From NCBI RefSeq assembly GCF_024718545.1, contig NZ_JAMXDB010000001.1, positions 124,001 through 188,000 on the forward strand: 64,000 nt of DNA. The letters run 5' to 3'. A model generated the notes under the pieces. The model saw only the letters and a list, made by a program, of their open reading frames with translations. It searched no databases and had not been told where the DNA came from. Both the position numbers and the translations under genes were made by a program. Below are positions 1-64,000 of the stretch, one piece after another (position 1 is the stretch's first letter; each line of letters starts with the position of its first letter). This stretch comes from Weissella fangxianensis. Its GTDB lineage: Bacteria > Bacillota > Bacilli > Lactobacillales > Lactobacillaceae.

Positions 1-526
1 TCGTGGTGTACCACAGATCGAAGTTAAGTTCGATATTGACCGTAACGGTATTGTATCTGTTTCTGCTAAGGATTTGGGTACCAACAAGGAACAAAAGATT
101 ACCATCCAAAGTTCAGGTTCATTGTCAGAAGATGAAATTGAGCGTATGATGAATGACGCAAAGGCCAACGAAGAAGCTGACCAAAAGCGTAAGGAAGAAG
201 CTGACTTGCGTAACGAAGTTGACCAATTGATTTTCCAATCAGAAAAGACATTGGAAGAAGCAGGCGACAAGTTGTCAGATGATGATAAGAAGCCAGTTGA
301 AGACGGTGTTGCTGATTTGAAGGCAGCCAAGGAAGCTGACGACTTAGAAGATATGAAGGCAAAGAAGGAAGCTTTGGAGAAGGTTTCTCAAGAATTAGCC
401 GTTAAGTTGTATCAACAAGCACAACCAGAAGGAGGCAATGACGGAGCCGCACAAGACGGTCAATCAGGTAATGATGACACTGTTGATGGTGACTTTGAAG
501 ATGTCTCAGATGATGACAAAAAGTAA
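1..526 (+). CDS. dnaK: Chaperone DnaK (Hsp70), C-terminal part only
   Basis: This is the 3' end of dnaK; the open frame enters from the left edge at base 2. The visible 174 residues start with the last strands of the substrate-binding beta domain ([20 protein letters not shown]) and continue into the helical lid, which is rich in Lys and Glu. The tail is Gly/Asn/Asp-rich and ends in acidic [10 protein letters not shown], typical of DnaK. DnaK refolds proteins with DnaJ and GrpE in the cytosol. The next gene is dnaJ, the usual partner order. The ATPase domain lies outside the window, so nothing can be said about it or about upstream control. Confidence 0.97.
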
Positions 527-570
527 AAATTAACGATCTGATCTGAACAACCCTACGTTACAGATCATAC

Positions 571-599
571 GCCCTTGTGAGAATAGCAGCTCACGGGGC
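571..599 (+). repeat. Stem-loop in the dnaK-dnaJ gap
   Basis: GCCCTTGTGAG and CTCACGGGGC pair around an 8-base loop, with one bulge and one G-T pair. No clear run of T follows directly, so it is not a convincing full terminator. It may reduce read-through or set a processing point between dnaK and dnaJ; that role is inferred. Confidence 0.45.
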
Positions 600-633
600 G
601 ATACATATTTAAATTTTTAGGAGGACTTGCCTC

Positions 634-1560
634 ATGAATAATACTGAATTATATGAGCGTTTAGGTATTGATAAAAATGCCTCACAAGATGAAATTAAGA
701 AAGCTTACCGTAAGTTATCTAAGAAATATCACCCCGATATTAACCATGAGGCAGGTGCCGAGGAAAAATATAAGGAAGTTCAAGAAGCTTATGAGACGCT
801 AGGTGATGAGCAAAAACGTGCCATGTACGACCAATATGGTGCTACTGACGGCCAACCTGGTGGCGGTCAAGGTGGTTTCGGCGGCTTTGGCGGTTTCGGT
901 GGCGGCGGTGCCCAATATGGTGACTTCTCTGACCTTGGTGATATCTTTAGCCAAATGTTTGGTGGTGGCTTCCAAGATCCAAATCGCCCTCGTAAAGGAC
1001 AAGATTTACAATATCGTATGAACTTGACGTTCGAAGAGGCGGTCTTTGGTAAAGATACGACAATTTCGTACACTCGTTCTACTGATGATGGTAAGCAAGA
1101 AAGTAAAGAACTGAAGGTCACTGTGCCAGCAGGAGTTGAAAATGGTCAACAAATGCGCTTATCTGGTCAAGGTGAAGCTGGCTTTAACGGCGGACCTTAT
1201 GGTGATTTGTTTGTTGTATTCCATGTTGCACCATCTAAGGATGGTTTCGAGCGTGAAGGTGCTACGGTTTATTCACGAATGGGTGTTGACTTTGCTACTG
1301 CAACATTGGGTGGTGAAATTTCCGTTAAAACAGTAAACGGTGAGGTTAAACTTAAGGTACCAGCTGGAACAGCAACGGAGACTAATTTCCGATTGCGTGG
1401 TAAGGGTGCTCCTCACATGCGTAATAACAACAACAATGGTGATCACATCGTGACATTATATGTTGAAGTGCCAAAGAAATTGAACAAGGAGCAAAAGAAG
1501 GCCCTTGAAGCTTTCCGTGAGACAATGACTGGCGAGCATAAAAAAGGATTTTTCGGTTAA
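634..1560 (+). CDS. dnaJ: DnaJ-type co-chaperone without zinc finger
   Basis: Hsp40 co-chaperone, 308 residues, preceded by AGGAGG at 620-625. The J domain has the HPD motif at residues 33-35, which stimulates the DnaK ATPase. A Gly/Phe-rich linker follows at about residues 75-118, then the two beta-sandwich client-binding domains and a C-terminal dimerisation segment. The four CxxCxGxG zinc repeats of classical DnaJ are absent, and the protein is about 70 residues shorter than E. coli or Bacillus DnaJ. By architecture it is a class B J-protein (CbpA-like), yet it sits in the dnaJ position directly after dnaK. No second dnaJ is visible in this window. Confidence 0.93.
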
Positions 1561-1569
1561 TAAATAACC

Positions 1570-1604
1570 ACAAGTGACCTTTGTTTAAGGTTGCTTGTTT
1601 TTTT
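1570..1604 (+). terminator. Rho-independent terminator after dnaJ
   Basis: ACAAGTGACCTT pairs with AAGGTTGCTTGT (two G-T pairs), with a 5-base loop, followed by seven T with one trailing A. It closes the dnaK-dnaJ unit. Confidence 0.85.
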
Positions 1605-1632
1605 ATATGTCATAATATACTGATGGATAGGG

Positions 1633-1917
1633 GTGTGCGACTTGCAATTAGGGGAATTAAAAGTATCAGTAAATGGTATGTCTTTAAGTCGTCCAATTGC
1701 AACCCGCCTATTTGTCCCTAATTTTGAATCAATTAGAATCGTTGGCAAAGATGGGCACTATTTGATTTTAGAAATAGATAAGAATCAAGTAACAACAGTC
1801 AGTGATTTACAGCAGTATCAAGATGATAACTTAGAAATAGTTGTTCGTGATCGTGATCAAGTGTTACACAAAATTTACGGCTACCGCATTATTCAAGATG
1901 TTATTGTGTTGGGCTGA
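1633..1917 (+). CDS. Small protein of unknown function
   Basis: A 94-residue soluble protein that I do not recognise. It has alternating hydrophobic and charged stretches suggesting a beta-rich fold, with no cysteine pair, signal peptide or membrane segment. I list the GTG start at 1633; a TTG at 1642 is also possible because the G-rich AGGGGTG (1629-1635) is spaced better for it. The stop TGA at 1915-1917 is directly followed by the ribosome site of the next gene, so the two are probably co-transcribed. No function is assigned. Confidence 0.7.
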   Translation: MCDLQLGELKVSVNGMSLSRPIATRLFVPNFESIRIVGKDGHYLILEIDKNQVTTVSDLQQYQDDNLEIVVRDRDQVLHKIYGYRIIQDVIVLG

Positions 1918-1932
1918 TTGAGGAAGGAAAGT

Positions 1933-2673
1933 ATGCAAAGACGAATCGGATGGCTTTTAGCAACAATTATCGGCATCGTTGCCATTATTGTTGTCTTAGT
2001 ATTATATCGTAGTAATGAGCAGCCTACCCGTGTTCGAACGATGGCTGAGGTAAACCTAAAACATAATAAGCAACCTTTTGCAAAAAAAGGTAGTGATGAT
2101 GGTAAGTATGAACCAACGAAAAAAGATTTAGCCAACAAAAACTTTGTCCAAACTGGGCAAATTAAAAAAGTCGGCCAATATCAGATTACCGAGAACGGTC
2201 TTGTTCAGAAGTGGGTCGATAGTAAAAAAGTAAATCAAACAATTACTAACGGTACGCTTGACTACAAGATTGAACAAATTAATGTCATCAAAAATACGGC
2301 TAGGACACAAAATGCTTTAGTATCTGCTAGACATACATTAAATGATCGAAATATTTCTGATAAGTTTACGACTTTGGTAATTAATTACCGAGTGACTAAT
2401 AATAACGCAGTGACGGCTATAACACCGGGCATTACAGCGGTTAAGTACCCTGGTAGTACAACGATGTCAGCATTGAGTGGTATTTACAATGATGGTCAGT
2501 TAAATACGGCTGGTGTTGTGCCATATAGTACGGTTGTTACAACAACAACCGTTTTGGTACCGAAAAAGGATGTTGCGAACTTAAAGTCACTTAATGTGCA
2601 GTTTGCCACGGTAAAAGATTCTGCCGGTAACGAAATTGAAAAACCTTCTGCAGTTAATACAATTACGTTTTAA
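1933..2673 (+). CDS. Membrane-anchored extracellular protein, unknown function
   Basis: About 246 residues. An N-terminal MQRR sequence is followed by one hydrophobic segment (residues 6-27), so the rest should lie outside the cell. The exterior part is Lys-rich at first and then beta-rich; the stretch starting LDYKIEQINVIKNTA and the later VINYRVTNNNAV resemble the Ig-like folds of DUF4352/telomeric-repeat-factor-like surface proteins, but that is a weak impression. AGGAAGG at 1921-1927 fits the ATG at 1933; an in-frame TTG at 1918 overlaps that site and is unlikely. It follows the small unknown gene by 15 bases and ends before a terminator. Confidence 0.8.
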   Translation: MQRRIGWLLATIIGIVAIIVVLVLYRSNEQPTRVRTMAEVNLKHNKQPFAKKGSDDGKYEPTKKDLANKNFVQTGQIKKVGQYQITENGLVQKWVDSKKVNQTITNGTLDYKIEQINVIKNTARTQNALVSARHTLNDRNISDKFTTLVINYRVTNNNAVTAITPGITAVKYPGSTTMSALSGIYNDGQLNTAGVVPYSTVVTTTTVLVPKKDVANLKSLNVQFATVKDSAGNEIEKPSAVNTITF

Positions 2674-2730
2674 CAGATTGAAACAGCTGTATTAAACCGT
2701 TGAAAAATGATAATATTATAAGTAGTATTG

Positions 2731-2757
2731 ACCGTCGTTTTAGGCGGTTTTCTTTTT
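2731..2757 (+). terminator. Terminator after the surface-protein gene
   Basis: ACCGTC pairs with GGCGGT (one G-T pair) around a 6-base loop, followed by a T-rich tract. It separates the preceding pair from rnz. Confidence 0.7.
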
Positions 2758-2817
2758 GAATAAGTTTGATACTTATCCATGAACAGACATTTAAAAAAAG
2801 ATAAGGAGTTCCTAACT

Positions 2818-3798
2818 ATGCAAATTGAGTTTCTGGGAACTGGCGCTGGTTCACCAGCACACTTTCGTAATGTAACTGGTATTGCGTTACGTTTACTTGA
2901 AGAAATTAATGAAGTATGGCTGTTTGATGTTGGTGAAGGAACCCAACGTCAAATGCTACGATCGACCATTCGTCCCCGCAAGGTAACAAAAATATTCATT
3001 ACACACTTACATGGTGATCATATTTATGGCTTGCCAGGATTACTTTCGTCACGCTCATTTCAGGGTGGTGAAGATGAATTAACGATTTACGGTCCCAAAG
3101 GCATTCGACAGTTTGTTGAGGTTAGTTTACGTGTATCACAGACACGTCTAACTTACCCAATTAAATTCGTTGAATTACCAGAAACTGGTGGGGATGTTTT
3201 ACAGACAGAGAAATTTACAGTATCTGCATTACCACTAGATCACCGCATCACTTCGTTTGGTTACCGGGTAACTGAACATGCACATCCAGGTGAGCTATTA
3301 GTTGAACGCTTGCGAGACCTAAATGTACCCGCTGGTCCGTTGTACGGACAGTTAAAGCAGGGTAAAGATGTAACGTTGGCTGATGGGCGTACGATTCACG
3401 GTGCAGATGTTATTGGGGATCCACAACCAGGACGTTGTGTCGCCATTATGGGTGATACTCGCAAAACAGATAATACGATGACCCTTGCAAGGAATGCAGA
3501 TGTTTTGGTACATGAATCAACATATGGTAAGGGGGAAGGTAAGCAAGCCCGTAATCACTTCCATACAACGAGTGTACAAGCAGCCGCTATTGCTGATCAA
3601 GCGCAGGTGGGTCGATTGCTATTAACGCATATTTCGGCGCGCTATGCTGGTAAGGCTGCTAATGAATTGGCCTATCAAGCACGAGCTATTTTTTCTAATA
3701 CTCGTGTCGTCAATGATTTTGACGTTTTTGATGTGCCATTTGGTAAGCAAGGAAATACGAAACCGATGAAATTAACCGTAACAAATGAGGTTGAGTAG
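2818..3798 (+). CDS. rnz: Ribonuclease Z (tRNA 3'-processing)
   Basis: Endonuclease that trims the 3' trailer of tRNA precursors lacking encoded CCA. The 326-residue protein is a metallo-beta-lactamase fold: HLHGDH at residues 63-68 is the zinc-binding motif, and later [19 protein letters not shown] and HESTYG carry further metal ligands and the family exosite region. Length matches the short bacterial RNase Z. The start at 2818 is set by AAGGAG at 2803-2808; an earlier in-frame ATG at 2779 lacks a ribosome site. recJ follows after 12 bases, so rnz-recJ-apt are probably one operon. Confidence 0.96.
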
Positions 3799-3810
3799 CA
3801 AGGAGGCAGT

Positions 3811-6117
3811 ATGATTAATTCACGTTATCAATGGCGTTTTCCTGAGGTAAGCAATCAAAAGGCAATTAAAACACTCAGTGAAACATTCGGCATCACTGAA
3901 TTGATTGCAAAGATTTTAGTTAATCGAGGTTATGATACTGTTGAAGCTGCGAATGCCTTTTTACGACCTGAGTTGTCAGGTCTACATGATCCATTTTTAC
4001 TTCATGATATGGATAAAGCGATTGAACGGTTGATGCAAGCCATTGATAGTGGTCAAAAGATTATCGTCTATGGTGATTATGATGTCGATGGTATGACGAG
4101 TACAGCCATTATGACCTGGGCATTAGAATTAATGGGCGCTAACGTCGATTATTTTGTGCCGAGTCGTTTTAGCGATGGCTATGGTCCTAATTTAGCTAAT
4201 TATCAGAAGTTAGCTGCTGAAGGGATGCAGTTATTAGTGACTGTTGATAATGGGGTTTCAGGAAAAGACGAAATCGCTTGGTTAATGGCACAAGGTATTG
4301 ATGTTATTGTCACTGACCATCATGAGTTGCCTGAAGAATTGCCAGTAGCGACAGCCATTGTTCATCCACGTCATCCAGAAGGTTCATATCCATTTGGTGG
4401 CCTTTCAGGAGCAGGCGTTGCTTTTAAAGTGGTGTCCGCCTTACTTGAAGAGCCTGCCGATGAGGTCTTAGACTTAGCTGCCTTAGGTACTGTTGCTGAT
4501 GTCATGTCATTGACAGATGAAAACCGTATTATTGTTAAGCAAGGACTTGAGAGTCTAAAGTTAGACCCACGGCCAGGTGTAGCAGCATTACTAGCTGCTG
4601 CTGGTACTCAGTTATCGGATATTGATTCTTCAACAATTGGTTTTACAATTGCGCCTCGATTGAATGCACTCGGTCGATTAGAGAATGCAACAACTGGTGT
4701 CCAATTACTATTAATGGATGAGCTTGAAGAAGCAAAGCCTTTGGCCGATCATGTCAATGCTTTAAATCAGGAACGACAACAATTAGTCACAAAAATTACG
4801 ACTGCTGCCCAAGAACAAGCGGCGCAGCTAAGCGAGGATCCTGTCCTTGTAGTTGCTGGTGAAAACTGGCATGAAGGGGTATTAGGAATTGTTGCTAGTA
4901 AATTGGTCGAACAGACTGGTAAACCAACGATTGTCTTAAATGTGAATGGTGATGAGATGAAAGGTTCTGGTCGTTCAGTGGCTGCCTTTGATTTGTTTAC
5001 GGCCCTAGCCGGACATCGAGATCTAATGACGACCTTTGGTGGTCACGCCAGTGCAGCGGGGATGACCGTACCAACCAATAATTTAACAGCTTTAAGAGCT
5101 GCTTTACGTGATGAGGCAGCACAACAACAGTTAGCTACAGCGCAAAAAGCAGACATGCAAATCGCAACAACGGTAACAGCTGCCGACTTTACCAAGGAAA
5201 ATTTTGATAATTTACAAGTATTAGCCCCATTTGGTGAAGGTAATCCAGAACCATTATTTATGTTGGACTTACGCGGTGTGAACCAAGTTAAGACCATGAG
5301 TGAGGGGAAGCACCTACGTTTTATTGCGCAGACAGATACTGATCAATTACCTGTCGTTGCCTTCGGCTGGGGGAACCAAGCTAGTGCACTTGCCGGTCAT
5401 TTTTCTTCATTACAGATTGTTGGTACGATGAGCCAAAATTCGTATCGAGGAAATATATCATATCAATTAATGCTACGGGATATGTCAGCAAAAGGGGCGG
5501 CTATTTTAGATTGGCGAACAAGCCATCTGACAAAACAAACATTTAGTAAGCCAGTGACCTATGTCTTTTTCAAAGAAAAACATTTACAGCAGCTGGCAGC
5601 GTATGTTGATCCTGCAGCTCAGGCGTTGATGTGGCAAGATGCATTGCAAATGTCAAATATACAGACCATGGTACTAGTGGATTTGCCGGATTCATTAGAT
5701 CAACTGCAAACTTTATTACAAACAAGTATACCTGGCCGACTTGCACCGATGTTTTATGTGCAATCACCAGTTTATCTCCAGAAAGTACCAAGTAAGCAAG
5801 TGTTCTCGAATGTCTATAAGTTTGTGCTTTCTTTCAAGGATATTAATTTGCAAACGCAATATGATGCGATGGTTAAGCATCTGAAAATCTCTAATATGAC
5901 ACTAAAACTAATTTTAAAGGTGTTTTTAGAGGCAAAATTTGTTACAATTGACAATGGTGTTTTGAATGCTGTGCCAAATCCGACACCGATGAAGTTAACA
6001 CAGACTCAGACGTTTCAACGATTTATGGCGCAGCGAGATCTTGAACAACAATTAATTTACAGTACAACAGCTGAATTAGAAACTTTATTAATGAAATTAA
6101 GTAAGCAGGAGAGCTAG
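3811..6117 (+). CDS. recJ: Single-strand DNA exonuclease RecJ
   Basis: 5'-3' single-strand exonuclease used in recombination and base-excision or mismatch repair. The 768-residue protein shows the DHH-family motifs: GDYDVDGM at residues 88-95, VTDHH at about 168-172, then [11 protein letters not shown] and the DHHA1 domain with GSGRS and GGHASAAG. An OB-fold region follows, and then a C-terminal extension of about 200 residues as seen in RecJ of Bacilli. AAGGAGG precedes the ATG at 3811. apt starts 4 bases after the stop, so translation is likely coupled. Confidence 0.97.
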
Positions 6118-6121
6118 ACTG

Positions 6122-6637
6122 ATGTTGGATTTGAATGACTATATTGCCTCTATTCCGGATTTTCCAGAAAAGGGTATAATTTTCCGTGATATCACACCAC
6201 TATGGGGAAATGCAGAAGCATATGCAGAGGCAACACATCGCATCGCGCATTTTGCAAAGATGCGTGATGTCAACGTTGTGGTTGGTCCAGAATCACGCGG
6301 CTTTTTAGTTGGGGCGCCAGTAGCTCATGAATTGGGAACTGGGATTGTCTTAGCTCGTAAGCCAGGCAAATTGCCACGGGAAACAGTTAGTGAAAATTAT
6401 TCTCTAGAGTATGGTGAAGCTTCTTTGGAAATGCATAAAGATGCGATTAAACCAGGAGAGAAAGTCTTAATTACTGATGATTTACTTGCTACGGGTGGTA
6501 CAATTGCTGCTACCATTAAATTGGTTGAATCATTAGGTGGTGAAGTTGCAGGGCTAGCATTTATGATTGAATTGAATGACTTACATGGTCGTGAAAAGCT
6601 TGCAGGTTATGATATTTTGTCATTAATGGATTACTAA
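6122..6637 (+). CDS. apt: Adenine phosphoribosyltransferase
   Basis: Salvages adenine to AMP using PRPP. The 171-residue length is standard. Diagnostic elements are the N-terminal [25 protein letters not shown] in the flexible region, and the PRPP-binding loop [13 protein letters not shown] at about residues 115-127. It is the last gene of the rnz-recJ-apt run, an order also seen in related lactobacilli; adenine release during DNA repair by RecJ does not by itself explain the linkage. A hairpin lies 60 bases after the stop. Confidence 0.97.
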
Positions 6638-6698
6638 AATAAGAAAAATTTATGTTTGGTTTTTGGAATATAATTTATAATACTTTTAAGTAATTAAG

Positions 6699-6737
6699 GG
6701 AGCCGGGTTTATATTTATCCGACTCCTTTATGTTTTT
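6699..6737 (+). terminator. Hairpin with T-rich tail after apt
   Basis: GGAGCCGG pairs with CCGACTCC with one mismatch around a loop of about 12 bases, followed by TTTATGTTTTTAT. It is probably the apt terminator. A TATAAT-like element lies just upstream (about 6682-6687), so the promoter of the next gene may overlap this region and the hairpin would then fall in its leader. Confidence 0.6.
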
Positions 6738-6754
6738 ATATGGGAGCATCTGGA

Positions 6755-7789
6755 ATGGTGATGAATAGTAAAGATAAAGATAGAACGGTACAAATACTGG
6801 CAGGTTTGGCAATTATAATGTTGATTTTTATTAGCATTATCAATCCACAAGATCATAGTATTTTGTATAATTTTTTCACATGGTTAACTTGGCCAACAAT
6901 TTTCTTTATTGCTGGTTATTATATCAATATTAATTTAAAAATTGGACAATCTATTGTCTTAGCGATTAAACGTTATTTAATACCGTATCTGGTGGTTGGT
7001 TTATTAATGATCGTTATTAATAAAGTAGTTCAGCTCCTGCAATTAAACACGTGGGTCAATGCACCATTTCCGGCAATGCGTACTGGATTGAAGGCTCTCT
7101 TATATGGTAACGGCACACCTGTTACAACTATTTTTGGCTTTTTCGATACAGGAATTGGGTTACTTTGGTTACTAATGGCGTTGTTTGTCGGTACGATTTT
7201 AACGGTTCTTATTGCTAAAGTTAAAAAAGTGCCATTGGCAATTTTAATTGTTATTTTGTTAGCTGGTGTTGGGTTTTACCTTGCAACTTTCATTCAAATC
7301 CCTTGGTCACTAGAACCAGCATTTATTGCTTTGCCTTTTATGTTGTTTGGTCTTTATTATCATAGATTAGTTAATTGGTCAGCGGGTATTGCAACTATTT
7401 TGGCGGCATTGCTAGTAAATCTGACAATGTCAGCTTCAACAGGCTTGACCATGGAAGTTGCCTACACACCATTTTGGATTTTGGGTACGTTAACTGCCTT
7501 GATCAGCTTGGCTGGATTAGTTGTGATAGCTAATAAACTTGTAAATAGTACGCTACTAGCTAAACTAGCAAACTTATTTATCAATATTGGTAGCTACTTT
7601 AGTTTAAGCCTCGCTGTGTTCATATTTATTAAAACAATGATACCGATGAATAATTACATTGGTCGTATATTACCTGCCGGAATGATTAGCTTTATCATTA
7701 TCTGGTTACTCATGTTAATTATTAGCTTCGTCATTAAGCTCGGTATTGTTAAAACCGTAAATGTCGTTCGTGATCAAAAAGGTGATTGA
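6755..7789 (+). CDS. Acyltransferase-3 family membrane protein
   Basis: Integral membrane protein of about 344 residues with about ten hydrophobic segments, resembling the fucose 4-O-acetylase branch of acyltransferase family 3, which transfers acetyl or other acyl groups to cell-surface polymers. Family-like stretches are WPTIFFIAGYYI, an LLYGNG loop, a LLWLLMALFVG segment and IPWSLEPAFIALPFMLFGLYY. The usual N-terminal catalytic His of the family (as in IxxGH) is not evident; the position reads IISIINPQDHS, so activity is uncertain. GGGAG at 6742-6746 suits the ATG at 6755; ATG codons at 6740 and 6761 are alternatives. It ends one base before the LTA-synthase-like gene, implying a shared transcript and pathway. 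Confidence 0.82.
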   Translation: MVMNSKDKDRTVQILAGLAIIMLIFISIINPQDHSILYNFFTWLTWPTIFFIAGYYININLKIGQSIVLAIKRYLIPYLVVGLLMIVINKVVQLLQLNTWVNAPFPAMRTGLKALLYGNGTPVTTIFGFFDTGIGLLWLLMALFVGTILTVLIAKVKKVPLAILIVILLAGVGFYLATFIQIPWSLEPAFIALPFMLFGLYYHRLVNWSAGIATILAALLVNLTMSASTGLTMEVAYTPFWILGTLTALISLAGLVVIANKLVNSTLLAKLANLFINIGSYFSLSLAVFIFIKTMIPMNNYIGRILPAGMISFIIIWLLMLIISFVIKLGIVKTVNVVRDQKGD

Positions 7790-7790
7790 T

Positions 7791-9767
7791 ATGAAAAAGT
7801 TTTTAAGTAAGCAACAGTTTAATGGTCCAACATTCAATAATTGGATGAAATTTTTACTTATTGGGCTGTCTTTAAGTGTCTTAACGACTGTTGTTTTACA
7901 ATTTGCAATGTATTTTCAAGTGTGGGGGCGTTTTGATCAGACCTTAGATTTGGGCCAAGCTATTTGGACATCTCTTAAGTTTCTAATACGCCCACAAGCA
8001 TTATTTACGATTCTTGCTTGTTTGATTTTATTTGTGTTTATTGTCGTTCTGGTAAACCGTTTATTTGTCGGTATGGCCATTTACTTGACGTTAGCAGTTG
8101 TGACATTTGTGGCGGAATACATGAAGATGAAGTCACGAAATGAACCTATTTTATTTAGTGATATGTCAGAAGTTACTGCTGTTGGCGGCTTGACACAAAT
8201 GGTTGATAAGAACCTATTGATCATTGCGATTGTTGGCATTGTTATTGTTTTTGTTGGTGCCGGGTTACTCGAATTTTGGGTTCATCGTAAAAAGGCTGGC
8301 CGTTTCGCGGCATCTATTCAGCGAATGATGATTAAACAAACAGGTACACGTATCGCGGTACTATTAGCAACATTTCTAACGTTGGCAGCGCCTTTTGTCG
8401 CCAATGCCGATCAGAATCGTGCGATATTGGATCATTTTAAATATCAGTGGCAGAGTTTTAATACTGGTGAAGATGCGATGCTGAATGGACCTGTCATGAC
8501 TTTTGTATCTAACATTTCAAGTGTTATTATGCGAGAACCAGCTGGTTATTCAGAAAAATCAATGGCTGCATTAGAAAAGAAATATACAAAATATTCTGAC
8601 TCGTTAAATAAAACTAGGCAGGATAATCTTAAGGGACAAACGGTGGCTTATGTCTTAAGTGAGTCACTGACAAATCCTGATGAAGTTCCTGGATTAAAAT
8701 ATAAAGGGACTGATGTATTTAAAAATATTAAACAAATACAAAAGGATTCTGTTTTCTCTGGTAGAATGTTGTCTTCAGGTTACGGTGGTGGAACTGCGAA
8801 TATCGAGTATATGACTTTGGCAGGCTTCCCGTTAGCAACCTTTGCACCAGAAATGGTGGTACCTTATACGCAATTAGTACCGGTTGCTAATGAAATACCA
8901 ACGATTACCAACTTGTTCCAAAATCGTGAAGTGATTCATCCTTATGTTGGTACTTTCTATAATCGTCGTGATGCTTATAAAAAGATTGGTATCCAAAAGT
9001 TCTATACAACCGATGGCAAGCAATATAAGTATCCAGACAAGTATACGAAGCCTGTTGGTTCTAAGGATAATTATCCTGCCGATAAATCTTCTTATGCCTA
9101 CTTAACAAAGAAAATTACATCAGCGAATAAGAACAAATCACAGTTCTTACAGTTGATGACAATGCAGAATCATATGCCTTATTCTGCTAACCAGTATCCT
9201 GATAGTAATTACAAGATGTCAGAACCAGCGGTTTCAGGTAATACAAAGGAAACGGTCGAGAGTTATATTGCAGGTGTGCATTACACTGACGTAGCCACTA
9301 AGAATTTGGTTAATAAACTAGAAAACATTTCTCGTCCAGTGACCCTAGTCTTTTATGGCGATCATTGGCCAGGCGTGTTCACATTTGTTAATCAGGATAA
9401 GCAACTAGAGCGTTCTCATGAGACGGACTACTTTATTTACCAAAATAAGGCTGCTCGTGAAAAGAGTAAGGCAACGACAAATCAAAACCAGCGTGCCTAT
9501 GCATCACCAAGTGATTTCCCAGCGTTGGCATTAGAGGCAACGAATAGTAAATTAACACCATTCTATGCTTTGCAAACCAAGGTAACGAAAGAATTACCAG
9601 CATTCGCAAACTATACACGTGGTAAATTTGTTGATAATAATGGTCATACCTTAAAAACAAAAGATTTAACTAAGAAGCAGAAAAAGTTACTACATGAATT
9701 TAAGTTAGTGCAATATGACTTGAGTTCAGGCGAACATTATCTGTCAAAGAGTTTTACTAAAAAATAA
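7791..9767 (+). CDS. LTA synthase family sulfatase-fold membrane protein
   Basis: About 658 residues with five N-terminal membrane segments (roughly residues 21-230) and an extracellular alkaline-phosphatase/sulfatase-fold domain. LTA synthases of this type move glycerol-phosphate from phosphatidylglycerol to a growing teichoic acid or a primer. The catalytic threonine is probably T335 in YGGGTANIEY, and FYGDHWP at 521-527 carries metal ligands. The N-terminal part has a long KMKSRNEPILFSDM loop as in this family's divergent members rather than canonical LtaS, so phosphoglycerol transfer to another surface glycan is possible. GGTGAT before the ATG at 7791 overlaps the end of the acyltransferase gene. 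Confidence 0.88.
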   Translation: MKKFLSKQQFNGPTFNNWMKFLLIGLSLSVLTTVVLQFAMYFQVWGRFDQTLDLGQAIWTSLKFLIRPQALFTILACLILFVFIVVLVNRLFVGMAIYLTLAVVTFVAEYMKMKSRNEPILFSDMSEVTAVGGLTQMVDKNLLIIAIVGIVIVFVGAGLLEFWVHRKKAGRFAASIQRMMIKQTGTRIAVLLATFLTLAAPFVANADQNRAILDHFKYQWQSFNTGEDAMLNGPVMTFVSNISSVIMREPAGYSEKSMAALEKKYTKYSDSLNKTRQDNLKGQTVAYVLSESLTNPDEVPGLKYKGTDVFKNIKQIQKDSVFSGRMLSSGYGGGTANIEYMTLAGFPLATFAPEMVVPYTQLVPVANEIPTITNLFQNREVIHPYVGTFYNRRDAYKKIGIQKFYTTDGKQYKYPDKYTKPVGSKDNYPADKSSYAYLTKKITSANKNKSQFLQLMTMQNHMPYSANQYPDSNYKMSEPAVSGNTKETVESYIAGVHYTDVATKNLVNKLENISRPVTLVFYGDHWPGVFTFVNQDKQLERSHETDYFIYQNKAAREKSKATTNQNQRAYASPSDFPALALEATNSKLTPFYALQTKVTKELPAFANYTRGKFVDNNGHTLKTKDLTKKQKKLLHEFKLVQYDLSSGEHYLSKSFTKK

Positions 9768-9770
9768 AAT

Positions 9771-9837
9771 AAAGCATCTTGTCAAAAACGCAAGCTACAT
9801 GAAGTAGGGCGTACTCGAGACAAGATGCTTTTTATTT
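9771..9837. terminator. Bidirectional terminator between convergent envelope genes
   Basis: AAAGCATCTTGTC (9771-9783) pairs perfectly with GACAAGATGCTTT (9819-9831). The 35-base interior can fold further. T runs flank it on one strand and A runs on the other, so it can end both the LTA-synthase-like gene and the minus-strand acyltransferase gene. Confidence 0.8.
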
Positions 9838-10899
9838 TTAGGCTTTTTGAAGGGGAAAGTTACGGTCGACTAATAAGTTATAAATAAACTTTATTTTGAG
9901 TAAGGTCCATGTGAAGCATGTTGTATATAGAATTCTTAATAGCATTAATCCTAGGTAAGCAAATAGACTGTAGTCTGAGAACCAGGCCTGTGACTCTAAA
10001 AAGTTCATGACTTCAGTGTCTAATAAGCCAATATCAAGGGAATGGACACATAGTAGCACTAATGAATACTGACCAACATAACTAAGACCTTTAGCAATTT
10101 GATGCCAATGCTTTTCAATAAAAAATGCGATACCTAATAGCACAATGGCGCTCCCAAAACCACCAAGAACTGCGATAAACATATTATCAGCCAAACCACG
10201 GTTTAATTCATAGCTACCGCTCGTTGCACTCAGAATCCAACAAATAAGTGAAATTAATAGTATGTATGGATTAGCAAAAATAGTTTTTTGTGAATATTGC
10301 TTAATAAGTTTTGCTAACCAGTAACCAAATAGGTAATAAATTTGAACTTCCAAAGCTGCTTGTAGTGACCAGGGAAAGTAAACGACCTGAGCTAATGAAT
10401 AACCCAATCCAAATAGTATAATAACAAACGTGAAACGGATAATTTCTTTATTAGACTTCATTAACCAATGGAAAATAATGTTGGCAATGAACATGGTTGG
10501 TAAGAACCAAACAGCGCCGGCGTGAGAACTCAGTTCAAAACCAAATGGCGATTGACCTGTTGCGCCATTACCATATATAAGTGGGATAAGGGTTTGAAAG
10601 TTTAGATAGTGAACGTGTTGGACGATTTCGCCCAAAGCTGTTCGTAAGGTTATATAGAGTAAGGTAACGATGAAAAAGGGAATTAGCAGTGTATTAACAC
10701 CCGTTTGAACAACATCTTTGATCCTTTTTGAATGATAGAAGTAACCTGAAATGATAAAGAATATCGGCAAATTAGCTGCAAATATAAAATTAGATTGCCA
10801 GGTGTCCCATAGACCGGTCATGGAATGACCGATAATTACGAGATAAATCGCTATGGCACGCGCAATATCAAAGGAGAGATTTCTTTTAGAGGCTGTCAT
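9838..10899 (-). CDS. Acyltransferase-3 family protein (fucose 4-O-acetylase-like)
   Basis: Polytopic membrane acyltransferase, 353 residues from the ATG at 10899, which has AAAGG at an appropriate distance. The N-terminus SFDIARAIAIYLVIIGHS contains the family's catalytic-type Arg and His, and PIFFIISGYFY, LIYGNG, GAVWFLPTMFIA and YFPWSLQAALEVQIYYLFGY match the fucose 4-O-acetylase-like group. It should O-acetylate a surface glycan or teichoic acid using a cytosolic acyl donor. A start at 10944 would add 15 hydrophobic residues without a ribosome site. Its promoter region closely resembles that of the next minus-strand acyltransferase gene. Confidence 0.88.
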   Translation of the reverse strand: MTASKRNLSFDIARAIAIYLVIIGHSMTGLWDTWQSNFIFAANLPIFFIISGYFYHSKRIKDVVQTGVNTLLIPFFIVTLLYITLRTALGEIVQHVHYLNFQTLIPLIYGNGATGQSPFGFELSSHAGAVWFLPTMFIANIIFHWLMKSNKEIIRFTFVIILFGLGYSLAQVVYFPWSLQAALEVQIYYLFGYWLAKLIKQYSQKTIFANPYILLISLICWILSATSGSYELNRGLADNMFIAVLGGFGSAIVLLGIAFFIEKHWHQIAKGLSYVGQYSLVLLCVHSLDIGLLDTEVMNFLESQAWFSDYSLFAYLGLMLLRILYTTCFTWTLLKIKFIYNLLVDRNFPLQKA

Positions 10900-10934
10900 A
10901 TAATTACCTTTCTGAAATAAAATTACCAAAAATA

Positions 10935-10963
10935 ATATTATCATCTAACTGACACATTAACAA
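10935..10963 (-). promoter_or_regulatory. Promoter of the 9.8-10.9 kb acyltransferase gene
   Basis: On the minus strand TTGTTA (10963-10958) and TAATAT (10940-10935) are separated by 17 bases. Conservation with the promoter at 12184-12212 continues upstream of the -35 through GTCAGRGTGA, more than a bare promoter needs. Confidence 0.7.
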
Positions 10964-11002
10964 TTGGTCAGAGTGATGGTACATGTCAGTATATAGATAA
11001 TC

Positions 11003-11041
11003 AAAGGCCATACTGCGGAAGCATTCCGAAGTATGGCCTTT
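11003..11041 (-). terminator. Hairpin terminator after the 11.1-12.1 kb acyltransferase gene
   Basis: AAAGGCCATACT (11003-11014) pairs with AGTATGGCCTTT (11030-11041), and the interior GCGGA/TTCCG extends the stem. The following minus-strand bases are only mildly T-rich, so termination may be partial. Confidence 0.65.
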
Positions 11042-11066
11042 ATAGTAAAGTAGTCAGTCGATTGAC

Positions 11067-12110
11067 TTATTTTGTAAGAAATATAAATTTAGGAAATTTA
11101 GGAATTCTTGTTATTAACCAAATAGCAATGAATGAAACACATAATACTAATAGCGTCAATAGAATCGTGCTTAATAATCCTGAATGAAAAACATTAAAAG
11201 ATAAAATAAAATCCAAAATAGCGTAGTGCACAATATAGACACCAAATGTTAATCCGCTGAGGGTAGTAATAAACTTTTTTGAATTTTTTGCATGAGATAA
11301 TACACGTTCAAATATAGCGTCTAATTTTTTAATAACTAGTATGAAAAAACATCCTGGTATAAATACCCATGCTTGTGTGTACCAAATCGTAGGCATCATA
11401 CCAGCAGATGATAATTGTTTTGTGTTTACGATAAACAAAACAAAGCTTAATAGGGCACAGACGCCTATGAACGAAAAAGATTTCTTTGACGTAGAAATCT
11501 CATTTAAATAACTACCGAATACCAATAAGGCTAGCATGATAAAGACTAGTCCCCACGAGCCACTCATGTTCCATTGGAATGGTACGTATTGATGTCGTGT
11601 AAAATTAGCAACTAGTGTACCAGTTCCTAATAATATTGTTCCGGTTAAGAATATACTAACTAAATACTTACTAAAGGTTTGTTTTGCGATAGAAAATATA
11701 GGAATTAGAACATAAATTATCGGTAACAGTTGAATGTACCACATTTGAGGCATTGGTCGCCTTTGAAAAGTTAGATTTTGAATTAGTGAAGGGATAGATT
11801 TATTATCTAAAATAAAATATGTATATAGGGAGAGAAGCACAGTCCATAAAATAGCTGAATAAACCATCGGCATCATATTGTGATGTGTAAATTTATCGAT
11901 AGAACTGCTTGTCGTATAGTTTCTGTTTAACATTAAGTAGCCAGAAATAATTAAAAATAAAGGCACGCCCATACGTCCTATTAATTGTAGAAGAACAGTC
12001 AGCTTTGTTATTGGGGTTTGGTTTAAGTTTTCATTGACATGGTTTAAAATCACACATATTATAGCGACTAATCGTGCAATATCTAACCATACATAACGCT
12101 TTTTTATCAT
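11067..12110 (-). CDS. Acyltransferase-3 family protein (WecH/YiaH-like)
   Basis: Polytopic membrane acyltransferase of 347 residues. The N-terminus VWLDIARLVAIICVILNHV holds the family's catalytic-type Arg and His; GVPLFLIISGYLMLNR, QMWYIQLLPIIYVLIPIF and the late LTFGVYIVHYAILDFI are typical of surface-polysaccharide O-acetyltransferases such as WecH. It differs enough from its neighbour at 9.8 kb to be a different branch, so this is not a simple recent tandem copy even though the promoters match. GAGGAAA precedes the ATG at 12110. Likely role: O-acetylation of a cell-wall polymer (inferred). Confidence 0.88.
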   Translation of the reverse strand: MIKKRYVWLDIARLVAIICVILNHVNENLNQTPITKLTVLLQLIGRMGVPLFLIISGYLMLNRNYTTSSSIDKFTHHNMMPMVYSAILWTVLLSLYTYFILDNKSIPSLIQNLTFQRRPMPQMWYIQLLPIIYVLIPIFSIAKQTFSKYLVSIFLTGTILLGTGTLVANFTRHQYVPFQWNMSGSWGLVFIMLALLVFGSYLNEISTSKKSFSFIGVCALLSFVLFIVNTKQLSSAGMMPTIWYTQAWVFIPGCFFILVIKKLDAIFERVLSHAKNSKKFITTLSGLTFGVYIVHYAILDFILSFNVFHSGLLSTILLTLLVLCVSFIAIWLITRIPKFPKFIFLTK

Positions 12111-12183
12111 TGCAAGTTAATTTCCTCTACTTTCAATTAAACATACATTTAGCCCCAATATTGGGAATGTTCGATATTAGTAA

Positions 12184-12212
12184 ATATTATCATTTAACAA
12201 CCTCATTAACAA
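12184..12212 (-). promoter_or_regulatory. Promoter of the 11.1-12.1 kb acyltransferase gene
   Basis: On the minus strand TTGTTA (12212-12207), 17 bases, TAATAT (12189-12184). Over 43 aligned bases the region is identical to the promoter at 10935-10963 at 36 positions. On the opposite strand a TG-TAAAAT element (about 12234-12241) could serve the acetyltransferase gene at 12277. Confidence 0.7.
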
Positions 12213-12276
12213 TTAGTCAGGGTGAAGAAGGCATGTTAAAATTAGATAATTCATATATATGATAGGGGAGTGTTAA

Positions 12277-12894
12277 ATGAAAACTGAACGTGAAATTATG
12301 CTGTCAGCGCAACTGTATGCATCAGCTGATAAAGAACTAATTGCCTTGCGGAAGGCATGTAAACGTCGCGTTGCCTTGTACAATCAGGTAGCTCATGAGG
12401 AGGAAGATCAGGTACAGGGTTTATTAGCAGACATGCTGGGTGCCGTTGGTGAGGGAAGCTATATTGAGCCAGACGTTTATATTGATTATGGTAAGAATGT
12501 TTATGTTGGTGAGGCTTTCTATGGTAATACCGGATTAACTATTCTAGATACATGTGAAGTACATATTGGTGATCATGTGATGATTGGACCACGAGTTAGC
12601 CTCATCACGGCTGGGCATCCGATTGATTCAGGGGTGCGGAATCGTGGCCTAGAGTTTGGTAAGCCAATTACCATTGGAGATAATGTTTGGATTGGCGCTA
12701 ATGTCTTTATTGGGCCAGGTGTCACTATCGGGGATAATGCTATTATTGGTGGCGGTGCTGTGGTTGTGAAAGATATTCCAGCCAATGCAGTCGCCGTCGG
12801 AAATCCGGCAAAAGTTATGCGTGACATTACATCCGATGATAAAGACTATTGGGAACAACAAGAGCAAGCTTATTATGATAATCGTGACAAGTAA
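12277..12894 (+). CDS. Maltose/galactoside O-acetyltransferase family protein
   Basis: Acetyl-CoA dependent sugar O-acetyltransferase, 205 residues. The N-terminal helical Mac domain (MLSAQLYASADKELIALRKAC) is followed by the left-handed parallel beta-helix with hexapeptide repeats such as ITIGDNVWIGANVFIGPGVT, and ends in VGNPAKVMRDI. The catalytic histidine is in ITAGHPID. The natural substrate of such proteins is often unknown; here it sits beside three membrane acyltransferases, which hints at envelope-precursor modification, although detoxifying acetylation of free sugars is the textbook role. The ATG at 12277 follows a GGGGAG site. Confidence 0.93.
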   Translation: MKTEREIMLSAQLYASADKELIALRKACKRRVALYNQVAHEEEDQVQGLLADMLGAVGEGSYIEPDVYIDYGKNVYVGEAFYGNTGLTILDTCEVHIGDHVMIGPRVSLITAGHPIDSGVRNRGLEFGKPITIGDNVWIGANVFIGPGVTIGDNAIIGGGAVVVKDIPANAVAVGNPAKVMRDITSDDKDYWEQQEQAYYDNRDK

Positions 12895-12901
12895 ATTTTA
12901 G

Positions 12902-12943
12902 GACTCTGGTAATAGTGACATACTGTTACCAGAGTCTTTTTTT
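12902..12943 (+). terminator. Terminator after the acetyltransferase gene
   Basis: GACTCTGGTAA pairs perfectly with TTACCAGAGTC and is followed by a run of T. Confidence 0.9.
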
Positions 12944-13039
12944 CACAAATACGTACTTTTTTGGTTTAATAAAAAGTATGTAGTAAATAGCATAAAAATA
13001 TTAGTTATTGTGTAGCTGGTATTTGGAACGGAGAAGAAA

Positions 13040-13705
13040 ATGACAACCAATGAACTATTGATTCGTTTGTTATTAGCAACACTGGCAGGATTGCTAATTG
13101 GGATTGAACGGCAGACTAGGTCAAAATCTGCGGGCCTCCGAACGCATGCTATTGTCAGTTTAGGGGCCGCCCTAATGATGATTGTGTCTCAGTATGGCTT
13201 TGCTGCTGTCTTAGGAAATGCTAATGTGAATTTGGATCCATCGCGTATTGCGGCCCAAATCGTTAGTGGAATCAGTTTTCTGGGTGCCGGCATGATTATT
13301 GTGCGTAGCCCAGACTTTAATGTAATCGGTGGTCTAACCACGGCAGCGGGAATTTGGACAACTGCTGGTGTGGGGATGGCAATTGGTGCTGGTTTATACG
13401 AGGTGGGATTTGCTGCAACATTTATTATTGTTGTTTTGCAGTTAGCATTTCATTATTTTAATGACTTTAATTTACGCCAATCTTTTTCTATTCGAGTTTA
13501 TTTAACAACAATTGACGACGTCAAAAAGTTACGTGATTATTTGACATCAGAAAATATTTCCAGCAAAGTATCGCGACTAAAAAAGTCGGAAACCGGTTTG
13601 ACGATTGACTTGACTGTCACGACGCCACGAAATTATTCATTAGAGGATATTGGTCAGATAATGGCAGCTACTGACATTGATTTGAGTTGGGAGCTGGGAT
13701 TATAG
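13040..13705 (+). CDS. MgtC/SapB family membrane protein
   Basis: A 221-residue inner-membrane protein. The N-terminal half has four to five membrane segments with the family signature LLATLAGLLIGIERQ and RTHAIVSLGAALMM, then GISFLGAGMI and GLTTAAGIWTTAGVGMAIG. The C-terminal third is a soluble ACT-like domain (VYLTTIDDVKKLRDYL). MgtC proteins modulate membrane ATPase or Mg2+ homeostasis in other bacteria; for lactic acid bacteria the role is unproven. It stands alone with lexA convergent immediately downstream (12 bases between the stops). Confidence 0.93.
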   Translation: MTTNELLIRLLLATLAGLLIGIERQTRSKSAGLRTHAIVSLGAALMMIVSQYGFAAVLGNANVNLDPSRIAAQIVSGISFLGAGMIIVRSPDFNVIGGLTTAAGIWTTAGVGMAIGAGLYEVGFAATFIIVVLQLAFHYFNDFNLRQSFSIRVYLTTIDDVKKLRDYLTSENISSKVSRLKKSETGLTIDLTVTTPRNYSLEDIGQIMAATDIDLSWELGL

Positions 13706-13717
13706 ACAGGATAAAGG

Positions 13718-14293
13718 CTAATTAACATAATCACGATAGACGCCAATGACACGGCCGATAATGGTTGGGTTTGCCATCGTAACGGGTTTTAGATTACTAT
13801 TCTCCGGCTGTAATCGACAATGATTACCTTCTTTAAAGTAGCGGTATACATTTGTTTCATCATTGATTTTAACAACGACGATATCACCATCAAAGGCAGT
13901 TTGTTGTTTTTTAACCATCAAATAGTCATTATTTAAAATACCAATATTAAGCATGCTATTACTATGTTGTTGCTGGATAAAAACATCTTCATCAAAAGAA
14001 AACAAATGTTGGGCCGTTTTTTCAGTGATTGATAGATCCATTTCAGGATCATGATGACCATGCTTTAATAAGGCGATACCTTGCGGAGTAACTTTGATTG
14101 CTCGGGTTTTCTCGGCATCTTTTGTAATCAGACCTTTCTTTTGTAGACGTTCTAAGTGTCCATGGACTGTTGAAGATGATGCTAAACTAACCTTTGCACC
14201 AATTTCACGAATGGTAGGCGGATAACCATTGGTTAGTTGTTTGTCATAAATGAATTGCAATATTTCTAATTGTTTTCTTGGCTTCTGTGGCAT
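13718..14293 (-). CDS. lexA: LexA-type repressor, apparently unable to self-cleave
   Basis: SOS-type repressor of 191 residues. The N-terminal winged helix is typical of LexA (GYPPTIREIGAKVSLASSST, VHGHLERLQKKGLI), and the C-terminal half aligns well with the LexA S24 peptidase fold (GDIVVVKINDE, CRLQPENSNLKPV, IIGRVIGVYRD). The Ser of the dyad is kept (S113 in SNSM). The Lys expected in the V-K-R-F context is Tyr (Y150 in NVYRYF), and the VPxxGxVxAG cleavage segment is replaced by IALLKHGHHDPEM. RecA-stimulated autocleavage therefore looks impossible by the normal mechanism. The start at 14293 follows AAAGGAG (14303-14309). It is divergent from ynzC, as in Bacillus. Confidence 0.9.
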   Translation of the reverse strand: MPQKPRKQLEILQFIYDKQLTNGYPPTIREIGAKVSLASSSTVHGHLERLQKKGLITKDAEKTRAIKVTPQGIALLKHGHHDPEMDLSITEKTAQHLFSFDEDVFIQQQHSNSMLNIGILNNDYLMVKKQQTAFDGDIVVVKINDETNVYRYFKEGNHCRLQPENSNLKPVTMANPTIIGRVIGVYRDYVN

Positions 14294-14316
14294 ATGGGGT
14301 AGCTCCTTTGTCATTA

Positions 14317-14374
14317 AAGAATATTGTACGATAAATATCTGGTTGCGGAAACATTAGTTAACCTGAATATTCTT
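14317..14374. promoter_or_regulatory. Candidate operators in the lexA/ynzC divergent promoter region
   Basis: AAGAATATT (14317-14325) and AATATTCTT (14366-14374) form a perfect 9-base inverted repeat 40 bases apart. Each copy is nearly a palindrome around GAATATT. The left copy overlaps a TACAAT -10 for lexA; the right copy lies at the -35 position of ynzC, whose extended -10 is TGTTAAAAT (14385-14393). The usual Gram-positive GAAC-N4-GTTC LexA box is not present. Confidence 0.45.
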
Positions 14375-14427
14375 CAGTAAAATATGTTAAAATGGTAACA
14401 TTAAATTCAAAAAAAGGTGGAAATAAC

Positions 14428-14682
14428 ATGGCTGAGACAGATCACATGATGGCTGTTCGTTCACGAATTAACGAACTAGCCGCAAAAGCAAAATCTCCAG
14501 AGGGATTAACAGAGGATGAAGTTGCGGAACGTGCGGATTTGCGGGCTGAATTTTTGGATAATTTTAGAAAGTCTTTCCGTTCTCAAGTAGAAATGCTACA
14601 AGTTTATGATGAGAATGGTAAAGAAGTAACCCCTGAAAAGGTGAAAAAGATGCAGCGTGATAAGGGATTACGCGGTAATTAA
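14428..14682 (+). CDS. ynzC: DUF896 / UPF0291 family protein (YnzC-like)
   Basis: A small helical protein of 84 residues. The family core is visible as INELAAKAKSPEGLTEDE, ERADLRAEFLDNFRKSFRSQ and a C-terminal VTPEKVKKMQRDKGLR. In Bacillus subtilis ynzC is the last gene of the LexA-controlled yneA-yneB-ynzC operon divergent from lexA; here it keeps the divergent place but yneA (division inhibitor) and yneB are missing. AAAGGTGG at 14413-14420 supports the ATG at 14428 rather than an upstream in-frame ATG at 14392. Function is unknown. Confidence 0.93.
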   Translation: MAETDHMMAVRSRINELAAKAKSPEGLTEDEVAERADLRAEFLDNFRKSFRSQVEMLQVYDENGKEVTPEKVKKMQRDKGLRGN

Positions 14683-14695
14683 TTGTTCAGGCAAC

Positions 14696-14724
14696 TAGTC
14701 AAATAGCGGATAGTTCGCTATAAT
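14696..14724 (+). promoter_or_regulatory. Putative yneF promoter
   Basis: TAGTCA and TATAAT are separated by 17 bases. The -10 is consensus, the -35 weak. Confidence 0.5.
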
Positions 14725-14754
14725 GGTACTTGAATATAATTTTGGAGTAATAAA

Positions 14755-14991
14755 ATGAGCACAACAATTTGGATTTTTATTGTCGTTCTTGCCGCGATAG
14801 TTGGCGCTGTCGCTGGTTTCTTCATCGCACGTCGCTCAATGGAGACGTACATTAAGAACAATCCGCCAATTTCAGAAGAAATGATGAAATCTATGATGAC
14901 ATCAATGGGTCAAAAGCCTTCACAAAAGCGTTTGAACCAAATGATGGCACAAATGAAAAACCAAGTACAAACTTCTTCAAAAAAGAAGTAA
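14755..14991 (+). CDS. yneF: YneF family (UPF0154) small membrane protein
   Basis: A 78-residue protein with one N-terminal membrane segment (WIFIVVLAAIVGAVAGFFIA) followed by the family's conserved cytoplasmic stretch YIKNNPPISEEMMKSMMTSMGQKPSQKRLNQ. Length and motifs match UPF0154/YneF of Firmicutes. Its proximity to ynzC reflects Bacillus gene order (ynzC-tkt-yneF) with tkt gone. Function is not established. Confidence 0.94.
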   Translation: MSTTIWIFIVVLAAIVGAVAGFFIARRSMETYIKNNPPISEEMMKSMMTSMGQKPSQKRLNQMMAQMKNQVQTSSKKK

Positions 14992-15000
14992 GTGACGATA

Positions 15001-15033
15001 AAAAGTTGAGTTATAAATGCTCAACTTTTTTTG
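15001..15033 (+). terminator. Terminator after yneF
   Basis: AAAAGTTGAG pairs with CTCAACTTTT, followed by more T. Confidence 0.85.
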
Positions 15034-15055
15034 TTATGGCAATTAATAAAAAAGC

Positions 15056-15100
15056 AACGGGGTTGGAACATACTAGTGTTCTAACCCCGTTACTTTTTTA
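15056..15100. terminator. Bidirectional terminator between yneF and plsC
   Basis: AACGGGGTTGGAACA (15056-15070) pairs with TGTTCTAACCCCGTT (15077-15091) with one G-T pair. It is flanked by T-rich DNA on both strands and serves the minus-strand plsC. It carries the TTGGRACA core seen in six other hairpins of this window. Confidence 0.85.
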
Positions 15101-15109
15101 GTGGCATCC

Positions 15110-15751
15110 TTATTTAATTTCAGTTTTTTTCTTTGGATTTGGATCAACGTAAACCCAATCAGGATCGATTTCATCATCCAACTTATTAAAGGCGGCTTGT
15201 AGATTATCACCTAACTCAGCTGTGGTTTCTTCGTTTATTTTGACACGTTTGTCAACATAAATGGGGTCACCGAATGCCATGGTGACATTTTTACGCTTGA
15301 ATAACCCTGAAAACTTTAGCGGTCCTTGGTAGACAATTGGTACTAAAGGTGCACCAGAAAGTTTTGCAATCATTAATGCGCCACCTTTCATTTCTTCGGA
15401 ATGACGGCTACCAGAAGGGAACATAATTAGACTGAGTTCAGTCTTTTTTAGGTTCTTTACTGGTGTTTTGATTGCTGATGGACCTGGATGGTCGCGATCG
15501 ACCGAAAAAGCATTGGCATGGACAAGAATCCAGCGTAAAATAGGATTCTTGAAAAGCTCTTTTTTAGCCATAAAACTAAATTTACGTGGCCGACCTGCCA
15601 GAGCGAAGAATAGGGGCTCCCACCAAGTACGGTGTGGACCCACTAAAATATAGTTGCCCTCAGGTAGTTTGTCTGTGCCCAGCAGTTTGTAACGACCGTT
15701 GATCAGCCAAACGATTCCTGCAACGACATAACGTATGAATGAATAGAACAT
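15110..15751 (-). CDS. plsC: 1-acyl-glycerol-3-phosphate acyltransferase (PlsC-like)
   Basis: Acylates lysophosphatidic acid to phosphatidic acid at the membrane. 213 residues from the ATG at 15751, which has AGGGAGG just upstream; a start at 15811 is less likely. One N-terminal hydrophobic segment is followed by the acyltransferase domain. Motif I reads HRTWWE (H40, E45), so the usual HX4D is HX4E, and motif III reads FPSGSR in place of FPEGTR. These variants keep the general-base His and the Arg. The KKKTEIK tail is basic. It is divergent from trmN6. Another lysophospholipid acyltransferase role is possible. Confidence 0.88.
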   Translation of the reverse strand: MFYSFIRYVVAGIVWLINGRYKLLGTDKLPEGNYILVGPHRTWWEPLFFALAGRPRKFSFMAKKELFKNPILRWILVHANAFSVDRDHPGPSAIKTPVKNLKKTELSLIMFPSGSRHSEEMKGGALMIAKLSGAPLVPIVYQGPLKFSGLFKRKNVTMAFGDPIYVDKRVKINEETTAELGDNLQAAFNKLDDEIDPDWVYVDPNPKKKTEIK

Positions 15752-15839
15752 GTTGTTCATCCTCCCTAATAATAACGCCTTATTATCCCACACAGTAGGC
15801 GCTTTTGGCAAACGGAGACCAACATAAGGAGAAGAAATT

Positions 15840-16604
15840 ATGAAAGTTGAACTGTTACCTGACGAACGTATCGATATGTTATATAACGATGACGTACATA
15901 TTATTCAAAGTAAATCGGTCTTTTCATTTTCACTGGATGCCGTATTACTAGCTAACTTTGCTGAACCACGTAAGAATGGCCGGGGGTTAACCGTTGATCT
16001 TGGTGCTGGCAATGGCGCTGTGTCATTGTTTATGGCTCACAAGCTTGCTGGTCAAATTGTTGGCGTAGAAATTCAGGAACGTCTAGCCGGTATGGCGCAG
16101 CGATCGGTTAAAATGAACGATTTGACTGATAAAATTCAAATTATGAATGCTGACATGCGGGATATTTTTAGTGATATTCGTCCAGGGTCAGCAGATATGG
16201 TGGTATCAAATCCGCCTTACTTTATGGTAGATAATGATCATACGGTCATGCACGAAAATAAACATTATGCCATTGCCCGGCATGAATTGATGGCAGATTT
16301 GGATCTGGTAACATATACGGCAAAAAAGTTGTTGAAGAACAAAGCCCATTTTTTTATGGTTCATCGACCAGATCGTTTATTTGAAATTTTAGCGTCATTA
16401 CAGAAAAATCATTTATCACCTAAACAGATTCAATTTGTTTATCCTAAAGTGGGTGAAGCAGCCAATATTGTATTGATTGATGCAATCAAAGATGGCAAGT
16501 TGACCGGGGCCAAAATTTTACCACCAATTGTGACGCATAATGCCGATGACACTTATACAGATGCCGTCTGGTCAATCTATGAAGGGCGTCAGCAGCATGA
16601 ATAA
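15840..16604 (+). CDS. trmN6: tRNA1(Val) (adenine-N6)-methyltransferase family protein
   Basis: Class I SAM-dependent methyltransferase of 254 residues, matching YabB/TrmN6, which methylates A37 of tRNA1-Val in E. coli. SAM-binding motif I is VDLGAGNGAVSLFMA; the adenine-N6 catalytic motif is SNPPYF. The N-terminal DVHIIQSKSVFSFSLDAVLLANF is characteristic of the family. It overlaps the GIY-YIG gene by 8 bases, an arrangement conserved in Bacilli (yabB-yazA). AAGGAG precedes the ATG. Confidence 0.93.
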   Translation: MKVELLPDERIDMLYNDDVHIIQSKSVFSFSLDAVLLANFAEPRKNGRGLTVDLGAGNGAVSLFMAHKLAGQIVGVEIQERLAGMAQRSVKMNDLTDKIQIMNADMRDIFSDIRPGSADMVVSNPPYFMVDNDHTVMHENKHYAIARHELMADLDLVTYTAKKLLKNKAHFFMVHRPDRLFEILASLQKNHLSPKQIQFVYPKVGEAANIVLIDAIKDGKLTGAKILPPIVTHNADDTYTDAVWSIYEGRQQHE

Positions 16605-16884
16605 ACCTTATTACATGTATGTCCTGTTAACAGCAGATAATATGTTGTATTGTGGTTTTACGGACGATGTCGGTAAAAGACTTGCGACGCATGAAGCAGG
16701 CAAGGGTGCCAAATTTACTAGGCCCGCTAAACGGCATCCATTAACACTTGTTTACGCTGAAGCATTTACCAAGAAACACGATGCGTTACATGCAGAAGCG
16801 ATGTTTAAAAAATTAACTCGTAAGCAGAAAGAAGATTTTTTGCAAGATCATGGTGTATCACTTGCTAAGAAAACTTTTAATTGA
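16597..16884 (+). CDS. GIY-YIG nuclease-domain protein (YazA-like)
   Basis: A 95-residue single-domain protein. YYMYVLLTADNMLYCGFTDD corresponds to the GIY-YIG signature (YMY and YCG), then the Arg of VGKRLATHEAG and a Glu in LHAEAMFKKL complete the family's active-site set. Such UPF0213/YazA proteins are widespread, with an unknown cellular role. The ATG at 16597 overlaps the end of trmN6, indicating translational coupling. An in-frame start at 16540 would lie far inside trmN6. Confidence 0.92.
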   Translation: MNKPYYMYVLLTADNMLYCGFTDDVGKRLATHEAGKGAKFTRPAKRHPLTLVYAEAFTKKHDALHAEAMFKKLTRKQKEDFLQDHGVSLAKKTFN

Positions 16885-16909
16885 CATATTGCGTAAAAGT
16901 GAGTAACAT
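16881..16909 (+). promoter_or_regulatory. rpsB operon promoter
   Basis: TTGACA and TAACAT are separated by 17 bases. It overlaps the 3' end of the GIY-YIG gene and would give a leader of about 115 bases before rpsB. Confidence 0.75.
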
Positions 16910-16915
16910 TAGTTA

Positions 16916-17032
16916 TTGGTTTTATACCAAAAAAATACGCACTAGTTCTCAATAGTTTGACGGGTGCCCCTTTACCGGGTCGCCAGGCTACATGCGAGGC
17001 TAGGTGGAAAAAACATTTGGAGGCAGATACTC
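16916..17032 (+). promoter_or_regulatory. Possible structured leader of rpsB
   Basis: The leader is markedly more G/C-rich than nearby intergenic DNA (GGGTGCCCC, CCGGGTCGCC, GCGAGGCTAGG), with GGCTA occurring twice. Autoregulatory rpsB leaders are known in bacteria, but I could not match this one to a known fold by eye. It ends at the GGAGG ribosome site (17019-17023). Confidence 0.35.
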
Positions 17033-17809
17033 ATGGCAGTAATCTCAATGAAGCAATTGCTTGAAGCTGGTGTACACTTCGGACACCAAACTCGTCGCTG
17101 GAACCCAAAGATGTCAGATTACATCTTTACGGAACGTAACGGCATTTACATTATCGATTTGCAAAAGACAGTTAAGTTGGTTGACCAAGCATATAACTAT
17201 GTTCGCGATGCAGCTGCTGATGGTGCAACGGTATTGTTCGTTGGTACTAAGAAGCAAGCACAAGACTCAATTGCTGAAGAAGCAACTCGTGCAAACATGT
17301 TCTACGTTAACCACCGTTGGTTAGGTGGAACTTTGACTAACTGGAAGACTATCCAAGCTCGTATTGCCCGTCTAAAGGAATTGCGTGCAATGGAAGACGA
17401 CGGTACTTTCGAACGTTTGCCAAAGAAGGAAGTTTCTTTGCTAATCAAGCAACGTGAGAAGTTGGACAAGTTCTTGGGTGGTATTGCTGATATGCCTAAG
17501 ATTCCTGATTTGATGTTCATCGTTGATCCTCACAAGGAACAATTGGCTGTGCAAGAAGCACACAAGTTGAACATTCCTATCGTGGCTATGGTCGACACTA
17601 ATGCTGACCCTGATCAAATTGACGTTAAGATTCCATCAAACGATGATGCAATCCGTGCCGTACGTTTGATTACTTCAAAGATGGCAGATGCTATCATCGA
17701 AGGTAACCAAGGTGAAGATTCTGTTGATGAAGCTGAATTTGCAGCTGAAGGTGACAAGCCTGCATCAATCGAAGAATTAACTGACCTTGTAGAAGGTAAG
17801 AAGAACTAA
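17033..17809 (+). CDS. rpsB: Small-subunit ribosomal protein S2
   Basis: Ribosomal protein S2, 258 residues, needed for late 30S assembly and S1 binding. The start [20 protein letters not shown] is diagnostic, with RRWNPKM and [10 protein letters not shown] following. The C-terminus has an acidic extension ([16 protein letters not shown]). GGAGG lies 9 bases before the ATG at 17033; a more upstream in-frame start at 16964 falls in the leader and is rejected. Codon use is strongly biased (for example GGT, CGT, AAG), as expected for a highly expressed gene. tsf follows, as in most bacteria, but with a terminator and likely a second promoter between them. Confidence 0.99.
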
Positions 17810-17828
17810 TTATCTTTTGCTAAGTGAC

Positions 17829-17865
17829 AAAAAGCTTATTCCTATTATGGGAATAAGCTTTTTTT
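17829..17865 (+). terminator. Terminator between rpsB and tsf
   Basis: AAAAGCTTATTCC pairs with GGGAATAAGCTTTT around a short loop, followed by T. Read-through or a promoter near 17938 (TATACT) would be needed for tsf. Confidence 0.85.
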
Positions 17866-17984
17866 GCGCTCTAGGCAAAACTCATGTAAAATGGTACTAG
17901 ATATCTAATAAGTGTATAGAAAATCATCATATTTTCGTGTATACTAGTTGAGATAAGATTTAGCATATACAAGGAGACCATAAA

Positions 17985-19609
<1,625 letters not shown>

Positions 19610-19613
19610 AATT

Positions 19614-20171
19614 ATGGCTAATGCAATTATTGAATCAGCAAAAGAACGTATGGACAAAGCTGGCGATGCATTACGTCGTGAGTTAGGTAACATCCGTGCA
19701 GGTGTTGCTAATCCATCAATTCTACGTAATATTACGGCAGAATACTATGGGGCAGAGACACCACTTAATCAATTAGCATCGGTAACGGTACCTGAAGCAC
19801 GTGTATTGTTGATTACACCTTTTGATAAGACAGCTTTAAAGGGAATTGAGCAAGCTATTTTTGCTTCTGATTTGGGATTAACACCAGCAAACGATGGTTC
19901 AGTCATTCGTTTGGTTATTCCTGCATTAACTGAGGAAACTCGTAAAGACTTAGCTAAAGAAGTTAAAGCAGAATCAGAAAAAGCAAAGGTTGCCGTTCGA
20001 AATGTTCGTCGTGATGCGATGGATGATGCTAAAAAGGCATTAAAGAACAACGACTTGTCTGAAGATGAAGCACATAGCGTTGAAGATAACATTCAAAAAG
20101 CAACAGATGCTGCTATTAAGAATGTTGACGAGATTGCTGCTGATAAAGAAAAAGAATTGTTGACGATTTAG
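19614..20171 (+). CDS. frr: Ribosome recycling factor
   Basis: Splits post-termination ribosomes with EF-G. The 185-residue protein has the three-helix domain I ([20 protein letters not shown]) and the small beta/alpha domain II ([36 protein letters not shown]). Then [19 protein letters not shown] and [15 protein letters not shown] complete the signature. It is the last gene of the rpsB-tsf-pyrH-frr cluster, closed by a terminator. Confidence 0.99.
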
Positions 20172-20187
20172 TCAATAATTAATTTCC

Positions 20188-20228
20188 AAAAAGAATTGGG
20201 GACAATTGTTCTCAATTCTTTTTTATTT
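20188..20228 (+). terminator. Terminator after frr
   Basis: AAAGAATTG and CAATTCTTT pair, with partial pairing continuing inward, followed by a T-rich stretch. Confidence 0.8.
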
Positions 20229-20241
20229 TTTAATAAATTCA

Positions 20242-20272
20242 TTGCTTATTTAACGATTTATTTGTGTATAAT
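20242..20272 (+). promoter_or_regulatory. Putative promoter of the LCP gene
   Basis: TATAAT (20267-20272) is consensus; TTGCTT lies 19 bases upstream, a slightly long spacer. Confidence 0.5.
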
Positions 20273-20367
20273 GCTTTATAGGTGGAATATACTACACAAA
20301 ATAACGCCTGTTTTCAGGAGTAGGAATGCCAGCAATTTTTATAGGTGGCAATTAGGGAGGATAGCTC

Positions 20368-21477
20368 ATGGATGACGAGCAAAAAGTATCTCGCTCAACA
20401 CGTAATAATAAAAAAGGCAAAAAGAAATCGCATAAGGTACGAAATACGATTCTAAGCATTTTGTTATTATTGATATTAGCGGTAGCTGGTTTACTTGGTT
20501 ATGCATACATGCAAACCAAAGGTGCTGTTGATAAGGCCTATGTTGCGCCGAATATCAAAAAAGCACGTGACGTTTCAGGTGTTCTTAAGAAGGGTAAGCC
20601 CATTTCAATTTTGTTATTGGGTACCGATACGGGGGAATTAAATCGTAATTATAAAGGTCGTACCGATTCTATGATGGTTTTGACAATCAATCCAAAAACA
20701 AATAAAACAACGATTATGTCAATTCCTCGTGATACGTTGATTGCGATTGATGGTTATGAAAATACATTCCCACAAAAAATCAACTCGGCTTATTCATATG
20801 GCTCAGCAGCCACAACGATTAAGACTGTTCAGAAGTGGCTAAATGTCCCAATTGATTATTATGCTTTGGTCAACATGGGTGGTATGGAGAAGGTTGTTAA
20901 CAAAATTGGTGGTGTAAAAGTAAATTCACCATTAACCTTTGATTTTAACCCAGACACAGCCCATGCTACTGGTAACAATGTTTACAGCTTTACTGAGGGA
21001 TCAAGTACTTATTCGCATAATGGGCAAACATACTCAAAGATGAATGGTAAGGCAGCGCTAGCATTTTCGCGTATGCGTTATGATGATCCGAAGGGCGACT
21101 ATGGTCGCCAAATTCGTCAGCGATTAGTTCTGCAGGGAATTATTGAAGCTGCCAAGGATAATCCAACAAAGTTATTGGACTCTGGCTTCTTAAATTCAGT
21201 TTCTTCATCAACGCAAACTGACTTAACTTACAATGATATGATTACCATTGCGCGTAAGTATGCGAAGGCAGCTGGCAATATCTCTAATGATAATATTCAA
21301 GGAGATAGTTACAGTTTGTCATCTGGTTCGACTGAAGTTGTATCGAGTGATGAGAAACAACGGGCAACAAATGTCTTACGTAAATCATTGGATCTAAAAT
21401 CCGCTAAAACTGGACCACTATATGGTGGTAATGTTTCAGTGTCTGAAATGAATTCACTTGGTGTACCAACAAATTAA
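20368..21477 (+). CDS. LytR-CpsA-Psr family glycopolymer ligase
   Basis: Membrane-bound enzyme of 369 residues that attaches wall teichoic acid or capsule-type polymers from lipid carriers to peptidoglycan. A Lys-rich cytoplasmic start (NKKGKKKSHK) is followed by a membrane segment (about residues 30-50). The LCP domain contains ISILLLGTDTGE, the Arg/Asp-rich GRTDSMMVLTINP, IMSIPRDTLI, KINSAYSYG and ALAFSRMRYDDPKGDYGRQIRQ, which holds the pyrophosphate-binding arginines. GGAGG at 20356-20360 sets the start. It forms a single-gene unit with its own terminator. Confidence 0.95.
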   Translation: MDDEQKVSRSTRNNKKGKKKSHKVRNTILSILLLLILAVAGLLGYAYMQTKGAVDKAYVAPNIKKARDVSGVLKKGKPISILLLGTDTGELNRNYKGRTDSMMVLTINPKTNKTTIMSIPRDTLIAIDGYENTFPQKINSAYSYGSAATTIKTVQKWLNVPIDYYALVNMGGMEKVVNKIGGVKVNSPLTFDFNPDTAHATGNNVYSFTEGSSTYSHNGQTYSKMNGKAALAFSRMRYDDPKGDYGRQIRQRLVLQGIIEAAKDNPTKLLDSGFLNSVSSSTQTDLTYNDMITIARKYAKAAGNISNDNIQGDSYSLSSGSTEVVSSDEKQRATNVLRKSLDLKSAKTGPLYGGNVSVSEMNSLGVPTN

Positions 21478-21495
21478 TATATTTTAGTGCGAGAC

Positions 21496-21535
21496 AAAGT
21501 AGTTGGAACAAAACAATGTTCCAACTACTTTTTTA
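21496..21535 (+). terminator. Terminator after the LCP gene
   Basis: AAGTAGTTGGAACA (21497-21510) pairs perfectly with TGTTCCAACTACTT (21517-21530), followed by T. It belongs to the recurrent TTGGRACA hairpin family. Confidence 0.92.
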
Positions 21536-21640
21536 TTTGTCTATACCACTGAATGTTAGCATTGTTAACATAATTCCTGACGACCTTTCGAGATGTGCTT
21601 ATACTGATGTTATTATTTCAAGAAAGCGCAGGTGATAAAA

Positions 21641-22825
21641 ATGAATGGTGCAGACGTTGCATGGGTATTAATTAGCGCAGGGTTAGTTTGGTTGATGGTG
21701 CCAGGATTGGCATTGTTTTATGGTGGCTTGTCAGAAACACGGACAACAGTTAACACATTGGCGATGGTGATGATTGCAATTGCCGTTGGTGGCGTCATTT
21801 GGTTTACAGTCGGTTACTCATTAGCATTTAGTGGGTCAGGTCCAATTATTGGTAACCTAGATGCAGCATTTTTACATGATGTTTCGATGACCAAGGGTAC
21901 ACGTGACTTAGGAATATCTGACGGACTATTTGCTCTCTTCCAGGGGATGTTCCCGATGATTACCATGGCCATTATTGCTGGCTCAGTAGTTGGTCGGATG
22001 AACTTTAAGGCATTTATCCTATTTCTAATTGCCTGGATGTTACTCGTTTATATACCTTTGGCACACATGATTTGGGGTGGTGGTATTCTAGCCCAACATG
22101 GCGCCCTTGATTTTGCTGGTGGCGATGTGGTTCATATTTCATCAGGTGTATCTGGTTTGGTGTTAGCCCTGATGATTGGCAAGCGGCGGGTAAATACTGA
22201 CACAACTGGTAATAACCTAATGGCAACGGTTATCGGCGGTGGCTTGCTTTGGTTTGGATGGTTCGGATTTAATGCTGGATCAGCTTTAGCTGCGGATGGG
22301 GTAGCCATTGTTGCTTTTACTAATACTAATATCGCCGCAGCATTTGCGATGTTGACATGGGTTATTCTTGATTTTATTTTATTCAAGCGTGTTCGAATTT
22401 CCGGGGCAATTTCCGGTGGTGTTGCTGGACTAGTTGTTATTACACCAGGTGCTGGCTTTGTACAACCAGTTGGTGCCATGTTTATGGGCGTGCTAGTTGC
22501 TATTGGTGCTTACTTTGCAACAACCGTTATGAAATATCGATTGGGTTATGATGATACCCTTGATGCATTTGGTCTGCATGGTGTCGGTGGTGTCATTGGT
22601 GGTATTTTAACAGGAGTCTTTGCCTCGAAACCTTTAGCTGGGGTATCAGTTAGTTGGCAAGTCATGGGAACACAACTTGGGGCTATCTTAGTAACGATTA
22701 TTGCCGTTGTCATCCTAACGTTCATTATTGCTAAGTTGGTGAATTTGATAACACCGTTACGAGTTGATGAAGCTATTGAGGAAGATGGACTGGATTATGA
22801 CCTGCATGGTGAAGTTAATGCTTAA
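21641..22825 (+). CDS. amt: Ammonium channel/transporter Amt
   Basis: Trimeric ammonium channel, 394 residues, about eleven membrane segments. Conserved elements: VPGLALFYGGL, FQGMFPMITMAIIAGSVVGRM, WMLLVYIPLAHMIWGG, the first pore His in VVHISSGVSGL, GWFGFNAGSAL, and the second pore His in FGLHGVGGVIGG. The short C-terminal tail (EEDGLDYDLHGE) is cytosolic. AGGTG at 21630-21634 suits the ATG at 21641. A glnK/PII gene, the usual neighbour, is absent; instead a Cys/His-rich microprotein with its own promoter follows. Confidence 0.96.
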   Translation: MNGADVAWVLISAGLVWLMVPGLALFYGGLSETRTTVNTLAMVMIAIAVGGVIWFTVGYSLAFSGSGPIIGNLDAAFLHDVSMTKGTRDLGISDGLFALFQGMFPMITMAIIAGSVVGRMNFKAFILFLIAWMLLVYIPLAHMIWGGGILAQHGALDFAGGDVVHISSGVSGLVLALMIGKRRVNTDTTGNNLMATVIGGGLLWFGWFGFNAGSALAADGVAIVAFTNTNIAAAFAMLTWVILDFILFKRVRISGAISGGVAGLVVITPGAGFVQPVGAMFMGVLVAIGAYFATTVMKYRLGYDDTLDAFGLHGVGGVIGGILTGVFASKPLAGVSVSWQVMGTQLGAILVTIIAVVILTFIIAKLVNLITPLRVDEAIEEDGLDYDLHGEVNA

Positions 22826-22829
22826 TTTA

Positions 22830-22858
22830 TTGACTTTTTAAGGTAAATAGTTTAATAT
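22830..22858 (+). promoter_or_regulatory. Promoter of the 37-residue microprotein
   Basis: TTGACT and TAATAT are separated by 17 bases. It starts 4 bases after the amt stop, so the microprotein can be expressed independently of amt. Confidence 0.75.
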
Positions 22859-22876
22859 TAGTCCGCAAGTTAATAT

Positions 22877-22904
22877 TACAGAAATGTAAAGACTATCTTT
22901 ACAT
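22877..22904 (+). promoter_or_regulatory. Overlapping palindromes in the microprotein leader
   Basis: TTACA-GAAA-TGTAA (22877-22890) overlaps ATGTAAAG-ACTAT-CTTTACAT (22884-22904). They lie downstream of the promoter and could be a repressor site or an RNA hairpin. The first resembles the TACA-N-TGTA design of copper-type repressor sites but has a longer spacer. Confidence 0.5.
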
Positions 22905-22931
22905 GGAATAAATACTAAGGGAGGTAAATTT

Positions 22932-23045
22932 ATGTTTGGAATTAATATGTTGAACAAAAAAGTTGATTGCGCTGTTCGTGCATATAAAAACATGGATATT
23001 CAGCGCCACCCGGATAAGTGCCATCATCATCACGATATGCACTAA
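22932..23045 (+). CDS. 37-residue Cys/His-rich microprotein
   Basis: A short open frame with every sign of a real gene: consensus promoter at 22830-22858, GGGAGG at 22919-22924 at good spacing before the ATG, and two hairpins including a strong terminator after the stop. The product starts MFGINMLNKKVDCAVRAYKN and has Cys13 and Cys30, His26, a run of four His at 31-34 and a final His37. The spacing suggests a small metal-binding protein (Zn, Cu or Ni). No membrane segment is evident. I recognise no family; function is inferred only from composition. It could be a metal buffer, a small regulator, or linked to the amt upstream. Confidence 0.75.
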   Translation: MFGINMLNKKVDCAVRAYKNMDIQRHPDKCHHHHDMH

Positions 23046-23064
23046 TTAGGCGATGATTAACTGG

Positions 23065-23091
23065 GCTCTGACCACTATTGGTCACTTGAGC
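23065..23091 (+). repeat. Stem-loop after the microprotein gene
   Basis: GCTC...GAGC and GACCA...TGGTC form a nested hairpin with a 4-base loop CTAT. No T run follows; it may stabilise the short mRNA. Confidence 0.55.
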
Positions 23092-23105
23092 TGAATATTT
23101 AAGAG

Positions 23106-23139
23106 ACTGGAACAACAGGTAATGTTCCAGTTTTTTTTA
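23106..23139 (+). terminator. Terminator after the microprotein gene
   Basis: ACTGGAACA (23106-23114) pairs with TGTTCCAGT (23123-23131), followed by eight T. Member of the recurrent hairpin family. Confidence 0.92.
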
Positions 23140-23357
23140 TGTTTAAAAATCTTCGGCTATAATTAAGGGAGATTTAAGCATAAATAATCCAAGAATCAAA
23201 GACTATACCAATTTATACCAAAAGACAATGTTAAACGTTATAAAGTCATTGACGGATATTAAGCAACGCGTGATAATGGTCATTGAACTTAAAATAATAA
23301 ACAAAAAATACTATACCATTAGTGAAAACGTTGTATTAGTAGTATAAGGAGAAAAAC
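23140..23357 (+). promoter_or_regulatory. Leader/promoter region of glmS
   Basis: This completes a 312-base gene-free stretch that starts at 23046. TATAAT at 23158-23163 is a likely -10 with a poor -35. TATACCA is repeated at 23204-23210 and 23214-23220 (10-base period) and again at 23312-23318; on the other strand these read TGGTATA, reminiscent of GntR-type amino-sugar regulator sites. I looked for the glmS ribozyme core and do not see it. AAGGAG lies just before the glmS ATG. Confidence 0.4.
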
Positions 23358-25175
23358 ATGTTCTGTGGAATTGTTGGATTTACGGGAAATAATTACCAAT
23401 CAGCACCTATTCTATTAAAGGGATTACAAAAGTTAGAATATCGTGGCTATGATTCTGCTGGTTTATACGTGGCAGATCAGGCTGATGGCACGGATCAACT
23501 TGTGAAAGAGAATGGTCGTGTTTCAGAATTAGTAAAATTGGTTTCAGAAAAAAACGTCAAAGGAACTGCTGGGATTGCGCACACTCGTTGGGCAACCCAT
23601 GGTAGTCCCTCGGTTGCCAATGCTCATCCACACGTTTCTGCAGACGGTCGCTTTTACTTAGTCCATAATGGTGTGATTGAAAATTACCTTGAATTAAAAG
23701 ATGACTATCTAGCCAACGTGACTTTCCAATCAGACACGGATACTGAAGTTGCTGTCCAATTGATTGATAAGTTTGTTAAGGAGGGGGCAACCACTTTTGA
23801 AGCTTTGAAAAAGTTGATTGCTTTGTTAGATAGTAATTCTGCTTATGGTTTCCTATTGATGGATCGTGAAGAGCCTGAGCGGATGTACGTTGCTAAGCAA
23901 AAGTCACCTTTGTTGATTGGTATTGGGGCTGATTTTAATGTTGTGACGTCAGATGCTGTAGCGATGCTTGACCAAACCCATGACTTTATTGAATTACATG
24001 ACGGGGAAGTGGCTATCGTTGATCCAGATAATGTGCAATTATTTAGTGCTGCTGGTGAAGCGATGGATCGTGAACCTTTCCATTTGGATATTGATGCAAC
24101 CGAGACTGATAAGGGTGCTTATCCATTCTATATGTTAAAGGAAATTGATGAACAACCAGTGGTGATTCGTCACTTGATCTCACGTTACTTACCTAAGGAT
24201 GGTCAGCCACAAATTGGTGAAGGTATTGTGAAGGATATGCGAGCTGCCGACCGCATTTATATTGTGGCTGCTGGTACGTCTTATCATGCTGGATTAGTGG
24301 GTGCTCGTTTGTTCGAACGTTGGTCAGGTATTCCAACTGAAGTACATGTATCATCAGAATTCGCCTACGAGCAACCATTATTATCAGAAAATCCATTCTT
24401 TATTTTCTTATCACAATCGGGTGAAACTGCCGATTCACGCGAGGTTTTGCAAAATATCAATGCCCAAGGCTTTAAGTCATTGACCTTAACGAACGTTGAA
24501 AAGTCAACGCTTTGGCGTGAAGCAACGTATGCGTTACCTTTGATTGCTGGTCCCGAAATAGCGGTGGCTTCAACGAAGGCCTATGTTGCGCAAGTAACGG
24601 TCGAAGCTATTTTGGCCTATGCTTTGGCTGATCGTGAGCAATTAGATGTTGATTTAGAACAAGAATTATCAAAGATTGCGATTGCCATCCAAGGGATCAT
24701 TGATGACAAAGAGCAAATTCAAGCAGTTGCCGAAGAGATGTTGGTGCCAGCACATCACGCCTTTTATATTGGTCGTGGGGTTGATTCAGCCGTCGTCCTA
24801 GAAGCTGCTTTGAAATTAAAAGAAATTTCATATGTTCAAACGGAAGGCTTCGCTGCTGGTGAGTTGAAGCACGGAACATTAGCTTTGATCGAGGAAGATA
24901 CACCCGTGATTGCGATGATGACGCAACCACGCTTGGCTGGTTTGGTTCGTGGTAACTTAGCTGAAACGCAAGCACGTGGCGCTAAGACTTATACGATTGT
25001 GAGTCAAGCAGTCGCTAAGCCTGAAGATGACTTGATTCTGCCAGATATCAATGAATTATTGACACCATTGGTTAGTGTTGTGCCAACACAATTATTGGCG
25101 TACTATACATCACTAGGCCGTGGCTTGGATGTTGATCATCCACGTAATTTGGCTAAGTCAGTTACTGTTCAATAG
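23358..25175 (+). CDS. glmS: Glutamine-fructose-6-phosphate aminotransferase
   Basis: Makes glucosamine-6-phosphate from fructose-6-phosphate and glutamine, the first step to peptidoglycan amino sugars. 605 residues: class II glutaminase domain (CGIVGFTG, HTRWATHG, HNGVIENY, SDTDTEV) followed by two SIS isomerase domains (AAGTSYHAGL, SQSGETADSREVL, ASTKAYVAQ, GRGVDSAVVLEAALKLKE) and C-terminal NLAKSVTVQ. The N-terminus reads Met-Phe-Cys, although the family needs Cys as residue 1 after Met removal; no other start codon places Cys second. AAGGAG spacing supports this ATG. The enzyme is probably active but its N-terminal processing is unexplained. Confidence 0.97.
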   Translation: MFCGIVGFTGNNYQSAPILLKGLQKLEYRGYDSAGLYVADQADGTDQLVKENGRVSELVKLVSEKNVKGTAGIAHTRWATHGSPSVANAHPHVSADGRFYLVHNGVIENYLELKDDYLANVTFQSDTDTEVAVQLIDKFVKEGATTFEALKKLIALLDSNSAYGFLLMDREEPERMYVAKQKSPLLIGIGADFNVVTSDAVAMLDQTHDFIELHDGEVAIVDPDNVQLFSAAGEAMDREPFHLDIDATETDKGAYPFYMLKEIDEQPVVIRHLISRYLPKDGQPQIGEGIVKDMRAADRIYIVAAGTSYHAGLVGARLFERWSGIPTEVHVSSEFAYEQPLLSENPFFIFLSQSGETADSREVLQNINAQGFKSLTLTNVEKSTLWREATYALPLIAGPEIAVASTKAYVAQVTVEAILAYALADREQLDVDLEQELSKIAIAIQGIIDDKEQIQAVAEEMLVPAHHAFYIGRGVDSAVVLEAALKLKEISYVQTEGFAAGELKHGTLALIEEDTPVIAMMTQPRLAGLVRGNLAETQARGAKTYTIVSQAVAKPEDDLILPDINELLTPLVSVVPTQLLAYYTSLGRGLDVDHPRNLAKSVTVQ

Positions 25176-25186
25176 AAAAATTATTA

Positions 25187-25220
25187 AACGTTGATTTGTT
25201 TAGACAAATCAGCGTTTTTT
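25187..25220 (+). terminator. Terminator after glmS
   Basis: AACGTTGATTTGT pairs with ACAAATCAGCGTT (one G-T pair) around TTAG, followed by T. Confidence 0.88.
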
Positions 25221-25275
25221 ATCATTGTATGACGTGTACAATAGAGGATAGGAAAAATGGTTTGGAGGACTAACA

Positions 25276-26106
25276 ATGTATAAAAATTTAGTTACACATA
25301 ATGGGAAGTTTCATGCTGATGATGTCTTTGCGAGTGTCATTATGACACGTCTTTTTCCGACACTAACAATTGTTAGAACTCGTGATGAAACAATGACTGG
25401 TGATCAAAGCAATTTTGTGTACGACGTTGGTGGTGGTGAGTTTGACCATCATGGGATTGATGATACACGTCAGCATGATAACGGTGTACCCATGGCTGCT
25501 TTTGGTTTGATTTGGCAACAATTTGGGAAACAATACATTGCTGATTTAAATCCAGACTTGGCACCGACAATAACGCAAGCAGTGTATGAGAAAATTGATA
25601 GTCATTTCATTGTTGGTATCGATGCCTTAGACAATGGCGTGTCAGCATATCAAAGTGAGGTATTCACCGTACCCGATATCATTAATGATTTTTATGAAGA
25701 AGATGATGAAGCCAATAGTTTTGACCGTGCGTTGGCTTTCGCAAAAATGATTTTAGAGAACCGTGTGAAGAAAACGGTTGCCAAAGAAATTGCCCAACAA
25801 GATGTGATTGCACAAGCGACTTTTGTGTCGGACCAAATTTTATTCGTCCCAATTTCAGGCCCATGGAAAGACTACGCAGAACAGTTTGATCAATTAGTAT
25901 TTGCTGTTTTGCCTCGTAAGGATGGTAATTGGATGATTCAAGGTGTTCCAGCTGCCCATGGTAGCTTTGAAGTGAAGCACGCAATTCCTCAAATAAAAGA
26001 AGAGGGCATTGTTTTTATTCATCGGACAGGGTTCATGGCTGTGGTAGACACAGCGGAACACGCGTTACAATTGGCTAAAGATGTTTTGAACGGTCGTGAA
26101 TCTTAA
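25276..26106 (+). CDS. MYG1 family protein (UPF0160)
   Basis: A 276-residue protein of the MYG1 family, related in motif to DHH phosphoesterases. The N-terminal THNGKFHADDVFASVIMTRL and VYDVGGGEFDHHG supply probable metal ligands; IVGIDALDNGV is another conserved block and the C-terminal FIHRTGFMAVVDT completes the family pattern. Eukaryotic MYG1 is an RNA exonuclease; the bacterial role is unknown. GGAGG precedes the ATG. It appears to be a single-gene unit; the promoter likely uses TACAAT near 25237. Confidence 0.92.
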   Translation: MYKNLVTHNGKFHADDVFASVIMTRLFPTLTIVRTRDETMTGDQSNFVYDVGGGEFDHHGIDDTRQHDNGVPMAAFGLIWQQFGKQYIADLNPDLAPTITQAVYEKIDSHFIVGIDALDNGVSAYQSEVFTVPDIINDFYEEDDEANSFDRALAFAKMILENRVKKTVAKEIAQQDVIAQATFVSDQILFVPISGPWKDYAEQFDQLVFAVLPRKDGNWMIQGVPAAHGSFEVKHAIPQIKEEGIVFIHRTGFMAVVDTAEHALQLAKDVLNGRES

Positions 26107-26217
26107 TGGATAAATGAATGCTTATTCATTTATAAAAAGTGACTACTTACGGTACAAGTCGTAAAAAAGTTAGGGTGTCTGGTATACTTAGTAATAGTAG
26201 AAAAGAGGAGGCCAAAC

Positions 26218-27435
26218 ATGAAAATAAATAAGATGCCATCGGAATTTATTGATGCCTTACCGATTTTGGAAACAATCGAAAAGGCAGGTTATGAGGCATA
26301 TTTTGTTGGTGGATCGGTGCGAGACACAATGCTCAGTAAACCAATTCATGACGTTGATATTGCGACCTCGGCTTACCCTGAAGAAATTAAGAAGATATTT
26401 AAACGTACGGTAGATACCGGTATTGAGCATGGTACAGTGATGATCTTAGACCATGGTACCGGCTATGAAACAACGACCTTTCGAACAGAATCAACTTACA
26501 CCGATTTTCGTCGACCAGATGAGGTGAAATTTGTCAGGTCTTTAGATGAGGATTTAAAGCGCCGTGATTTTACGGTCAATGCTTTAGCCTTAACAAAAGA
26601 CGGCGAAGTGATTGATTTGTTTGGCGGTGTTCAAGACATGTCAGCACAGGTATTACGTGCGGTTGGTAAACCAGAGGAACGCTTTCATGAGGATGCACTT
26701 CGGATGATGCGCGCTGTTAGGTTTGCTGCTCAGTTAGATTTTAAGATTGATGATGCAACACAAAAAGCGATTGCAGAAAATGCGCCTTTGTTAGCAAATA
26801 TTGCCGTAGAACGGACCAATGTAGAATTTACAAAACTTATGCAGGGAACTTCAGCTAGTTATGGATTAATTGAGATGATTAAGAGTGGTTTGGTTAATTT
26901 TATGCCTGGCTTAGCAAATACTGATCAGGACCTAGCTGCGTATGCTGAATTATTACAAAATGCGCAACCCACCGATGATAACCAGGCTTGGTCATTATTG
27001 TCATTTGAGTTAGGATTAAGCCCCAAGGATACTGGTGAGTTTTTAAAGTTATGGAAGCAACCAAATGATATGATTCAAACGGCCAAATCAGTCATTACGT
27101 TGATGAATAAGTTACGATTAGGTGATGTTAGTGATTGGGATCTATATCAAACGCAAGATGCTATTACGACAGCACTAGCAACGATTAGGCTAAGTGAAGT
27201 TACAGCTAACGTTGAAGACTTATCTGTTCGTTATCAGGCACTACCTATTAAGCATAAAAAAGAGTTAGCAATCAATGGTGGCGAATTATTGAAAAGCTTG
27301 CACCTGACACCTGGGCCACTGTTTGGTAAGATATTGGCAGATTTAGAACACTTGGTTGTTATTGGCGAACAGGTGAATGACAAAGAAGCCTTGCTACAGG
27401 CTGCGGCTGACATTGTAGAGAAAGAGAAGAAATAA
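26218..27435 (+). CDS. cca: CCA-adding tRNA nucleotidyltransferase
   Basis: Adds or repairs the 3' CCA of tRNA. 405 residues, class II nucleotidyltransferase: GGSVRD at 31-36, the metal-binding DVDIATS at 45-51, TFRTESTYTDFRRPDEV, RRDFTVNALAL, and the nucleotide-selecting RFHEDALRMMRAVRFAAQL with a following ENAPLLANIAVERTNVEFTKL. The C-terminal helical body is as in Bacilli. AGGAGG precedes the ATG. It complements rnz, which acts on CCA-less precursors. The ABC-F gene starts 6 bases after the stop. Confidence 0.97.
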   Translation: MKINKMPSEFIDALPILETIEKAGYEAYFVGGSVRDTMLSKPIHDVDIATSAYPEEIKKIFKRTVDTGIEHGTVMILDHGTGYETTTFRTESTYTDFRRPDEVKFVRSLDEDLKRRDFTVNALALTKDGEVIDLFGGVQDMSAQVLRAVGKPEERFHEDALRMMRAVRFAAQLDFKIDDATQKAIAENAPLLANIAVERTNVEFTKLMQGTSASYGLIEMIKSGLVNFMPGLANTDQDLAAYAELLQNAQPTDDNQAWSLLSFELGLSPKDTGEFLKLWKQPNDMIQTAKSVITLMNKLRLGDVSDWDLYQTQDAITTALATIRLSEVTANVEDLSVRYQALPIKHKKELAINGGELLKSLHLTPGPLFGKILADLEHLVVIGEQVNDKEALLQAAADIVEKEKK

Positions 27436-27441
27436 TATAAA

Positions 27442-29346
27442 ATGAAGCAATTAAGGGCAACAAATCTGCATAGTGTTTATGGTGAAAAAACACTGTTAGA
27501 CAAAGTGTCATTTTTGGTGGAGACTGGCGATCGCGTCGGCATTGTTGGTGTAAATGGGACTGGTAAAACAACCCTATTAAATGCGATTGCAGAAATTGTA
27601 CCAGCAGATAATGGGAACATAGATACACCGAAGGATTACACAATTGGTTACTTACAACAAGAGCCACCGCTAGATGATAATAAAAAGGTGATGGATGCTA
27701 TTTTTAGTGGTGCGCAACCGGTTTTCCAACTCATTCGTGATTATCAATCGGCATTAGCTGAATATTCAGAAAATCCAACAGACGAAAAGAAATTGTCTCG
27801 TTATACCAAATTAGAGCAGCAGATGACCCAGCAAGATGCTTGGTTGGCTGAGTCAGAAGTGAAAAATATCCTGACACAATTGCATTTACCTAACTTAGAC
27901 TTGCAAATTTCAGCACTTTCAGGTGGGCAGCGTAAACGTGTTGGTCTGGCACAAGTGCTGATTCAAGCACCTGATTTATTGTTGTTAGACGAGCCAACTA
28001 ATCACCTTGATTTTGACTCAATCGCTTGGTTGGAAAAGTATCTGGCTAATTATCGTGGTGCTGTAATGACAGTGACTCATGATCGTTACTTCTTAGATAG
28101 CGTCACTAATCGTATTTTTGAATTATCATTTGGTAAGTTGTATGAGTATCAGGGTAATTATGAAAAGTATGTCACTGCTAAGGCCGAACGTGTCAGTGCG
28201 GAAGCAGTTGCTGAGCATAAGTCAGCACAACTGTATAAAAAAGAACTAGCTTGGATGCATGCAGGGGCCAAAGCGCGTTCGACTAAACAAAAAGCACGTG
28301 AAAATGCCTTTGCAGAATTGGAAGCCCAACAAGGCACCCGTCAAGTTGAAGGCGAAGTTTCGGTCAATCTTGGTCAAACGCGTTTAGGTAAAAAAGTCAT
28401 TAACATTGAAAATGCTAATTTAGCCTTTGATCAATTGACTATTTTAAAAGATTTTAGTGAGCTAGTGCAGGGAAATGAACGGATTGGTATTACGGGTCCT
28501 AACGGATCTGGTAAATCAACGCTTTTAAATGCGATTGCGGGACAGCAACCGTTAGATAGTGGTGTGATTGAAATAGGTGAAACAGTTAAAATGGCTTACT
28601 ACACACAAATTACCGAGCCAATTCCCGAAGATAAGCGTGTGCTTGCTTATTTGAGTGAAGTTGCTGAAGAAGTGGTGGATCAGGATGGTAACCATATCTC
28701 AGCAGCCGAGTTATTGGAACAGTTCTTGTTCCCACCATTTATGCATGGGACGCTGATCCGTCAACTTTCTGGTGGTGAAAAGCGACGCCTATATTTGTTG
28801 AAATTATTGATTCAACAGCCTAATGTGTTACTACTTGATGAGCCAACAAATGACTTGGATATTGGGACATTAACGGTGTTAGAAGATTATCTACAATCAT
28901 TTGCTGGAACTGTTATTACAGTTTCCCACGATCGCTATTTCTTAGATAAGATTGCTGACAAGCTTTGGATTTTTAAAGGTCAAGGTGACATCGATCGCTA
29001 TAATGGTCGTTTTAGCGATTATTTGGCCACGTATGGCGCACCTACGCTTGCTACAACAAAAGAGAGTAAATCGTCTGTTGTTACAGAAGACAAAGCTGAT
29101 AAAGCGCCAACGCCCAAGAAGAAAAAATTAACTTGGAACGAAAAGAAAGAATGGTCAACGATTGAGGATGATATTGCTCAGTTAGAGACGAAGGTCAGTG
29201 ATATTGAAGAAGAAATGAATGTGAGCGGTGATGATTTCACAAAACTGGCTGATTTACAAAAAGAATTAGATGAAACTAATGATGCATTAGAAGCAAAGAT
29301 GACACGATGGGAAGAATTATCTGAACTTGTAGAAGGTGGTGCATAA
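27442..29346 (+). CDS. ABC-F family ATPase (Uup-like)
   Basis: Soluble ribosome-associated ATPase with two ABC domains and no membrane part, 634 residues. Domain 1: Walker A GVNGTGKTT at 36-44, signature LSGGQRKRVGLAQ, Walker B LLLLDEPTNHLD. An interdomain linker rich in Lys/Ala follows (KAERVSAEAVAEHKSAQLYKK in two segments). Domain 2: ITGPNGSGKST, LSGGEKRRLYLLKLL, LLLDEPTNDLD. A C-terminal coiled-coil of about 80 residues (TWNEKKEWSTIEDDIAQLE) is the Uup feature. Probably relieves ribosome stalling or aids assembly. Co-transcribed with cca and folA. Confidence 0.94.
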   Translation: MKQLRATNLHSVYGEKTLLDKVSFLVETGDRVGIVGVNGTGKTTLLNAIAEIVPADNGNIDTPKDYTIGYLQQEPPLDDNKKVMDAIFSGAQPVFQLIRDYQSALAEYSENPTDEKKLSRYTKLEQQMTQQDAWLAESEVKNILTQLHLPNLDLQISALSGGQRKRVGLAQVLIQAPDLLLLDEPTNHLDFDSIAWLEKYLANYRGAVMTVTHDRYFLDSVTNRIFELSFGKLYEYQGNYEKYVTAKAERVSAEAVAEHKSAQLYKKELAWMHAGAKARSTKQKARENAFAELEAQQGTRQVEGEVSVNLGQTRLGKKVINIENANLAFDQLTILKDFSELVQGNERIGITGPNGSGKSTLLNAIAGQQPLDSGVIEIGETVKMAYYTQITEPIPEDKRVLAYLSEVAEEVVDQDGNHISAAELLEQFLFPPFMHGTLIRQLSGGEKRRLYLLKLLIQQPNVLLLDEPTNDLDIGTLTVLEDYLQSFAGTVITVSHDRYFLDKIADKLWIFKGQGDIDRYNGRFSDYLATYGAPTLATTKESKSSVVTEDKADKAPTPKKKKLTWNEKKEWSTIEDDIAQLETKVSDIEEEMNVSGDDFTKLADLQKELDETNDALEAKMTRWEELSELVEGGA

Positions 29347-29347
29347 A

Positions 29348-29845
29348 ATGGCTGAGCAAAACTTGATTTGGGCACAAACTTTAGACGGTACAATTGCAAT
29401 TGATGGCCAGGTTCCTTGGCATCAAAAAGCAGATTTGCATTTTTTTAAACAAGCAACGGTGCATGAGGTGGCTTTGATGGGACGTCATACGATGGCTAGT
29501 TTTCATGGGCGTCCATTACCGGACCGCTTAAACGTTGTCTTAACGCACAATCAAGGTTTGGAAGTGCCTGACGGATTTCGAAAGGTTTACAGCATCGCTG
29601 AAGCTGAAAAACTTGCTGATGATGCTGGCTTAAAATTACAAGTTATTGGTGGCAAGCCAATTTATGAAACCTTCATGGCCACAGCCGATGCCTTATATGT
29701 GACATATTTACAGACTGACTTGTCTGGGGATGTTAAGATGCCACCGGTCGATACGACTGTGTGGCAAGGTGAGGTCATTGACCAAGGCCCTGCCGATGCT
29801 GATAATGATTATGATTGGCAGTTGATGAAATATACGCGACGTTAG
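29348..29845 (+). CDS. folA: Dihydrofolate reductase
   Basis: Reduces dihydrofolate to tetrahydrofolate with NADPH; the trimethoprim target. 165 residues: LIWAQTLDGTIAIDGQVPWH holds the usual start (the conserved W and the PW of the active site), LMGRHTMASF and GRPLPDRLNVVLT form the cofactor site, and VIGGKPIYETFM is the nucleotide-binding loop. The catalytic carboxylate is likely the Asp in QKADLHFFK. AAGGTGG at 29333-29339 sets the ATG at 29348, one base after the ABC-F stop. The absence of thyA next to it is a difference from many Firmicutes. Confidence 0.95.
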   Translation: MAEQNLIWAQTLDGTIAIDGQVPWHQKADLHFFKQATVHEVALMGRHTMASFHGRPLPDRLNVVLTHNQGLEVPDGFRKVYSIAEAEKLADDAGLKLQVIGGKPIYETFMATADALYVTYLQTDLSGDVKMPPVDTTVWQGEVIDQGPADADNDYDWQLMKYTRR

Positions 29846-29938
29846 TTCACTGTGAATTAATTAACATGTGACAAACTAACCATGGGGGCGTAAAATAAGA
29901 GTGTAAAACATTTTGGCGGTATGCTAAGAGGTGTCAAT

Positions 29939-30127
29939 ATGAAGTATATTGTAGTTTTTGTTTGGACATTTATTTTGGGAGAAGTTCTTGGCTACATTGG
30001 TAGTGCGCTTGAAAGTGCAACTTATGATGCAACCATGACTTCTTTGTTCTCAGTGGTTATCGGTATGATTGGAACAATTGCTTATGTGGCAATTTCAAAA
30101 TCTGCTGCACCTCATGCAGACAAATAA
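29939..30127 (+). CDS. DUF2929 / YjzD-like small membrane protein
   Basis: A 62-residue protein with two membrane segments (MKYIVVFVWTFILGEVLGYI and TSLFSVVIGMIGTIAYVAI). The start YIVVFVWTF and the overall design match the DUF2929/YjzD family of Bacilli, whose role is unknown. The ATG at 29939 follows AAGAGG. A terminator-like hairpin lies at 30155. Confidence 0.85.
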   Translation: MKYIVVFVWTFILGEVLGYIGSALESATYDATMTSLFSVVIGMIGTIAYVAISKSAAPHADK

Positions 30128-30154
30128 TGATCATTAACAAAATAAGTAAGAAGG

Positions 30155-30182
30155 AGATCACTGTCACAGGTGGTCTTTTTTA
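30155..30182 (+). terminator. Terminator between the YjzD-like gene and dnaE
   Basis: AGATCAC pairs with GTGGTCT with one G-T pair, followed by TTTTTTATTTTT. Confidence 0.7.
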
Positions 30183-30255
30183 TTTTTAATGGCTATAATG
30201 AAATTAAGTTAAAATAAACATTCATCAATTGGAAGTTTTAAAGAAGGAGGCTATT

Positions 30256-33200
30256 ATGGTACCACTGCAAACCATGACGGCATTTAGTTTGTTGCGGAGC
30301 CCGATGACCCCTCAACAATTGATAAAGGCTGCCCAAGAAAAAGGCTATCAGGCAGTTGCCTTGACGGATTATAACGTGCTGTATGGTATGTATGATTTCT
30401 ATCAAGCAGCAAAAAAAGCTGGCATGCAACCGATTTTAGGTTTGACTGCAGAACTGGTTGGCATGCAGTCTTCACAAACGTATCCAATCGTTTTTCTAGT
30501 TGAAAACCAAATTGGTTATCACAATTTATTGCAGATTAGTAGTGTCATTAATACACAAGATGATCAACCGACGTTAAAGGAATTAAAGCCATATTTGGCT
30601 GGATTATATATTATCTTGCCAAGTATGGGTGAACTAACGGTCGTGCTCGGTACTGAACCAGATAGAGCAACAAACTTAGTTGAAAAGGTGATTTCATTAA
30701 CTGATACAACACATGTTTTCTTAGGTGTTTCATTGAATTTACGTGAAGATACGATGCAATCAATGAAAGAACTAGCGAACCAGACTGGTACCCGAATAGT
30801 TGCCAGTGAGACGGTCTTATATCCTAATGCGTCTGATCAATTTTCAGCCCAAGTGATTCAAAAATTGGGTCAGGGAGAGATTATTGCTAATGTTGGCTTG
30901 GCGCAAAAGCAGGCAGCAACAGCTTATTTAAAAGAAAGTGTCGATTGGTCTAACGAATATGAACGTCGCGGGTTATCTGAAGCAGTCACGAACACAGATT
31001 GGATAGCAGCGCACAGCGAGGTTACACTTGAACAGTCAGCAGTGACGGTACCAAAGTATGCCACACCACAGGGTCAATCTTCTAAAGATTATTTGGCTGA
31101 ATTAGCCACAACGGGACTAACGAATCGATTACATAATTTGGATATTAATCCGGCGCCATACGAAGCGCGATTAAAAGAAGAACTACGAATTATTAATGAA
31201 CTGGGCTTTGCGGATTATTTCTTGATTATTTGGGATGTTTTAAATTATGCGCACAAAAAATCGATTCGTACTGGTCCGGGACGTGGTTCAGCTGCTGGAT
31301 CGTTAGTCGCCTATGTGCTATGGATTACGGACGTTGATCCGATTGCTTATGATTTGCTTTTTGAACGTTTTCTTAATCCGGAACGTCATCAAATGCCAGA
31401 TATTGATATTGATATTCCTGATAATCGCCGTGAAGAGATTTTGGAATACTTACATGAACATTATGGTCATGAACGGGTGGCGCAAATTATTACGTTTTCA
31501 ACCATGGCTCAGCGGGCAGTTATTCGTGATGTTGCCCGAGTTTTTGGCTTGAATCCCACACAAATCGATAATCTATCAAAAGCAATGCCAAGAGGGACGG
31601 CAAGCTTACAGGCTTCATACGAAGATTCTTTACCATTCCGTAATGCTTTATTAGATTTGCCTGTTGACGGTGAATTGTTGTATCAAACAGCTTTAAAACT
31701 AGAAGGTTTACCACGTAACGCGTCATTACATGCGGCCGGGGTTGTGTTATCCGCTGAACCACTGGCCAATTACATGCCGGTGCAGCTTGGTGATGATGGT
31801 CGCTTAGTCACACAACTTCCCAAAGGACCTGTTGAGGCGCTTGGCTTGTTGAAAATGGACTTTTTGGCGTTATCTAATTTGAATATATTGGATATTGCTA
31901 TTCGTGAAATCCAAAAGATTCCTGATCATGAATCATTTAACATTGCAACTGTCTCGTTGGATGATTCAGCCACATTAAAGCTATTTCAAAATGGTTTGAC
32001 TAATGGTGTTTTCCAATTTGAATCAGGTGGTATGAAAAATATTTTACGTCAGTTACTTCCTGATAGTTTTGAGGATATCGTGGCCGCAAATGCGCTGTTT
32101 AGACCAGGTCCCATGCAAAACATTCCACATTTCGTTGCGCGTAAGCATCAAAAAGAAAAACAAGATGTGCCTGATGCCAGTATGGCCGAAATTTTAGCAC
32201 CTACTTATGGCATCATTGTCTATCAAGAACAAGTTATGCGTGTTGCTGAGCGTTTTGCTGGTTTCTCATTGGGGGAAGCCGATTTGCTCCGGCGTGCTAT
32301 GTCAAAAAAAGATCATGATAAAATTGCTGCCATGAAGTCGAATTTTATTGATGGTGCGATGGCGTTACACCATGAGCAACAGGTTGCTGAGCAAGTATTT
32401 AGCTATATTGAAACCTTTGCACAATACGGTTTTAATCGCTCACACGCGGTTGCTTACTCGAAGCTGGCTTTTCAACTGGCATATATTAAGACCCATTTCC
32501 CAGCCGCTTTTTATAAAGCGGTGTTGAATGATTCAATTGCTGATCATAAAAAAATTGGTATTTATATTTCTGAAGCAAAATTGCGTCATGTGACTATTTT
32601 ACGCCCCAGTTTGAATCATTCTTGGCAAGGTTACAGTATGAACAAGCAAGGTGAACTCCAAATGGGGTTGGCATCTATTAGTGGCTTGCGTCGCGATTTT
32701 CGGGAGGCGCTGATTCAAGAACGACAAGAGGGTGGTCAGTATCGTGATTTAACGAATTTTATTGGCCGTTTACCAAGCAAATATCGTAAAGTTTCTCAGT
32801 TAGAACCATTGATTTATGCGGGTGCTTTAGATGGTTTTGGCTTTAACCGCAAAACCCTCTTAGGTTCTATGCAAGGCTATATTGATGCCATTGGACTTGC
32901 TGGTGAATCAATGTCATTATTTGAATCACTAACACCGAAAATGCATGAAGTTGATGAATTTCCATTGAATGAGAAGTTAGGTTATGAGCATGATTATTTA
33001 GGAGTGTATTTAAGTGGTCATCCGATTGAACCCTATTTAGCTGCCTTACCTGATTCTCAAAGGACTGATGTTGCTAATTTGACAGTGGGGCTGTCTGCGG
33101 CCACAGTTATCATTTATATTCAAAATATTAAGAAAATTCGGACCAAAAAGGGTGATCCGATGGCATTTGTAGATGGTATTGACTTAACGGGAACACTATC

Positions 33201-33621
33201 GATTACCATTTTCCCAAAACTATTCAAAGAAATTTCACCATTGTTAGTTAATGAAAAAGTCTTATTAATTACTGGAAAAATTGAACAGCAGCGTGGTCGA
33301 GATGCTTTACAGATGATTGCTAATCGCATCGTGAGTGGTGATGAACTTTTGGCACGGACACCAAATTCTGCGGAAATGACGCCAACTGGTCAATGGTACT
33401 TGAGGATTATGGCATCGGCTGAAGATGCAGGTGTGATGCCGATGTTGCAAAATACTTTACAACAACACCGTGGTATTAATCCGGTGTTACTTGTTTTTGA
33501 ACGCAATCACCGCAAAATTGCCTTGGATGAAACCTACTGGCTAGCTGATGATGAAAAAACTACAGCAGCGATGCAGGCACTTTTGGGGAAAAATAATGTT
33601 GTATTTAAAAAAACACCCTAA
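30256..33621 (+). CDS. dnaE: DNA polymerase III alpha subunit DnaE
   Basis: Replicative/lagging-strand polymerase of the C family, 1121 residues. An N-terminal PHP domain (LQTMTAFSLLRSPMTPQQL) lacks the HxH metal ligands of active PHP domains. The polymerase core has GPGRGSAAGSLVAYVL, the catalytic PDIDIDIPDNRR at 381-392, GTNGVFQFES-like GVFQFESGGM, RPGPMQ and EQVMRVAERFAG. A helix-hairpin-helix region and a C-terminal OB domain (GTLSITIFPKLF) follow. In Firmicutes DnaE extends primers for PolC. AAGGAGG at 30244-30250 sets the start at 30256. Confidence 0.96.
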   Translation: MVPLQTMTAFSLLRSPMTPQQLIKAAQEKGYQAVALTDYNVLYGMYDFYQAAKKAGMQPILGLTAELVGMQSSQTYPIVFLVENQIGYHNLLQISSVINTQDDQPTLKELKPYLAGLYIILPSMGELTVVLGTEPDRATNLVEKVISLTDTTHVFLGVSLNLREDTMQSMKELANQTGTRIVASETVLYPNASDQFSAQVIQKLGQGEIIANVGLAQKQAATAYLKESVDWSNEYERRGLSEAVTNTDWIAAHSEVTLEQSAVTVPKYATPQGQSSKDYLAELATTGLTNRLHNLDINPAPYEARLKEELRIINELGFADYFLIIWDVLNYAHKKSIRTGPGRGSAAGSLVAYVLWITDVDPIAYDLLFERFLNPERHQMPDIDIDIPDNRREEILEYLHEHYGHERVAQIITFSTMAQRAVIRDVARVFGLNPTQIDNLSKAMPRGTASLQASYEDSLPFRNALLDLPVDGELLYQTALKLEGLPRNASLHAAGVVLSAEPLANYMPVQLGDDGRLVTQLPKGPVEALGLLKMDFLALSNLNILDIAIREIQKIPDHESFNIATVSLDDSATLKLFQNGLTNGVFQFESGGMKNILRQLLPDSFEDIVAANALFRPGPMQNIPHFVARKHQKEKQDVPDASMAEILAPTYGIIVYQEQVMRVAERFAGFSLGEADLLRRAMSKKDHDKIAAMKSNFIDGAMALHHEQQVAEQVFSYIETFAQYGFNRSHAVAYSKLAFQLAYIKTHFPAAFYKAVLNDSIADHKKIGIYISEAKLRHVTILRPSLNHSWQGYSMNKQGELQMGLASISGLRRDFREALIQERQEGGQYRDLTNFIGRLPSKYRKVSQLEPLIYAGALDGFGFNRKTLLGSMQGYIDAIGLAGESMSLFESLTPKMHEVDEFPLNEKLGYEHDYLGVYLSGHPIEPYLAALPDSQRTDVANLTVGLSAATVIIYIQNIKKIRTKKGDPMAFVDGIDLTGTLSITIFPKLFKEISPLLVNEKVLLITGKIEQQRGRDALQMIANRIVSGDELLARTPNSAEMTPTGQWYLRIMASAEDAGVMPMLQNTLQQHRGINPVLLVFERNHRKIALDETYWLADDEKTTAAMQALLGKNNVVFKKTP

Positions 33622-33715
33622 TTTTTTGGAGAATTATTAAAATTTAAAGCAAAATACAATACAAACAGCTATGAAATGCGTTAGAATAAATTAACTATTC
33701 AGAGTGATAGATGAA

Positions 33716-33757
33716 AGATACGATGCTGCGGGTATGAATCCCAATCGGCGTGAATCT
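33716..33757 (+). promoter_or_regulatory. Hairpin in the relA leader sharing a motif with the cvfB leader
   Basis: AGAT/ATCT (33716-33719, 33754-33757), CGAT/ATCG (33721-33724, 33744-33747) and GGG/CCC (33730-33732, 33740-33742) nest around a TATGAAT loop. GATGCTG precedes the inner stem, exactly as in the cvfB leader at 38664-38670. Confidence 0.45.
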
Positions 33758-33777
33758 AAAAACAAAGGATGATTTTT

Positions 33778-36009
33778 ATGGCAGAAGCAAAAAAATTAAC
33801 GGCACAGGATGTGCATGACTTAATCGCAGATTATATGAACGATGAGCATGTTAAGAAAGTTGATAAGGCTTATCAGTTTGCCATCCACTTGCATCAAGAA
33901 CAGAAGCGTAAATCTGGTGAACCATACATTATTCATCCAATTCAGGTAGCAGGGATATTGGCTGAATTACATATGGATCCTGATACGGTAGTTGCAGGTT
34001 ATCTGCATGATGTCGTTGAGGACACCACGGCAACGCTGGCGGATGTTGAACAGGCTTTTGGGCATGATGTTGCCGTTATTGTTGACGGTGTTTCGAAATT
34101 ATCACGAATTAAATATAAGTCCTCACGAGAACAATTAGCTGAAAATCATCGTAAATTGTTACTCGCAATGTCACATGATATTCGTGTCATCATTGTTAAA
34201 TTGGCAGATCGTTTGCATAATATGCGAACCTTATCTGCATTAAGAGAAGAGAAGCAGCGAAGAATTGCCGCTGAGACACTTGAAATTTATGCGCCATTGG
34301 CTGATCGGCTTGGAATTATGACCATCAAGTGGGAGTTAGAGGATATGGCCTTACGCTATCTTAACTTTGATGCCTACCATGATATTGCCAAGTCGATGAA
34401 CTTGCGTCGTCAGGAACGTTTGGAAATTGTTGATGAAGCGGTTGATGAAATTAAACATTCGATTACCGACTTACATTTAGCAAATACCGAAGTTTATGGT
34501 CGACCAAAACATATTTATTCAATTTACCGGAAGATGGTTGATAAGAATAAACGCTTCGAAGAAATTTATGATTTATTAGCTATTCGTGTATTAGTTGATA
34601 CGATTCCTGAAACGTATGCGGTATTAGGGGCAATTCATGCTCGCTGGACACCGATGCCTGGTAGATTTAAGGATTATATTGCGTTACCAAAGGCGAATGG
34701 GTACCAATCATTGCACACTTCAGTAATTGGCCCAGGTGGTCGGCCACTGGAAGTACAAATTCGTACGTACAAAATGCATGAAATTGCTGAATATGGTATT
34801 GCGGCACATTGGGCTTACAAAGAAGGTAACTTTGCTGGTGCCGATGTGCAAAATGCAGACCAGCAGAAGTTAAATGTGATTCAAGGTATTTTAGAATTAC
34901 AAGATGATGCCCAAGATGCTGATGACTTTATGGAGTCAGTGAAGGGTGATTTATTTACTGATCGTATCTTCGTGTTCACACCTAAAGGGGATGTTATCGA
35001 AATGCCTAAGGACGCTGGTCCCCTAGACATGGCATATACGATTCATACAAATGTTGGTAATCATACCGTGGGTGCGAAAGTGAATGATCGAATGGTCCCA
35101 TTAGATTTTCCAATCAAGACGGGTGATATCGTGGAAATTTTGACCTCACCCAATGCGCAGCCCAATCGTGATTGGTTGACGATGGTTTCTACTCGGCGTG
35201 CCCGTAACAAAATTAGACAATACTTCCGTAAGCAAGATAAAGACGACAATATTGCAGCTGGTAAAAAGATGGTGGCTGACTGGTTAGAGGATGAAGGTTA
35301 TAATGTTGAAGAATTAATGCAGCCTGAGAATGAGACCCGTGCCGCTGAGAAGTTACATTATTTGGCTGTTGATGACATGTATGCATCACTAGGATTTGGT
35401 GATATCAAACCACAAGGTGTGGCTAATCGTTTTTCTGAAGAGAAACGTGCTGCTGTAGAAGCTGCTCGTCAAGAAGCTGAACAAAAAGCTATTTTAGAGC
35501 ACCATCAAACCCTTGAGAAGGAAACAAAAGCAGCTAAGAACCAGTCACATCGTGAAGATCGAATCGTGATTCAAGGTGTTGATAATATGTTGGTCCGTTT
35601 GGGGCATTGTTGTACACCAATACCTGGTGATGAAGTCATTGGTTATGTTACCAAGGGACGTGGTGTGTCAGTTCATCGCTTGAGTTGCCCTAATTTGAAA
35701 GCCGCTGAAGTTCAAGGTAACCGTTTGGTTGATGTGGCGTGGGAGAATCCTGAAGGTAACAATAAAACCGAATATGATGCCGACCTACAAGTTTCAGCGA
35801 CAAATCGCAATCGATTGCTGAATGATGTGATTCGGATGGTCAATAATACGACCCGTTCACTAAATTCTGTGAATGGTCGGGTCGATCATAACAATGATGT
35901 GCGTATTTCGCTTAGTATTGGTGTCAGGAATTTAGAGCAACTTGAATCAATTATGACCAATATTCGAGATGTTAAAGATGTTTATGAAGTAAAGCGAGTA
36001 TTCAAGTAA
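33778..36009 (+). CDS. relA: (p)ppGpp synthetase/hydrolase RelA (Rel)
   Basis: Bifunctional stringent-response enzyme, 743 residues. HD hydrolase domain: [13 protein letters not shown] and HDVVEDT at 77-83. Synthetase domain: [16 protein letters not shown], the catalytic loop [22 protein letters not shown] in two parts, and EVQIRT. The RFKD loop is the RxKD type of bifunctional Rel proteins. TGS domain ([13 protein letters not shown]), a zinc-finger-like region with [15 protein letters not shown] and a C-terminal ACT domain follow. AAAGGA at 33764-33769 favours the ATG at 33778 over 33769. The stop overlaps dtd by one base, the order conserved in Firmicutes. Confidence 0.97.
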
Positions 36010-36455
36010 TGAAAGTAGTACTACAAAGAGCAAAATCTGCTAGTGTATCGATTAATGAGGCTGTTGTTGGTCAAATTGGTACGGGATACGTATTGTTAGT
36101 TGGTATCGCCGATAGTGATACCGAGGCTGAATTAGATTACCTAGTGAGAAAAATAACGAAATTAAGGGTTTTTGAAGATGAAGCTGGTAAGATGAACTTG
36201 TCGATTGGAGATGTTGGTGGACAAATTCTATCAATATCACAATTTACATTGTACGCTGACACAAAGAAGGGAAATCGCCCTAGTTTTACTAAGGCGGGTG
36301 CTCCTGATTTTGCTGATAAGATGTACCAGTTATTTAATAAAAAACTTGCCGATACCGGGCTGACCGTGGCAACCGGTGAGTTTGGTGCAAATATGCAAGT
36401 TCAATTAATAAATGATGGGCCAGTCACAATCATCTTTGATACTGAAAATAAGTGA
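36009..36455 (+). CDS. dtd: D-aminoacyl-tRNA deacylase
   Basis: Removes D-amino acids (such as D-Tyr) from tRNA, 148 residues. [30 protein letters not shown], the active-site loop SQFTLYAD and the second loop NDGPVTI (GP cis-proline motif) are all present. The ATG at 36009 overlaps the final A of the relA stop, so translation is coupled. The rel-dtd pair is common in Gram-positive bacteria. Confidence 0.97.
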
Positions 36456-36593
36456 AATGCGTGAATTTAAATAGAAAATACTAGCAAAAAGGAATAAAAA
36501 CGTGTAGTATTTGTTTCATATTTAAGGTACATGTAAACTGTGCTATGGTATAATATTTATATAAAAAGTAACTATTGTGAAGGGAGTAACATT

Positions 36594-36770
36594 ATGGCAG
36601 AAAAGTTAATCCAATTGCGCGTTGAGGACAACGTCAAAGACAAAGCAGATGAAATTTTCAAGTCACAAGGTTTAACCACGCAGACGGCAATTAAAATCTT
36701 CTTGACACAGGTTGCGAACACTGGTGAATCACCATTTAGCAATTTGTTTTCACGTAATTTATCAAAGTAA
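36594..36770 (+). CDS. RelB/DinJ-type antitoxin without a toxin gene
   Basis: A 58-residue protein with the ribbon-helix-helix start of RelB/DinJ antitoxins: LIQLRVEDNVKDKADEIF, then GLTTQTAIKIFLTQV. It keeps the DNA-binding part and lacks a long toxin-neutralising tail (ends NLFSRNLSK). No RelE/YafQ-like gene lies next to it; a terminator and an antiporter gene follow. It may be a remnant or an independent small repressor. AGGGAG precedes the ATG at 36594; TATAAT at 36549-36554 is the likely -10, with a TACATGTA palindrome at 36528-36535 upstream that could be its own operator. Confidence 0.88.
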   Translation: MAEKLIQLRVEDNVKDKADEIFKSQGLTTQTAIKIFLTQVANTGESPFSNLFSRNLSK

Positions 36771-36792
36771 AAGTAAATAGAATTTCGGTTGG

Positions 36793-36851
36793 GCGTATGC
36801 TTCAAGTTCCTGGGTGGGTAACCAGTTAGGATTGAAGTATACGCTTTTTTT
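36793..36851 (+). terminator. Long-stem terminator abutting the antiporter gene
   Basis: GCGTATGCTTCAA (36793-36805) pairs with TTGAAGTATACGC (36832-36844), one G-T pair, and is followed by seven T. The interior also pairs (CTGG...CCAG). The T run directly touches the GGAGG ribosome site of the antiporter gene (ATG 36862). Confidence 0.88.
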
Positions 36852-36861
36852 GGAGGTTGAT

Positions 36862-37827
36862 ATGGGAATAGTGGTACAATTGATCATCTTAATTGTCGGG
36901 ACTATTATTTTAGGTCGTGTTGGTCAAAAATTGGGTTTTGCAGAAGTTGTTGGACAATTGGTTGCGGGAATCATTATGGGACCCGCAATATTACATTGGG
37001 TGGCAACAGGTGAAGTTATTTCTTCTTTATCAGAATTAGGTGTCCTATTATTGATGTTCACAGCAGGGCTAGAAACCGATGTTGGTCAGTTACGACGTAA
37101 TTTAACAGGGGCGACATTAACAGCTGTGATGGGTGTAGTGGTGCCATTGTTATTATTTACAGTTGTTGCCTTGATATTAGGTTATCATTACGATATTGCG
37201 ATTTTTTGGGGAATTGTCTTTGCAGCGACATCGATTTCAATAACCATTAGTGTTCTTGGTGAAGCCGGCCAACTGGGGTCACAAGTTGGGGCAGTCGTAT
37301 TGGGTGCTGCTGTTTTGGATGATATGCTGGCTTTATTATTAGTTGGTGCCTATGTATTAGTATTTGGTGGTGAAGGATTAAGTATATCGACTTTATTACC
37401 AATTATTGTGTTTATTATTGGGCTTATAGTCAATCGCTTGGCCAGTTCCGGAAAAATTTTGAAATATTCAAATTTATTAGGCGTTTGGTTCTTCTTCCCA
37501 ATCTTTTTTGGCTCAATTGGTTTGAACATCTCATTGAATGGTCTGCAGAAAACTTGGCCACTAATCATCGTGTTAACGGTGTTAGCAGTGGCGACAAAGT
37601 ATTATGGTGCACAATGGGGGGCAAGAATTGCTAAATTAGATAAACCAGCTGCACGAGCAGTCGGTGCAGGGATGGTTTCTAGAGGAGAAATGGGCTTGGT
37701 TGTTGCGCAAATTGGGTTAAGTGCAAACCTAATTGCTAAAAATATTTTTGGTGATATGGTCATCGTGATTATTGTTTCAACAATTATTGCTCCGTTGATG
37801 CTACGACCATTGTTGAAGAAAATATAA
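36862..37827 (+). CDS. CPA2-type cation:proton antiporter
   Basis: Integral membrane protein of 321 residues, about ten segments, Na+(K+)/H+ exchanger family. IILGRVGQKLGFAEVVGQLVAGIIMGPA, LLMFTAGLETDV and the ion-binding LGAAVLDDMLALLL (Asp pair) are family hallmarks, and GMVSRGEMGLVVAQIG is the conserved C-terminal segment. It is shorter than the common 380-residue form and has no C-terminal RCK domain. The start at 36862 uses GGAGG at 36852-36856; an in-frame ATG at 36814 lies within the terminator stem and is rejected. Confidence 0.93.
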   Translation: MGIVVQLIILIVGTIILGRVGQKLGFAEVVGQLVAGIIMGPAILHWVATGEVISSLSELGVLLLMFTAGLETDVGQLRRNLTGATLTAVMGVVVPLLLFTVVALILGYHYDIAIFWGIVFAATSISITISVLGEAGQLGSQVGAVVLGAAVLDDMLALLLVGAYVLVFGGEGLSISTLLPIIVFIIGLIVNRLASSGKILKYSNLLGVWFFFPIFFGSIGLNISLNGLQKTWPLIIVLTVLAVATKYYGAQWGARIAKLDKPAARAVGAGMVSRGEMGLVVAQIGLSANLIAKNIFGDMVIVIIVSTIIAPLMLRPLLKKI

Positions 37828-37840
37828 ATAAACATATAAA

Positions 37841-37873
37841 AGAGGTTGGGACAAAAGAAATGTCCCAACCTCT
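37841..37873. terminator. Terminator after the antiporter gene
   Basis: AGAGGTTGGGACA pairs perfectly with TGTCCCAACCTCT around a 7-base loop. The T tail is short. Member of the recurrent hairpin family; it may also stop minus-strand transcripts from the next gene. Confidence 0.85.
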
Positions 37874-37957
37874 ATTTGTTAAAAATGAACGAATTATAAG
37901 CCGATAAATTTTATAGCTTAAACGTGTTCCCAAACGACTTTTGTCTCGCTCTCTCAA

Positions 37958-38509
37958 TTACAGTGGATCAATATCATAACGCTTTGATCGTAATTCGCGC
38001 TTTTGTGCTTTGGTTGGCATATACAGGAAGTCAAAATAAGCAGCACGCCAATCATCAAATGATGTAGCTAATGTTGCAATATCTTCAGGGATTTCTTGCC
38101 GGGGCACACGATCAAGATCAGGATGCTCGGCAAAATAATTGTCTAACCAGTTGTTGATTTTTTCATGTCCTGCATTTTCAGCCTCAACATTAAACCAATT
38201 TGTTGGTTCTGGTTTGATTAGTTGGTCATTAACATCAAATAGTTCCATTGTGCCGTGCACTTTAAATGGGCGAATCAAGGTAACTTCCGGATTGAATTTC
38301 CAAACAAAGTTACCAGGTGCAGTTTCTTGAACATCTTCTAACTGTACAACGGCCCCAGCCATGTTTGATGGCAATCCAGCTTCCTTCAGGGCATATGACG
38401 TGACTACTAAATCACCTCGGTGTTCAGTACCAAATGAATAGACGACACCAATTTTGGCGCCCACAAGAATGTCGATTAATACTTGGGGCTCCATACCAAT
38501 TGCTTTCAT
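37958..38509 (-). CDS. Conserved-looking cytosolic protein of unknown function
   Basis: An acidic, soluble protein of 183 residues that I do not recognise. It has no signal peptide, membrane segment or Cys motif. Features are an N-terminal MEPQVLIDILVGAKIGVVYS, a Val-rich middle (LVVTSYALKEAGL, GAVVQLEDVQE), a Trp/Asn stretch PTNWFNVEAEN and a basic C-terminus RELRSKRYDIDPL. The start at 38509 has AAAGTGAG about 11 bases upstream. It is the only minus-strand gene in a long plus-strand run and lies between a terminator and the divergent cvfB promoter region. Confidence 0.75.
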   Translation of the reverse strand: MKAIGMEPQVLIDILVGAKIGVVYSFGTEHRGDLVVTSYALKEAGLPSNMAGAVVQLEDVQETAPGNFVWKFNPEVTLIRPFKVHGTMELFDVNDQLIKPEPTNWFNVEAENAGHEKINNWLDNYFAEHPDLDRVPRQEIPEDIATLATSFDDWRAAYFDFLYMPTKAQKRELRSKRYDIDPL

Positions 38510-38652
38510 AAATGATTAAACTCACTTTCAAATTATTAATAACTATTTTAGCAAAAAATATCATTTTTGGTGAGATAAACAAGAGAATCTAGTTTACATA
38601 TATCATATCGATGACATATCTGTTAAGATAATTAGATATAGTAAGCAAGATT

Positions 38653-38692
38653 ACTGGCGCTATGATGCTGGTTATGAATAACCTTTACCAGT
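38653..38692 (+). promoter_or_regulatory. Structured hairpin in the cvfB leader
   Basis: ACTGG (38653-38657) pairs with CCAGT (38688-38692); inside, GGTTAT and ATAACC pair around GA, leaving ATGAAT at the tip. GATGCTG precedes the inner stem, as in the relA leader. GCATC/GATGC further downstream makes a second hairpin. The whole 241-base gap upstream of cvfB holds no gene. Confidence 0.45.
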
Positions 38693-38750
38693 GCTGTGGC
38701 ATCGGACTTATATAATATAGATGCAGCTGACGTAAAAGGATGGAGAGAAA

Positions 38751-39626
38751 ATGACACATAAACTTGGAGAAGTTGTTACAGCTAAAGTAACTGACGAAAA
38801 TGATCGTTATTACTATGCACAAATCGATGGTGAAACATACGAAATTGATAAAACAGAACTAAAGAAACCATTAAAGGTTGGTGGTTTAGTTTCAGGATTC
38901 GCCTATGAAAATGAAAAACACCAATTAGAAATAACCAAGAATCTACCAGAAGTTCGATTAGGACATTATGCTTGGGGAACGGTTACGGATATTCGTCGTG
39001 ATTTGGGAGTCTTTGTTGATATTGGCTTGCCTAATAAAGATGTCGTGGTTTCATTAGATGAATTACCAACAATTAAGGAATTATGGCCACAACGTGGTGA
39101 TAAGTTGATGGTTACACTTCGCATTGATAAAAAAGACCGTCTTTGGGGTGAACTAGTGTCTTCAGATATTTTGCAGGCGGTGCGAATTCCAGCAAAGCCA
39201 GATATGCATAACAAGCAAGTACAAGCAACCGCCTATCGTTTGAAAAAGGTGGGTACATTGGTTGTGACATCGGATTACCACTTTGGCTTTATTCATCCGG
39301 ATGAGCGTCAACGTGAACCACGCTTGGGTGAGGTTGTATCGGCACGAGTGATTGGTGTACGACCAGATGGTGTGTTGAACCTGTCGTTACGTCCACGAGC
39401 ATATGAGGCTATTCCTGAAGATGCCCAAATGTTACTTACGTTATTAGAACGTTCAACAACACATAGCCTACCGTTCACAGATAAATCTGATCCAAAGGCT
39501 ATTAAGAAATACTTCGGTATGTCAAAGTCACAATTCAAACGTGCAGTTGGTCGTCTATACAAGGAACGTCGGATTACACAAAATGAAAATGGACTTTTCT
39601 TAATAGAAGAAAGTGAAGGCGAATAG
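38751..39626 (+). CDS. cvfB: S1-domain RNA-binding protein CvfB
   Basis: RNA-binding regulator family named for virulence control in Staphylococcus; in Bacillus it is YitL. 291 residues with tandem S1-like domains: GEVVTAKVTDENDRYYYAQ, then LGHYAWGTVTDIRRDLGVFVDIG and LGEVVSARVIGVRPDGVLNLSLRPR, followed by a C-terminal winged-helix-like region (FGMSKSQFKRAVGRLYKERRI). AAGGATGGAGAG precedes the ATG. It overlaps the ribosome site of xerD, which starts 1 base after its stop. Confidence 0.94.
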   Translation: MTHKLGEVVTAKVTDENDRYYYAQIDGETYEIDKTELKKPLKVGGLVSGFAYENEKHQLEITKNLPEVRLGHYAWGTVTDIRRDLGVFVDIGLPNKDVVVSLDELPTIKELWPQRGDKLMVTLRIDKKDRLWGELVSSDILQAVRIPAKPDMHNKQVQATAYRLKKVGTLVVTSDYHFGFIHPDERQREPRLGEVVSARVIGVRPDGVLNLSLRPRAYEAIPEDAQMLLTLLERSTTHSLPFTDKSDPKAIKKYFGMSKSQFKRAVGRLYKERRITQNENGLFLIEESEGE

Positions 39627-39627
39627 C

Positions 39628-40536
39628 ATGAGAGTGCAGGTAGGACCATTTGAGGATGTTTTGGTTGACTACCTTCATTATTTAACCGTTGAACGTGGTT
39701 TATCAGCCAATACGAAACATTCGTACCAACAAGACCTTGTGCAGTTTTTTCAATACTTAATTGCTGAGAAGTATGATAATTTAGCATCGGTTGATCGATT
39801 TATTATCATGACTTTTCTAGGACAGTTAGAACAAAAGGGTAAGTCGCGTAACACGGTTATTCGGATGGTGTCCACGTTACGTAAATTTTTTGAATTTGCG
39901 CAACTGAACAAATTGATAACCAGTAATCCAATGGAACAAGTTGATTCGCCGAAAAAGGCACAACACTTACCTGCTGTATTGACTTTGGAAGAGGTTGAAG
40001 CTCTGTTACAAGTACCTGATATAAAGACACCACTTGGTTTGCGCAATCGAACCATTCTTGAGGTCATGTATGCAACCGGACTACGTGTCAGTGAGTTGGT
40101 TAATTTGCGCTTAGATAACTTACATTTGGATTTGGGACTTATTCAAACGGTTGGTAAGGGTGATAAAGAGCGTATCGTTCCTATTGGGGATGTTGCTGTT
40201 AAATGGTTAGAAGACTATTTAAATAATAGTCGGCCATTGTTAGGTAAACAACAAGATTCACATATCATTTTTCTAAATGACCATGGTCATCAATTAACAC
40301 GGCAAGGCGTTTGGAAATTAATTAAGCAATGGGTCAAACAGGCGGGCATTACAAAAGATGTTTCGCCGCATACGTTGCGCCATTCATTTGCTACCCATAT
40401 CTTAGAAAATGGTGCGGATTTACGAATTGTCCAAGAATTATTGGGTCATGCTGATATTTCGACGACACAGATTTATACTCATATCTCAAACAAAAGATTA
40501 ACTGAGGTATATGAGAAAGCACATCCTCGTGCTTAA
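39628..40536 (+). CDS. xerD: Tyrosine recombinase XerD
   Basis: Site-specific recombinase that resolves chromosome dimers at dif. 302 residues: N-terminal SAM-like core-binding domain (DYLHYLTVERGLSANTKHSY), then the catalytic domain. Visible active-site residues are R153 (GLRVSEL), H248 and R251 (HTLRHSF), H274 (LGHADIS) and Y283 (IYTHIS). Length and IKQWVKQAGI-like helices fit XerD rather than XerC. The ATG at 39628 uses GAAGG inside the end of cvfB; a GTG at 39613 is an alternative. It begins the xerD-ribT-scpAB-rluB run seen in Bacillus. Confidence 0.94.
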   Translation: MRVQVGPFEDVLVDYLHYLTVERGLSANTKHSYQQDLVQFFQYLIAEKYDNLASVDRFIIMTFLGQLEQKGKSRNTVIRMVSTLRKFFEFAQLNKLITSNPMEQVDSPKKAQHLPAVLTLEEVEALLQVPDIKTPLGLRNRTILEVMYATGLRVSELVNLRLDNLHLDLGLIQTVGKGDKERIVPIGDVAVKWLEDYLNNSRPLLGKQQDSHIIFLNDHGHQLTRQGVWKLIKQWVKQAGITKDVSPHTLRHSFATHILENGADLRIVQELLGHADISTTQIYTHISNKRLTEVYEKAHPRA

Positions 40537-40558
40537 TTTAGATTGATTGGAGGAAATG

Positions 40559-40924
40559 ATGTTAATTATTGTACGTAAAGATCAATCGAAAATTGTTATG
40601 GGTTTGCTATCCTATAGTCCAAATTTGGCAGATATTGTCACCGTGCAACGTGAATACGATTGGTATCAATCTGATGATAGCCGAGATATTTTACTGTGGC
40701 GTGATGAAAATACACATCACTTCACGGTATTGCTCGGGGTTGCGAGTGTTTACAATTCAGTTGTGATTCGGCGGATTGTGTTTAGTCCGGAAGTACGACC
40801 TGACCAAAAGTTAGAACTTGGTAGTAAGATATATCAAGCATTGCAATATCAATACCCAGATCAAGTAATCATGGGATCAATTGCGACGCAAAAATATGTG
40901 ACGAAATGGCGAGACATGCAATGA
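40559..40924 (+). CDS. ribT: RibT-like GNAT family protein
   Basis: A 121-residue protein resembling Bacillus RibT, a small GNAT-fold acetyltransferase-like protein. The match rests on KIVMGLLSYSPN near the N-terminus, a LLWRDENTHHFTVLLGVA strand pair, and IRRIVFSPEVRPDQ before the cofactor-binding helix. In Bacillus ribT closes the riboflavin operon, upstream of scpA; here the riboflavin synthesis genes are missing but ribT keeps its place. GGAGG at 40549-40553 fits ATG 40559 (or 40556). Its stop overlaps the scpA start (ATGA). Confidence 0.83.
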   Translation: MLIIVRKDQSKIVMGLLSYSPNLADIVTVQREYDWYQSDDSRDILLWRDENTHHFTVLLGVASVYNSVVIRRIVFSPEVRPDQKLELGSKIYQALQYQYPDQVIMGSIATQKYVTKWRDMQ

Positions 40925-41715
40925 GTGAAGAACTAACATATCATTTGGCGGATTTTGATGGTCCATTGGATCTATTACTACATCTTATCCGTGTGAATGA
41001 AATGGATATCATGGATATTCCGATTGTGGAAATTACGGCACAGTATTTGGTGTTCTTACATGCAGAACAAGAGCGTAATTTAGATGTTGCTGGTGAGTTT
41101 TTAGTGATGGCTGCGACGTTAATGTCAATTAAGGCCAGTTACTTACTACCTAAGACTGATACCTTTCAATATGATGAAGAATTAGCGGAATTTGTTACTG
41201 AAGAAGAAGATCCACGAGAGGCATTAATGACGCAATTGATTGAGTATCAACGATACCAACAAGCGGCCGGTGATTTACGTGTTCGGGAAGAAGAGCGCCA
41301 GCTACAGTTTTCTAGAGCACCTATGCCAATTCCAGATGATATCGAAGGGGCCCCTTTGCCAGAAGGGTTAGAGTTACATGACTTACAGGATGCGTTTAAT
41401 CGTCTGGTAAAGAAGCGCTACCGAAAGCAAGTACAGCCACGTTCGGTGAAAAGTGATAATTGGTCAGTTCAACAACAAATGACTAAAATTATGGTACAAA
41501 TAGACAACAATCAGGTTGTGACGTTTGAGCAGCTTTTTGCGGAGGATGCAGGAAAAGATGAGTTGGTGACAACATTTATGGCAATGTTAGAACTTGTTCG
41601 CCATCAGCATTTGGCTATTATGCAAAATAAATTATTTGGTAATATTGATATTTCACGAGGTAATATACCTTATCATCAAGAAAATAGAGAGGATGAAGAA
41701 GCTGATGCAGAATAG
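40921..41715 (+). CDS. scpA: Segregation and condensation protein A
   Basis: Kleisin subunit of the SMC-ScpAB condensin. 264 residues. The start [20 protein letters not shown], then [37 protein letters not shown] and the central [19 protein letters not shown] are diagnostic; the C-terminal winged helix ([27 protein letters not shown]) binds the SMC head. The ATG at 40921 overlaps the ribT stop; an in-frame ATG at 40906 lies inside ribT. scpB overlaps its end by 11 bases. Confidence 0.97.
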
Positions 41716-42346
41716 CTTACAGCAAATTGAAGGGTTATTATTTGTTGCAGGGGATGAAGGCATTTCGGTGGCCGAGCTGTCAGCAGCTACACAATTCCAA
41801 AAACCAGCAGTGACTGGATTACTAGAAGAATTAGCAACTAAGTACGCTGAGGATGATAGTTGTGCATTTCAAATTCTTAAAACAGATGATCGTTATCAAA
41901 TAGTAACAAAGACCAATTTATCAGAAACTATTCATCGGTTTTTTACAGCACCGTTGACGACCGCATTATCACAAGCCTCACTGGAAGTATTAGCAATCAT
42001 TGCCTATAAACAGCCAGTGACGCGTATTGAAGTAGATGAAATTCGTGGTGTCCAATCACAGTCAACGATTCAAAAATTGGTTCTGCGTAATTTAGTTACT
42101 GGCAAAGGACGTGCTGACGAGCCTGGTCGGCCGATTTTATATGTTACAACAAGTTATTTCCTAAATTATTTTGGATTAACAAGTTTGGATGAGCTGCCAC
42201 CATTGGTTACAGCGAAGGCACTAGAAGATTTAGAAAGTCAGCAAGGAGTTACCATACCGTTATTACCATCAGAAGAACAACAATCTTCATTTGATATCAC
42301 AATTGCTGAATTAACAGATCAATCAGAAAGTAATGAGGAAAAATAA
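41705..42346 (+). CDS. scpB: Segregation and condensation protein B
   Basis: Partner of ScpA in the SMC complex, 213 residues, two winged-helix domains. Key blocks: [42 protein letters not shown] in two halves, and [29 protein letters not shown]. An acidic tail follows. ATG 41705 is preferred; an in-frame ATG at 41693 abuts the AGAGAGG site and is too close. The last base of its stop is the first base of rluB. Confidence 0.96.
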
Positions 42347-43113
42347 TGGCAGAACGATTACAAAAGGTCATGGCTCAGGCAGGGGTGGCATCACGACGCG
42401 CTTCTGAGAAGTTGATTACTGAGGGTCAAGTGACCGTTAATGGACAGGTAATTCGAGAACTAGGTACAAAAGTAGAACCCAGCGATCATATTGAAGTGAA
42501 TGGCACCCCCATTGATTCAAAAGAGAAATTAGTTTATTTCTTATTGGATAAACCACGTGGTGTTGTCACAACTAATTCCGATGATAAAGGTCGTCAAACG
42601 GTAACAGATATTGTCGATGAACCAGAACGTGTTTATCCAGTAGGTCGTTTGGACTATGATACAACGGGTGCTTTGTTGCTGACGAATGATGGTGACTTGG
42701 CCAACAAGTTGATGCATCCAAAGTATCGAATTGATAAAGTCTATGTTGCTAAAGTCAAGGGAATTCCAACAAATGACGAGTTAGAGAAATTACGACACGG
42801 TGTGACAGTGAAAACGGTCCAAAAAGGTCGTCATTATACCTTTAAAGCAGCCCCAGCTCATGCAGAAATTTTATCAAGTGATAAGAAAAAGCATACAGCT
42901 ATCGTGAAGTTAACAATTCATGAAGGAAAGTATCATCAAGTAAAAGAGATGTTAAGAACTGTCGGTCATGAGGTGATTAAGTTAACTCGTGAGCGTTACG
43001 GTATGCTTGACTTAACTGGTTTGACGCCAGGGGAGTATCGACCACTACGGCATGAAGAAGTGCAGGCCTTAAAGTCTGGTCGGCAATTCCGTAAGTCGGC
43101 AGGACGTTGGTAA
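42346..43113 (+). CDS. rluB: rRNA pseudouridine synthase RluB family
   Basis: Modifies 23S rRNA uridine (position 2605 in E. coli numbering). 255 residues: N-terminal S4 RNA-binding domain (RLQKVMAQAGVASRRASEKLI), then the RsuA-family catalytic core with the aspartate in GRLDYDTTGALLLTNDG and the later HEGKYHQVKEMLRTVGHEV and LTRERYGMLDLTGLTPGEYR. The C-terminal RQFRKSAGRW is basic. It is coupled to scpB by a one-base overlap, as in many Firmicutes. Confidence 0.96.
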   Translation: MAERLQKVMAQAGVASRRASEKLITEGQVTVNGQVIRELGTKVEPSDHIEVNGTPIDSKEKLVYFLLDKPRGVVTTNSDDKGRQTVTDIVDEPERVYPVGRLDYDTTGALLLTNDGDLANKLMHPKYRIDKVYVAKVKGIPTNDELEKLRHGVTVKTVQKGRHYTFKAAPAHAEILSSDKKKHTAIVKLTIHEGKYHQVKEMLRTVGHEVIKLTRERYGMLDLTGLTPGEYRPLRHEEVQALKSGRQFRKSAGRW

Positions 43114-43132
43114 AAGGCTGATTGAATGTCTA

Positions 43133-43161
43133 TTGACATTTATATATTAGAAAGTTATTAT
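43133..43161 (+). promoter_or_regulatory. Promoter of the FMN riboswitch-ribU unit
   Basis: TTGACA, 17 bases, TATTAT; an alternative TATAAT three bases later would give a 20-base spacer. Confidence 0.75.
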
Positions 43162-43177
43162 AATATTATAACTAAAT

Positions 43178-43312
43178 ATCTTCAGGGCAGGGTGTAATTC
43201 CCGACCGGCGGTAATTTCGTTTTGACGAAAAAGTCCGCGACCCACAGTTTTGTGGTTGATATGGTGTGAATCCATAACCGACAGTAAAGTCTGGTATGCA
43301 GAAGAATTAATG
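43178..43312 (+). promoter_or_regulatory. FMN riboswitch (RFN element)
   Basis: The RFN core is clear: ATCTTCAGGGCAGGGTG at the start, AATTCCCGACCGGCGGTA, a variable hairpin, GTCCGCGACCC, then the GGTTGATATGGTGTGAATCC hairpin and ACCGACAGTAAAGTCTGG, ending GAAGAAT. It binds FMN and controls ribU through the terminator that follows. Confidence 0.97.
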
Positions 43313-43327
43313 AATTTGACTGATAGA

Positions 43328-43377
43328 GTCGGTTTTATTTGTGTCGCCCTGGCATAAATAAAACCGTCTTTTTTTCA
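43328..43377 (+). terminator. Riboswitch-controlled terminator before ribU
   Basis: GTCGGTTTTATTT (43328-43340) pairs with AAATAAAACCGTC (43356-43368), one G-T pair, followed by nine T. It is the expression platform of the FMN riboswitch: FMN present should favour termination. Confidence 0.93.
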
Positions 43378-43399
43378 GTGCGGAGGATTAGGTAGTAAC

Positions 43400-43978
43400 A
43401 TGAATAAAACGCGTCACTTAACGATCATTGCTTTATTGTCGGCAATATCATTTGTTTTAATGATTTTCCCACAATTTCCAATCTTGCCCGGAGCAAGCTT
43501 TTTGAAAATTGACTTTTCGATTGTTCCTGTATTGCTGGGAACTTTACTCTTAGGATTGAAACAGGGCTATACGATTTTAATTCTAAGGTCAGTTTTGAAA
43601 TTACTGCTTAATAATGAGGGCCCCGGCGATTTGATTGGTATACCAATGAATATTATGGGGATGGCTGTCTTTATGACGATAATTGTGCTAGTCATGCGAC
43701 GTACGAAATTGTCAAAAGGACAATTTATGTGGGGGATCGTATTAGGAACAATAGGCTTAACCATTGTGATGGTCATTTTAAACTATATTTATGCGGTGCC
43801 ACTATATGCCATATTTGCAAATTTTGATATTAAAGCAACGATTGGTATGGGACGTTATCTTCTTTGGATGGTCGTGCCTTTCAACTTAATTGAAGGGATT
43901 ATTCTGGGTGTGGTCTCAGGTGCTGTCTTTTTCTCATTCCAACGTGTATTAAGTAATATGCATTCACAATTAAATTAA
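43400..43978 (+). CDS. ribU: Riboflavin ECF transporter S-component RibU
   Basis: Substrate-binding membrane subunit of the riboflavin ECF transporter, 192 residues with about six membrane segments. The N-terminal MNKTRHLTIIALLSAISFVLM and FLKIDFSIVPVLLGTLLLGLK are characteristic of RibU. Energy comes from the shared EcfAA'T module, not in this window. The FMN riboswitch directly upstream confirms the substrate. GGAGG precedes the ATG. The cell probably imports riboflavin; no rib synthesis genes are in this window. Confidence 0.97.
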   Translation: MNKTRHLTIIALLSAISFVLMIFPQFPILPGASFLKIDFSIVPVLLGTLLLGLKQGYTILILRSVLKLLLNNEGPGDLIGIPMNIMGMAVFMTIIVLVMRRTKLSKGQFMWGIVLGTIGLTIVMVILNYIYAVPLYAIFANFDIKATIGMGRYLLWMVVPFNLIEGIILGVVSGAVFFSFQRVLSNMHSQLN

Positions 43979-44050
43979 AGCATGTGGCTTGCACTTATAA
44001 CGCTATTTTCTTAAACTAGTCATTAGTAATAGCGAGAGGTGGACCATGTT

Positions 44051-45106
44051 GTGATAACTGATTTTTTGATCACCCTATTTTCGTCGGTACAACCACGGCG
44101 ACATCGGGTGATTTTTGGTTTATTAAGGCGTCGTTTAACAGTGTCAACAGAATACTGGGGATTACGCTACCAATTGTTGCCATTTGTTGGTCTGTTTCCT
44201 CAATTAGAAAAGACAACTTTTGATGAACAAATTGCAAAGCTCATCAAGAATGGTTTGCTTATTGAACAGCAGCCAAATTCTGGTCAGTTATTGTTGACAG
44301 ATAAGGGGGTAGTTGCCCAGCAGGAATATCATAAGCATCACTATCAATTGCAGTATATGCCATTAACAACGCAACCTTTAGCAAATGTTCGTCAGTTTCG
44401 GGAAGTATTCTGGTTGGCAAATCAAATTATTTCGGAAACAGCTTATCATAATAAGCGCTACTATCCGTTACAAATTGATGTTAAAACCAAAATGTTAGTG
44501 AAAAAATGGTATCGTCAGACTGATAAATCGCATTTGATCGATAACTGGCTGATGGCTCTAACCCAATTTTTAAAACAATTAGATCAGCAAACAGCCAATC
44601 AATTTGTGGCGACTTGGGTTGGCCATCAACTGCCAGGGCGGAATGCTGATCAATTAGGGTTACCAGCAACATGGACGGCTACCGACTTTTATCTGTGGGA
44701 ATTTGATTTATTTATTTTTTGGAGTCAAACCTTACTTCAGTCCGATAGTAACAGTGAACTAAAAAAATTGTGGCAACTGACACAACAGCAACAGAATTTG
44801 TCGCCAAGTGTGCAACTAACATGTCAACAGGTTCACCAGGGATTATCAATAGCAACAATTAGTCAGCAACGGCGCTTGAAAATCGGTACGGTACGAGAAC
44901 ATTTGTTAACGGCAGCGGTGTGGTTACCTAAAACAGATTTTCCGTATGACTTATTTTTAACACCGGAAACGTTGCGATATTTACAGGAACATTTAGCTGG
45001 TAATATTGATGATTGGCAGTTTGCTGATATTCGAACATCAGATAATCCGGATGAATTTTTCGTTTTTCGATTATATGAAATTTATTTGACCAAACAGGGA
45101 GCGTAA
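44051..45106 (+). CDS. YpbB-like helix-turn-helix protein linked to RecQ
   Basis: About 351 residues. The C-terminal third has the RecQ-type helicase-associated helix-turn-helix seen in YpbB (SPSVQLTCQQVHQGLSIATI, then QQRRLKIGTVREHLLTAAVW). The N-terminal region is helical with no catalytic motif that I can identify. In Bacillus ypbB lies directly before a recQ paralogue (recS), the same order as here, so a helper role in RecQ function is inferred. GAGAGGTGG (44034-44042) fits GTG 44051; a GTG at 44039 is also possible. CGCTATT/AATAGCG could mask this ribosome site. Confidence 0.85.
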   Translation: MITDFLITLFSSVQPRRHRVIFGLLRRRLTVSTEYWGLRYQLLPFVGLFPQLEKTTFDEQIAKLIKNGLLIEQQPNSGQLLLTDKGVVAQQEYHKHHYQLQYMPLTTQPLANVRQFREVFWLANQIISETAYHNKRYYPLQIDVKTKMLVKKWYRQTDKSHLIDNWLMALTQFLKQLDQQTANQFVATWVGHQLPGRNADQLGLPATWTATDFYLWEFDLFIFWSQTLLQSDSNSELKKLWQLTQQQQNLSPSVQLTCQQVHQGLSIATISQQRRLKIGTVREHLLTAAVWLPKTDFPYDLFLTPETLRYLQEHLAGNIDDWQFADIRTSDNPDEFFVFRLYEIYLTKQGA

Positions 45107-45109
45107 ACC

Positions 45110-46552
45110 ATGGCAATGATTAACTTAGATAAAATTTTACAAGCTAAGTTTGGTTTCAAAACTTTTAAAACTGGTCAAAAGGAAATTTTAACTGCCTTGT
45201 TAGCCAAGCAATCGACGCTAGCAATTTTACCAACTGGTGGTGGTAAAACACTGATTTATCAAATGATGGGTGCTGTTCGAGACGGTTTAGTGATCATCGT
45301 GACACCATTGCTGTCTTTAATGCAGGACCAAGTGGCTCGTTTGAATTACCTTGGTGAAAAAAATGTGATTGCTTTGAACTCAACATTGACATTTGAAAAT
45401 AAAAAGAATGTCCTAAAGCACTTAAAACAATACCATTTCTTGTTCATTTCACCTGAAATGTTAAACCAAGAGCAGGTGCAAATATCATTAAAACAAGTGC
45501 CAATTAATTTGATGGTTATTGACGAGGTTCATACCATGGTGACATGGGGACAAGATTTTCGACCGGACTATCTCGCGTTACCAACCATTCATAAGCAACT
45601 TGATCAACCGCAGTTACTGTTACTAACGGCAACGGCAACGCCAAGTATGATAACTGCAATTATTGAAAATTTCCGTTCTGTACCGGAAAAGTGGTTTGTC
45701 TATCAACAACCTGTTGATCGGCCAAATATATTTTTGCATACTGAGAAATTGGCAAATGAGTTTGAGAAAAAACAACGATTAAAGTATTTGCTACAGACAA
45801 CGAGTGGACCAGGGGTCGTTTATTTTACTTCACGTAAGCTAGCAACAAGTATGGCTGAATGGTTAACTAGTGAAACTGGGCAGCGTGTTGTTGCCTATCA
45901 TGCGGGGATGAGCGCGATGGCTAGATACCGTGTACAACAACAGTTTATGCAAGGTGAAATCGATGTTATTACAGCGACTTCAGCATTTGGTATGGGGATC
46001 GATAAAGAAAATATTCGCTTTGTCATTCATTATCATTTGAGTAATGATCTTTCAAATTATTTGCAAGAAATTGGTCGTGCGGGTCGTGATGGTCAACAAT
46101 CGGTGGCAATTCTATTATATGTTCCTGGCGATGAAAGCATTCAGTTTAATTTGATTGATCAAACGATTCCAGATTCATATGCAATCAAAAGTTATGTTGA
46201 ACAGTCTGAGGTGACCATATTAAACCATGAACAGATAAGGCTATTAGATTTTTATAAATCTAATCAGCTCACAACGGTTGAAATTAGTCGGATTTTTGAT
46301 AATCGGCGGCGCATCAGACAGAATAATTTGTTATCAATGATCAATTATGCAAAATCTGACGGTCAGTTGCGTCATCAAATCAGCGACTATTTTGGTAATG
46401 AAACAGATGGTTTATCGCAAACTGACGAAAGTGTGGGTGTGACAGACTGGCATCCAAAAGAATTGCACTTAGAAAGAAAAGAAGATGGCAAACATCAGTT
46501 AAAGGTGTTAAATTGGTCTGAACAGCTAAAAAAACTATTTAATTTACAGTAA
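45110..46552 (+). CDS. recQ: RecQ family ATP-dependent DNA helicase
   Basis: 3'-5' DNA helicase of the short RecQ type (480 residues; no HRDC domain). Motifs: FGFKTFKTGQKEIL (motif 0), Walker A PTGGGKTLIYQM, ITPLLSLMQDQV-like TPLLSLMQDQV, the DEVH box in MVIDEVHTM, LTATATP, then VVYFTSRKLA, VVAYHAGMSAMAR, ATSAFGMGIDKENIRFVIHY and QEIGRAGRDG. Resembles Bacillus RecS. Start at 45110 (second ATG at 45116). It follows the YpbB-like gene by 3 bases, so both probably act together in recombination repair. Confidence 0.95.
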   Translation: MAMINLDKILQAKFGFKTFKTGQKEILTALLAKQSTLAILPTGGGKTLIYQMMGAVRDGLVIIVTPLLSLMQDQVARLNYLGEKNVIALNSTLTFENKKNVLKHLKQYHFLFISPEMLNQEQVQISLKQVPINLMVIDEVHTMVTWGQDFRPDYLALPTIHKQLDQPQLLLLTATATPSMITAIIENFRSVPEKWFVYQQPVDRPNIFLHTEKLANEFEKKQRLKYLLQTTSGPGVVYFTSRKLATSMAEWLTSETGQRVVAYHAGMSAMARYRVQQQFMQGEIDVITATSAFGMGIDKENIRFVIHYHLSNDLSNYLQEIGRAGRDGQQSVAILLYVPGDESIQFNLIDQTIPDSYAIKSYVEQSEVTILNHEQIRLLDFYKSNQLTTVEISRIFDNRRRIRQNNLLSMINYAKSDGQLRHQISDYFGNETDGLSQTDESVGVTDWHPKELHLERKEDGKHQLKVLNWSEQLKKLFNLQ

Positions 46553-46564
46553 AGATTAGGTGTG

Positions 46565-46592
46565 ACACTAACTATTTTAAGGCGGTTAGTGT
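46565..46592 (+). terminator. Hairpin after recQ
   Basis: ACACTAAC pairs perfectly with GTTAGTGT around a 12-base loop. Only ATTATTAA follows, so it is a weak terminator at best. Confidence 0.5.
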
Positions 46593-46637
46593 ATTATTAA
46601 AGATAGTAAAAAAAGATAGTAAGGAGAGCCACCAATC

Positions 46638-47267
46638 ATGACCGAAAAAAAGGATAAACAACAGCCATGGGAGGCATCTTTTAAAGATGATACAACCAAG
46701 CAGTATTCAAGAACGCAAAACCGGCGTAAATCGAAACGTGTTAGTATGGTTGTCGGGATTTTGGTATTGATTGTTATTGTGTTGTCTTTTGTTCCTGTAT
46801 ATAAATATCTACAAGAACTAAATAAACCTGCTGATAACACAACAAATACTGAGCTGCCAGTTGCTTCATCAACAAAAACAACAACATCAACGAATAAAGT
46901 AACCGATACAGCGAAGTCAGAATCAAAGGCTAAGGTTGCCGCATCTAAGTCATCGAGTGAGGCAGCAGCTAAATCTTCATCCGAAGCAGCGGCTGCAAAG
47001 TCTTCATCCGAAGCGGCCGAGGCAGCATCATCGAGTGAGGCGGCAGCAGCCAAATCTTCATCAGAGGCAGAAGCAGCAGCAAAGTCTTCATCCGAAGCAG
47101 CGGCATCATCTGAAGAAGAAGGGCAAACAGTATCATTTGATTCTGGTACCTTATATAGCTTTGCCCGTGCCAATAATACAACTCCTGAAGAGTTATATAG
47201 TTTGAATCCCGGGTTAACATCAAGCAATTATGCGACTTTCTACGGTAAGGGCTTGAAGGTCAAGTAG
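46638..47267 (+). CDS. LysM domain protein with low-complexity linker (YpbE-like)
   Basis: A 209-residue membrane-anchored, wall-facing protein. A cytoplasmic basic stretch (NRRKSKR) precedes one membrane segment (about residues 37-58). A Ser/Thr-rich region follows, then at about 105-160 a linker of repeated KSSSEAA units. The C-terminus (GTLYSFARANNTTPEELYSLNPGL) is a LysM domain that binds peptidoglycan. In Bacillus, ypbE has the same design and follows recS. The repeats are encoded by near-identical codons (AAATCTTCATCCGAAGCAGC), so length change by slippage is plausible. The opposite strand has a long open frame over the repeat, not a gene. Confidence 0.9.
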   Translation: MTEKKDKQQPWEASFKDDTTKQYSRTQNRRKSKRVSMVVGILVLIVIVLSFVPVYKYLQELNKPADNTTNTELPVASSTKTTTSTNKVTDTAKSESKAKVAASKSSSEAAAKSSSEAAAAKSSSEAAEAASSSEAAAAKSSSEAEAAAKSSSEAAASSEEEGQTVSFDSGTLYSFARANNTTPEELYSLNPGLTSSNYATFYGKGLKVK

Positions 47268-47305
47268 AAGTTTTCAAGTACAATAATAAATTTTAAATAT
47301 AATCG

Positions 47306-47339
47306 AGTTGGGACATAGTAAATGTCGCAACTTTTTTTA
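47306..47339 (+). terminator. Terminator after the LysM gene
   Basis: AGTTGGGACA pairs with TGTCGCAACT (one mismatch), followed by T. Member of the recurrent hairpin family. Confidence 0.85.
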
Positions 47340-47412
47340 TTAAATATGCCTAGTGTTTCCACCGAATTAGGCGTAAAATAGAATAGTAATAAATTGAATA
47401 AGGATGTGAATC

Positions 47413-48087
47413 ATGAACCCAATTCAGATTGCAATTGATGGACCAGCTTCGGCTGGCAAGTCAACGATTGCTAAAATCTTGGCTACTGACTTGAATTTTG
47501 TATATGTTGATACAGGAGCGATGTATAGAACTGTTACCCTTGCTGCCATTAGAGCAGGTATTAAGTTGACCGATGAGGCAGCGGTCGTCGCATTATTGCC
47601 AGAGATCGATATTTCATTTAAGCCAGGTAACCCAGTACAGCGTGTCTTCTTAAATGATGAAGAAGTAACCGATGATATTCGATCAGTTGAAGTGACAGCA
47701 AATGTCTCAGCTGTTTCAGCCTATGGGGATGTCCGTACGGCAATGACAGACTTACAGCGTGATATAGCGGCCGCTGGTGGTGTTGTCATGGATGGTCGTG
47801 ATATTGGTACAACGGTATTGCCGGATGCTGAAGTGAAGATTTTCTTAATTGCTTCTGTCCATGAGCGAGCAGTTCGTCGCTTTAAGGAAAATCAAGCAAA
47901 AGGGATGGCTACCACATTAGAAGAATTGGAAACGGCGATTGAGAAAAGAGATTATTTAGATTCTCATCGCGAAATATCGCCGTTGCAGAAAGCATCTGAT
48001 GCGACAGAATTAGATACTACTGGATTGTCAATCCAAGAAGTAGTAGCTGAAGTAAAGCGCATTATTGAAAATAAATTACGAAATTAA
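47413..48087 (+). CDS. cmk: Cytidylate kinase
   Basis: Phosphorylates CMP and dCMP. 224 residues: P-loop [58 protein letters not shown] and the lid/CMP-specific [10 protein letters not shown]. Conserved neighbour of rpsA in most Bacilli and Proteobacteria. GGATGTG precedes the ATG. The gap to rpsA contains a separate promoter. Confidence 0.97.
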
Positions 48088-48118
48088 TAATCACAACTCA
48101 AAAAGATGTAAAAAACAC

Positions 48119-48147
48119 TGGTAATATATATCAAGATTAGGTATAAT
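48119..48147 (+). promoter_or_regulatory. rpsA promoter
   Basis: TATAAT (48142-48147) is consensus, 17 bases after TGGTAA, a poor -35. GGAGG before the rpsA ATG is strong. Confidence 0.55.
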
Positions 48148-48184
48148 AACCATTAGAGTCGTGTGACCAGGAGGATATATTGTA

Positions 48185-49402
48185 ATGAACGAAGAGAACA
48201 ACGAGCTATTGGCAGCTCTTGACAGCGTAGCCGAAGTTAAAGTTGGCGATGTAGTTAAGGGTGAAGTCTTGGCAATTGATGATAATCGTCAAGTTATCGT
48301 AGGTATTGAAGGTGCCGGTGTTGAAGGTGTAATTCCTTTGCGCGAATTGACAACTGACCGCGATGCGGACGTAAATGACCTTGTCAAGGTCGGAGACGTG
48401 TTGGATTTGGTAGTAGTATCTACTATCGGTTCTGACAAGGAAGGTGGATCATACCTATTGTCAAAGCGTCGTCTTGAAGCTCGTCGTGCTTGGGAAGAAA
48501 TCGCAAGCAAGCACAGTGTTGACGACATTGTGGAAGCACCAGTAACGCAAGCCGTTAAGGGTGGTTTGGTTGTTGATGTTGAAGGTGTACGTGGATTCGT
48601 ACCTGCTTCAATGATTGAGAACCGTTTCGTGCAAGATTTGAACCAATACAAGGGTCAAACTATCCGTGCAAAGATTATTGAAATCAACGCAGCAGATAGC
48701 CGTTTGATCTTGTCACGTCGTGAAGTTTTGAATGAAGAGCGTTCAGCTGCTTTGGCACGCATCTTTGATGAACTTTCAGTTGGTGATGTAATTGAAGGTA
48801 AAGTTGCTCGTATGACTAACTTTGGTGCATTTATTGACCTTGGTGGTGTTGATGGATTGGTACACGTATCTGAAATCTCACACGAACGCGTTTCACAACC
48901 TTCAGACGTTTTGTCAGTTGGTGAAGAAGTTAAGGTTAAGGTTTTGGGCTTGGATCCAGAACGTGAGCGTATCTCATTGTCAATTAAGGCTACTCAACCA
49001 GGACCTTGGGATACAGCAGCTGAAAAAGCACCAGCTGGTACAGTTCTAGAGGGAACTGTTAAGCGTGTGGTTGACTTTGGTGCATTCGTTGAAGTGTTCC
49101 CAGGCGTTGAAGGTTTGGTTCACGTTTCACAAATCTCACACAAGCACATTGCTAACCCTAGTGATGTATTGACAGCCGGTGACAAGGTTCAAGTTAAGGT
49201 TTTGGATGTTAACCCAGAACGTCAACGTTTGTCATTGTCAATCAAGGCTTTGGAAGAAGCACCTGCACGCGAGGAAAATGATCGCCCTCGTCGTTCACGT
49301 CGCCCTCGCCAATCAGCACCAACTAACTACTCAACTTCTGAAGAAGAAGGTTCAGCAACGTTAGGTGATGCATTTGGTGACATCTTCAAAGATTTCGACT
49401 AA
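48185..49402 (+). CDS. rpsA: S1 RNA-binding protein RpsA homologue
   Basis: Firmicute-type S1 homologue, 405 residues with four S1 domains (two canonical ones: GDVIEGKVARMTNFGAFIDLG and GTVLEGTVKRVVDFGAFVEV, each followed by EGLVHVSQISHKHI or a related VHVSEISHERV). Domains one and two are more divergent. The C-terminus is Arg/Pro-rich and then acidic (NDRPRRSRRPRQ, GDIFKDFD). It binds mRNA, but in low-GC bacteria it is not a stable 30S component. Strongly biased codons imply high expression. Conserved order cmk-rpsA-der. Confidence 0.96.
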   Translation: MNEENNELLAALDSVAEVKVGDVVKGEVLAIDDNRQVIVGIEGAGVEGVIPLRELTTDRDADVNDLVKVGDVLDLVVVSTIGSDKEGGSYLLSKRRLEARRAWEEIASKHSVDDIVEAPVTQAVKGGLVVDVEGVRGFVPASMIENRFVQDLNQYKGQTIRAKIIEINAADSRLILSRREVLNEERSAALARIFDELSVGDVIEGKVARMTNFGAFIDLGGVDGLVHVSEISHERVSQPSDVLSVGEEVKVKVLGLDPERERISLSIKATQPGPWDTAAEKAPAGTVLEGTVKRVVDFGAFVEVFPGVEGLVHVSQISHKHIANPSDVLTAGDKVQVKVLDVNPERQRLSLSIKALEEAPAREENDRPRRSRRPRQSAPTNYSTSEEEGSATLGDAFGDIFKDFD

Positions 49403-49424
49403 GCATTAGAATAGTTTAAAACAG

Positions 49425-49466
49425 TTAGAGGCTGGGACAGATGTTGTCTCAGCCTCTAATTTTTGT
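49425..49466 (+). terminator. Terminator after rpsA
   Basis: TTAGAGGCTGGGACA (49425-49439) pairs with TGTCTCAGCCTCTAA (49445-49459; one G-T pair), followed by TTTTTG. Member of the recurrent family. Confidence 0.92.
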
Positions 49467-49554
49467 TTCGTATTAATTCATGTTAATATTAAACATAGAG
49501 TATACAAATTAACGCGAATTACAATAAATTATGTAATTCAGAAAAGAGGATAAT

Positions 49555-50865
49555 ATGGGATTTCCTGTTGTGGCTGTTGTTGGTCGTCCAAATGTTGGTA
49601 AATCAACAATTTTTAACCGCATCGCGGGTGACCGAATTTCAATTGTCGAGGATACGCCAGGTATTACACGTGATCGTATTTATACACGTGCGGAATGGTT
49701 GACTAATGAATTTCGGTTAATTGATACCGGTGGAATTGACATGGGCGATGAACCATTTATGTCACAAATTGTTCAACAAGCTGAAATTGCGATTGATGAA
49801 GCAGATGTTATTGTTTTCATGGTTTCGGCTCGCGAAGGATTAACTGAAGCTGATGAACGTGTGGCTAAAATGTTGTATCGATCAAAAAAGCCAGTTGTTT
49901 TGGCAGTTAATAAGGTTGATAATATTGAACAGCGTTCAGAAATTTATGAGTTTTACGCATTAGGATTTGGTGATCCATATCCAATTTCTGGTGCACATGG
50001 TACCGGATTAGGTGATTTGTTGGATCAAGTTGTGGCTAATTTCCCAGATGTAGAAGCACCAGAAGAAGATGATGCGGTACGCTTTTCATTTATTGGTCGT
50101 CCAAATGTCGGGAAGTCATCATTAGTGAATGCGATGTTAGGTGAGGAACGGGTCATCGTGTCAGATATTTCTGGTACAACGCGTGATGCCATCGATACCC
50201 GATTTACTTCAGAAGATGGTGACGAATTTGTTATGGTCGATACGGCGGGAATTCGTAAACGTGGGAAGGTTTACGAATCTACTGAAAAGTACTCAGTCAT
50301 GCGTGCAATGCGTGCAATTGACGATTCAAATGTCGTGTTAGTTGTCTTAAATGCGGAAGAAGGTATCCGTGAGCAAGATAAGCACGTGGCCGGCTATGCG
50401 CATGAAGCGGGTCGAGCCGTTATTATTGTTGTAAATAAGTGGGATACGCTTGAAAAAGATAATCACACAATGACGGATTTTGAAAATCAAATTCGTCAAG
50501 AATTCCAATATCTATCATATGCACCGATTGTCTTTGTGTCAGCTTTGACAAAGCAACGTTTGAATAAATTACCAGCACTAATTAAGCAAGTAAATGATAA
50601 CCATCGAAAGAGAATTCAATCGGCTACGTTGAACGAAGTTATTTCAGATGCTTTGGCATTAAATCCAACATCAACAGTTAATGGTAAGCGTTTGCGTGTT
50701 TATTATGCAACGCAAGTAGCTATCCAACCGCCAACTTTTGTTGTTTTTGTCAATAATCCTGAGTTAATGCATTTTTCATATGAACGTTTCTTAGAGAATC
50801 AAATCCGTAAATCATTTGACTTTACTGGAACGCCAATTCACTTGATTAAAAGAGCACGTAAATAA
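49555..50865 (+). CDS. der: Ribosome biogenesis GTPase Der (EngA)
   Basis: Essential double-GTPase for 50S assembly, 436 residues. Domain 1: [17 protein letters not shown], then [10 protein letters not shown] and DTGGI; NKVD is the base-specificity motif. Domain 2: [38 protein letters not shown] and NKWD. A KH-like C-terminal domain follows ([20 protein letters not shown]). AAAGAGGA precedes the ATG at 49555. Confidence 0.98.
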
Positions 50866-50891
50866 AAATAAACTTAATATTGCATACTTTG

Positions 50892-50918
50892 CCTTAAATT
50901 TTATAAAAATATTTAAGG
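50892..50918 (+). repeat. A/T-rich hairpin between der and hup
   Basis: CCTTAAAT pairs with ATTTAAGG. No T run follows, so termination of der transcripts here is possible but weak. Confidence 0.4.
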
Positions 50919-50964
50919 ATATGACAAAAACCTTGCTATATCAACGTTTAAAGGCATTTTTTAC

Positions 50965-50993
50965 TTGTAAGAACCACATAATTATGATATTCT
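50965..50993 (+). promoter_or_regulatory. hup promoter
   Basis: TTGTAA and TATTCT are separated by 17 bases, giving a 5' leader of about 70 bases. Confidence 0.55.
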
Positions 50994-51030
50994 AAGTATC
51001 GAAATCTAATTACAGATTCAATTTTAATTT

Positions 51031-51047
51031 ATTGGCAAAATGCCAAT
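51031..51047 (+). promoter_or_regulatory. Perfect hairpin in the hup leader
   Basis: ATTGGCA-AAA-TGCCAAT is a perfect 7-base palindrome in the 5' leader, ending about 10 bases before AGGAGG of hup. It could be an mRNA stabiliser or an operator; neither is shown by the sequence alone. Confidence 0.55.
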
Positions 51048-51071
51048 ATACCTATGCAGGAGGAAAACTAA

Positions 51072-51347
51072 ATGGCTAACAAGCAAGAATTAGTAACTGA
51101 TGTTGCAACTGCAACTGGTTTGACAAAGAAGGATGCAACTGCTGCAGTTGATGCAGTATTCGCTTCAATCCAAGATACTTTGGCAAAGGGTGAAAAGGTC
51201 CAATTAATTGGCTTTGGTAACTTTGAAGTACGTTCTCGTGCAGCTCGTAAGGGTCGCAACCCACAAACTGGTGAGGAAATCGAGATTGCTGCATCAAAGA
51301 TTCCTGCATTCAAGCCTGGTAAGGCATTGAAGGATGCAATCAAATAA
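51072..51347 (+). CDS. hup: HU-type DNA-binding protein
   Basis: Histone-like nucleoid protein, 91 residues. [20 protein letters not shown] starts the helical dimer part; [28 protein letters not shown] is the DNA-binding beta arm with the conserved RNPQTG tip, and [10 protein letters not shown] ends the fold. Very biased codon use indicates high expression. AGGAGG precedes the ATG. Single-gene unit following der, as in Bacillus hbs. Confidence 0.98.
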
Positions 51348-51360
51348 GTTGTATTGAAAA

Positions 51361-51392
51361 AGAAGTGGTGTTTAACACTACTTCTTTTTTTG
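51361..51392 (+). terminator. Terminator after hup
   Basis: AGAAGTGGTGT pairs with ACACTACTTCT (one G-T pair), followed by seven T. Confidence 0.93.
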
Positions 51393-51532
51393 TCGTTTTT
51401 AGATCAAATCCTCAGTTATTTGAAACACGTTTATGCTCTCAAATAAAGCTACGCATTCAATATGTATGTGTTTACCGTCGTTAATTTGTGCTAAACTTAA
51501 ATTTAATTAATTATTGTAAAAGAGGTATTGCG

Positions 51533-52339
51533 ATGGGAGTAGGGAAAATTATAACAATCGCTGGTTCGGATATTTTAGCTGGTGGTGGGGTCCAAGCTGA
51601 TTTAGCAACATTTAATGAATATGGGTTGTTTGGTTTAAGTGCCATTACAAGTATTGTGACAGTTAATCAAGCTGATTTTGATATTTATGATGTGCCAGTA
51701 TCTGTGTTGGCCAAGCAATTAACTTCTCTGAGTCAATTTACAGATATTAAGGGTATCAAAGTGGGATTGTTACCGTCTGTTGCTCATATTGATCTAGTCA
51801 GCCAATTTATCAAACAATATGCTGGCCAAGTACCGGTTGTTATTGATCCGGTGATGGCGTTTAAAGAAACTGATTCAGTTAATGCGGCAAAATTAGCCAC
51901 TGCTATCAAGCAAAAATTATTACCACTGGCAACAGTCGTGACACCCAACTTGATTGAAGCTGAGTTATTAACGGAACAATCAATTCGTTCTGAAGCAGAT
52001 TTATTAACGGCTGCTAAGATGCTCCATACAATGGGACCACAAATCGTGGTGGTCAAGGGTGGTGTGCGTTTACTTGGTGATATGGCAATCGATGCGGTTG
52101 TTTCCGATAATACGGAAAAGATGATGCAATTACCAAAAATTGCGCAACCGTATAATAATGGGGCTGGCTGTACATTTTCAGCAGCCATTGCCAGTCAGAT
52201 ATCGCAAGATGTACCAGTAATAACGGCAATTGACGATGCCAAGGATTTTGTACATGATGGTATTTTGCACGGAGTTCGTTTGAATGATGATTTTAAAGTA
52301 GGTAATGTTTGGCAGGCAGCGCGCCGCCATAAGGGGTAG
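51533..52339 (+). CDS. pdxK: Pyridoxine kinase / hydroxymethylpyrimidine kinase family
   Basis: Ribokinase-fold vitamin kinase, 268 residues. N-terminal TIAGSDILAGGGVQADLATFNEYGLFG is typical of PdxK/ThiD, with VVIDPVMAFK, VVTPNLIEAELLT and the C-terminal PYNNGAGCTFSAAIAS holding the catalytic Asp replacement region (GAGCT instead of GTGCT). In Bacilli this ThiD-like group phosphorylates pyridoxine (PdxK). Its neighbour 5 bases away is an ECF S-component, supporting vitamin B6 salvage. AGAGG precedes the ATG at 51533. ThiD activity cannot be excluded. Confidence 0.88.
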   Translation: MGVGKIITIAGSDILAGGGVQADLATFNEYGLFGLSAITSIVTVNQADFDIYDVPVSVLAKQLTSLSQFTDIKGIKVGLLPSVAHIDLVSQFIKQYAGQVPVVIDPVMAFKETDSVNAAKLATAIKQKLLPLATVVTPNLIEAELLTEQSIRSEADLLTAAKMLHTMGPQIVVVKGGVRLLGDMAIDAVVSDNTEKMMQLPKIAQPYNNGAGCTFSAAIASQISQDVPVITAIDDAKDFVHDGILHGVRLNDDFKVGNVWQAARRHKG

Positions 52340-52344
52340 ATGAA

Positions 52345-52851
52345 ATGAAAACAAAGCAAATTACTATCGGAGCGGTGTTGATTGCTATCAACATTGTATT
52401 AAGTTATGTCGCCAAATTACCAACGCCAACAGGATTCGTTTCTTTAGTAGAAACTGGTATTTTTATTGGTGCTTGGCATTTTGGTCCTAAAATGGGATTA
52501 GCCGTTGGTGGGTTAACTGGATTTTTACTAGACTTATTTGCTGGCTATCCACAATGGATGCTTTTTTCATTACTTATCCATGGTGGAGAAGGTTGGGTAA
52601 TTGGACATTATAACGTTGATAAAACAGTGGGTATCCGTGTTTTAGGTAACATTTTAGGTGGTATTACCATGGTTGTGGGTTACTGGTTAGCTGGTAGTTT
52701 CTTACTATGGGTCACTGGTGGGTCAAAAATGTCATTACAGGCTGCAACGTTGGCTGGCCTAACAGATGTGCCAGCAAATATTTTCCAGGTTTTGGTTGGA
52801 TTTATCTTAGCACTTATTGTAAGCGTACCATTACGAAAGTGGATACGTTAA
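52345..52851 (+). CDS. ECF transporter S-component (putative pyridoxine uptake)
   Basis: A 168-residue membrane protein, about five to six segments. The start MKTKQITIGAVLIAINIVL, then PTGFVSLVETGIFIGAWHFGPKMGLAVGG and ITGFLLDLFAGYPQWM-like GFLLDLFAGYPQWM are typical of the S-component family that shares EcfAA'T. Tight linkage to a pyridoxine/HMP kinase suggests the substrate is pyridoxine or a thiamine pyrimidine. AAGGGG lies near the end of pdxK as the ribosome site. No ECF ATPase is in this window. Confidence 0.88.
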   Translation: MKTKQITIGAVLIAINIVLSYVAKLPTPTGFVSLVETGIFIGAWHFGPKMGLAVGGLTGFLLDLFAGYPQWMLFSLLIHGGEGWVIGHYNVDKTVGIRVLGNILGGITMVVGYWLAGSFLLWVTGGSKMSLQAATLAGLTDVPANIFQVLVGFILALIVSVPLRKWIR

Positions 52852-52870
52852 TTTAATTATTAAGCGTAAT

Positions 52871-52898
52871 AGGCTGGGTTATTTCCCAGTCTGTTTTT
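52871..52898 (+). terminator. Terminator after the ECF S-component
   Basis: AGGCTGGG pairs with CCCAGTCT (one G-T pair) around TTATTT, followed by GTTTTTG. Confidence 0.85.
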
Positions 52899-52947
52899 GT
52901 TTCCGACAAAATAGTCATTAATTGTTAGATTAGAGGGAATTTTGATT

Positions 52948-54120
52948 ATGAAATTTTTACATACAGCCGATTGGCATATTGGTAAAGAGTTAGGGGGCTA
53001 TTCACTATTAGCCGAACAGCAAGTTGCTTATCAACAAATTAGGGATTTAGCAATTCAAGAAAAAGTTGATGGTGTGATTATTGCTGGTGACTTATATGAC
53101 CGCGGTATTGCGCCAATTTCAGCAGTTAATAGTTTAGAGAGCATGCTGAAAGATTTAAATATAACATTTAAAATGCCGGTCTATGCTGTTTCCGGAAATC
53201 ATGATGGTGCCACACGATTGGGTGCTGGGCGAGAATGGCGGGAAAAGAGTCAATTATATTTAAATACAACGCTGGCTGATTCTTTTACACCTATTGAAAC
53301 CAAAGATACACAAGTATTCTTGTTACCATTTATTGAGCCTTCAACGGCTCGGGTGCATTACGGCATAACAGAAGATGAAACAGCACATTATCAAACAATC
53401 AATCAAGTCATGCCCCGTATTGTTAACGAAATGGTTGCCAAATTTAAACCAGCAATGAATCATGTGCTGGTGACCCATTATTATGTTGTGGGTAGTAAAA
53501 ATCAGGATTATGAATTCACTAGTGAAACTAACTCACAAGTTGGTGGTTTACGTGGCTTGGATGATCAATTATTTAAGGATTTTGACTATGTTGCATTGGG
53601 TCATCTACATTTAAAACAAGCGAGTCCTAGTGATGTTGTGCAATATTCGGGTTCACCAATCAAATTTAATACGAAAGAAGCCCAATCAGAAAAGGGCGTT
53701 TATCTTGTTGAAATCAACGATCATCAAGTGAAAACAAAGTGGGAACCATTAGTCCCTAAGAAGGATTTGATTTTACTGACTGGAACCTTTGATGAATTAG
53801 TGACACCAAGTTTTTATCAACAGTATGAACGAGCACATAAAAACTACTTTAGTATTAAGATTCAAGGGACGGTCACATCGCCCAATGCGCGGGCAATGCT
53901 GGCTGAAATTTATGGTGATGTTGTCGAAGTGCAATATGACTTACCTAAGTTAATGCAGAGTGAAACAAGTATTCCAGAAATTAGTGATGGTAATGAAGCT
54001 GATGATAAAATGATTGCTAATTTTTATGAGTTTGTGACTGGTGAACAACTGAATGATAATCAAAAGAAGCTTATTGATGAGACCTTGAGTGACTTACACC
54101 AACAGGAGGAAGATAATTAA
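52948..54120 (+). CDS. sbcD: Nuclease SbcCD subunit D
   Basis: Mre11-type nuclease subunit, 390 residues. Metal-binding motifs in order: HTADWHIGKELGG, IIAGDLYDRG, VSGNHDGATRLG, VTHYYVVG and LGHLHLKQ. The C-terminal part is the capping domain and an Asp/Glu-rich tail. With SbcC it cleaves hairpins and double-strand ends. GAGGG precedes the ATG at 52948; a TTG at 52942 is less likely. sbcC starts 1 base after the stop. Confidence 0.97.
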   Translation: MKFLHTADWHIGKELGGYSLLAEQQVAYQQIRDLAIQEKVDGVIIAGDLYDRGIAPISAVNSLESMLKDLNITFKMPVYAVSGNHDGATRLGAGREWREKSQLYLNTTLADSFTPIETKDTQVFLLPFIEPSTARVHYGITEDETAHYQTINQVMPRIVNEMVAKFKPAMNHVLVTHYYVVGSKNQDYEFTSETNSQVGGLRGLDDQLFKDFDYVALGHLHLKQASPSDVVQYSGSPIKFNTKEAQSEKGVYLVEINDHQVKTKWEPLVPKKDLILLTGTFDELVTPSFYQQYERAHKNYFSIKIQGTVTSPNARAMLAEIYGDVVEVQYDLPKLMQSETSIPEISDGNEADDKMIANFYEFVTGEQLNDNQKKLIDETLSDLHQQEEDN

Positions 54121-54121
54121 T

Positions 54122-57100
54122 ATGCGTCCTATCAAATTACAATTGAACAATTTCGGACCTTATGATCATGCCACGATTGATTTTTCAAATTTCACTGAAT
54201 CTAAACTATTTTTAATTACTGGCGATACGGGTGCTGGTAAGACAACTATTTTTGACGGTATGACCTATGCCTTGTTTGGTGAAGGAACTGGTGAACGACG
54301 TCCGGAAGATATGCGTAGTGAATTTGCTGATACGAATTCAGAAACTAAGGTCGTTTTTTGGTTTGAACATAATGGCCGTTTCTATGAAATTAAGCGTACG
54401 CCCACACAGTCATTAAAAAAGAAGCGCGGTGCAAAATCAGATTTTGATTTAACCGAACATAAAGCAACGGTTTCATTGATGGAAGTTGATGATGTCCTCG
54501 CAACACCAATTGCTGCACTCGGCGACAAAGCAACCGTTGTTAATGACCACGTCAAAGAATTACTACACTTAAATGCTGAACAGTTTCGTAAAATAATTTT
54601 ATTACCACAAGATAAATTTCGAGAATTTTTAAGTGCCCAAAGTGATGATAAAAAGGTCATTTTACGTCAACTATTTGGAACGGCAATCTTTGACCAGTTT
54701 ACGGATAAATTGAAACAACAACAAAAAACATCTGATAGTCAACTGGAACAACTTGCTTTCCAACGTGACGATAAGTTAAAACAAATTGACTGGCAACAGG
54801 ATGATATTGAGACTATTGCACCAACTGCAGCAGAAAAGTTGACGCTTTTATCTCATATGAATCAAGCAATGCGCATTGATTTAACTGAACAAGAGAACGA
54901 CTTGACGAAAGCACGTGAGCAATTAAAAGTTCTACAGCAACGGCAGCAAGAAGGTCAACGCGTTGAAAATTTATATACTCAATTAACGCAAAAGAATCAG
55001 TTATTGCAAGAAAAATATACACAGAAACCGGTCATTGAAAAAAAGAAAACTTGGTGGCAAACTTTGCGTTGGGCCGAATCGCAACGTGAAATCGTTGATA
55101 AGCAACAACGACTTGCTAAACAATTAGCTGATGAATCAGATAGTAAGCAACAAGTGACAACAGCAAGCAATCAGCTAAAACATAGCCAAACTGTGTTGGT
55201 AGATCGACAAACAACACTGTATAAACAAAAGGAAAGTATCGCTAACAAGCGCATTGTTTTACAACAAATTCAAAATGATTTACTACCTAAATCTCGTCAA
55301 TTGACTAAAGCTCAAGATAAGCAAGCACAAGTTATTGCGAAAATTGCATCAGCTGAACAAACTAATCAAAAATTAAATGACCAATTACAGGTCACTGAAA
55401 ATGAATTAACAGATAAACAAAAGCAGTTGGCTGATAAACAGCAAATTATCGTTAATGAAATTAGTCTGACAAAGCTAACTTCGCAGATACAAAATATGGC
55501 AGAGCGGGTTAGTGACTATGAGTCACGACAATCAGCCTTAGAGTCAGCGGAATTACAAGCAGCAAAATTAGCAGAACAAGTTACAAAGTCAAAAGAGCAT
55601 CAATCCTTACAATTGCAAAAATTAAAAGAGCAAGAATCATTACGTCGTGATATCTTGATTCAGCAATTAAAACAAGAGTTAAAGGTCGGTGAGCCTTGCT
55701 TGATTTGTGGTCAAATTTATCAAGGTCAGCAGCATGAGCATAATCAAGCAGCAACGACAACCTACGCAGATTTAAAAACGGCTATTCAAGCGGTTGAACA
55801 GACAGAGCGTTCAGTTAGAGATGCTGCTGCAGATCTATCTAAAGTAATGACGGCTTATGAAACGAAATTGGCTGATATTAAAAGTGAAAAGGAATGGTTA
55901 GATTCACGACAAAGTAAAATTAATCAGACTTATGAACAGATAAAGGCCGATTGGGAATCAGTGTTCGCTTCTTTTAATGAAACTTTTAGTGAATTGCCAA
56001 CGATATTTGATAAAGTACAGGTTAACAAAAAAACACAACTAGCTTTAGCTTTCATGCGTGATACTAAAAAGCAAGTGACATCCTTAGAAAAAGAAGTTGT
56101 CAATAAACAACAACAGCTGCAAGCGGCTAAAGAAGATTTGGTAGAAAATAAGCAAATTCTTGTATCGCAACAACAAAATAAGCAAGAATTGACTGATGAA
56201 ATTACGCAATTAACAGCATCGACCAGGCAATTATTGTCAGTGACCGAGTATGAGCAGAAAGTTCAGCAACTTCAGCATGAGATTAAAAAATATGAAGAAA
56301 CTGACAATGAGCTACGTGAGCAATTGTTAAGAAATGAAAATAGTCAACAGGAGAAACAGCAACAGTTAGCAAGCATCCAACAAAAATTGGCGCAAATTCA
56401 AGCTGATTTAACGCAAGAACAGCAACGTTTAGCAACGGTTATTAGTGAGGGACCAGTTGCAGACCAAGCTGGATTTGATGAATTAATGGGACGTTTAGAC
56501 CAAGATCCCGATGAAATCAATCAGTTGCATAATGCCGTTATGGCTTACCAGACAAGTATCAAAAGCTTAACGGCAGAAGTCGACGATTTGAAAAAACAAA
56601 TTGGTAATAAAACCTTGCCGGATTTAGAGAAGTTGCAAATGCTGGTTAATGAACAGCAAGCTTCTGTTGAACAACAAGTGGCTGACTATACGGCAAAGGA
56701 AGCTCAGTTAACGCAACAGGTACAGAGTGAATATTCTGTACAAACACTACAAGAGCAATGGGCAGCTCAACAATCTGCAGGTAGAGATTTGTTTACCTTA
56801 AAAGAAGCCGTTGATGGTAATAATGATAAACGGCTACGCCTTGAAACCTTTATTTTGCGACGCTTTTTATATGACGTATTAGAGTATGCTAATGCCCATT
56901 ATATAGGTGTCTTGTCGGCTGGAAGATATCAATTTATTTTGTCAAATCGACAGGCTGGCCGAGCCAATCAAAACGGTTTGGATATTGATATTTATGACCA
57001 AGATGGTGGCCAAATTAGGGCAACAAGTACGCTATCAGGTGGTGAATCATTCATTGCCGCACTTTCGATTGCACTTTCGATGGCTGAAATCGTGCAGCAT

Positions 57101-57328
57101 CGTGCGGGTGGTGCCAAAATCGATGCACTCTTTATTGATGAAGGGTTCGGCTCATTGGATGAACAGACACTTTCGCAAGCGATGGAAGCCTTAAGTATGG
57201 TTGAGCAAAGTGGCCGATTGGTAGGAATTATTTCTCATGTTAGTTCCATGAAACAGCAGATACCGCAACAATTATCAGTTAAGAAACTTGGGAATGGTCG
57301 TAGTAAATTAACATTGCATATTCTTTAA
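54122..57328 (+). CDS. sbcC: Nuclease SbcCD subunit C (Rad50-like ATPase)
   Basis: 1068 residues. N-terminal ABC half: MRPIKLQLNNFGPYDHATID and Walker A GDTGAGKTT (34-42). Two long Gln/Lys-rich coiled-coil arms flank a zinc-hook-like CLICGQIY (CxxC) near residue 525. C-terminal half: signature LSGGESFIAALSIALSMAE, Walker B ALFIDEGFGSLDEQTL and a final His-loop GIISHVSSMKQQI. The polypeptide opens DNA ends for SbcD. The start at 54122 uses AGGAGG at 54104-54109, a long spacer of about 12 bases; translation is probably also coupled to sbcD. Confidence 0.97.
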   Translation: MRPIKLQLNNFGPYDHATIDFSNFTESKLFLITGDTGAGKTTIFDGMTYALFGEGTGERRPEDMRSEFADTNSETKVVFWFEHNGRFYEIKRTPTQSLKKKRGAKSDFDLTEHKATVSLMEVDDVLATPIAALGDKATVVNDHVKELLHLNAEQFRKIILLPQDKFREFLSAQSDDKKVILRQLFGTAIFDQFTDKLKQQQKTSDSQLEQLAFQRDDKLKQIDWQQDDIETIAPTAAEKLTLLSHMNQAMRIDLTEQENDLTKAREQLKVLQQRQQEGQRVENLYTQLTQKNQLLQEKYTQKPVIEKKKTWWQTLRWAESQREIVDKQQRLAKQLADESDSKQQVTTASNQLKHSQTVLVDRQTTLYKQKESIANKRIVLQQIQNDLLPKSRQLTKAQDKQAQVIAKIASAEQTNQKLNDQLQVTENELTDKQKQLADKQQIIVNEISLTKLTSQIQNMAERVSDYESRQSALESAELQAAKLAEQVTKSKEHQSLQLQKLKEQESLRRDILIQQLKQELKVGEPCLICGQIYQGQQHEHNQAATTTYADLKTAIQAVEQTERSVRDAAADLSKVMTAYETKLADIKSEKEWLDSRQSKINQTYEQIKADWESVFASFNETFSELPTIFDKVQVNKKTQLALAFMRDTKKQVTSLEKEVVNKQQQLQAAKEDLVENKQILVSQQQNKQELTDEITQLTASTRQLLSVTEYEQKVQQLQHEIKKYEETDNELREQLLRNENSQQEKQQQLASIQQKLAQIQADLTQEQQRLATVISEGPVADQAGFDELMGRLDQDPDEINQLHNAVMAYQTSIKSLTAEVDDLKKQIGNKTLPDLEKLQMLVNEQQASVEQQVADYTAKEAQLTQQVQSEYSVQTLQEQWAAQQSAGRDLFTLKEAVDGNNDKRLRLETFILRRFLYDVLEYANAHYIGVLSAGRYQFILSNRQAGRANQNGLDIDIYDQDGGQIRATSTLSGGESFIAALSIALSMAEIVQHRAGGAKIDALFIDEGFGSLDEQTLSQAMEALSMVEQSGRLVGIISHVSSMKQQIPQQLSVKKLGNGRSKLTLHIL

Positions 57329-57343
57329 TTAAATTGTAGTTAT

Positions 57344-57388
57344 ACAAAAGGTGGTTGAGACAAGATAAATGTCTCAACCACCTTTTGT
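57344..57388. terminator. Perfect bidirectional terminator between sbcC and the Nudix gene
   Basis: ACAAAAGGTGGTTGAGACA (57344-57362) pairs perfectly with its complement at 57370-57388 around a 7-base loop. It serves two convergent genes. Member of the recurrent hairpin family. Confidence 0.93.
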
Positions 57389-57389
57389 G

Positions 57390-57866
57390 CTAAAAATACC
57401 AACCATAGGGGACTTCTTTACGAATTTGGTCAATTGCTAATTGGTGTTGCTGATTGTACATTTTAGGTTGTTTAGCTAGTGGTACGAACTCTAATGATAG
57501 TGTTTCGTCGCCATCAGCAATTAGCTTGCCACCAGTTTTTTCAACTTCGAACAGGAACATTGGAATCTGGGCTTTGTCACCTGATTGAAAGGTGTGGTGA
57601 AAATTGGTATCGACACCAATCAAGGCAGTAATCTTAACGTCAATGCCAGCTTCTTCCTTAAATTCACGAATGAGTGATGTCGGAGCTGATTCGCCTAAAT
57701 TTTGCATACCACCAACGAGACTCCAACCAACCTCGCCATCACCGCGTTGTTCCATTAATACTTTTTGACGCGTATCGTCGAATAAAATACCAGCCACACC
57801 GGGCATAATAATTTCTTCATGACCAATTTTGTGACGTAAGTCCTTAAAGTAGTCTTCCATAACCAT
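57390..57866 (-). CDS. Nudix hydrolase
   Basis: 158 residues with the Nudix box GGMQNLGESAPTSLIREFKEEAGI (given here in full spacing as GX5EX7REUXEEXGU), the metal site for nucleoside-diphosphate-linked substrates. IIMPGVAGILFD starts the fold, and a Trp pair WSLVGGM precedes the box. C-terminal EVPYGWYF is short. The substrate is unknown; the domain alone cannot tell between ADP-ribose, NTP or other substrates. Start at 57866 uses a GGGGGAA site; 57860 is the alternative. Single-gene unit on the minus strand. Confidence 0.9.
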   Translation of the reverse strand: MVMEDYFKDLRHKIGHEEIIMPGVAGILFDDTRQKVLMEQRGDGEVGWSLVGGMQNLGESAPTSLIREFKEEAGIDVKITALIGVDTNFHHTFQSGDKAQIPMFLFEVEKTGGKLIADGDETLSLEFVPLAKQPKMYNQQHQLAIDQIRKEVPYGWYF

Positions 57867-57983
57867 ATAAAATAATTCCCCCTGAATGCTTTGTTGTGCT
57901 CATCATAGCATACCGAGGGGAAACTTAAAAAAGCCTGACGTTATGGTACAATTAAGTTATCTATTTTTTATGAGGAGAAATGC

Positions 57984-59687
57984 ATGATTACATCATTTTT
58001 AGTTCTGGAAATTACAGCAATTGCGACATTTCTATGGGCAAAAAAACTAAAACTTAGCAAATTAGACTGGTTGGCAGTTGGTATTGTCACCATTATCAAT
58101 GTTATTTTTATTTATTGGTGGATGCCGGTACCAACACTATCACAATTAGTGATCCCAGTAGCGCTTGAAACCACATTGGTTAGTATTTGGGCGGTTATTA
58201 CAGGCACATCATCAGTATTGGTTGAACGCGTAGTAAATGGTAAACGTTCTTTTAGCTTACAAGGGATAAACTTCTGGCCATTTGTTATTCCGTTTATTGC
58301 TATTGGTATATCTGTATCTGCCGGTGTCTCAAAGGCACTGACTGAACGACCAATGTATCATTCTGTACAAGCAAAGCATCATAAAGAAGCCCCTTTGACT
58401 AAGGATGATCAACCAATTGCTCTGTCAGCACAAGCTGCCGAAAATATGATGAAAAAGGCATTTTCACAAGCACCAGATTCATCAATGTATGAATTGGGTG
58501 ATTTATCAGCACAATATATTAAAGGTAAGCCTTACTATGTGGCTCCGGTAGAATTTAATGGTTTTGTATCATGGTTTATGAATCGCGAATTACCGGGTTA
58601 CTTTGTGACATCAGCAACCGATATTAACGACACGGCCCATTTTGTGAAGAAGGATATGGCTTATTCTGAAACCAGTTGGTTTTCACATAGTATTGCTCGT
58701 AAAATTTATATGGCAAACCCACGTTATCAACAAGTAGGTGAGCCGATTTTAGAAGTTGATAATAATGGCAAAACTTATTGGGTACAAACACTATTGCGTG
58801 TCCGCTGGGCTGGTCAATTGTTATTTGATAATATTCACGTATCAATTACTAGTGCAGATACTGGAAAAACAAAAGTGTATAAAACGAGCGACTTACCAAA
58901 ATGGGTAGATGTTGGTGTTTCACCAGAGGCAGCGACATTAATGAATCGAACTTATGGTAATCCGTATGCCTTTAACTTCCGTCATAAAAATCAAATCAAG
59001 CCAACTGAAAATGGGTCTGAAAGTGGTGTGACACCAATGTTTAATGTTAATGGCTCATTATCATATTTTGATGATTTTACAACGGTACGTTCAAATGCCG
59101 ATTCAGATAAGGGTTATTCATTAGTGGATACGCGAACGGGTCAATTACGCTTCTACACTGGTAAAAATGTAGGTATTATGGATTCTGAAGGGGCAATGAA
59201 GGTTGCCAAACAGCTGCATCCCCAAAATAAGTGGCATGGTTCAAATCCTGTGATTATGAACGTTGATGGTACACCAACTTGGGTCATTTCAATGATGGAT
59301 AATAATGAACGTTTCCGTGAATATGCCTATATCAAGGGAGCTGACCAAAACATTATTGGTGAAGGTGCGAATGCATCAGATGCACTGGCAGCTTACCGTA
59401 ATGCACTTGCCGGTAGTGCTCAAACAGCAGCGGCTAGTGATGCAAAAGCCAAAGTCAAAAAGGCTAGCGGCAAGGTTGAACGAGTGAATACCAATGCAAC
59501 GTTAGATAATAAGCAAGTTGTTGTCTTTAAGCTGGTCGATGATGATATACTATATACTTTGGATCCGTCACAGAAGCAAACAGCTTTGTTGATGCAAACA
59601 GGTGATCAGGTTAATCTAAAGGCTAAATCTGTTAAGGGAGCCACGGTAGCGAATGTGGTCTCACTTAAAAATGAGTCACTGAAATAG
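57984..59687 (+). CDS. Large membrane protein of unknown function
   Basis: A 567-residue protein that I cannot assign. Four hydrophobic segments (roughly residues 1-20, 28-48, 52-72, 100-118) precede a long, probably external part with repeated TYWV/PYYV-like strands (KPYYVAPVEFNG, KTYWVQTLLRV, PTWVISMM), which look like consecutive propeptide-like (PepSY-type) beta units. A Lys/Ala-rich linker (about 480-495) leads to a last small beta domain (GKVERVNTNATLDNKQ). GAGGAG precedes the ATG. A basic 46-residue gene follows at once. A role in the cell envelope is only inferred from topology. Confidence 0.85.
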   Translation: MITSFLVLEITAIATFLWAKKLKLSKLDWLAVGIVTIINVIFIYWWMPVPTLSQLVIPVALETTLVSIWAVITGTSSVLVERVVNGKRSFSLQGINFWPFVIPFIAIGISVSAGVSKALTERPMYHSVQAKHHKEAPLTKDDQPIALSAQAAENMMKKAFSQAPDSSMYELGDLSAQYIKGKPYYVAPVEFNGFVSWFMNRELPGYFVTSATDINDTAHFVKKDMAYSETSWFSHSIARKIYMANPRYQQVGEPILEVDNNGKTYWVQTLLRVRWAGQLLFDNIHVSITSADTGKTKVYKTSDLPKWVDVGVSPEAATLMNRTYGNPYAFNFRHKNQIKPTENGSESGVTPMFNVNGSLSYFDDFTTVRSNADSDKGYSLVDTRTGQLRFYTGKNVGIMDSEGAMKVAKQLHPQNKWHGSNPVIMNVDGTPTWVISMMDNNERFREYAYIKGADQNIIGEGANASDALAAYRNALAGSAQTAAASDAKAKVKKASGKVERVNTNATLDNKQVVVFKLVDDDILYTLDPSQKQTALLMQTGDQVNLKAKSVKGATVANVVSLKNESLK

Positions 59688-59702
59688 AAAGAACATGACA
59701 TT

Positions 59703-59843
59703 ATGGGAAAAGGAACAATTAAATCAAATGATTTTGCTCGTGGTGCGGCAAAAAAGGGTCAGGTAACGGCTGATCAAAAGAAATCAGCACGACAGGCTTT
59801 GCTTGCACAAGCAAAGAAAAAGGCTCAAGCAAACAAACATTAA
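59703..59843 (+). CDS. 46-residue basic protein
   Basis: A short open frame between the large membrane-protein gene (stop 59687) and the TPR gene (ATG 59865). The product starts MGKGTIKSNDFARGAAKKGQ and is Lys/Ala/Gln-rich, with a predicted amphipathic C-terminal helix (KKSARQALLAQAKKKAQANK). High charge and small size suggest nucleic-acid or ribosome association. No clear ribosome site (GAAAGAAC region only), so translation may depend on coupling. An overlapping ATG at 59696 opens a different, shorter frame. I recognise no family. Confidence 0.6.
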   Translation: MGKGTIKSNDFARGAAKKGQVTADQKKSARQALLAQAKKKAQANKH

Positions 59844-59864
59844 TTTTTAAGAAAGGATGCTGCT

Positions 59865-61133
59865 ATGGCAAGTTTTGCAGAACGAATGCTTGATGAATTA
59901 TCAAGTGGACAATTAGAGGCGGCAAAGAAATCTTTTGCCTCTGCTTTGCGTTATGATGATGATGATACGATTTATTCATTGGCTGAGGAGCTTTATGGGT
60001 TAGGATTTTCTAACCAAGCCCAGCGTGCGTATAAAAAATTATTAGCTAAATACCCGGATGAAGATCAATTACGGACGTCTTTGGCTGACATTGCCATTGA
60101 TGAAGATGATACGGACCAGGCACTCATGTACCTATCAGAGATTTCAGAGGATTCAACAGCTTATATTGAATCCTTATTAGTCGCTGCAGATTTGTATCAG
60201 TCAGAAGGATTGGTAGAAGCTGCGGAAGGTAAGTTATTGGCTGCATATCAGCAGGATTCAGAAGAACCAATCATTCAGTTTGCGCTTGCAGAATTTTATT
60301 TTGCCACTGCAAAATATCAATTGGCCATTCCATATTATCGACAACTAATTAAAAATGGTGAACGGTATTTCTCTGGCTTGGATATTGTGTCGCGAATCGG
60401 TGTGGCTTACGCATTAGTGGGAAACTTCGACAATGCGCTGGGGTACCTTGAACAAATCAAAGATGCAGATATGACGCCAGATGTGCGTTTCCAACTTGGT
60501 TTAACTTATGCAACAAATCCAGAGAATCAACAAAAAGCGATTAAAACTTTTACTGAGTTACGTGAAATTGATTCATCATATGCTGGTTTGTATGAACCAC
60601 TGGCGCAGTTATATTTGAATACGCATGAGCCTAAAAAAGCATTGGTGACATATCAAGAAGGCATTGCGGTCGACCCATTTAATGCTAAGTTCTATCAAGA
60701 AGGTGCTAAAATCGCTGCTGAGCTGGATGAAAATGAACAAGCGAATGCCCTTTATAAAGAGGGATTGGAAAATAATCCAGCCGACTCTGTTCTGGTTACC
60801 AGCTATTCTGATTTCTTGGTGAAAACTGGAAATGATATTGATAACATTAATCTATTGAATGATTTCTTTAACAATGATGATACGGATGTAAATCCACAAC
60901 TTTATTGGAATTTGGCCCAAAGTTACACAGCCTTAGAAGATTTTGAAATGGCTACTAAGTATTGGCGTGCTGCATTGCCATTCTTTATGGATCAACCAGA
61001 CTTTTTGAAACCAGCTTATTATTATTTCAGAGGTGAAGGTGAACGTGAGCTTGCCTTACAAGCGTTGCAACAATACGTCAAATTAGTACCTGAGGATTAC
61101 GACATGGTCGCTACTTTACAAGACGAATTTTAA
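59865..61133 (+). CDS. Tetratricopeptide repeat protein (YpiA-like)
   Basis: A 422-residue soluble protein made almost entirely of TPR helices. Examples: ALRYDDDDTIYSLAEELYGLG, LKKAYKKLLAKYPDEDQL-type AQRAYKKLLAKYPDEDQL, DQALMYLSEISEDSTAYI, KALVTYQEGIAVDPFN and NEQANALYKEGLENNPADSV. Bacilli carry a similar TPR protein (YpiA) of unknown role; TPR proteins scaffold protein complexes. AAGGATG precedes the ATG. Ends before a strong terminator. Confidence 0.92.
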   Translation: MASFAERMLDELSSGQLEAAKKSFASALRYDDDDTIYSLAEELYGLGFSNQAQRAYKKLLAKYPDEDQLRTSLADIAIDEDDTDQALMYLSEISEDSTAYIESLLVAADLYQSEGLVEAAEGKLLAAYQQDSEEPIIQFALAEFYFATAKYQLAIPYYRQLIKNGERYFSGLDIVSRIGVAYALVGNFDNALGYLEQIKDADMTPDVRFQLGLTYATNPENQQKAIKTFTELREIDSSYAGLYEPLAQLYLNTHEPKKALVTYQEGIAVDPFNAKFYQEGAKIAAELDENEQANALYKEGLENNPADSVLVTSYSDFLVKTGNDIDNINLLNDFFNNDDTDVNPQLYWNLAQSYTALEDFEMATKYWRAALPFFMDQPDFLKPAYYYFRGEGERELALQALQQYVKLVPEDYDMVATLQDEF

Positions 61134-61137
61134 CAAT

Positions 61138-61189
61138 ATAGCATACAGTTCTAATGGGATTATAGACATTAGAACTGTATGCTATTTTT
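61138..61189 (+). terminator. Terminator after the TPR gene
   Basis: ATAGCATACAGTTCTAATG (61138-61156) pairs perfectly with CATTAGAACTGTATGCTAT (61167-61185), followed by TTTT. Confidence 0.92.
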
Positions 61190-61277
61190 ATATGTTTTAG
61201 GCTGTTTGTCACGGTGTGTTTAACAATGTATAATATGATTATTAGAAATTAATAAGATATAGAAATGAGGACGGACA

Positions 61278-61979
61278 ATGGACGCTTGGCATTTGTCAAA
61301 ACGTTTAGCAGCAGTGGCTGATTTTGTACCCGATGGCGCTAGAATTGCAGATATTGGGTCAGATCATGCTTATCTGCCTGCAAATTTATTATTAAATAAA
61401 CATATTTCATTTGCCATTGCTGGGGAAGTTGCACCTGGTCCCTTGGCAAATGTTGAAAACGAAATAGCACGTCATGGTTTACATGATGTATTGATGCCAC
61501 GGCTTGCCAATGGTTTAGCGGCAATTAAAACTAGTGATTTAGTTGATACCGTCGTTATTGCCGGTATGGGTGGTCGTTTGATTTGTCAAATTTTAACCGA
61601 GGGTGAATTAGATAAATTCCGCTATCATCGGCTCGTTTTGCAACCAAACATTGATATCGATTTGGTTAGATCATGGTTATCTGAAAATGGTTATCAACTA
61701 GTCGATGAGGCGGTCGTTGCAGATGATGGCCATTACTATGAAATATTGGTTGCAGAACCGGGAAACGTCACTTATTCACTGCGCGAATTGAAGTTTGGTC
61801 CCTATAATTTAACTGAACCGTCATCAGTTTGGTTAGAAAAATGGCAGCGTGAAGCCATGCGTATTCGAAATATTATGCGCAAGCTTGAGTCCGCTGATCA
61901 ATCAGAAAGTGACACTTACCAAGAATATGCAAAAGAATTGCAAACGATAATGGAGGCAATTGCTTATGCTAGCATGTGA
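61278..61979 (+). CDS. trmK: tRNA (adenine(22)-N1)-methyltransferase TrmK
   Basis: SAM-dependent methyltransferase for A22 of tRNA, 233 residues. LSKRLAAVADFVPDGARIADIGSDHAYLP holds SAM motif I, then VVIAGMGGRLICQIL, LVLQPNIDIDLVRSWLSENGYQLVDE and a C-terminal coiled-coil (LEKWQREAMRIRNIMRKLE). Matches YqfN/TrmK of Bacilli, where it lies beside the Nif3-like yqfO, as here. Overlaps that gene by 14 bases. GAGGACGG precedes the ATG. Confidence 0.96.
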   Translation: MDAWHLSKRLAAVADFVPDGARIADIGSDHAYLPANLLLNKHISFAIAGEVAPGPLANVENEIARHGLHDVLMPRLANGLAAIKTSDLVDTVVIAGMGGRLICQILTEGELDKFRYHRLVLQPNIDIDLVRSWLSENGYQLVDEAVVADDGHYYEILVAEPGNVTYSLRELKFGPYNLTEPSSVWLEKWQREAMRIRNIMRKLESADQSESDTYQEYAKELQTIMEAIAYASM

Positions 61980-62763
61980 TTTAATAGCAAAGATTGAGGA
62001 CTATGCACCAAAGTCTTTAGCTTGGGAAAAAGATCCAATTGGATTACAGTTAGGTAATCCGAAAAAAGAAATTCATCGGGTGATGACAACGTTAGATGTT
62101 CGCCCGGAGGTGGTGCAGGAGGCGATTGATCAGCAAGTCGATTTTATTTTTTCTCACCATCCTATGATGTTTCATCCTGCTAAAAATTTAGACTTATCGG
62201 TTCCGCAGAATGCGATGTATGCTGATTTGATTAAACATGACATTGTTGTTTATGCTGCGCATACAAACTTAGATGCTGCCGTGAATGGCATGAATGACTG
62301 GTTGGCGGCAGCATTACAATTAAATGATGTGCAACCCCTCATCCCCAATGATGATGGTCAGACTGGCTTAGGTAGAATCGGCCAGTTGACCGAACCGCAA
62401 ACTGTGGCCACATATGCGGGTTTTGTGCGTGATTTATTCCAGGTGAAAGCGGTGCGTGTCATCGCTAATGATTTACAACGCCCAATCCAAAGAATTGCTG
62501 TCTTAGGTGGCGATGGTGGTGATGAATATCCACAAGCATTGGCTGCTGGTGCAGATGCTTACGTCACAGCGGATTTTTACTACCATACAGCTCATGATGT
62601 TTTAGCAGATGATTTTGTTGTGATTGATCCAAATCACCACATGGAAGCCATTGCTAAACAACACATGGTTAACTTAATTAAAGATTGGCAAACAGAGAAT
62701 AGCTGGCATTTAGAAACAGTGTTTGCATCAACGACTAATACCGATCCATATACTTATATTTAA
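61966..62763 (+). CDS. Nif3-like dinuclear metal protein (YqfO family)
   Basis: 265-residue member of the Nif3/DUF34 family, which forms toroidal hexamers with two metal ions per subunit. CDLIAKIEDYAPKSLAWEKDPIGLQLG and FIFSHHPMMFHPAKNL are N-terminal; the metal ligands include HH above, VYAAHTNLDA and the late IDPNHHMEAIAK region. LGRIGQL and IQRIAVLGGDGGDEYPQA complete the pattern. Function is unsettled (proposed metal insertion or GTP cyclohydrolase-like). ATG 61966 is set by GGAGG at 61952-61956, inside trmK. Confidence 0.93.
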   Translation: MLACDLIAKIEDYAPKSLAWEKDPIGLQLGNPKKEIHRVMTTLDVRPEVVQEAIDQQVDFIFSHHPMMFHPAKNLDLSVPQNAMYADLIKHDIVVYAAHTNLDAAVNGMNDWLAAALQLNDVQPLIPNDDGQTGLGRIGQLTEPQTVATYAGFVRDLFQVKAVRVIANDLQRPIQRIAVLGGDGGDEYPQALAAGADAYVTADFYYHTAHDVLADDFVVIDPNHHMEAIAKQHMVNLIKDWQTENSWHLETVFASTTNTDPYTYI

Positions 62764-62778
62764 TAACAGAGGTGTAAC

Positions 62779-64000
62779 ATGACAGAAGAACTTTATCCTA
62801 ATTTAGTTGATCGTTTTATCGATTACGTTAAAATCAATACCCAATCAAATGAAAATTCAACAACGATTCCATCTGATCCAAAAGAAGTGGCTTTTCTAAA
62901 AGATTTAGCTGCTGAGTTAAAGACAATTGGTTTGGAAAATGTCCGGACAATGCCTGATGGTTATGTTTTTGCCGAACTAGCTAGCAATATAGCTAAGGAA
63001 GTACCAACAATTGGTTTTATTTCACATGTTGATACAGCAGACTTTAATTCGGAAAATGTGCAACCACAATTTGTGACTGATTATGATGGTCAATCGGAAA
63101 TCAAGCTGAATGACGGTTATTCATTAACAACAGCAGATTTCCCATCATTAAAGAAGTATGCGGGACATACCTTGATTACATCAGATGGTACAACCCTTTT
63201 GGGAGCAGACGATAAAGCGGGAGTTGCAGAGATTGTCTCAGCAGCTGAATACTTTATTGCTCATCCAGAATTAGAACATGGTAAGCTGGTCTTTGCTTTC
63301 GGACCTGACGAGGAAATCGGTGTCGGGGCTGATAATTTCCACGTAGCAGAGTTTGGGGCTGATTTTGCCTATACCGTTGATGGTGGACCGCTTGGTGAAC
63401 TTGAATGGGAAACTTTTTCGGCTGCGTCAGCAGTTGTTGAAATTCAAGGACGTAATGTTCATCCTGGAACAGCTAAGGATACGATGGTCAATGCCTTGCA
63501 AGTTGCTATTGATGTTCATAACGCTTTGCCAGCGGGGGATCGTCCTGAATTAACGGCTGGACGTGAAGGGTTCTTCCATTTACTAAATCTAGCAGGTACG
63601 CCTGAAGATGCTCGTATGGATTACATCATTCGTGACCATGATCGTCAACAATTTGAAGCGCGTAAAACATTAATGACCGAGATTGTTGATCGGTTGAATA
63701 ACCAACTGGGTGTTGATCGTATTAAGTTGACACTAAAGGACCAATACTACAATATGGGAGAGATTCTTAAGGACGATATGACGCCGGTTGATTTAGCGGC
63801 TGAAGCTATGCGTGATTTGAAGATTGATCCAATTATTGAGCCGATTCGTGGTGGAACTGATGGTTCAAAGATTACATTCCTAGGGCTACCAACACCTAAC
63901 TTGTTTGCTGGTGGTGAAAATATGCACGGTCGTTACGAGTATGTTTCGACGACGGTGATGTCGCAGGCAACTGATACAATTATTAAAATTGCTACTTTAA
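62779..64000 (+). CDS. pepT: Peptidase T (tripeptidase), 3' end missing
   Basis: Zinc aminotripeptidase; cleaves the N-terminal residue of tripeptides in the cytosol. Open from ATG 62779 (AGAGGTG upstream) to the window edge, 407 codons without a stop; full PepT is about 410, so only the final few residues are missing. Motifs: [25 protein letters not shown] (metal His/Asp), [14 protein letters not shown] (bridging Asp), [12 protein letters not shown] (catalytic Glu pair), YTVDGG, and [23 protein letters not shown] with HGRYEY at the end. Lactic acid bacteria use it to feed amino-acid pools. Confidence 0.96.

Follow-up and report, generated by a model that had tools for sequence, protein, structure and literature searches.

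An inducible SOS response is generally regarded as close to universal and as linked to mutagenesis, the release of prophages and resistance to antibiotics. The closest precedent for the protein described here is LexA of Synechocystis PCC 6803, which, in the accessible parts of three reports, does not take part in SOS and is retained to regulate other genes (PMC3091678, PMC7567884, PMC4759255); a modification has been proposed for its Ser173. As far as these partial sources go, that protein and the LexA of Weissella share a LexA fold without an Ala-Gly site and without a complete Ser-Lys dyad, the lost dyad residue being Ser in Synechocystis and Lys in the protein encoded in our window (the whole analysed stretch of 64,000 nucleotides from Weissella fangxianensis, contig NZ_JAMXDB010000001.1). 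The precedent concerns one cyanobacterium, whereas in Weissella a whole Firmicute genus is affected: its LexAs are missing one or both residues of the dyad, the linker is altered, and RecA changed on the same stem. IrvR of Streptococcus mutans, also listed among the closest systems, is a different protein from a different species.

Canonical LexA of other Lactobacillaceae is encoded by the same gene as the Weissella protein, judging by the DUF896 neighbourhood, the family score, the winged helix-turn-helix (wHTH) and the S24 fold; unlike it, Weissella LexA lacks the cleavage site, a complete dyad and a box at lexA or recA. A regulon study from 2013, in the portion of it that was accessible, calls the LexA regulon universal in 15 Lactobacillaceae genomes (PMC3616900). 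Among the matches listed from the open full-text literature, a scope in which subscription papers mostly do not fall, no report of the Weissella LexA state was found.

A preceding sequence-only reading had assigned a LexA winged helix and S24 fold to positions 13718–14293 of the window, and profile searches bear this out: the ORF scores 143.9 bits against TIGR00498 (cut-off 110.95), 66.3 bits against PF01726 (wHTH) and 64.1 bits against PF00717 (S24), the last two also above cut-off. As called, the ORF occupies 13718–14314 on the minus strand (198 aa, ATG at 14314), and an alternative ATG at 14293 gives a protein of 191 aa. The latter is the likelier true start, since AAAGGAG stands just upstream of it and the alignment shows the orthologous LexAs from W. 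thailandensis and W. paramesenteroides starting at the matching position. Counted from there, lexA spans 13718–14293 (minus strand); its wHTH domain (14099–14278, minus strand) keeps the recognition helix SSSTVHGHL, and the S24 C-terminal (dimerisation) domain lies at 13745–14017 (minus strand). A DUF896 gene (14428–14682, plus strand) diverges head to head from lexA across an intergenic promoter region (14294–14427) that holds no LexA box of the CGAAC-N4-GTTCG type at up to two mismatches. DUF896-like ORFs, as read from sequence, also adjoin lexA in the relatives L227, L230 and L232 (relatives being members of other genera of the family), which supports orthology of the locus. The genome (1.97 Mb, 77 contigs, 99.94% complete) contains no second LexA that a genome-wide search could find and no other S24 protein above the cut-off, the single further match being partial (14.6 bits). 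Two relatives with species names assign it to Weissella: W. thailandensis JCM 10695, with 96% in the best segment, and W. paramesenteroides ATCC 33313, with 75%.

Alignment to E. coli LexA reveals that the VxAG loop is missing and the linker shortened. The segment IALLKHGHHDPEM (14039–14077, minus strand) replaces the cleavage loop of the relatives, and the alignment check found no other Ala-Gly in the linker. The Ser-Lys dyad is incomplete: a Ser codon is retained at 13955–13957 (minus strand; the E. coli Ser119 position, Ser113 in the 191-aa numbering), and the column of the catalytic Lys156 of E. coli LexA holds Tyr (codon 13844–13846, minus strand; Tyr150 in the same numbering). Both losses, of a VPxxGxVxAG loop and of the dyad Lys in favour of Tyr150, had been claimed from the sequence and stand. 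A sequencing artefact behind them appears unlikely, because W. thailandensis has the same letters at the site and the dyad and all 25 of 25 Weissella LexAs lack the site and a full dyad. An AlphaFold model (mean pLDDT 81.3) has a pTM of 0.51, so that the placement of the domains relative to each other is unsure. Residues 87–98 in the 198-aa numbering, which cover part of the altered linker, fall below pLDDT 50; the C-domain is modelled confidently, with ten-residue blocks above 90 between residues 111 and 190, and the wHTH mostly reaches 76–89. The top PDB matches of a structure search with this model are LexA C-domains (Z 13–14.5).

For the comparison, the genus was taken as Weissella and the family as Lactobacillaceae in the GTDB sense. 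A survey of 251 family genomes set 11 Weissella genomes apart, with LexA E-values between 1e-18 and 1e-41, or in two genomes no match at all, against 1e-54 or better in 235 of the 240 genomes of other genera, as read from the table; G017, G028, G034, G163 and G174 fall outside this range. Twenty-five of the 28 Weissella genomes searched have lexA. It was not found in G055, G113 and G259, the first two giving only matches with E about 0.01 and the third none. Neither an Ala-Gly at the cleavage site nor the combination of Ser and Lys occurs in any of the 25 proteins (24 of which were re-counted). In the 24 aligned ones the Ser column reads A in 6, T in 6, N in 6, S in 4, H in 1 and D in 1, so the statement "Ser113 kept" is right for the window protein and wrong as the typical state, Ser being kept in only 4 of 24. 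The Lys column reads Y in 9, K in 6, G in 3, A in 3 and L, S and D in 1 each, with Lys retained in L036–L041. The possibility that a true cleavage site had been misplaced finds no backing either: the sole Ala-Gly among the 24 linkers is that of L059, which itself lacks the dyad.

LexAs of the other family genera have the Ala-Gly site and the dyad intact in 54 of 55 aligned cases, a sample that leans towards intact proteins because 30 of them are the top scorers of the family survey and 25 come from hand-picked genomes. The alignment with relatives thus confirms that what had been noticed in one organism is, judging by the predicted proteins, a genus-wide state of Weissella. Among the columns at least 90% fixed in relatives and differing in the commonest Weissella residue are those of the cleavage site and the dyad; the core columns of the wHTH and the C-domain that are fixed in relatives are mostly unchanged. 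Genome G266, whose lexA (L057) is split by an in-frame TGA, either a pseudogene or a sequencing error, was excluded from these column counts, from the lexA box count and from the domain identity and dN/dS comparisons.

A case outside Weissella is G163 (L090, L165), from another genus of the family, in which SD replaces AG and the dyad positions hold Asn and Gln. It has no recA box, yet a box still lies upstream of its own lexA, and G022 of the same genus has a full-scoring LexA. On its sequence G163 represents an independent loss of the cleavage parts, perhaps caught halfway along the course taken by Weissella.

LexA boxes also differ between the two groups. Within 400 bp ahead of the lexA HTH codons, a box with at most two mismatches from CGAAC-N4-GTTCG occurs in 53/55 relatives, as the type CGAAC-N4-GTTTG, versus 4/24 Weissella, where the hits are scattered and close to the chance level (expectation about 0.16 per locus if equal bases are assumed). 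At up to one mismatch, a box precedes recA in 23/30 relatives and 1/27 Weissella, and the window genome has none at either lexA (L042) or recA (L130). Relatives without a recA box number seven: G017, G028 and G034, in which no LexA was found (completeness 87%, 91% and 99%, respectively), G163 with its dead LexA, and G036, G040 and G009. The presence of the first four in this list indicates that operator loss accompanies LexA loss elsewhere too. The box test is nevertheless no strict rule, since the last three have an intact LexA, and G036 and G040 are boxless at both lexA and recA and G009 at recA. The first-listed perfect boxes precede a gene at 11/18 loci in relatives against 1/12 in Weissella, and the genes behind the relatives' perfect boxes, read from sequence, are lexA as well as ftsA, polC, ftsK and a Y-family polymerase.

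Plain site counts say little, because relatives do not exceed the reversed control either, and we place the weight on promoter position. CGAAC-N4-GTTCG occurs 15 times in 28 Weissella genomes versus 70 for the control, and CGAAC-N4-GTTTG 70 versus 149 times in 22 Weissella and 69 versus 97 times in 18 relatives; G260 is the one Weissella genome above control for the latter motif (4 versus 3). The looser ancestral consensus RAAC-N4-GTTCG is present 93 times in five Weissella genomes, and its reversed control 211 times. At the 91 loci examined there (24 of which represent 26 listed sites of G255, owing to overlaps), 77 sites lie within an ORF, 13 outside and one, in G252, was not located; no SOS gene was recognised behind any of them. 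Outside ORFs, one site in each of G000 and G203 stands 5 bases before secE, the others of these two genomes lie in or near rli28-like repeats, and some of G255 precede genes read as ribBA, nadD and a LysM-type protein. None of the non-ORF sites looks like SOS, and one of them may possibly be a real LexA target. An explanation of the sites by tRNA genes was tested on five loci and found no case. Two Weissella intergenic regions (L283, L299) match Rfam rli28, each with a GAAC-N4-GTTC-like palindrome.

RecA, the partner of LexA in the switch, is altered as well. The family was matched in 28/28 Weissella genomes, 27 of them above the cut-off; the remaining one, G257, yielded fragments from a genome 66% complete and was excluded from the RecA counts. 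A hairpin insertion of 6–9 residues is present in 27/27 Weissella and 0/30 relatives, between the positions equal to G229 and R243 of E. coli RecA. According to the accessible part of an EM study, strong LexA contact on RecA lies around E156, G165, G229 and R243 (PMC3834820), and in our own mapping the E156 position is Asp in Weissella. The insertion is a correlation only, since hairpins are normal in G017, G028 and G034, the relatives in which no LexA was found. Genome G034 (L174), where a search to E 1e-6 turned up neither LexA nor any S24 protein, has two full-length RecA family matches.

In the RecA tree, the genus stem of Weissella measures 0.41 changes per site (0.45 in a second tree), with clade support of 99 and 100/100, respectively. 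The mean RecA distance from Weissella to the others is 0.945, versus 0.473 among the others, a ratio of 2.0. The same ratio for the neighbouring genes at the same loci is 0.98 for pgsA (hits in 24 Weissella and 19 relatives) and 1.43 for cinA (27 and 12), a rough comparison because both control genes are far more diverged. A general rate effect was rejected as the reason for the long stem, since pgsA does not share it and the somewhat fast cinA shares it only in part.

The stem might instead reflect a horizontally acquired recA, for instance one from streptococci that lack LexA, which replaced the original gene and so broke the partnership with LexA. A streptococcal source was first suspected because the RecA of PDB 8amd, which we take to be streptococcal, likewise has a hairpin extended by about 4 residues; so has a Lactococcus plasmid RecA. 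LexA is, moreover, missing from the Streptococcaceae studied in the regulon paper, going by its accessible text (PMC3616900). However, the tree joins the 8amd and Lactococcus plasmid proteins (100/98) and keeps Weissella apart from this pair among other Bacilli (89/91, not starred), which leaves its exact place unsettled and the streptococcal origin unsupported. Against transfer in general, the sequence flanking recA contains pgsA at 24 and cinA at all 27 of the 27 Weissella loci (at 19 and 12 of 30 in relatives), and the best database rows among the matches listed reach 55–67% identity. We regard replacement of recA as very improbable.

The two groups also differ in their further S24 proteins. 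Searched to E 1e-6, S24 proteins other than LexA above 35 bits occur in 0/28 Weissella genomes and in 7 of 30 hand-chosen relatives (G006, G009, G017, G029, G031, G039 and G183); presumably these are phage repressors. Partial matches of 29–31 bits in G253, G160 and G002 were set aside, and a threshold of 30 bits would give 0/28 versus 8/30. The Fisher p of 0.011, calculated without kinship correction, overstates the difference, as such values do when counts across related species are not independent.

In Weissella, lexA is lost, interrupted or shortened in 6/28 genomes (not found in three, split by the TGA in G266, shortened and scrambled in the C-domain in G220 and G261), which also fits slow decay, and one could suppose that the SOS circuit is gone and that lexA is vestigial, decaying and functionless in most species. 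The C-domain identity of 0.46 within the genus, compared with 0.70 among relatives, points the same way, as does the fact that the Weissella search found no conserved SOS-type operator. On the other hand, 22/28 genomes keep an intact full-length ORF, and the wHTH identity of 0.61 in the genus is near the 0.67 of relatives (these averages leave out L059 and L060 on the Weissella side and L090 among relatives). Three pairs at dS 0.6–1.1 have a wHTH dN/dS of 0 to 0.02, and two of them, both of the G255 type at dS about 1, are constrained in the C-domain too (0.004 for L036–L041 and 0 for L036–L040). The pair L052–L056 has a wHTH dN of 0 at dS 0.64 and a C-domain dN/dS of 0.18, the C-domain of L052–L054 gives 0.25, and the window protein and that of W. 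thailandensis (L042–L043) give 0.12 in both domains at low dS; many other pairs are saturated. Simple decay is, on this evidence from codon substitutions, apparently not the case everywhere in Weissella, and we consider a vestigial LexA unlikely. Because the search with the ancestral consensus gave no convincing target promoter, it is constraint that carries the reading of an active repressor.

Another alternative is a LexA rewired to some control other than RecA, be it a ligand, a modification or a foreign protease that cuts the shortened linker. The C-domain is strongly constrained in some Weissella lineages, and the Synechocystis protein, which has neither the site nor the Ser, controls genes for motility and salt response and is modified after salt upshift, as stated in the accessible parts of PMC7567884 and PMC4759255. 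The linker, though, varies freely between Weissella lineages, which argues against a conserved protease site. Rewiring is a tentative possibility at best. The sequence-only reading had offered a constitutive repressor, a ligand-controlled one or another protease for SOS induction; the constitutive repressor fits best of the three, and induction by another protease is less plausible, given that lexA and recA have lost their ancestral SOS operators too. Its view that selection for RecA-dependent autocleavage has gone while the DNA-binding and dimer parts remain is supported and seems to fit the Weissella LexAs examined.

We therefore favour, with good confidence, the reading that the window gene is the orthologous LexA of Weissella, that the SOS switch of RecA and LexA was dismantled on the genus stem, and that the protein is a putative constitutive repressor. 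Every Weissella tested lacks, in its predicted proteins, the Ala-Gly bond and a complete dyad and has an altered RecA, and boxes at lexA and recA are at or below chance. Very likely LexA is non-cleavable and uncoupled from RecA in this genus, and in most species it is likely a functional constitutive repressor. Presumably unable to cut itself, it would remain a dimeric winged-helix repressor that acts constitutively on a group of putative non-SOS sites, and DNA damage would not relieve this repression. The change in the RecA hairpin may go with loss of the LexA docking surface, and the uncoupled repressor would then have been lost or truncated in some lineages. We further hypothesize, at even odds, that SOS was dismantled as a unit across the genus, with cleavage, operators and the RecA docking hairpin affected on the same branch and phage-type S24 proteins missing, and that LexA, once uncoupled, was maintained by selection as a new non-SOS regulator.

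If this is true, Weissella is a natural "SOS-off" lineage for testing the worth of inducible SOS, and with a genus that lacks the switch beside relatives that possess it, what SOS costs and what it gains can be put to a direct test. The state of LexA is also a warning against predicting LexA sites in Weissella with the RegulonDB matrix, which a prediction published for W. cibaria uses, according to the part of the paper that is accessible (PMC9498152). Elsewhere in the window, an ordinary FMN riboswitch (108.8 bits) lies at 43174–43310 on the plus strand.
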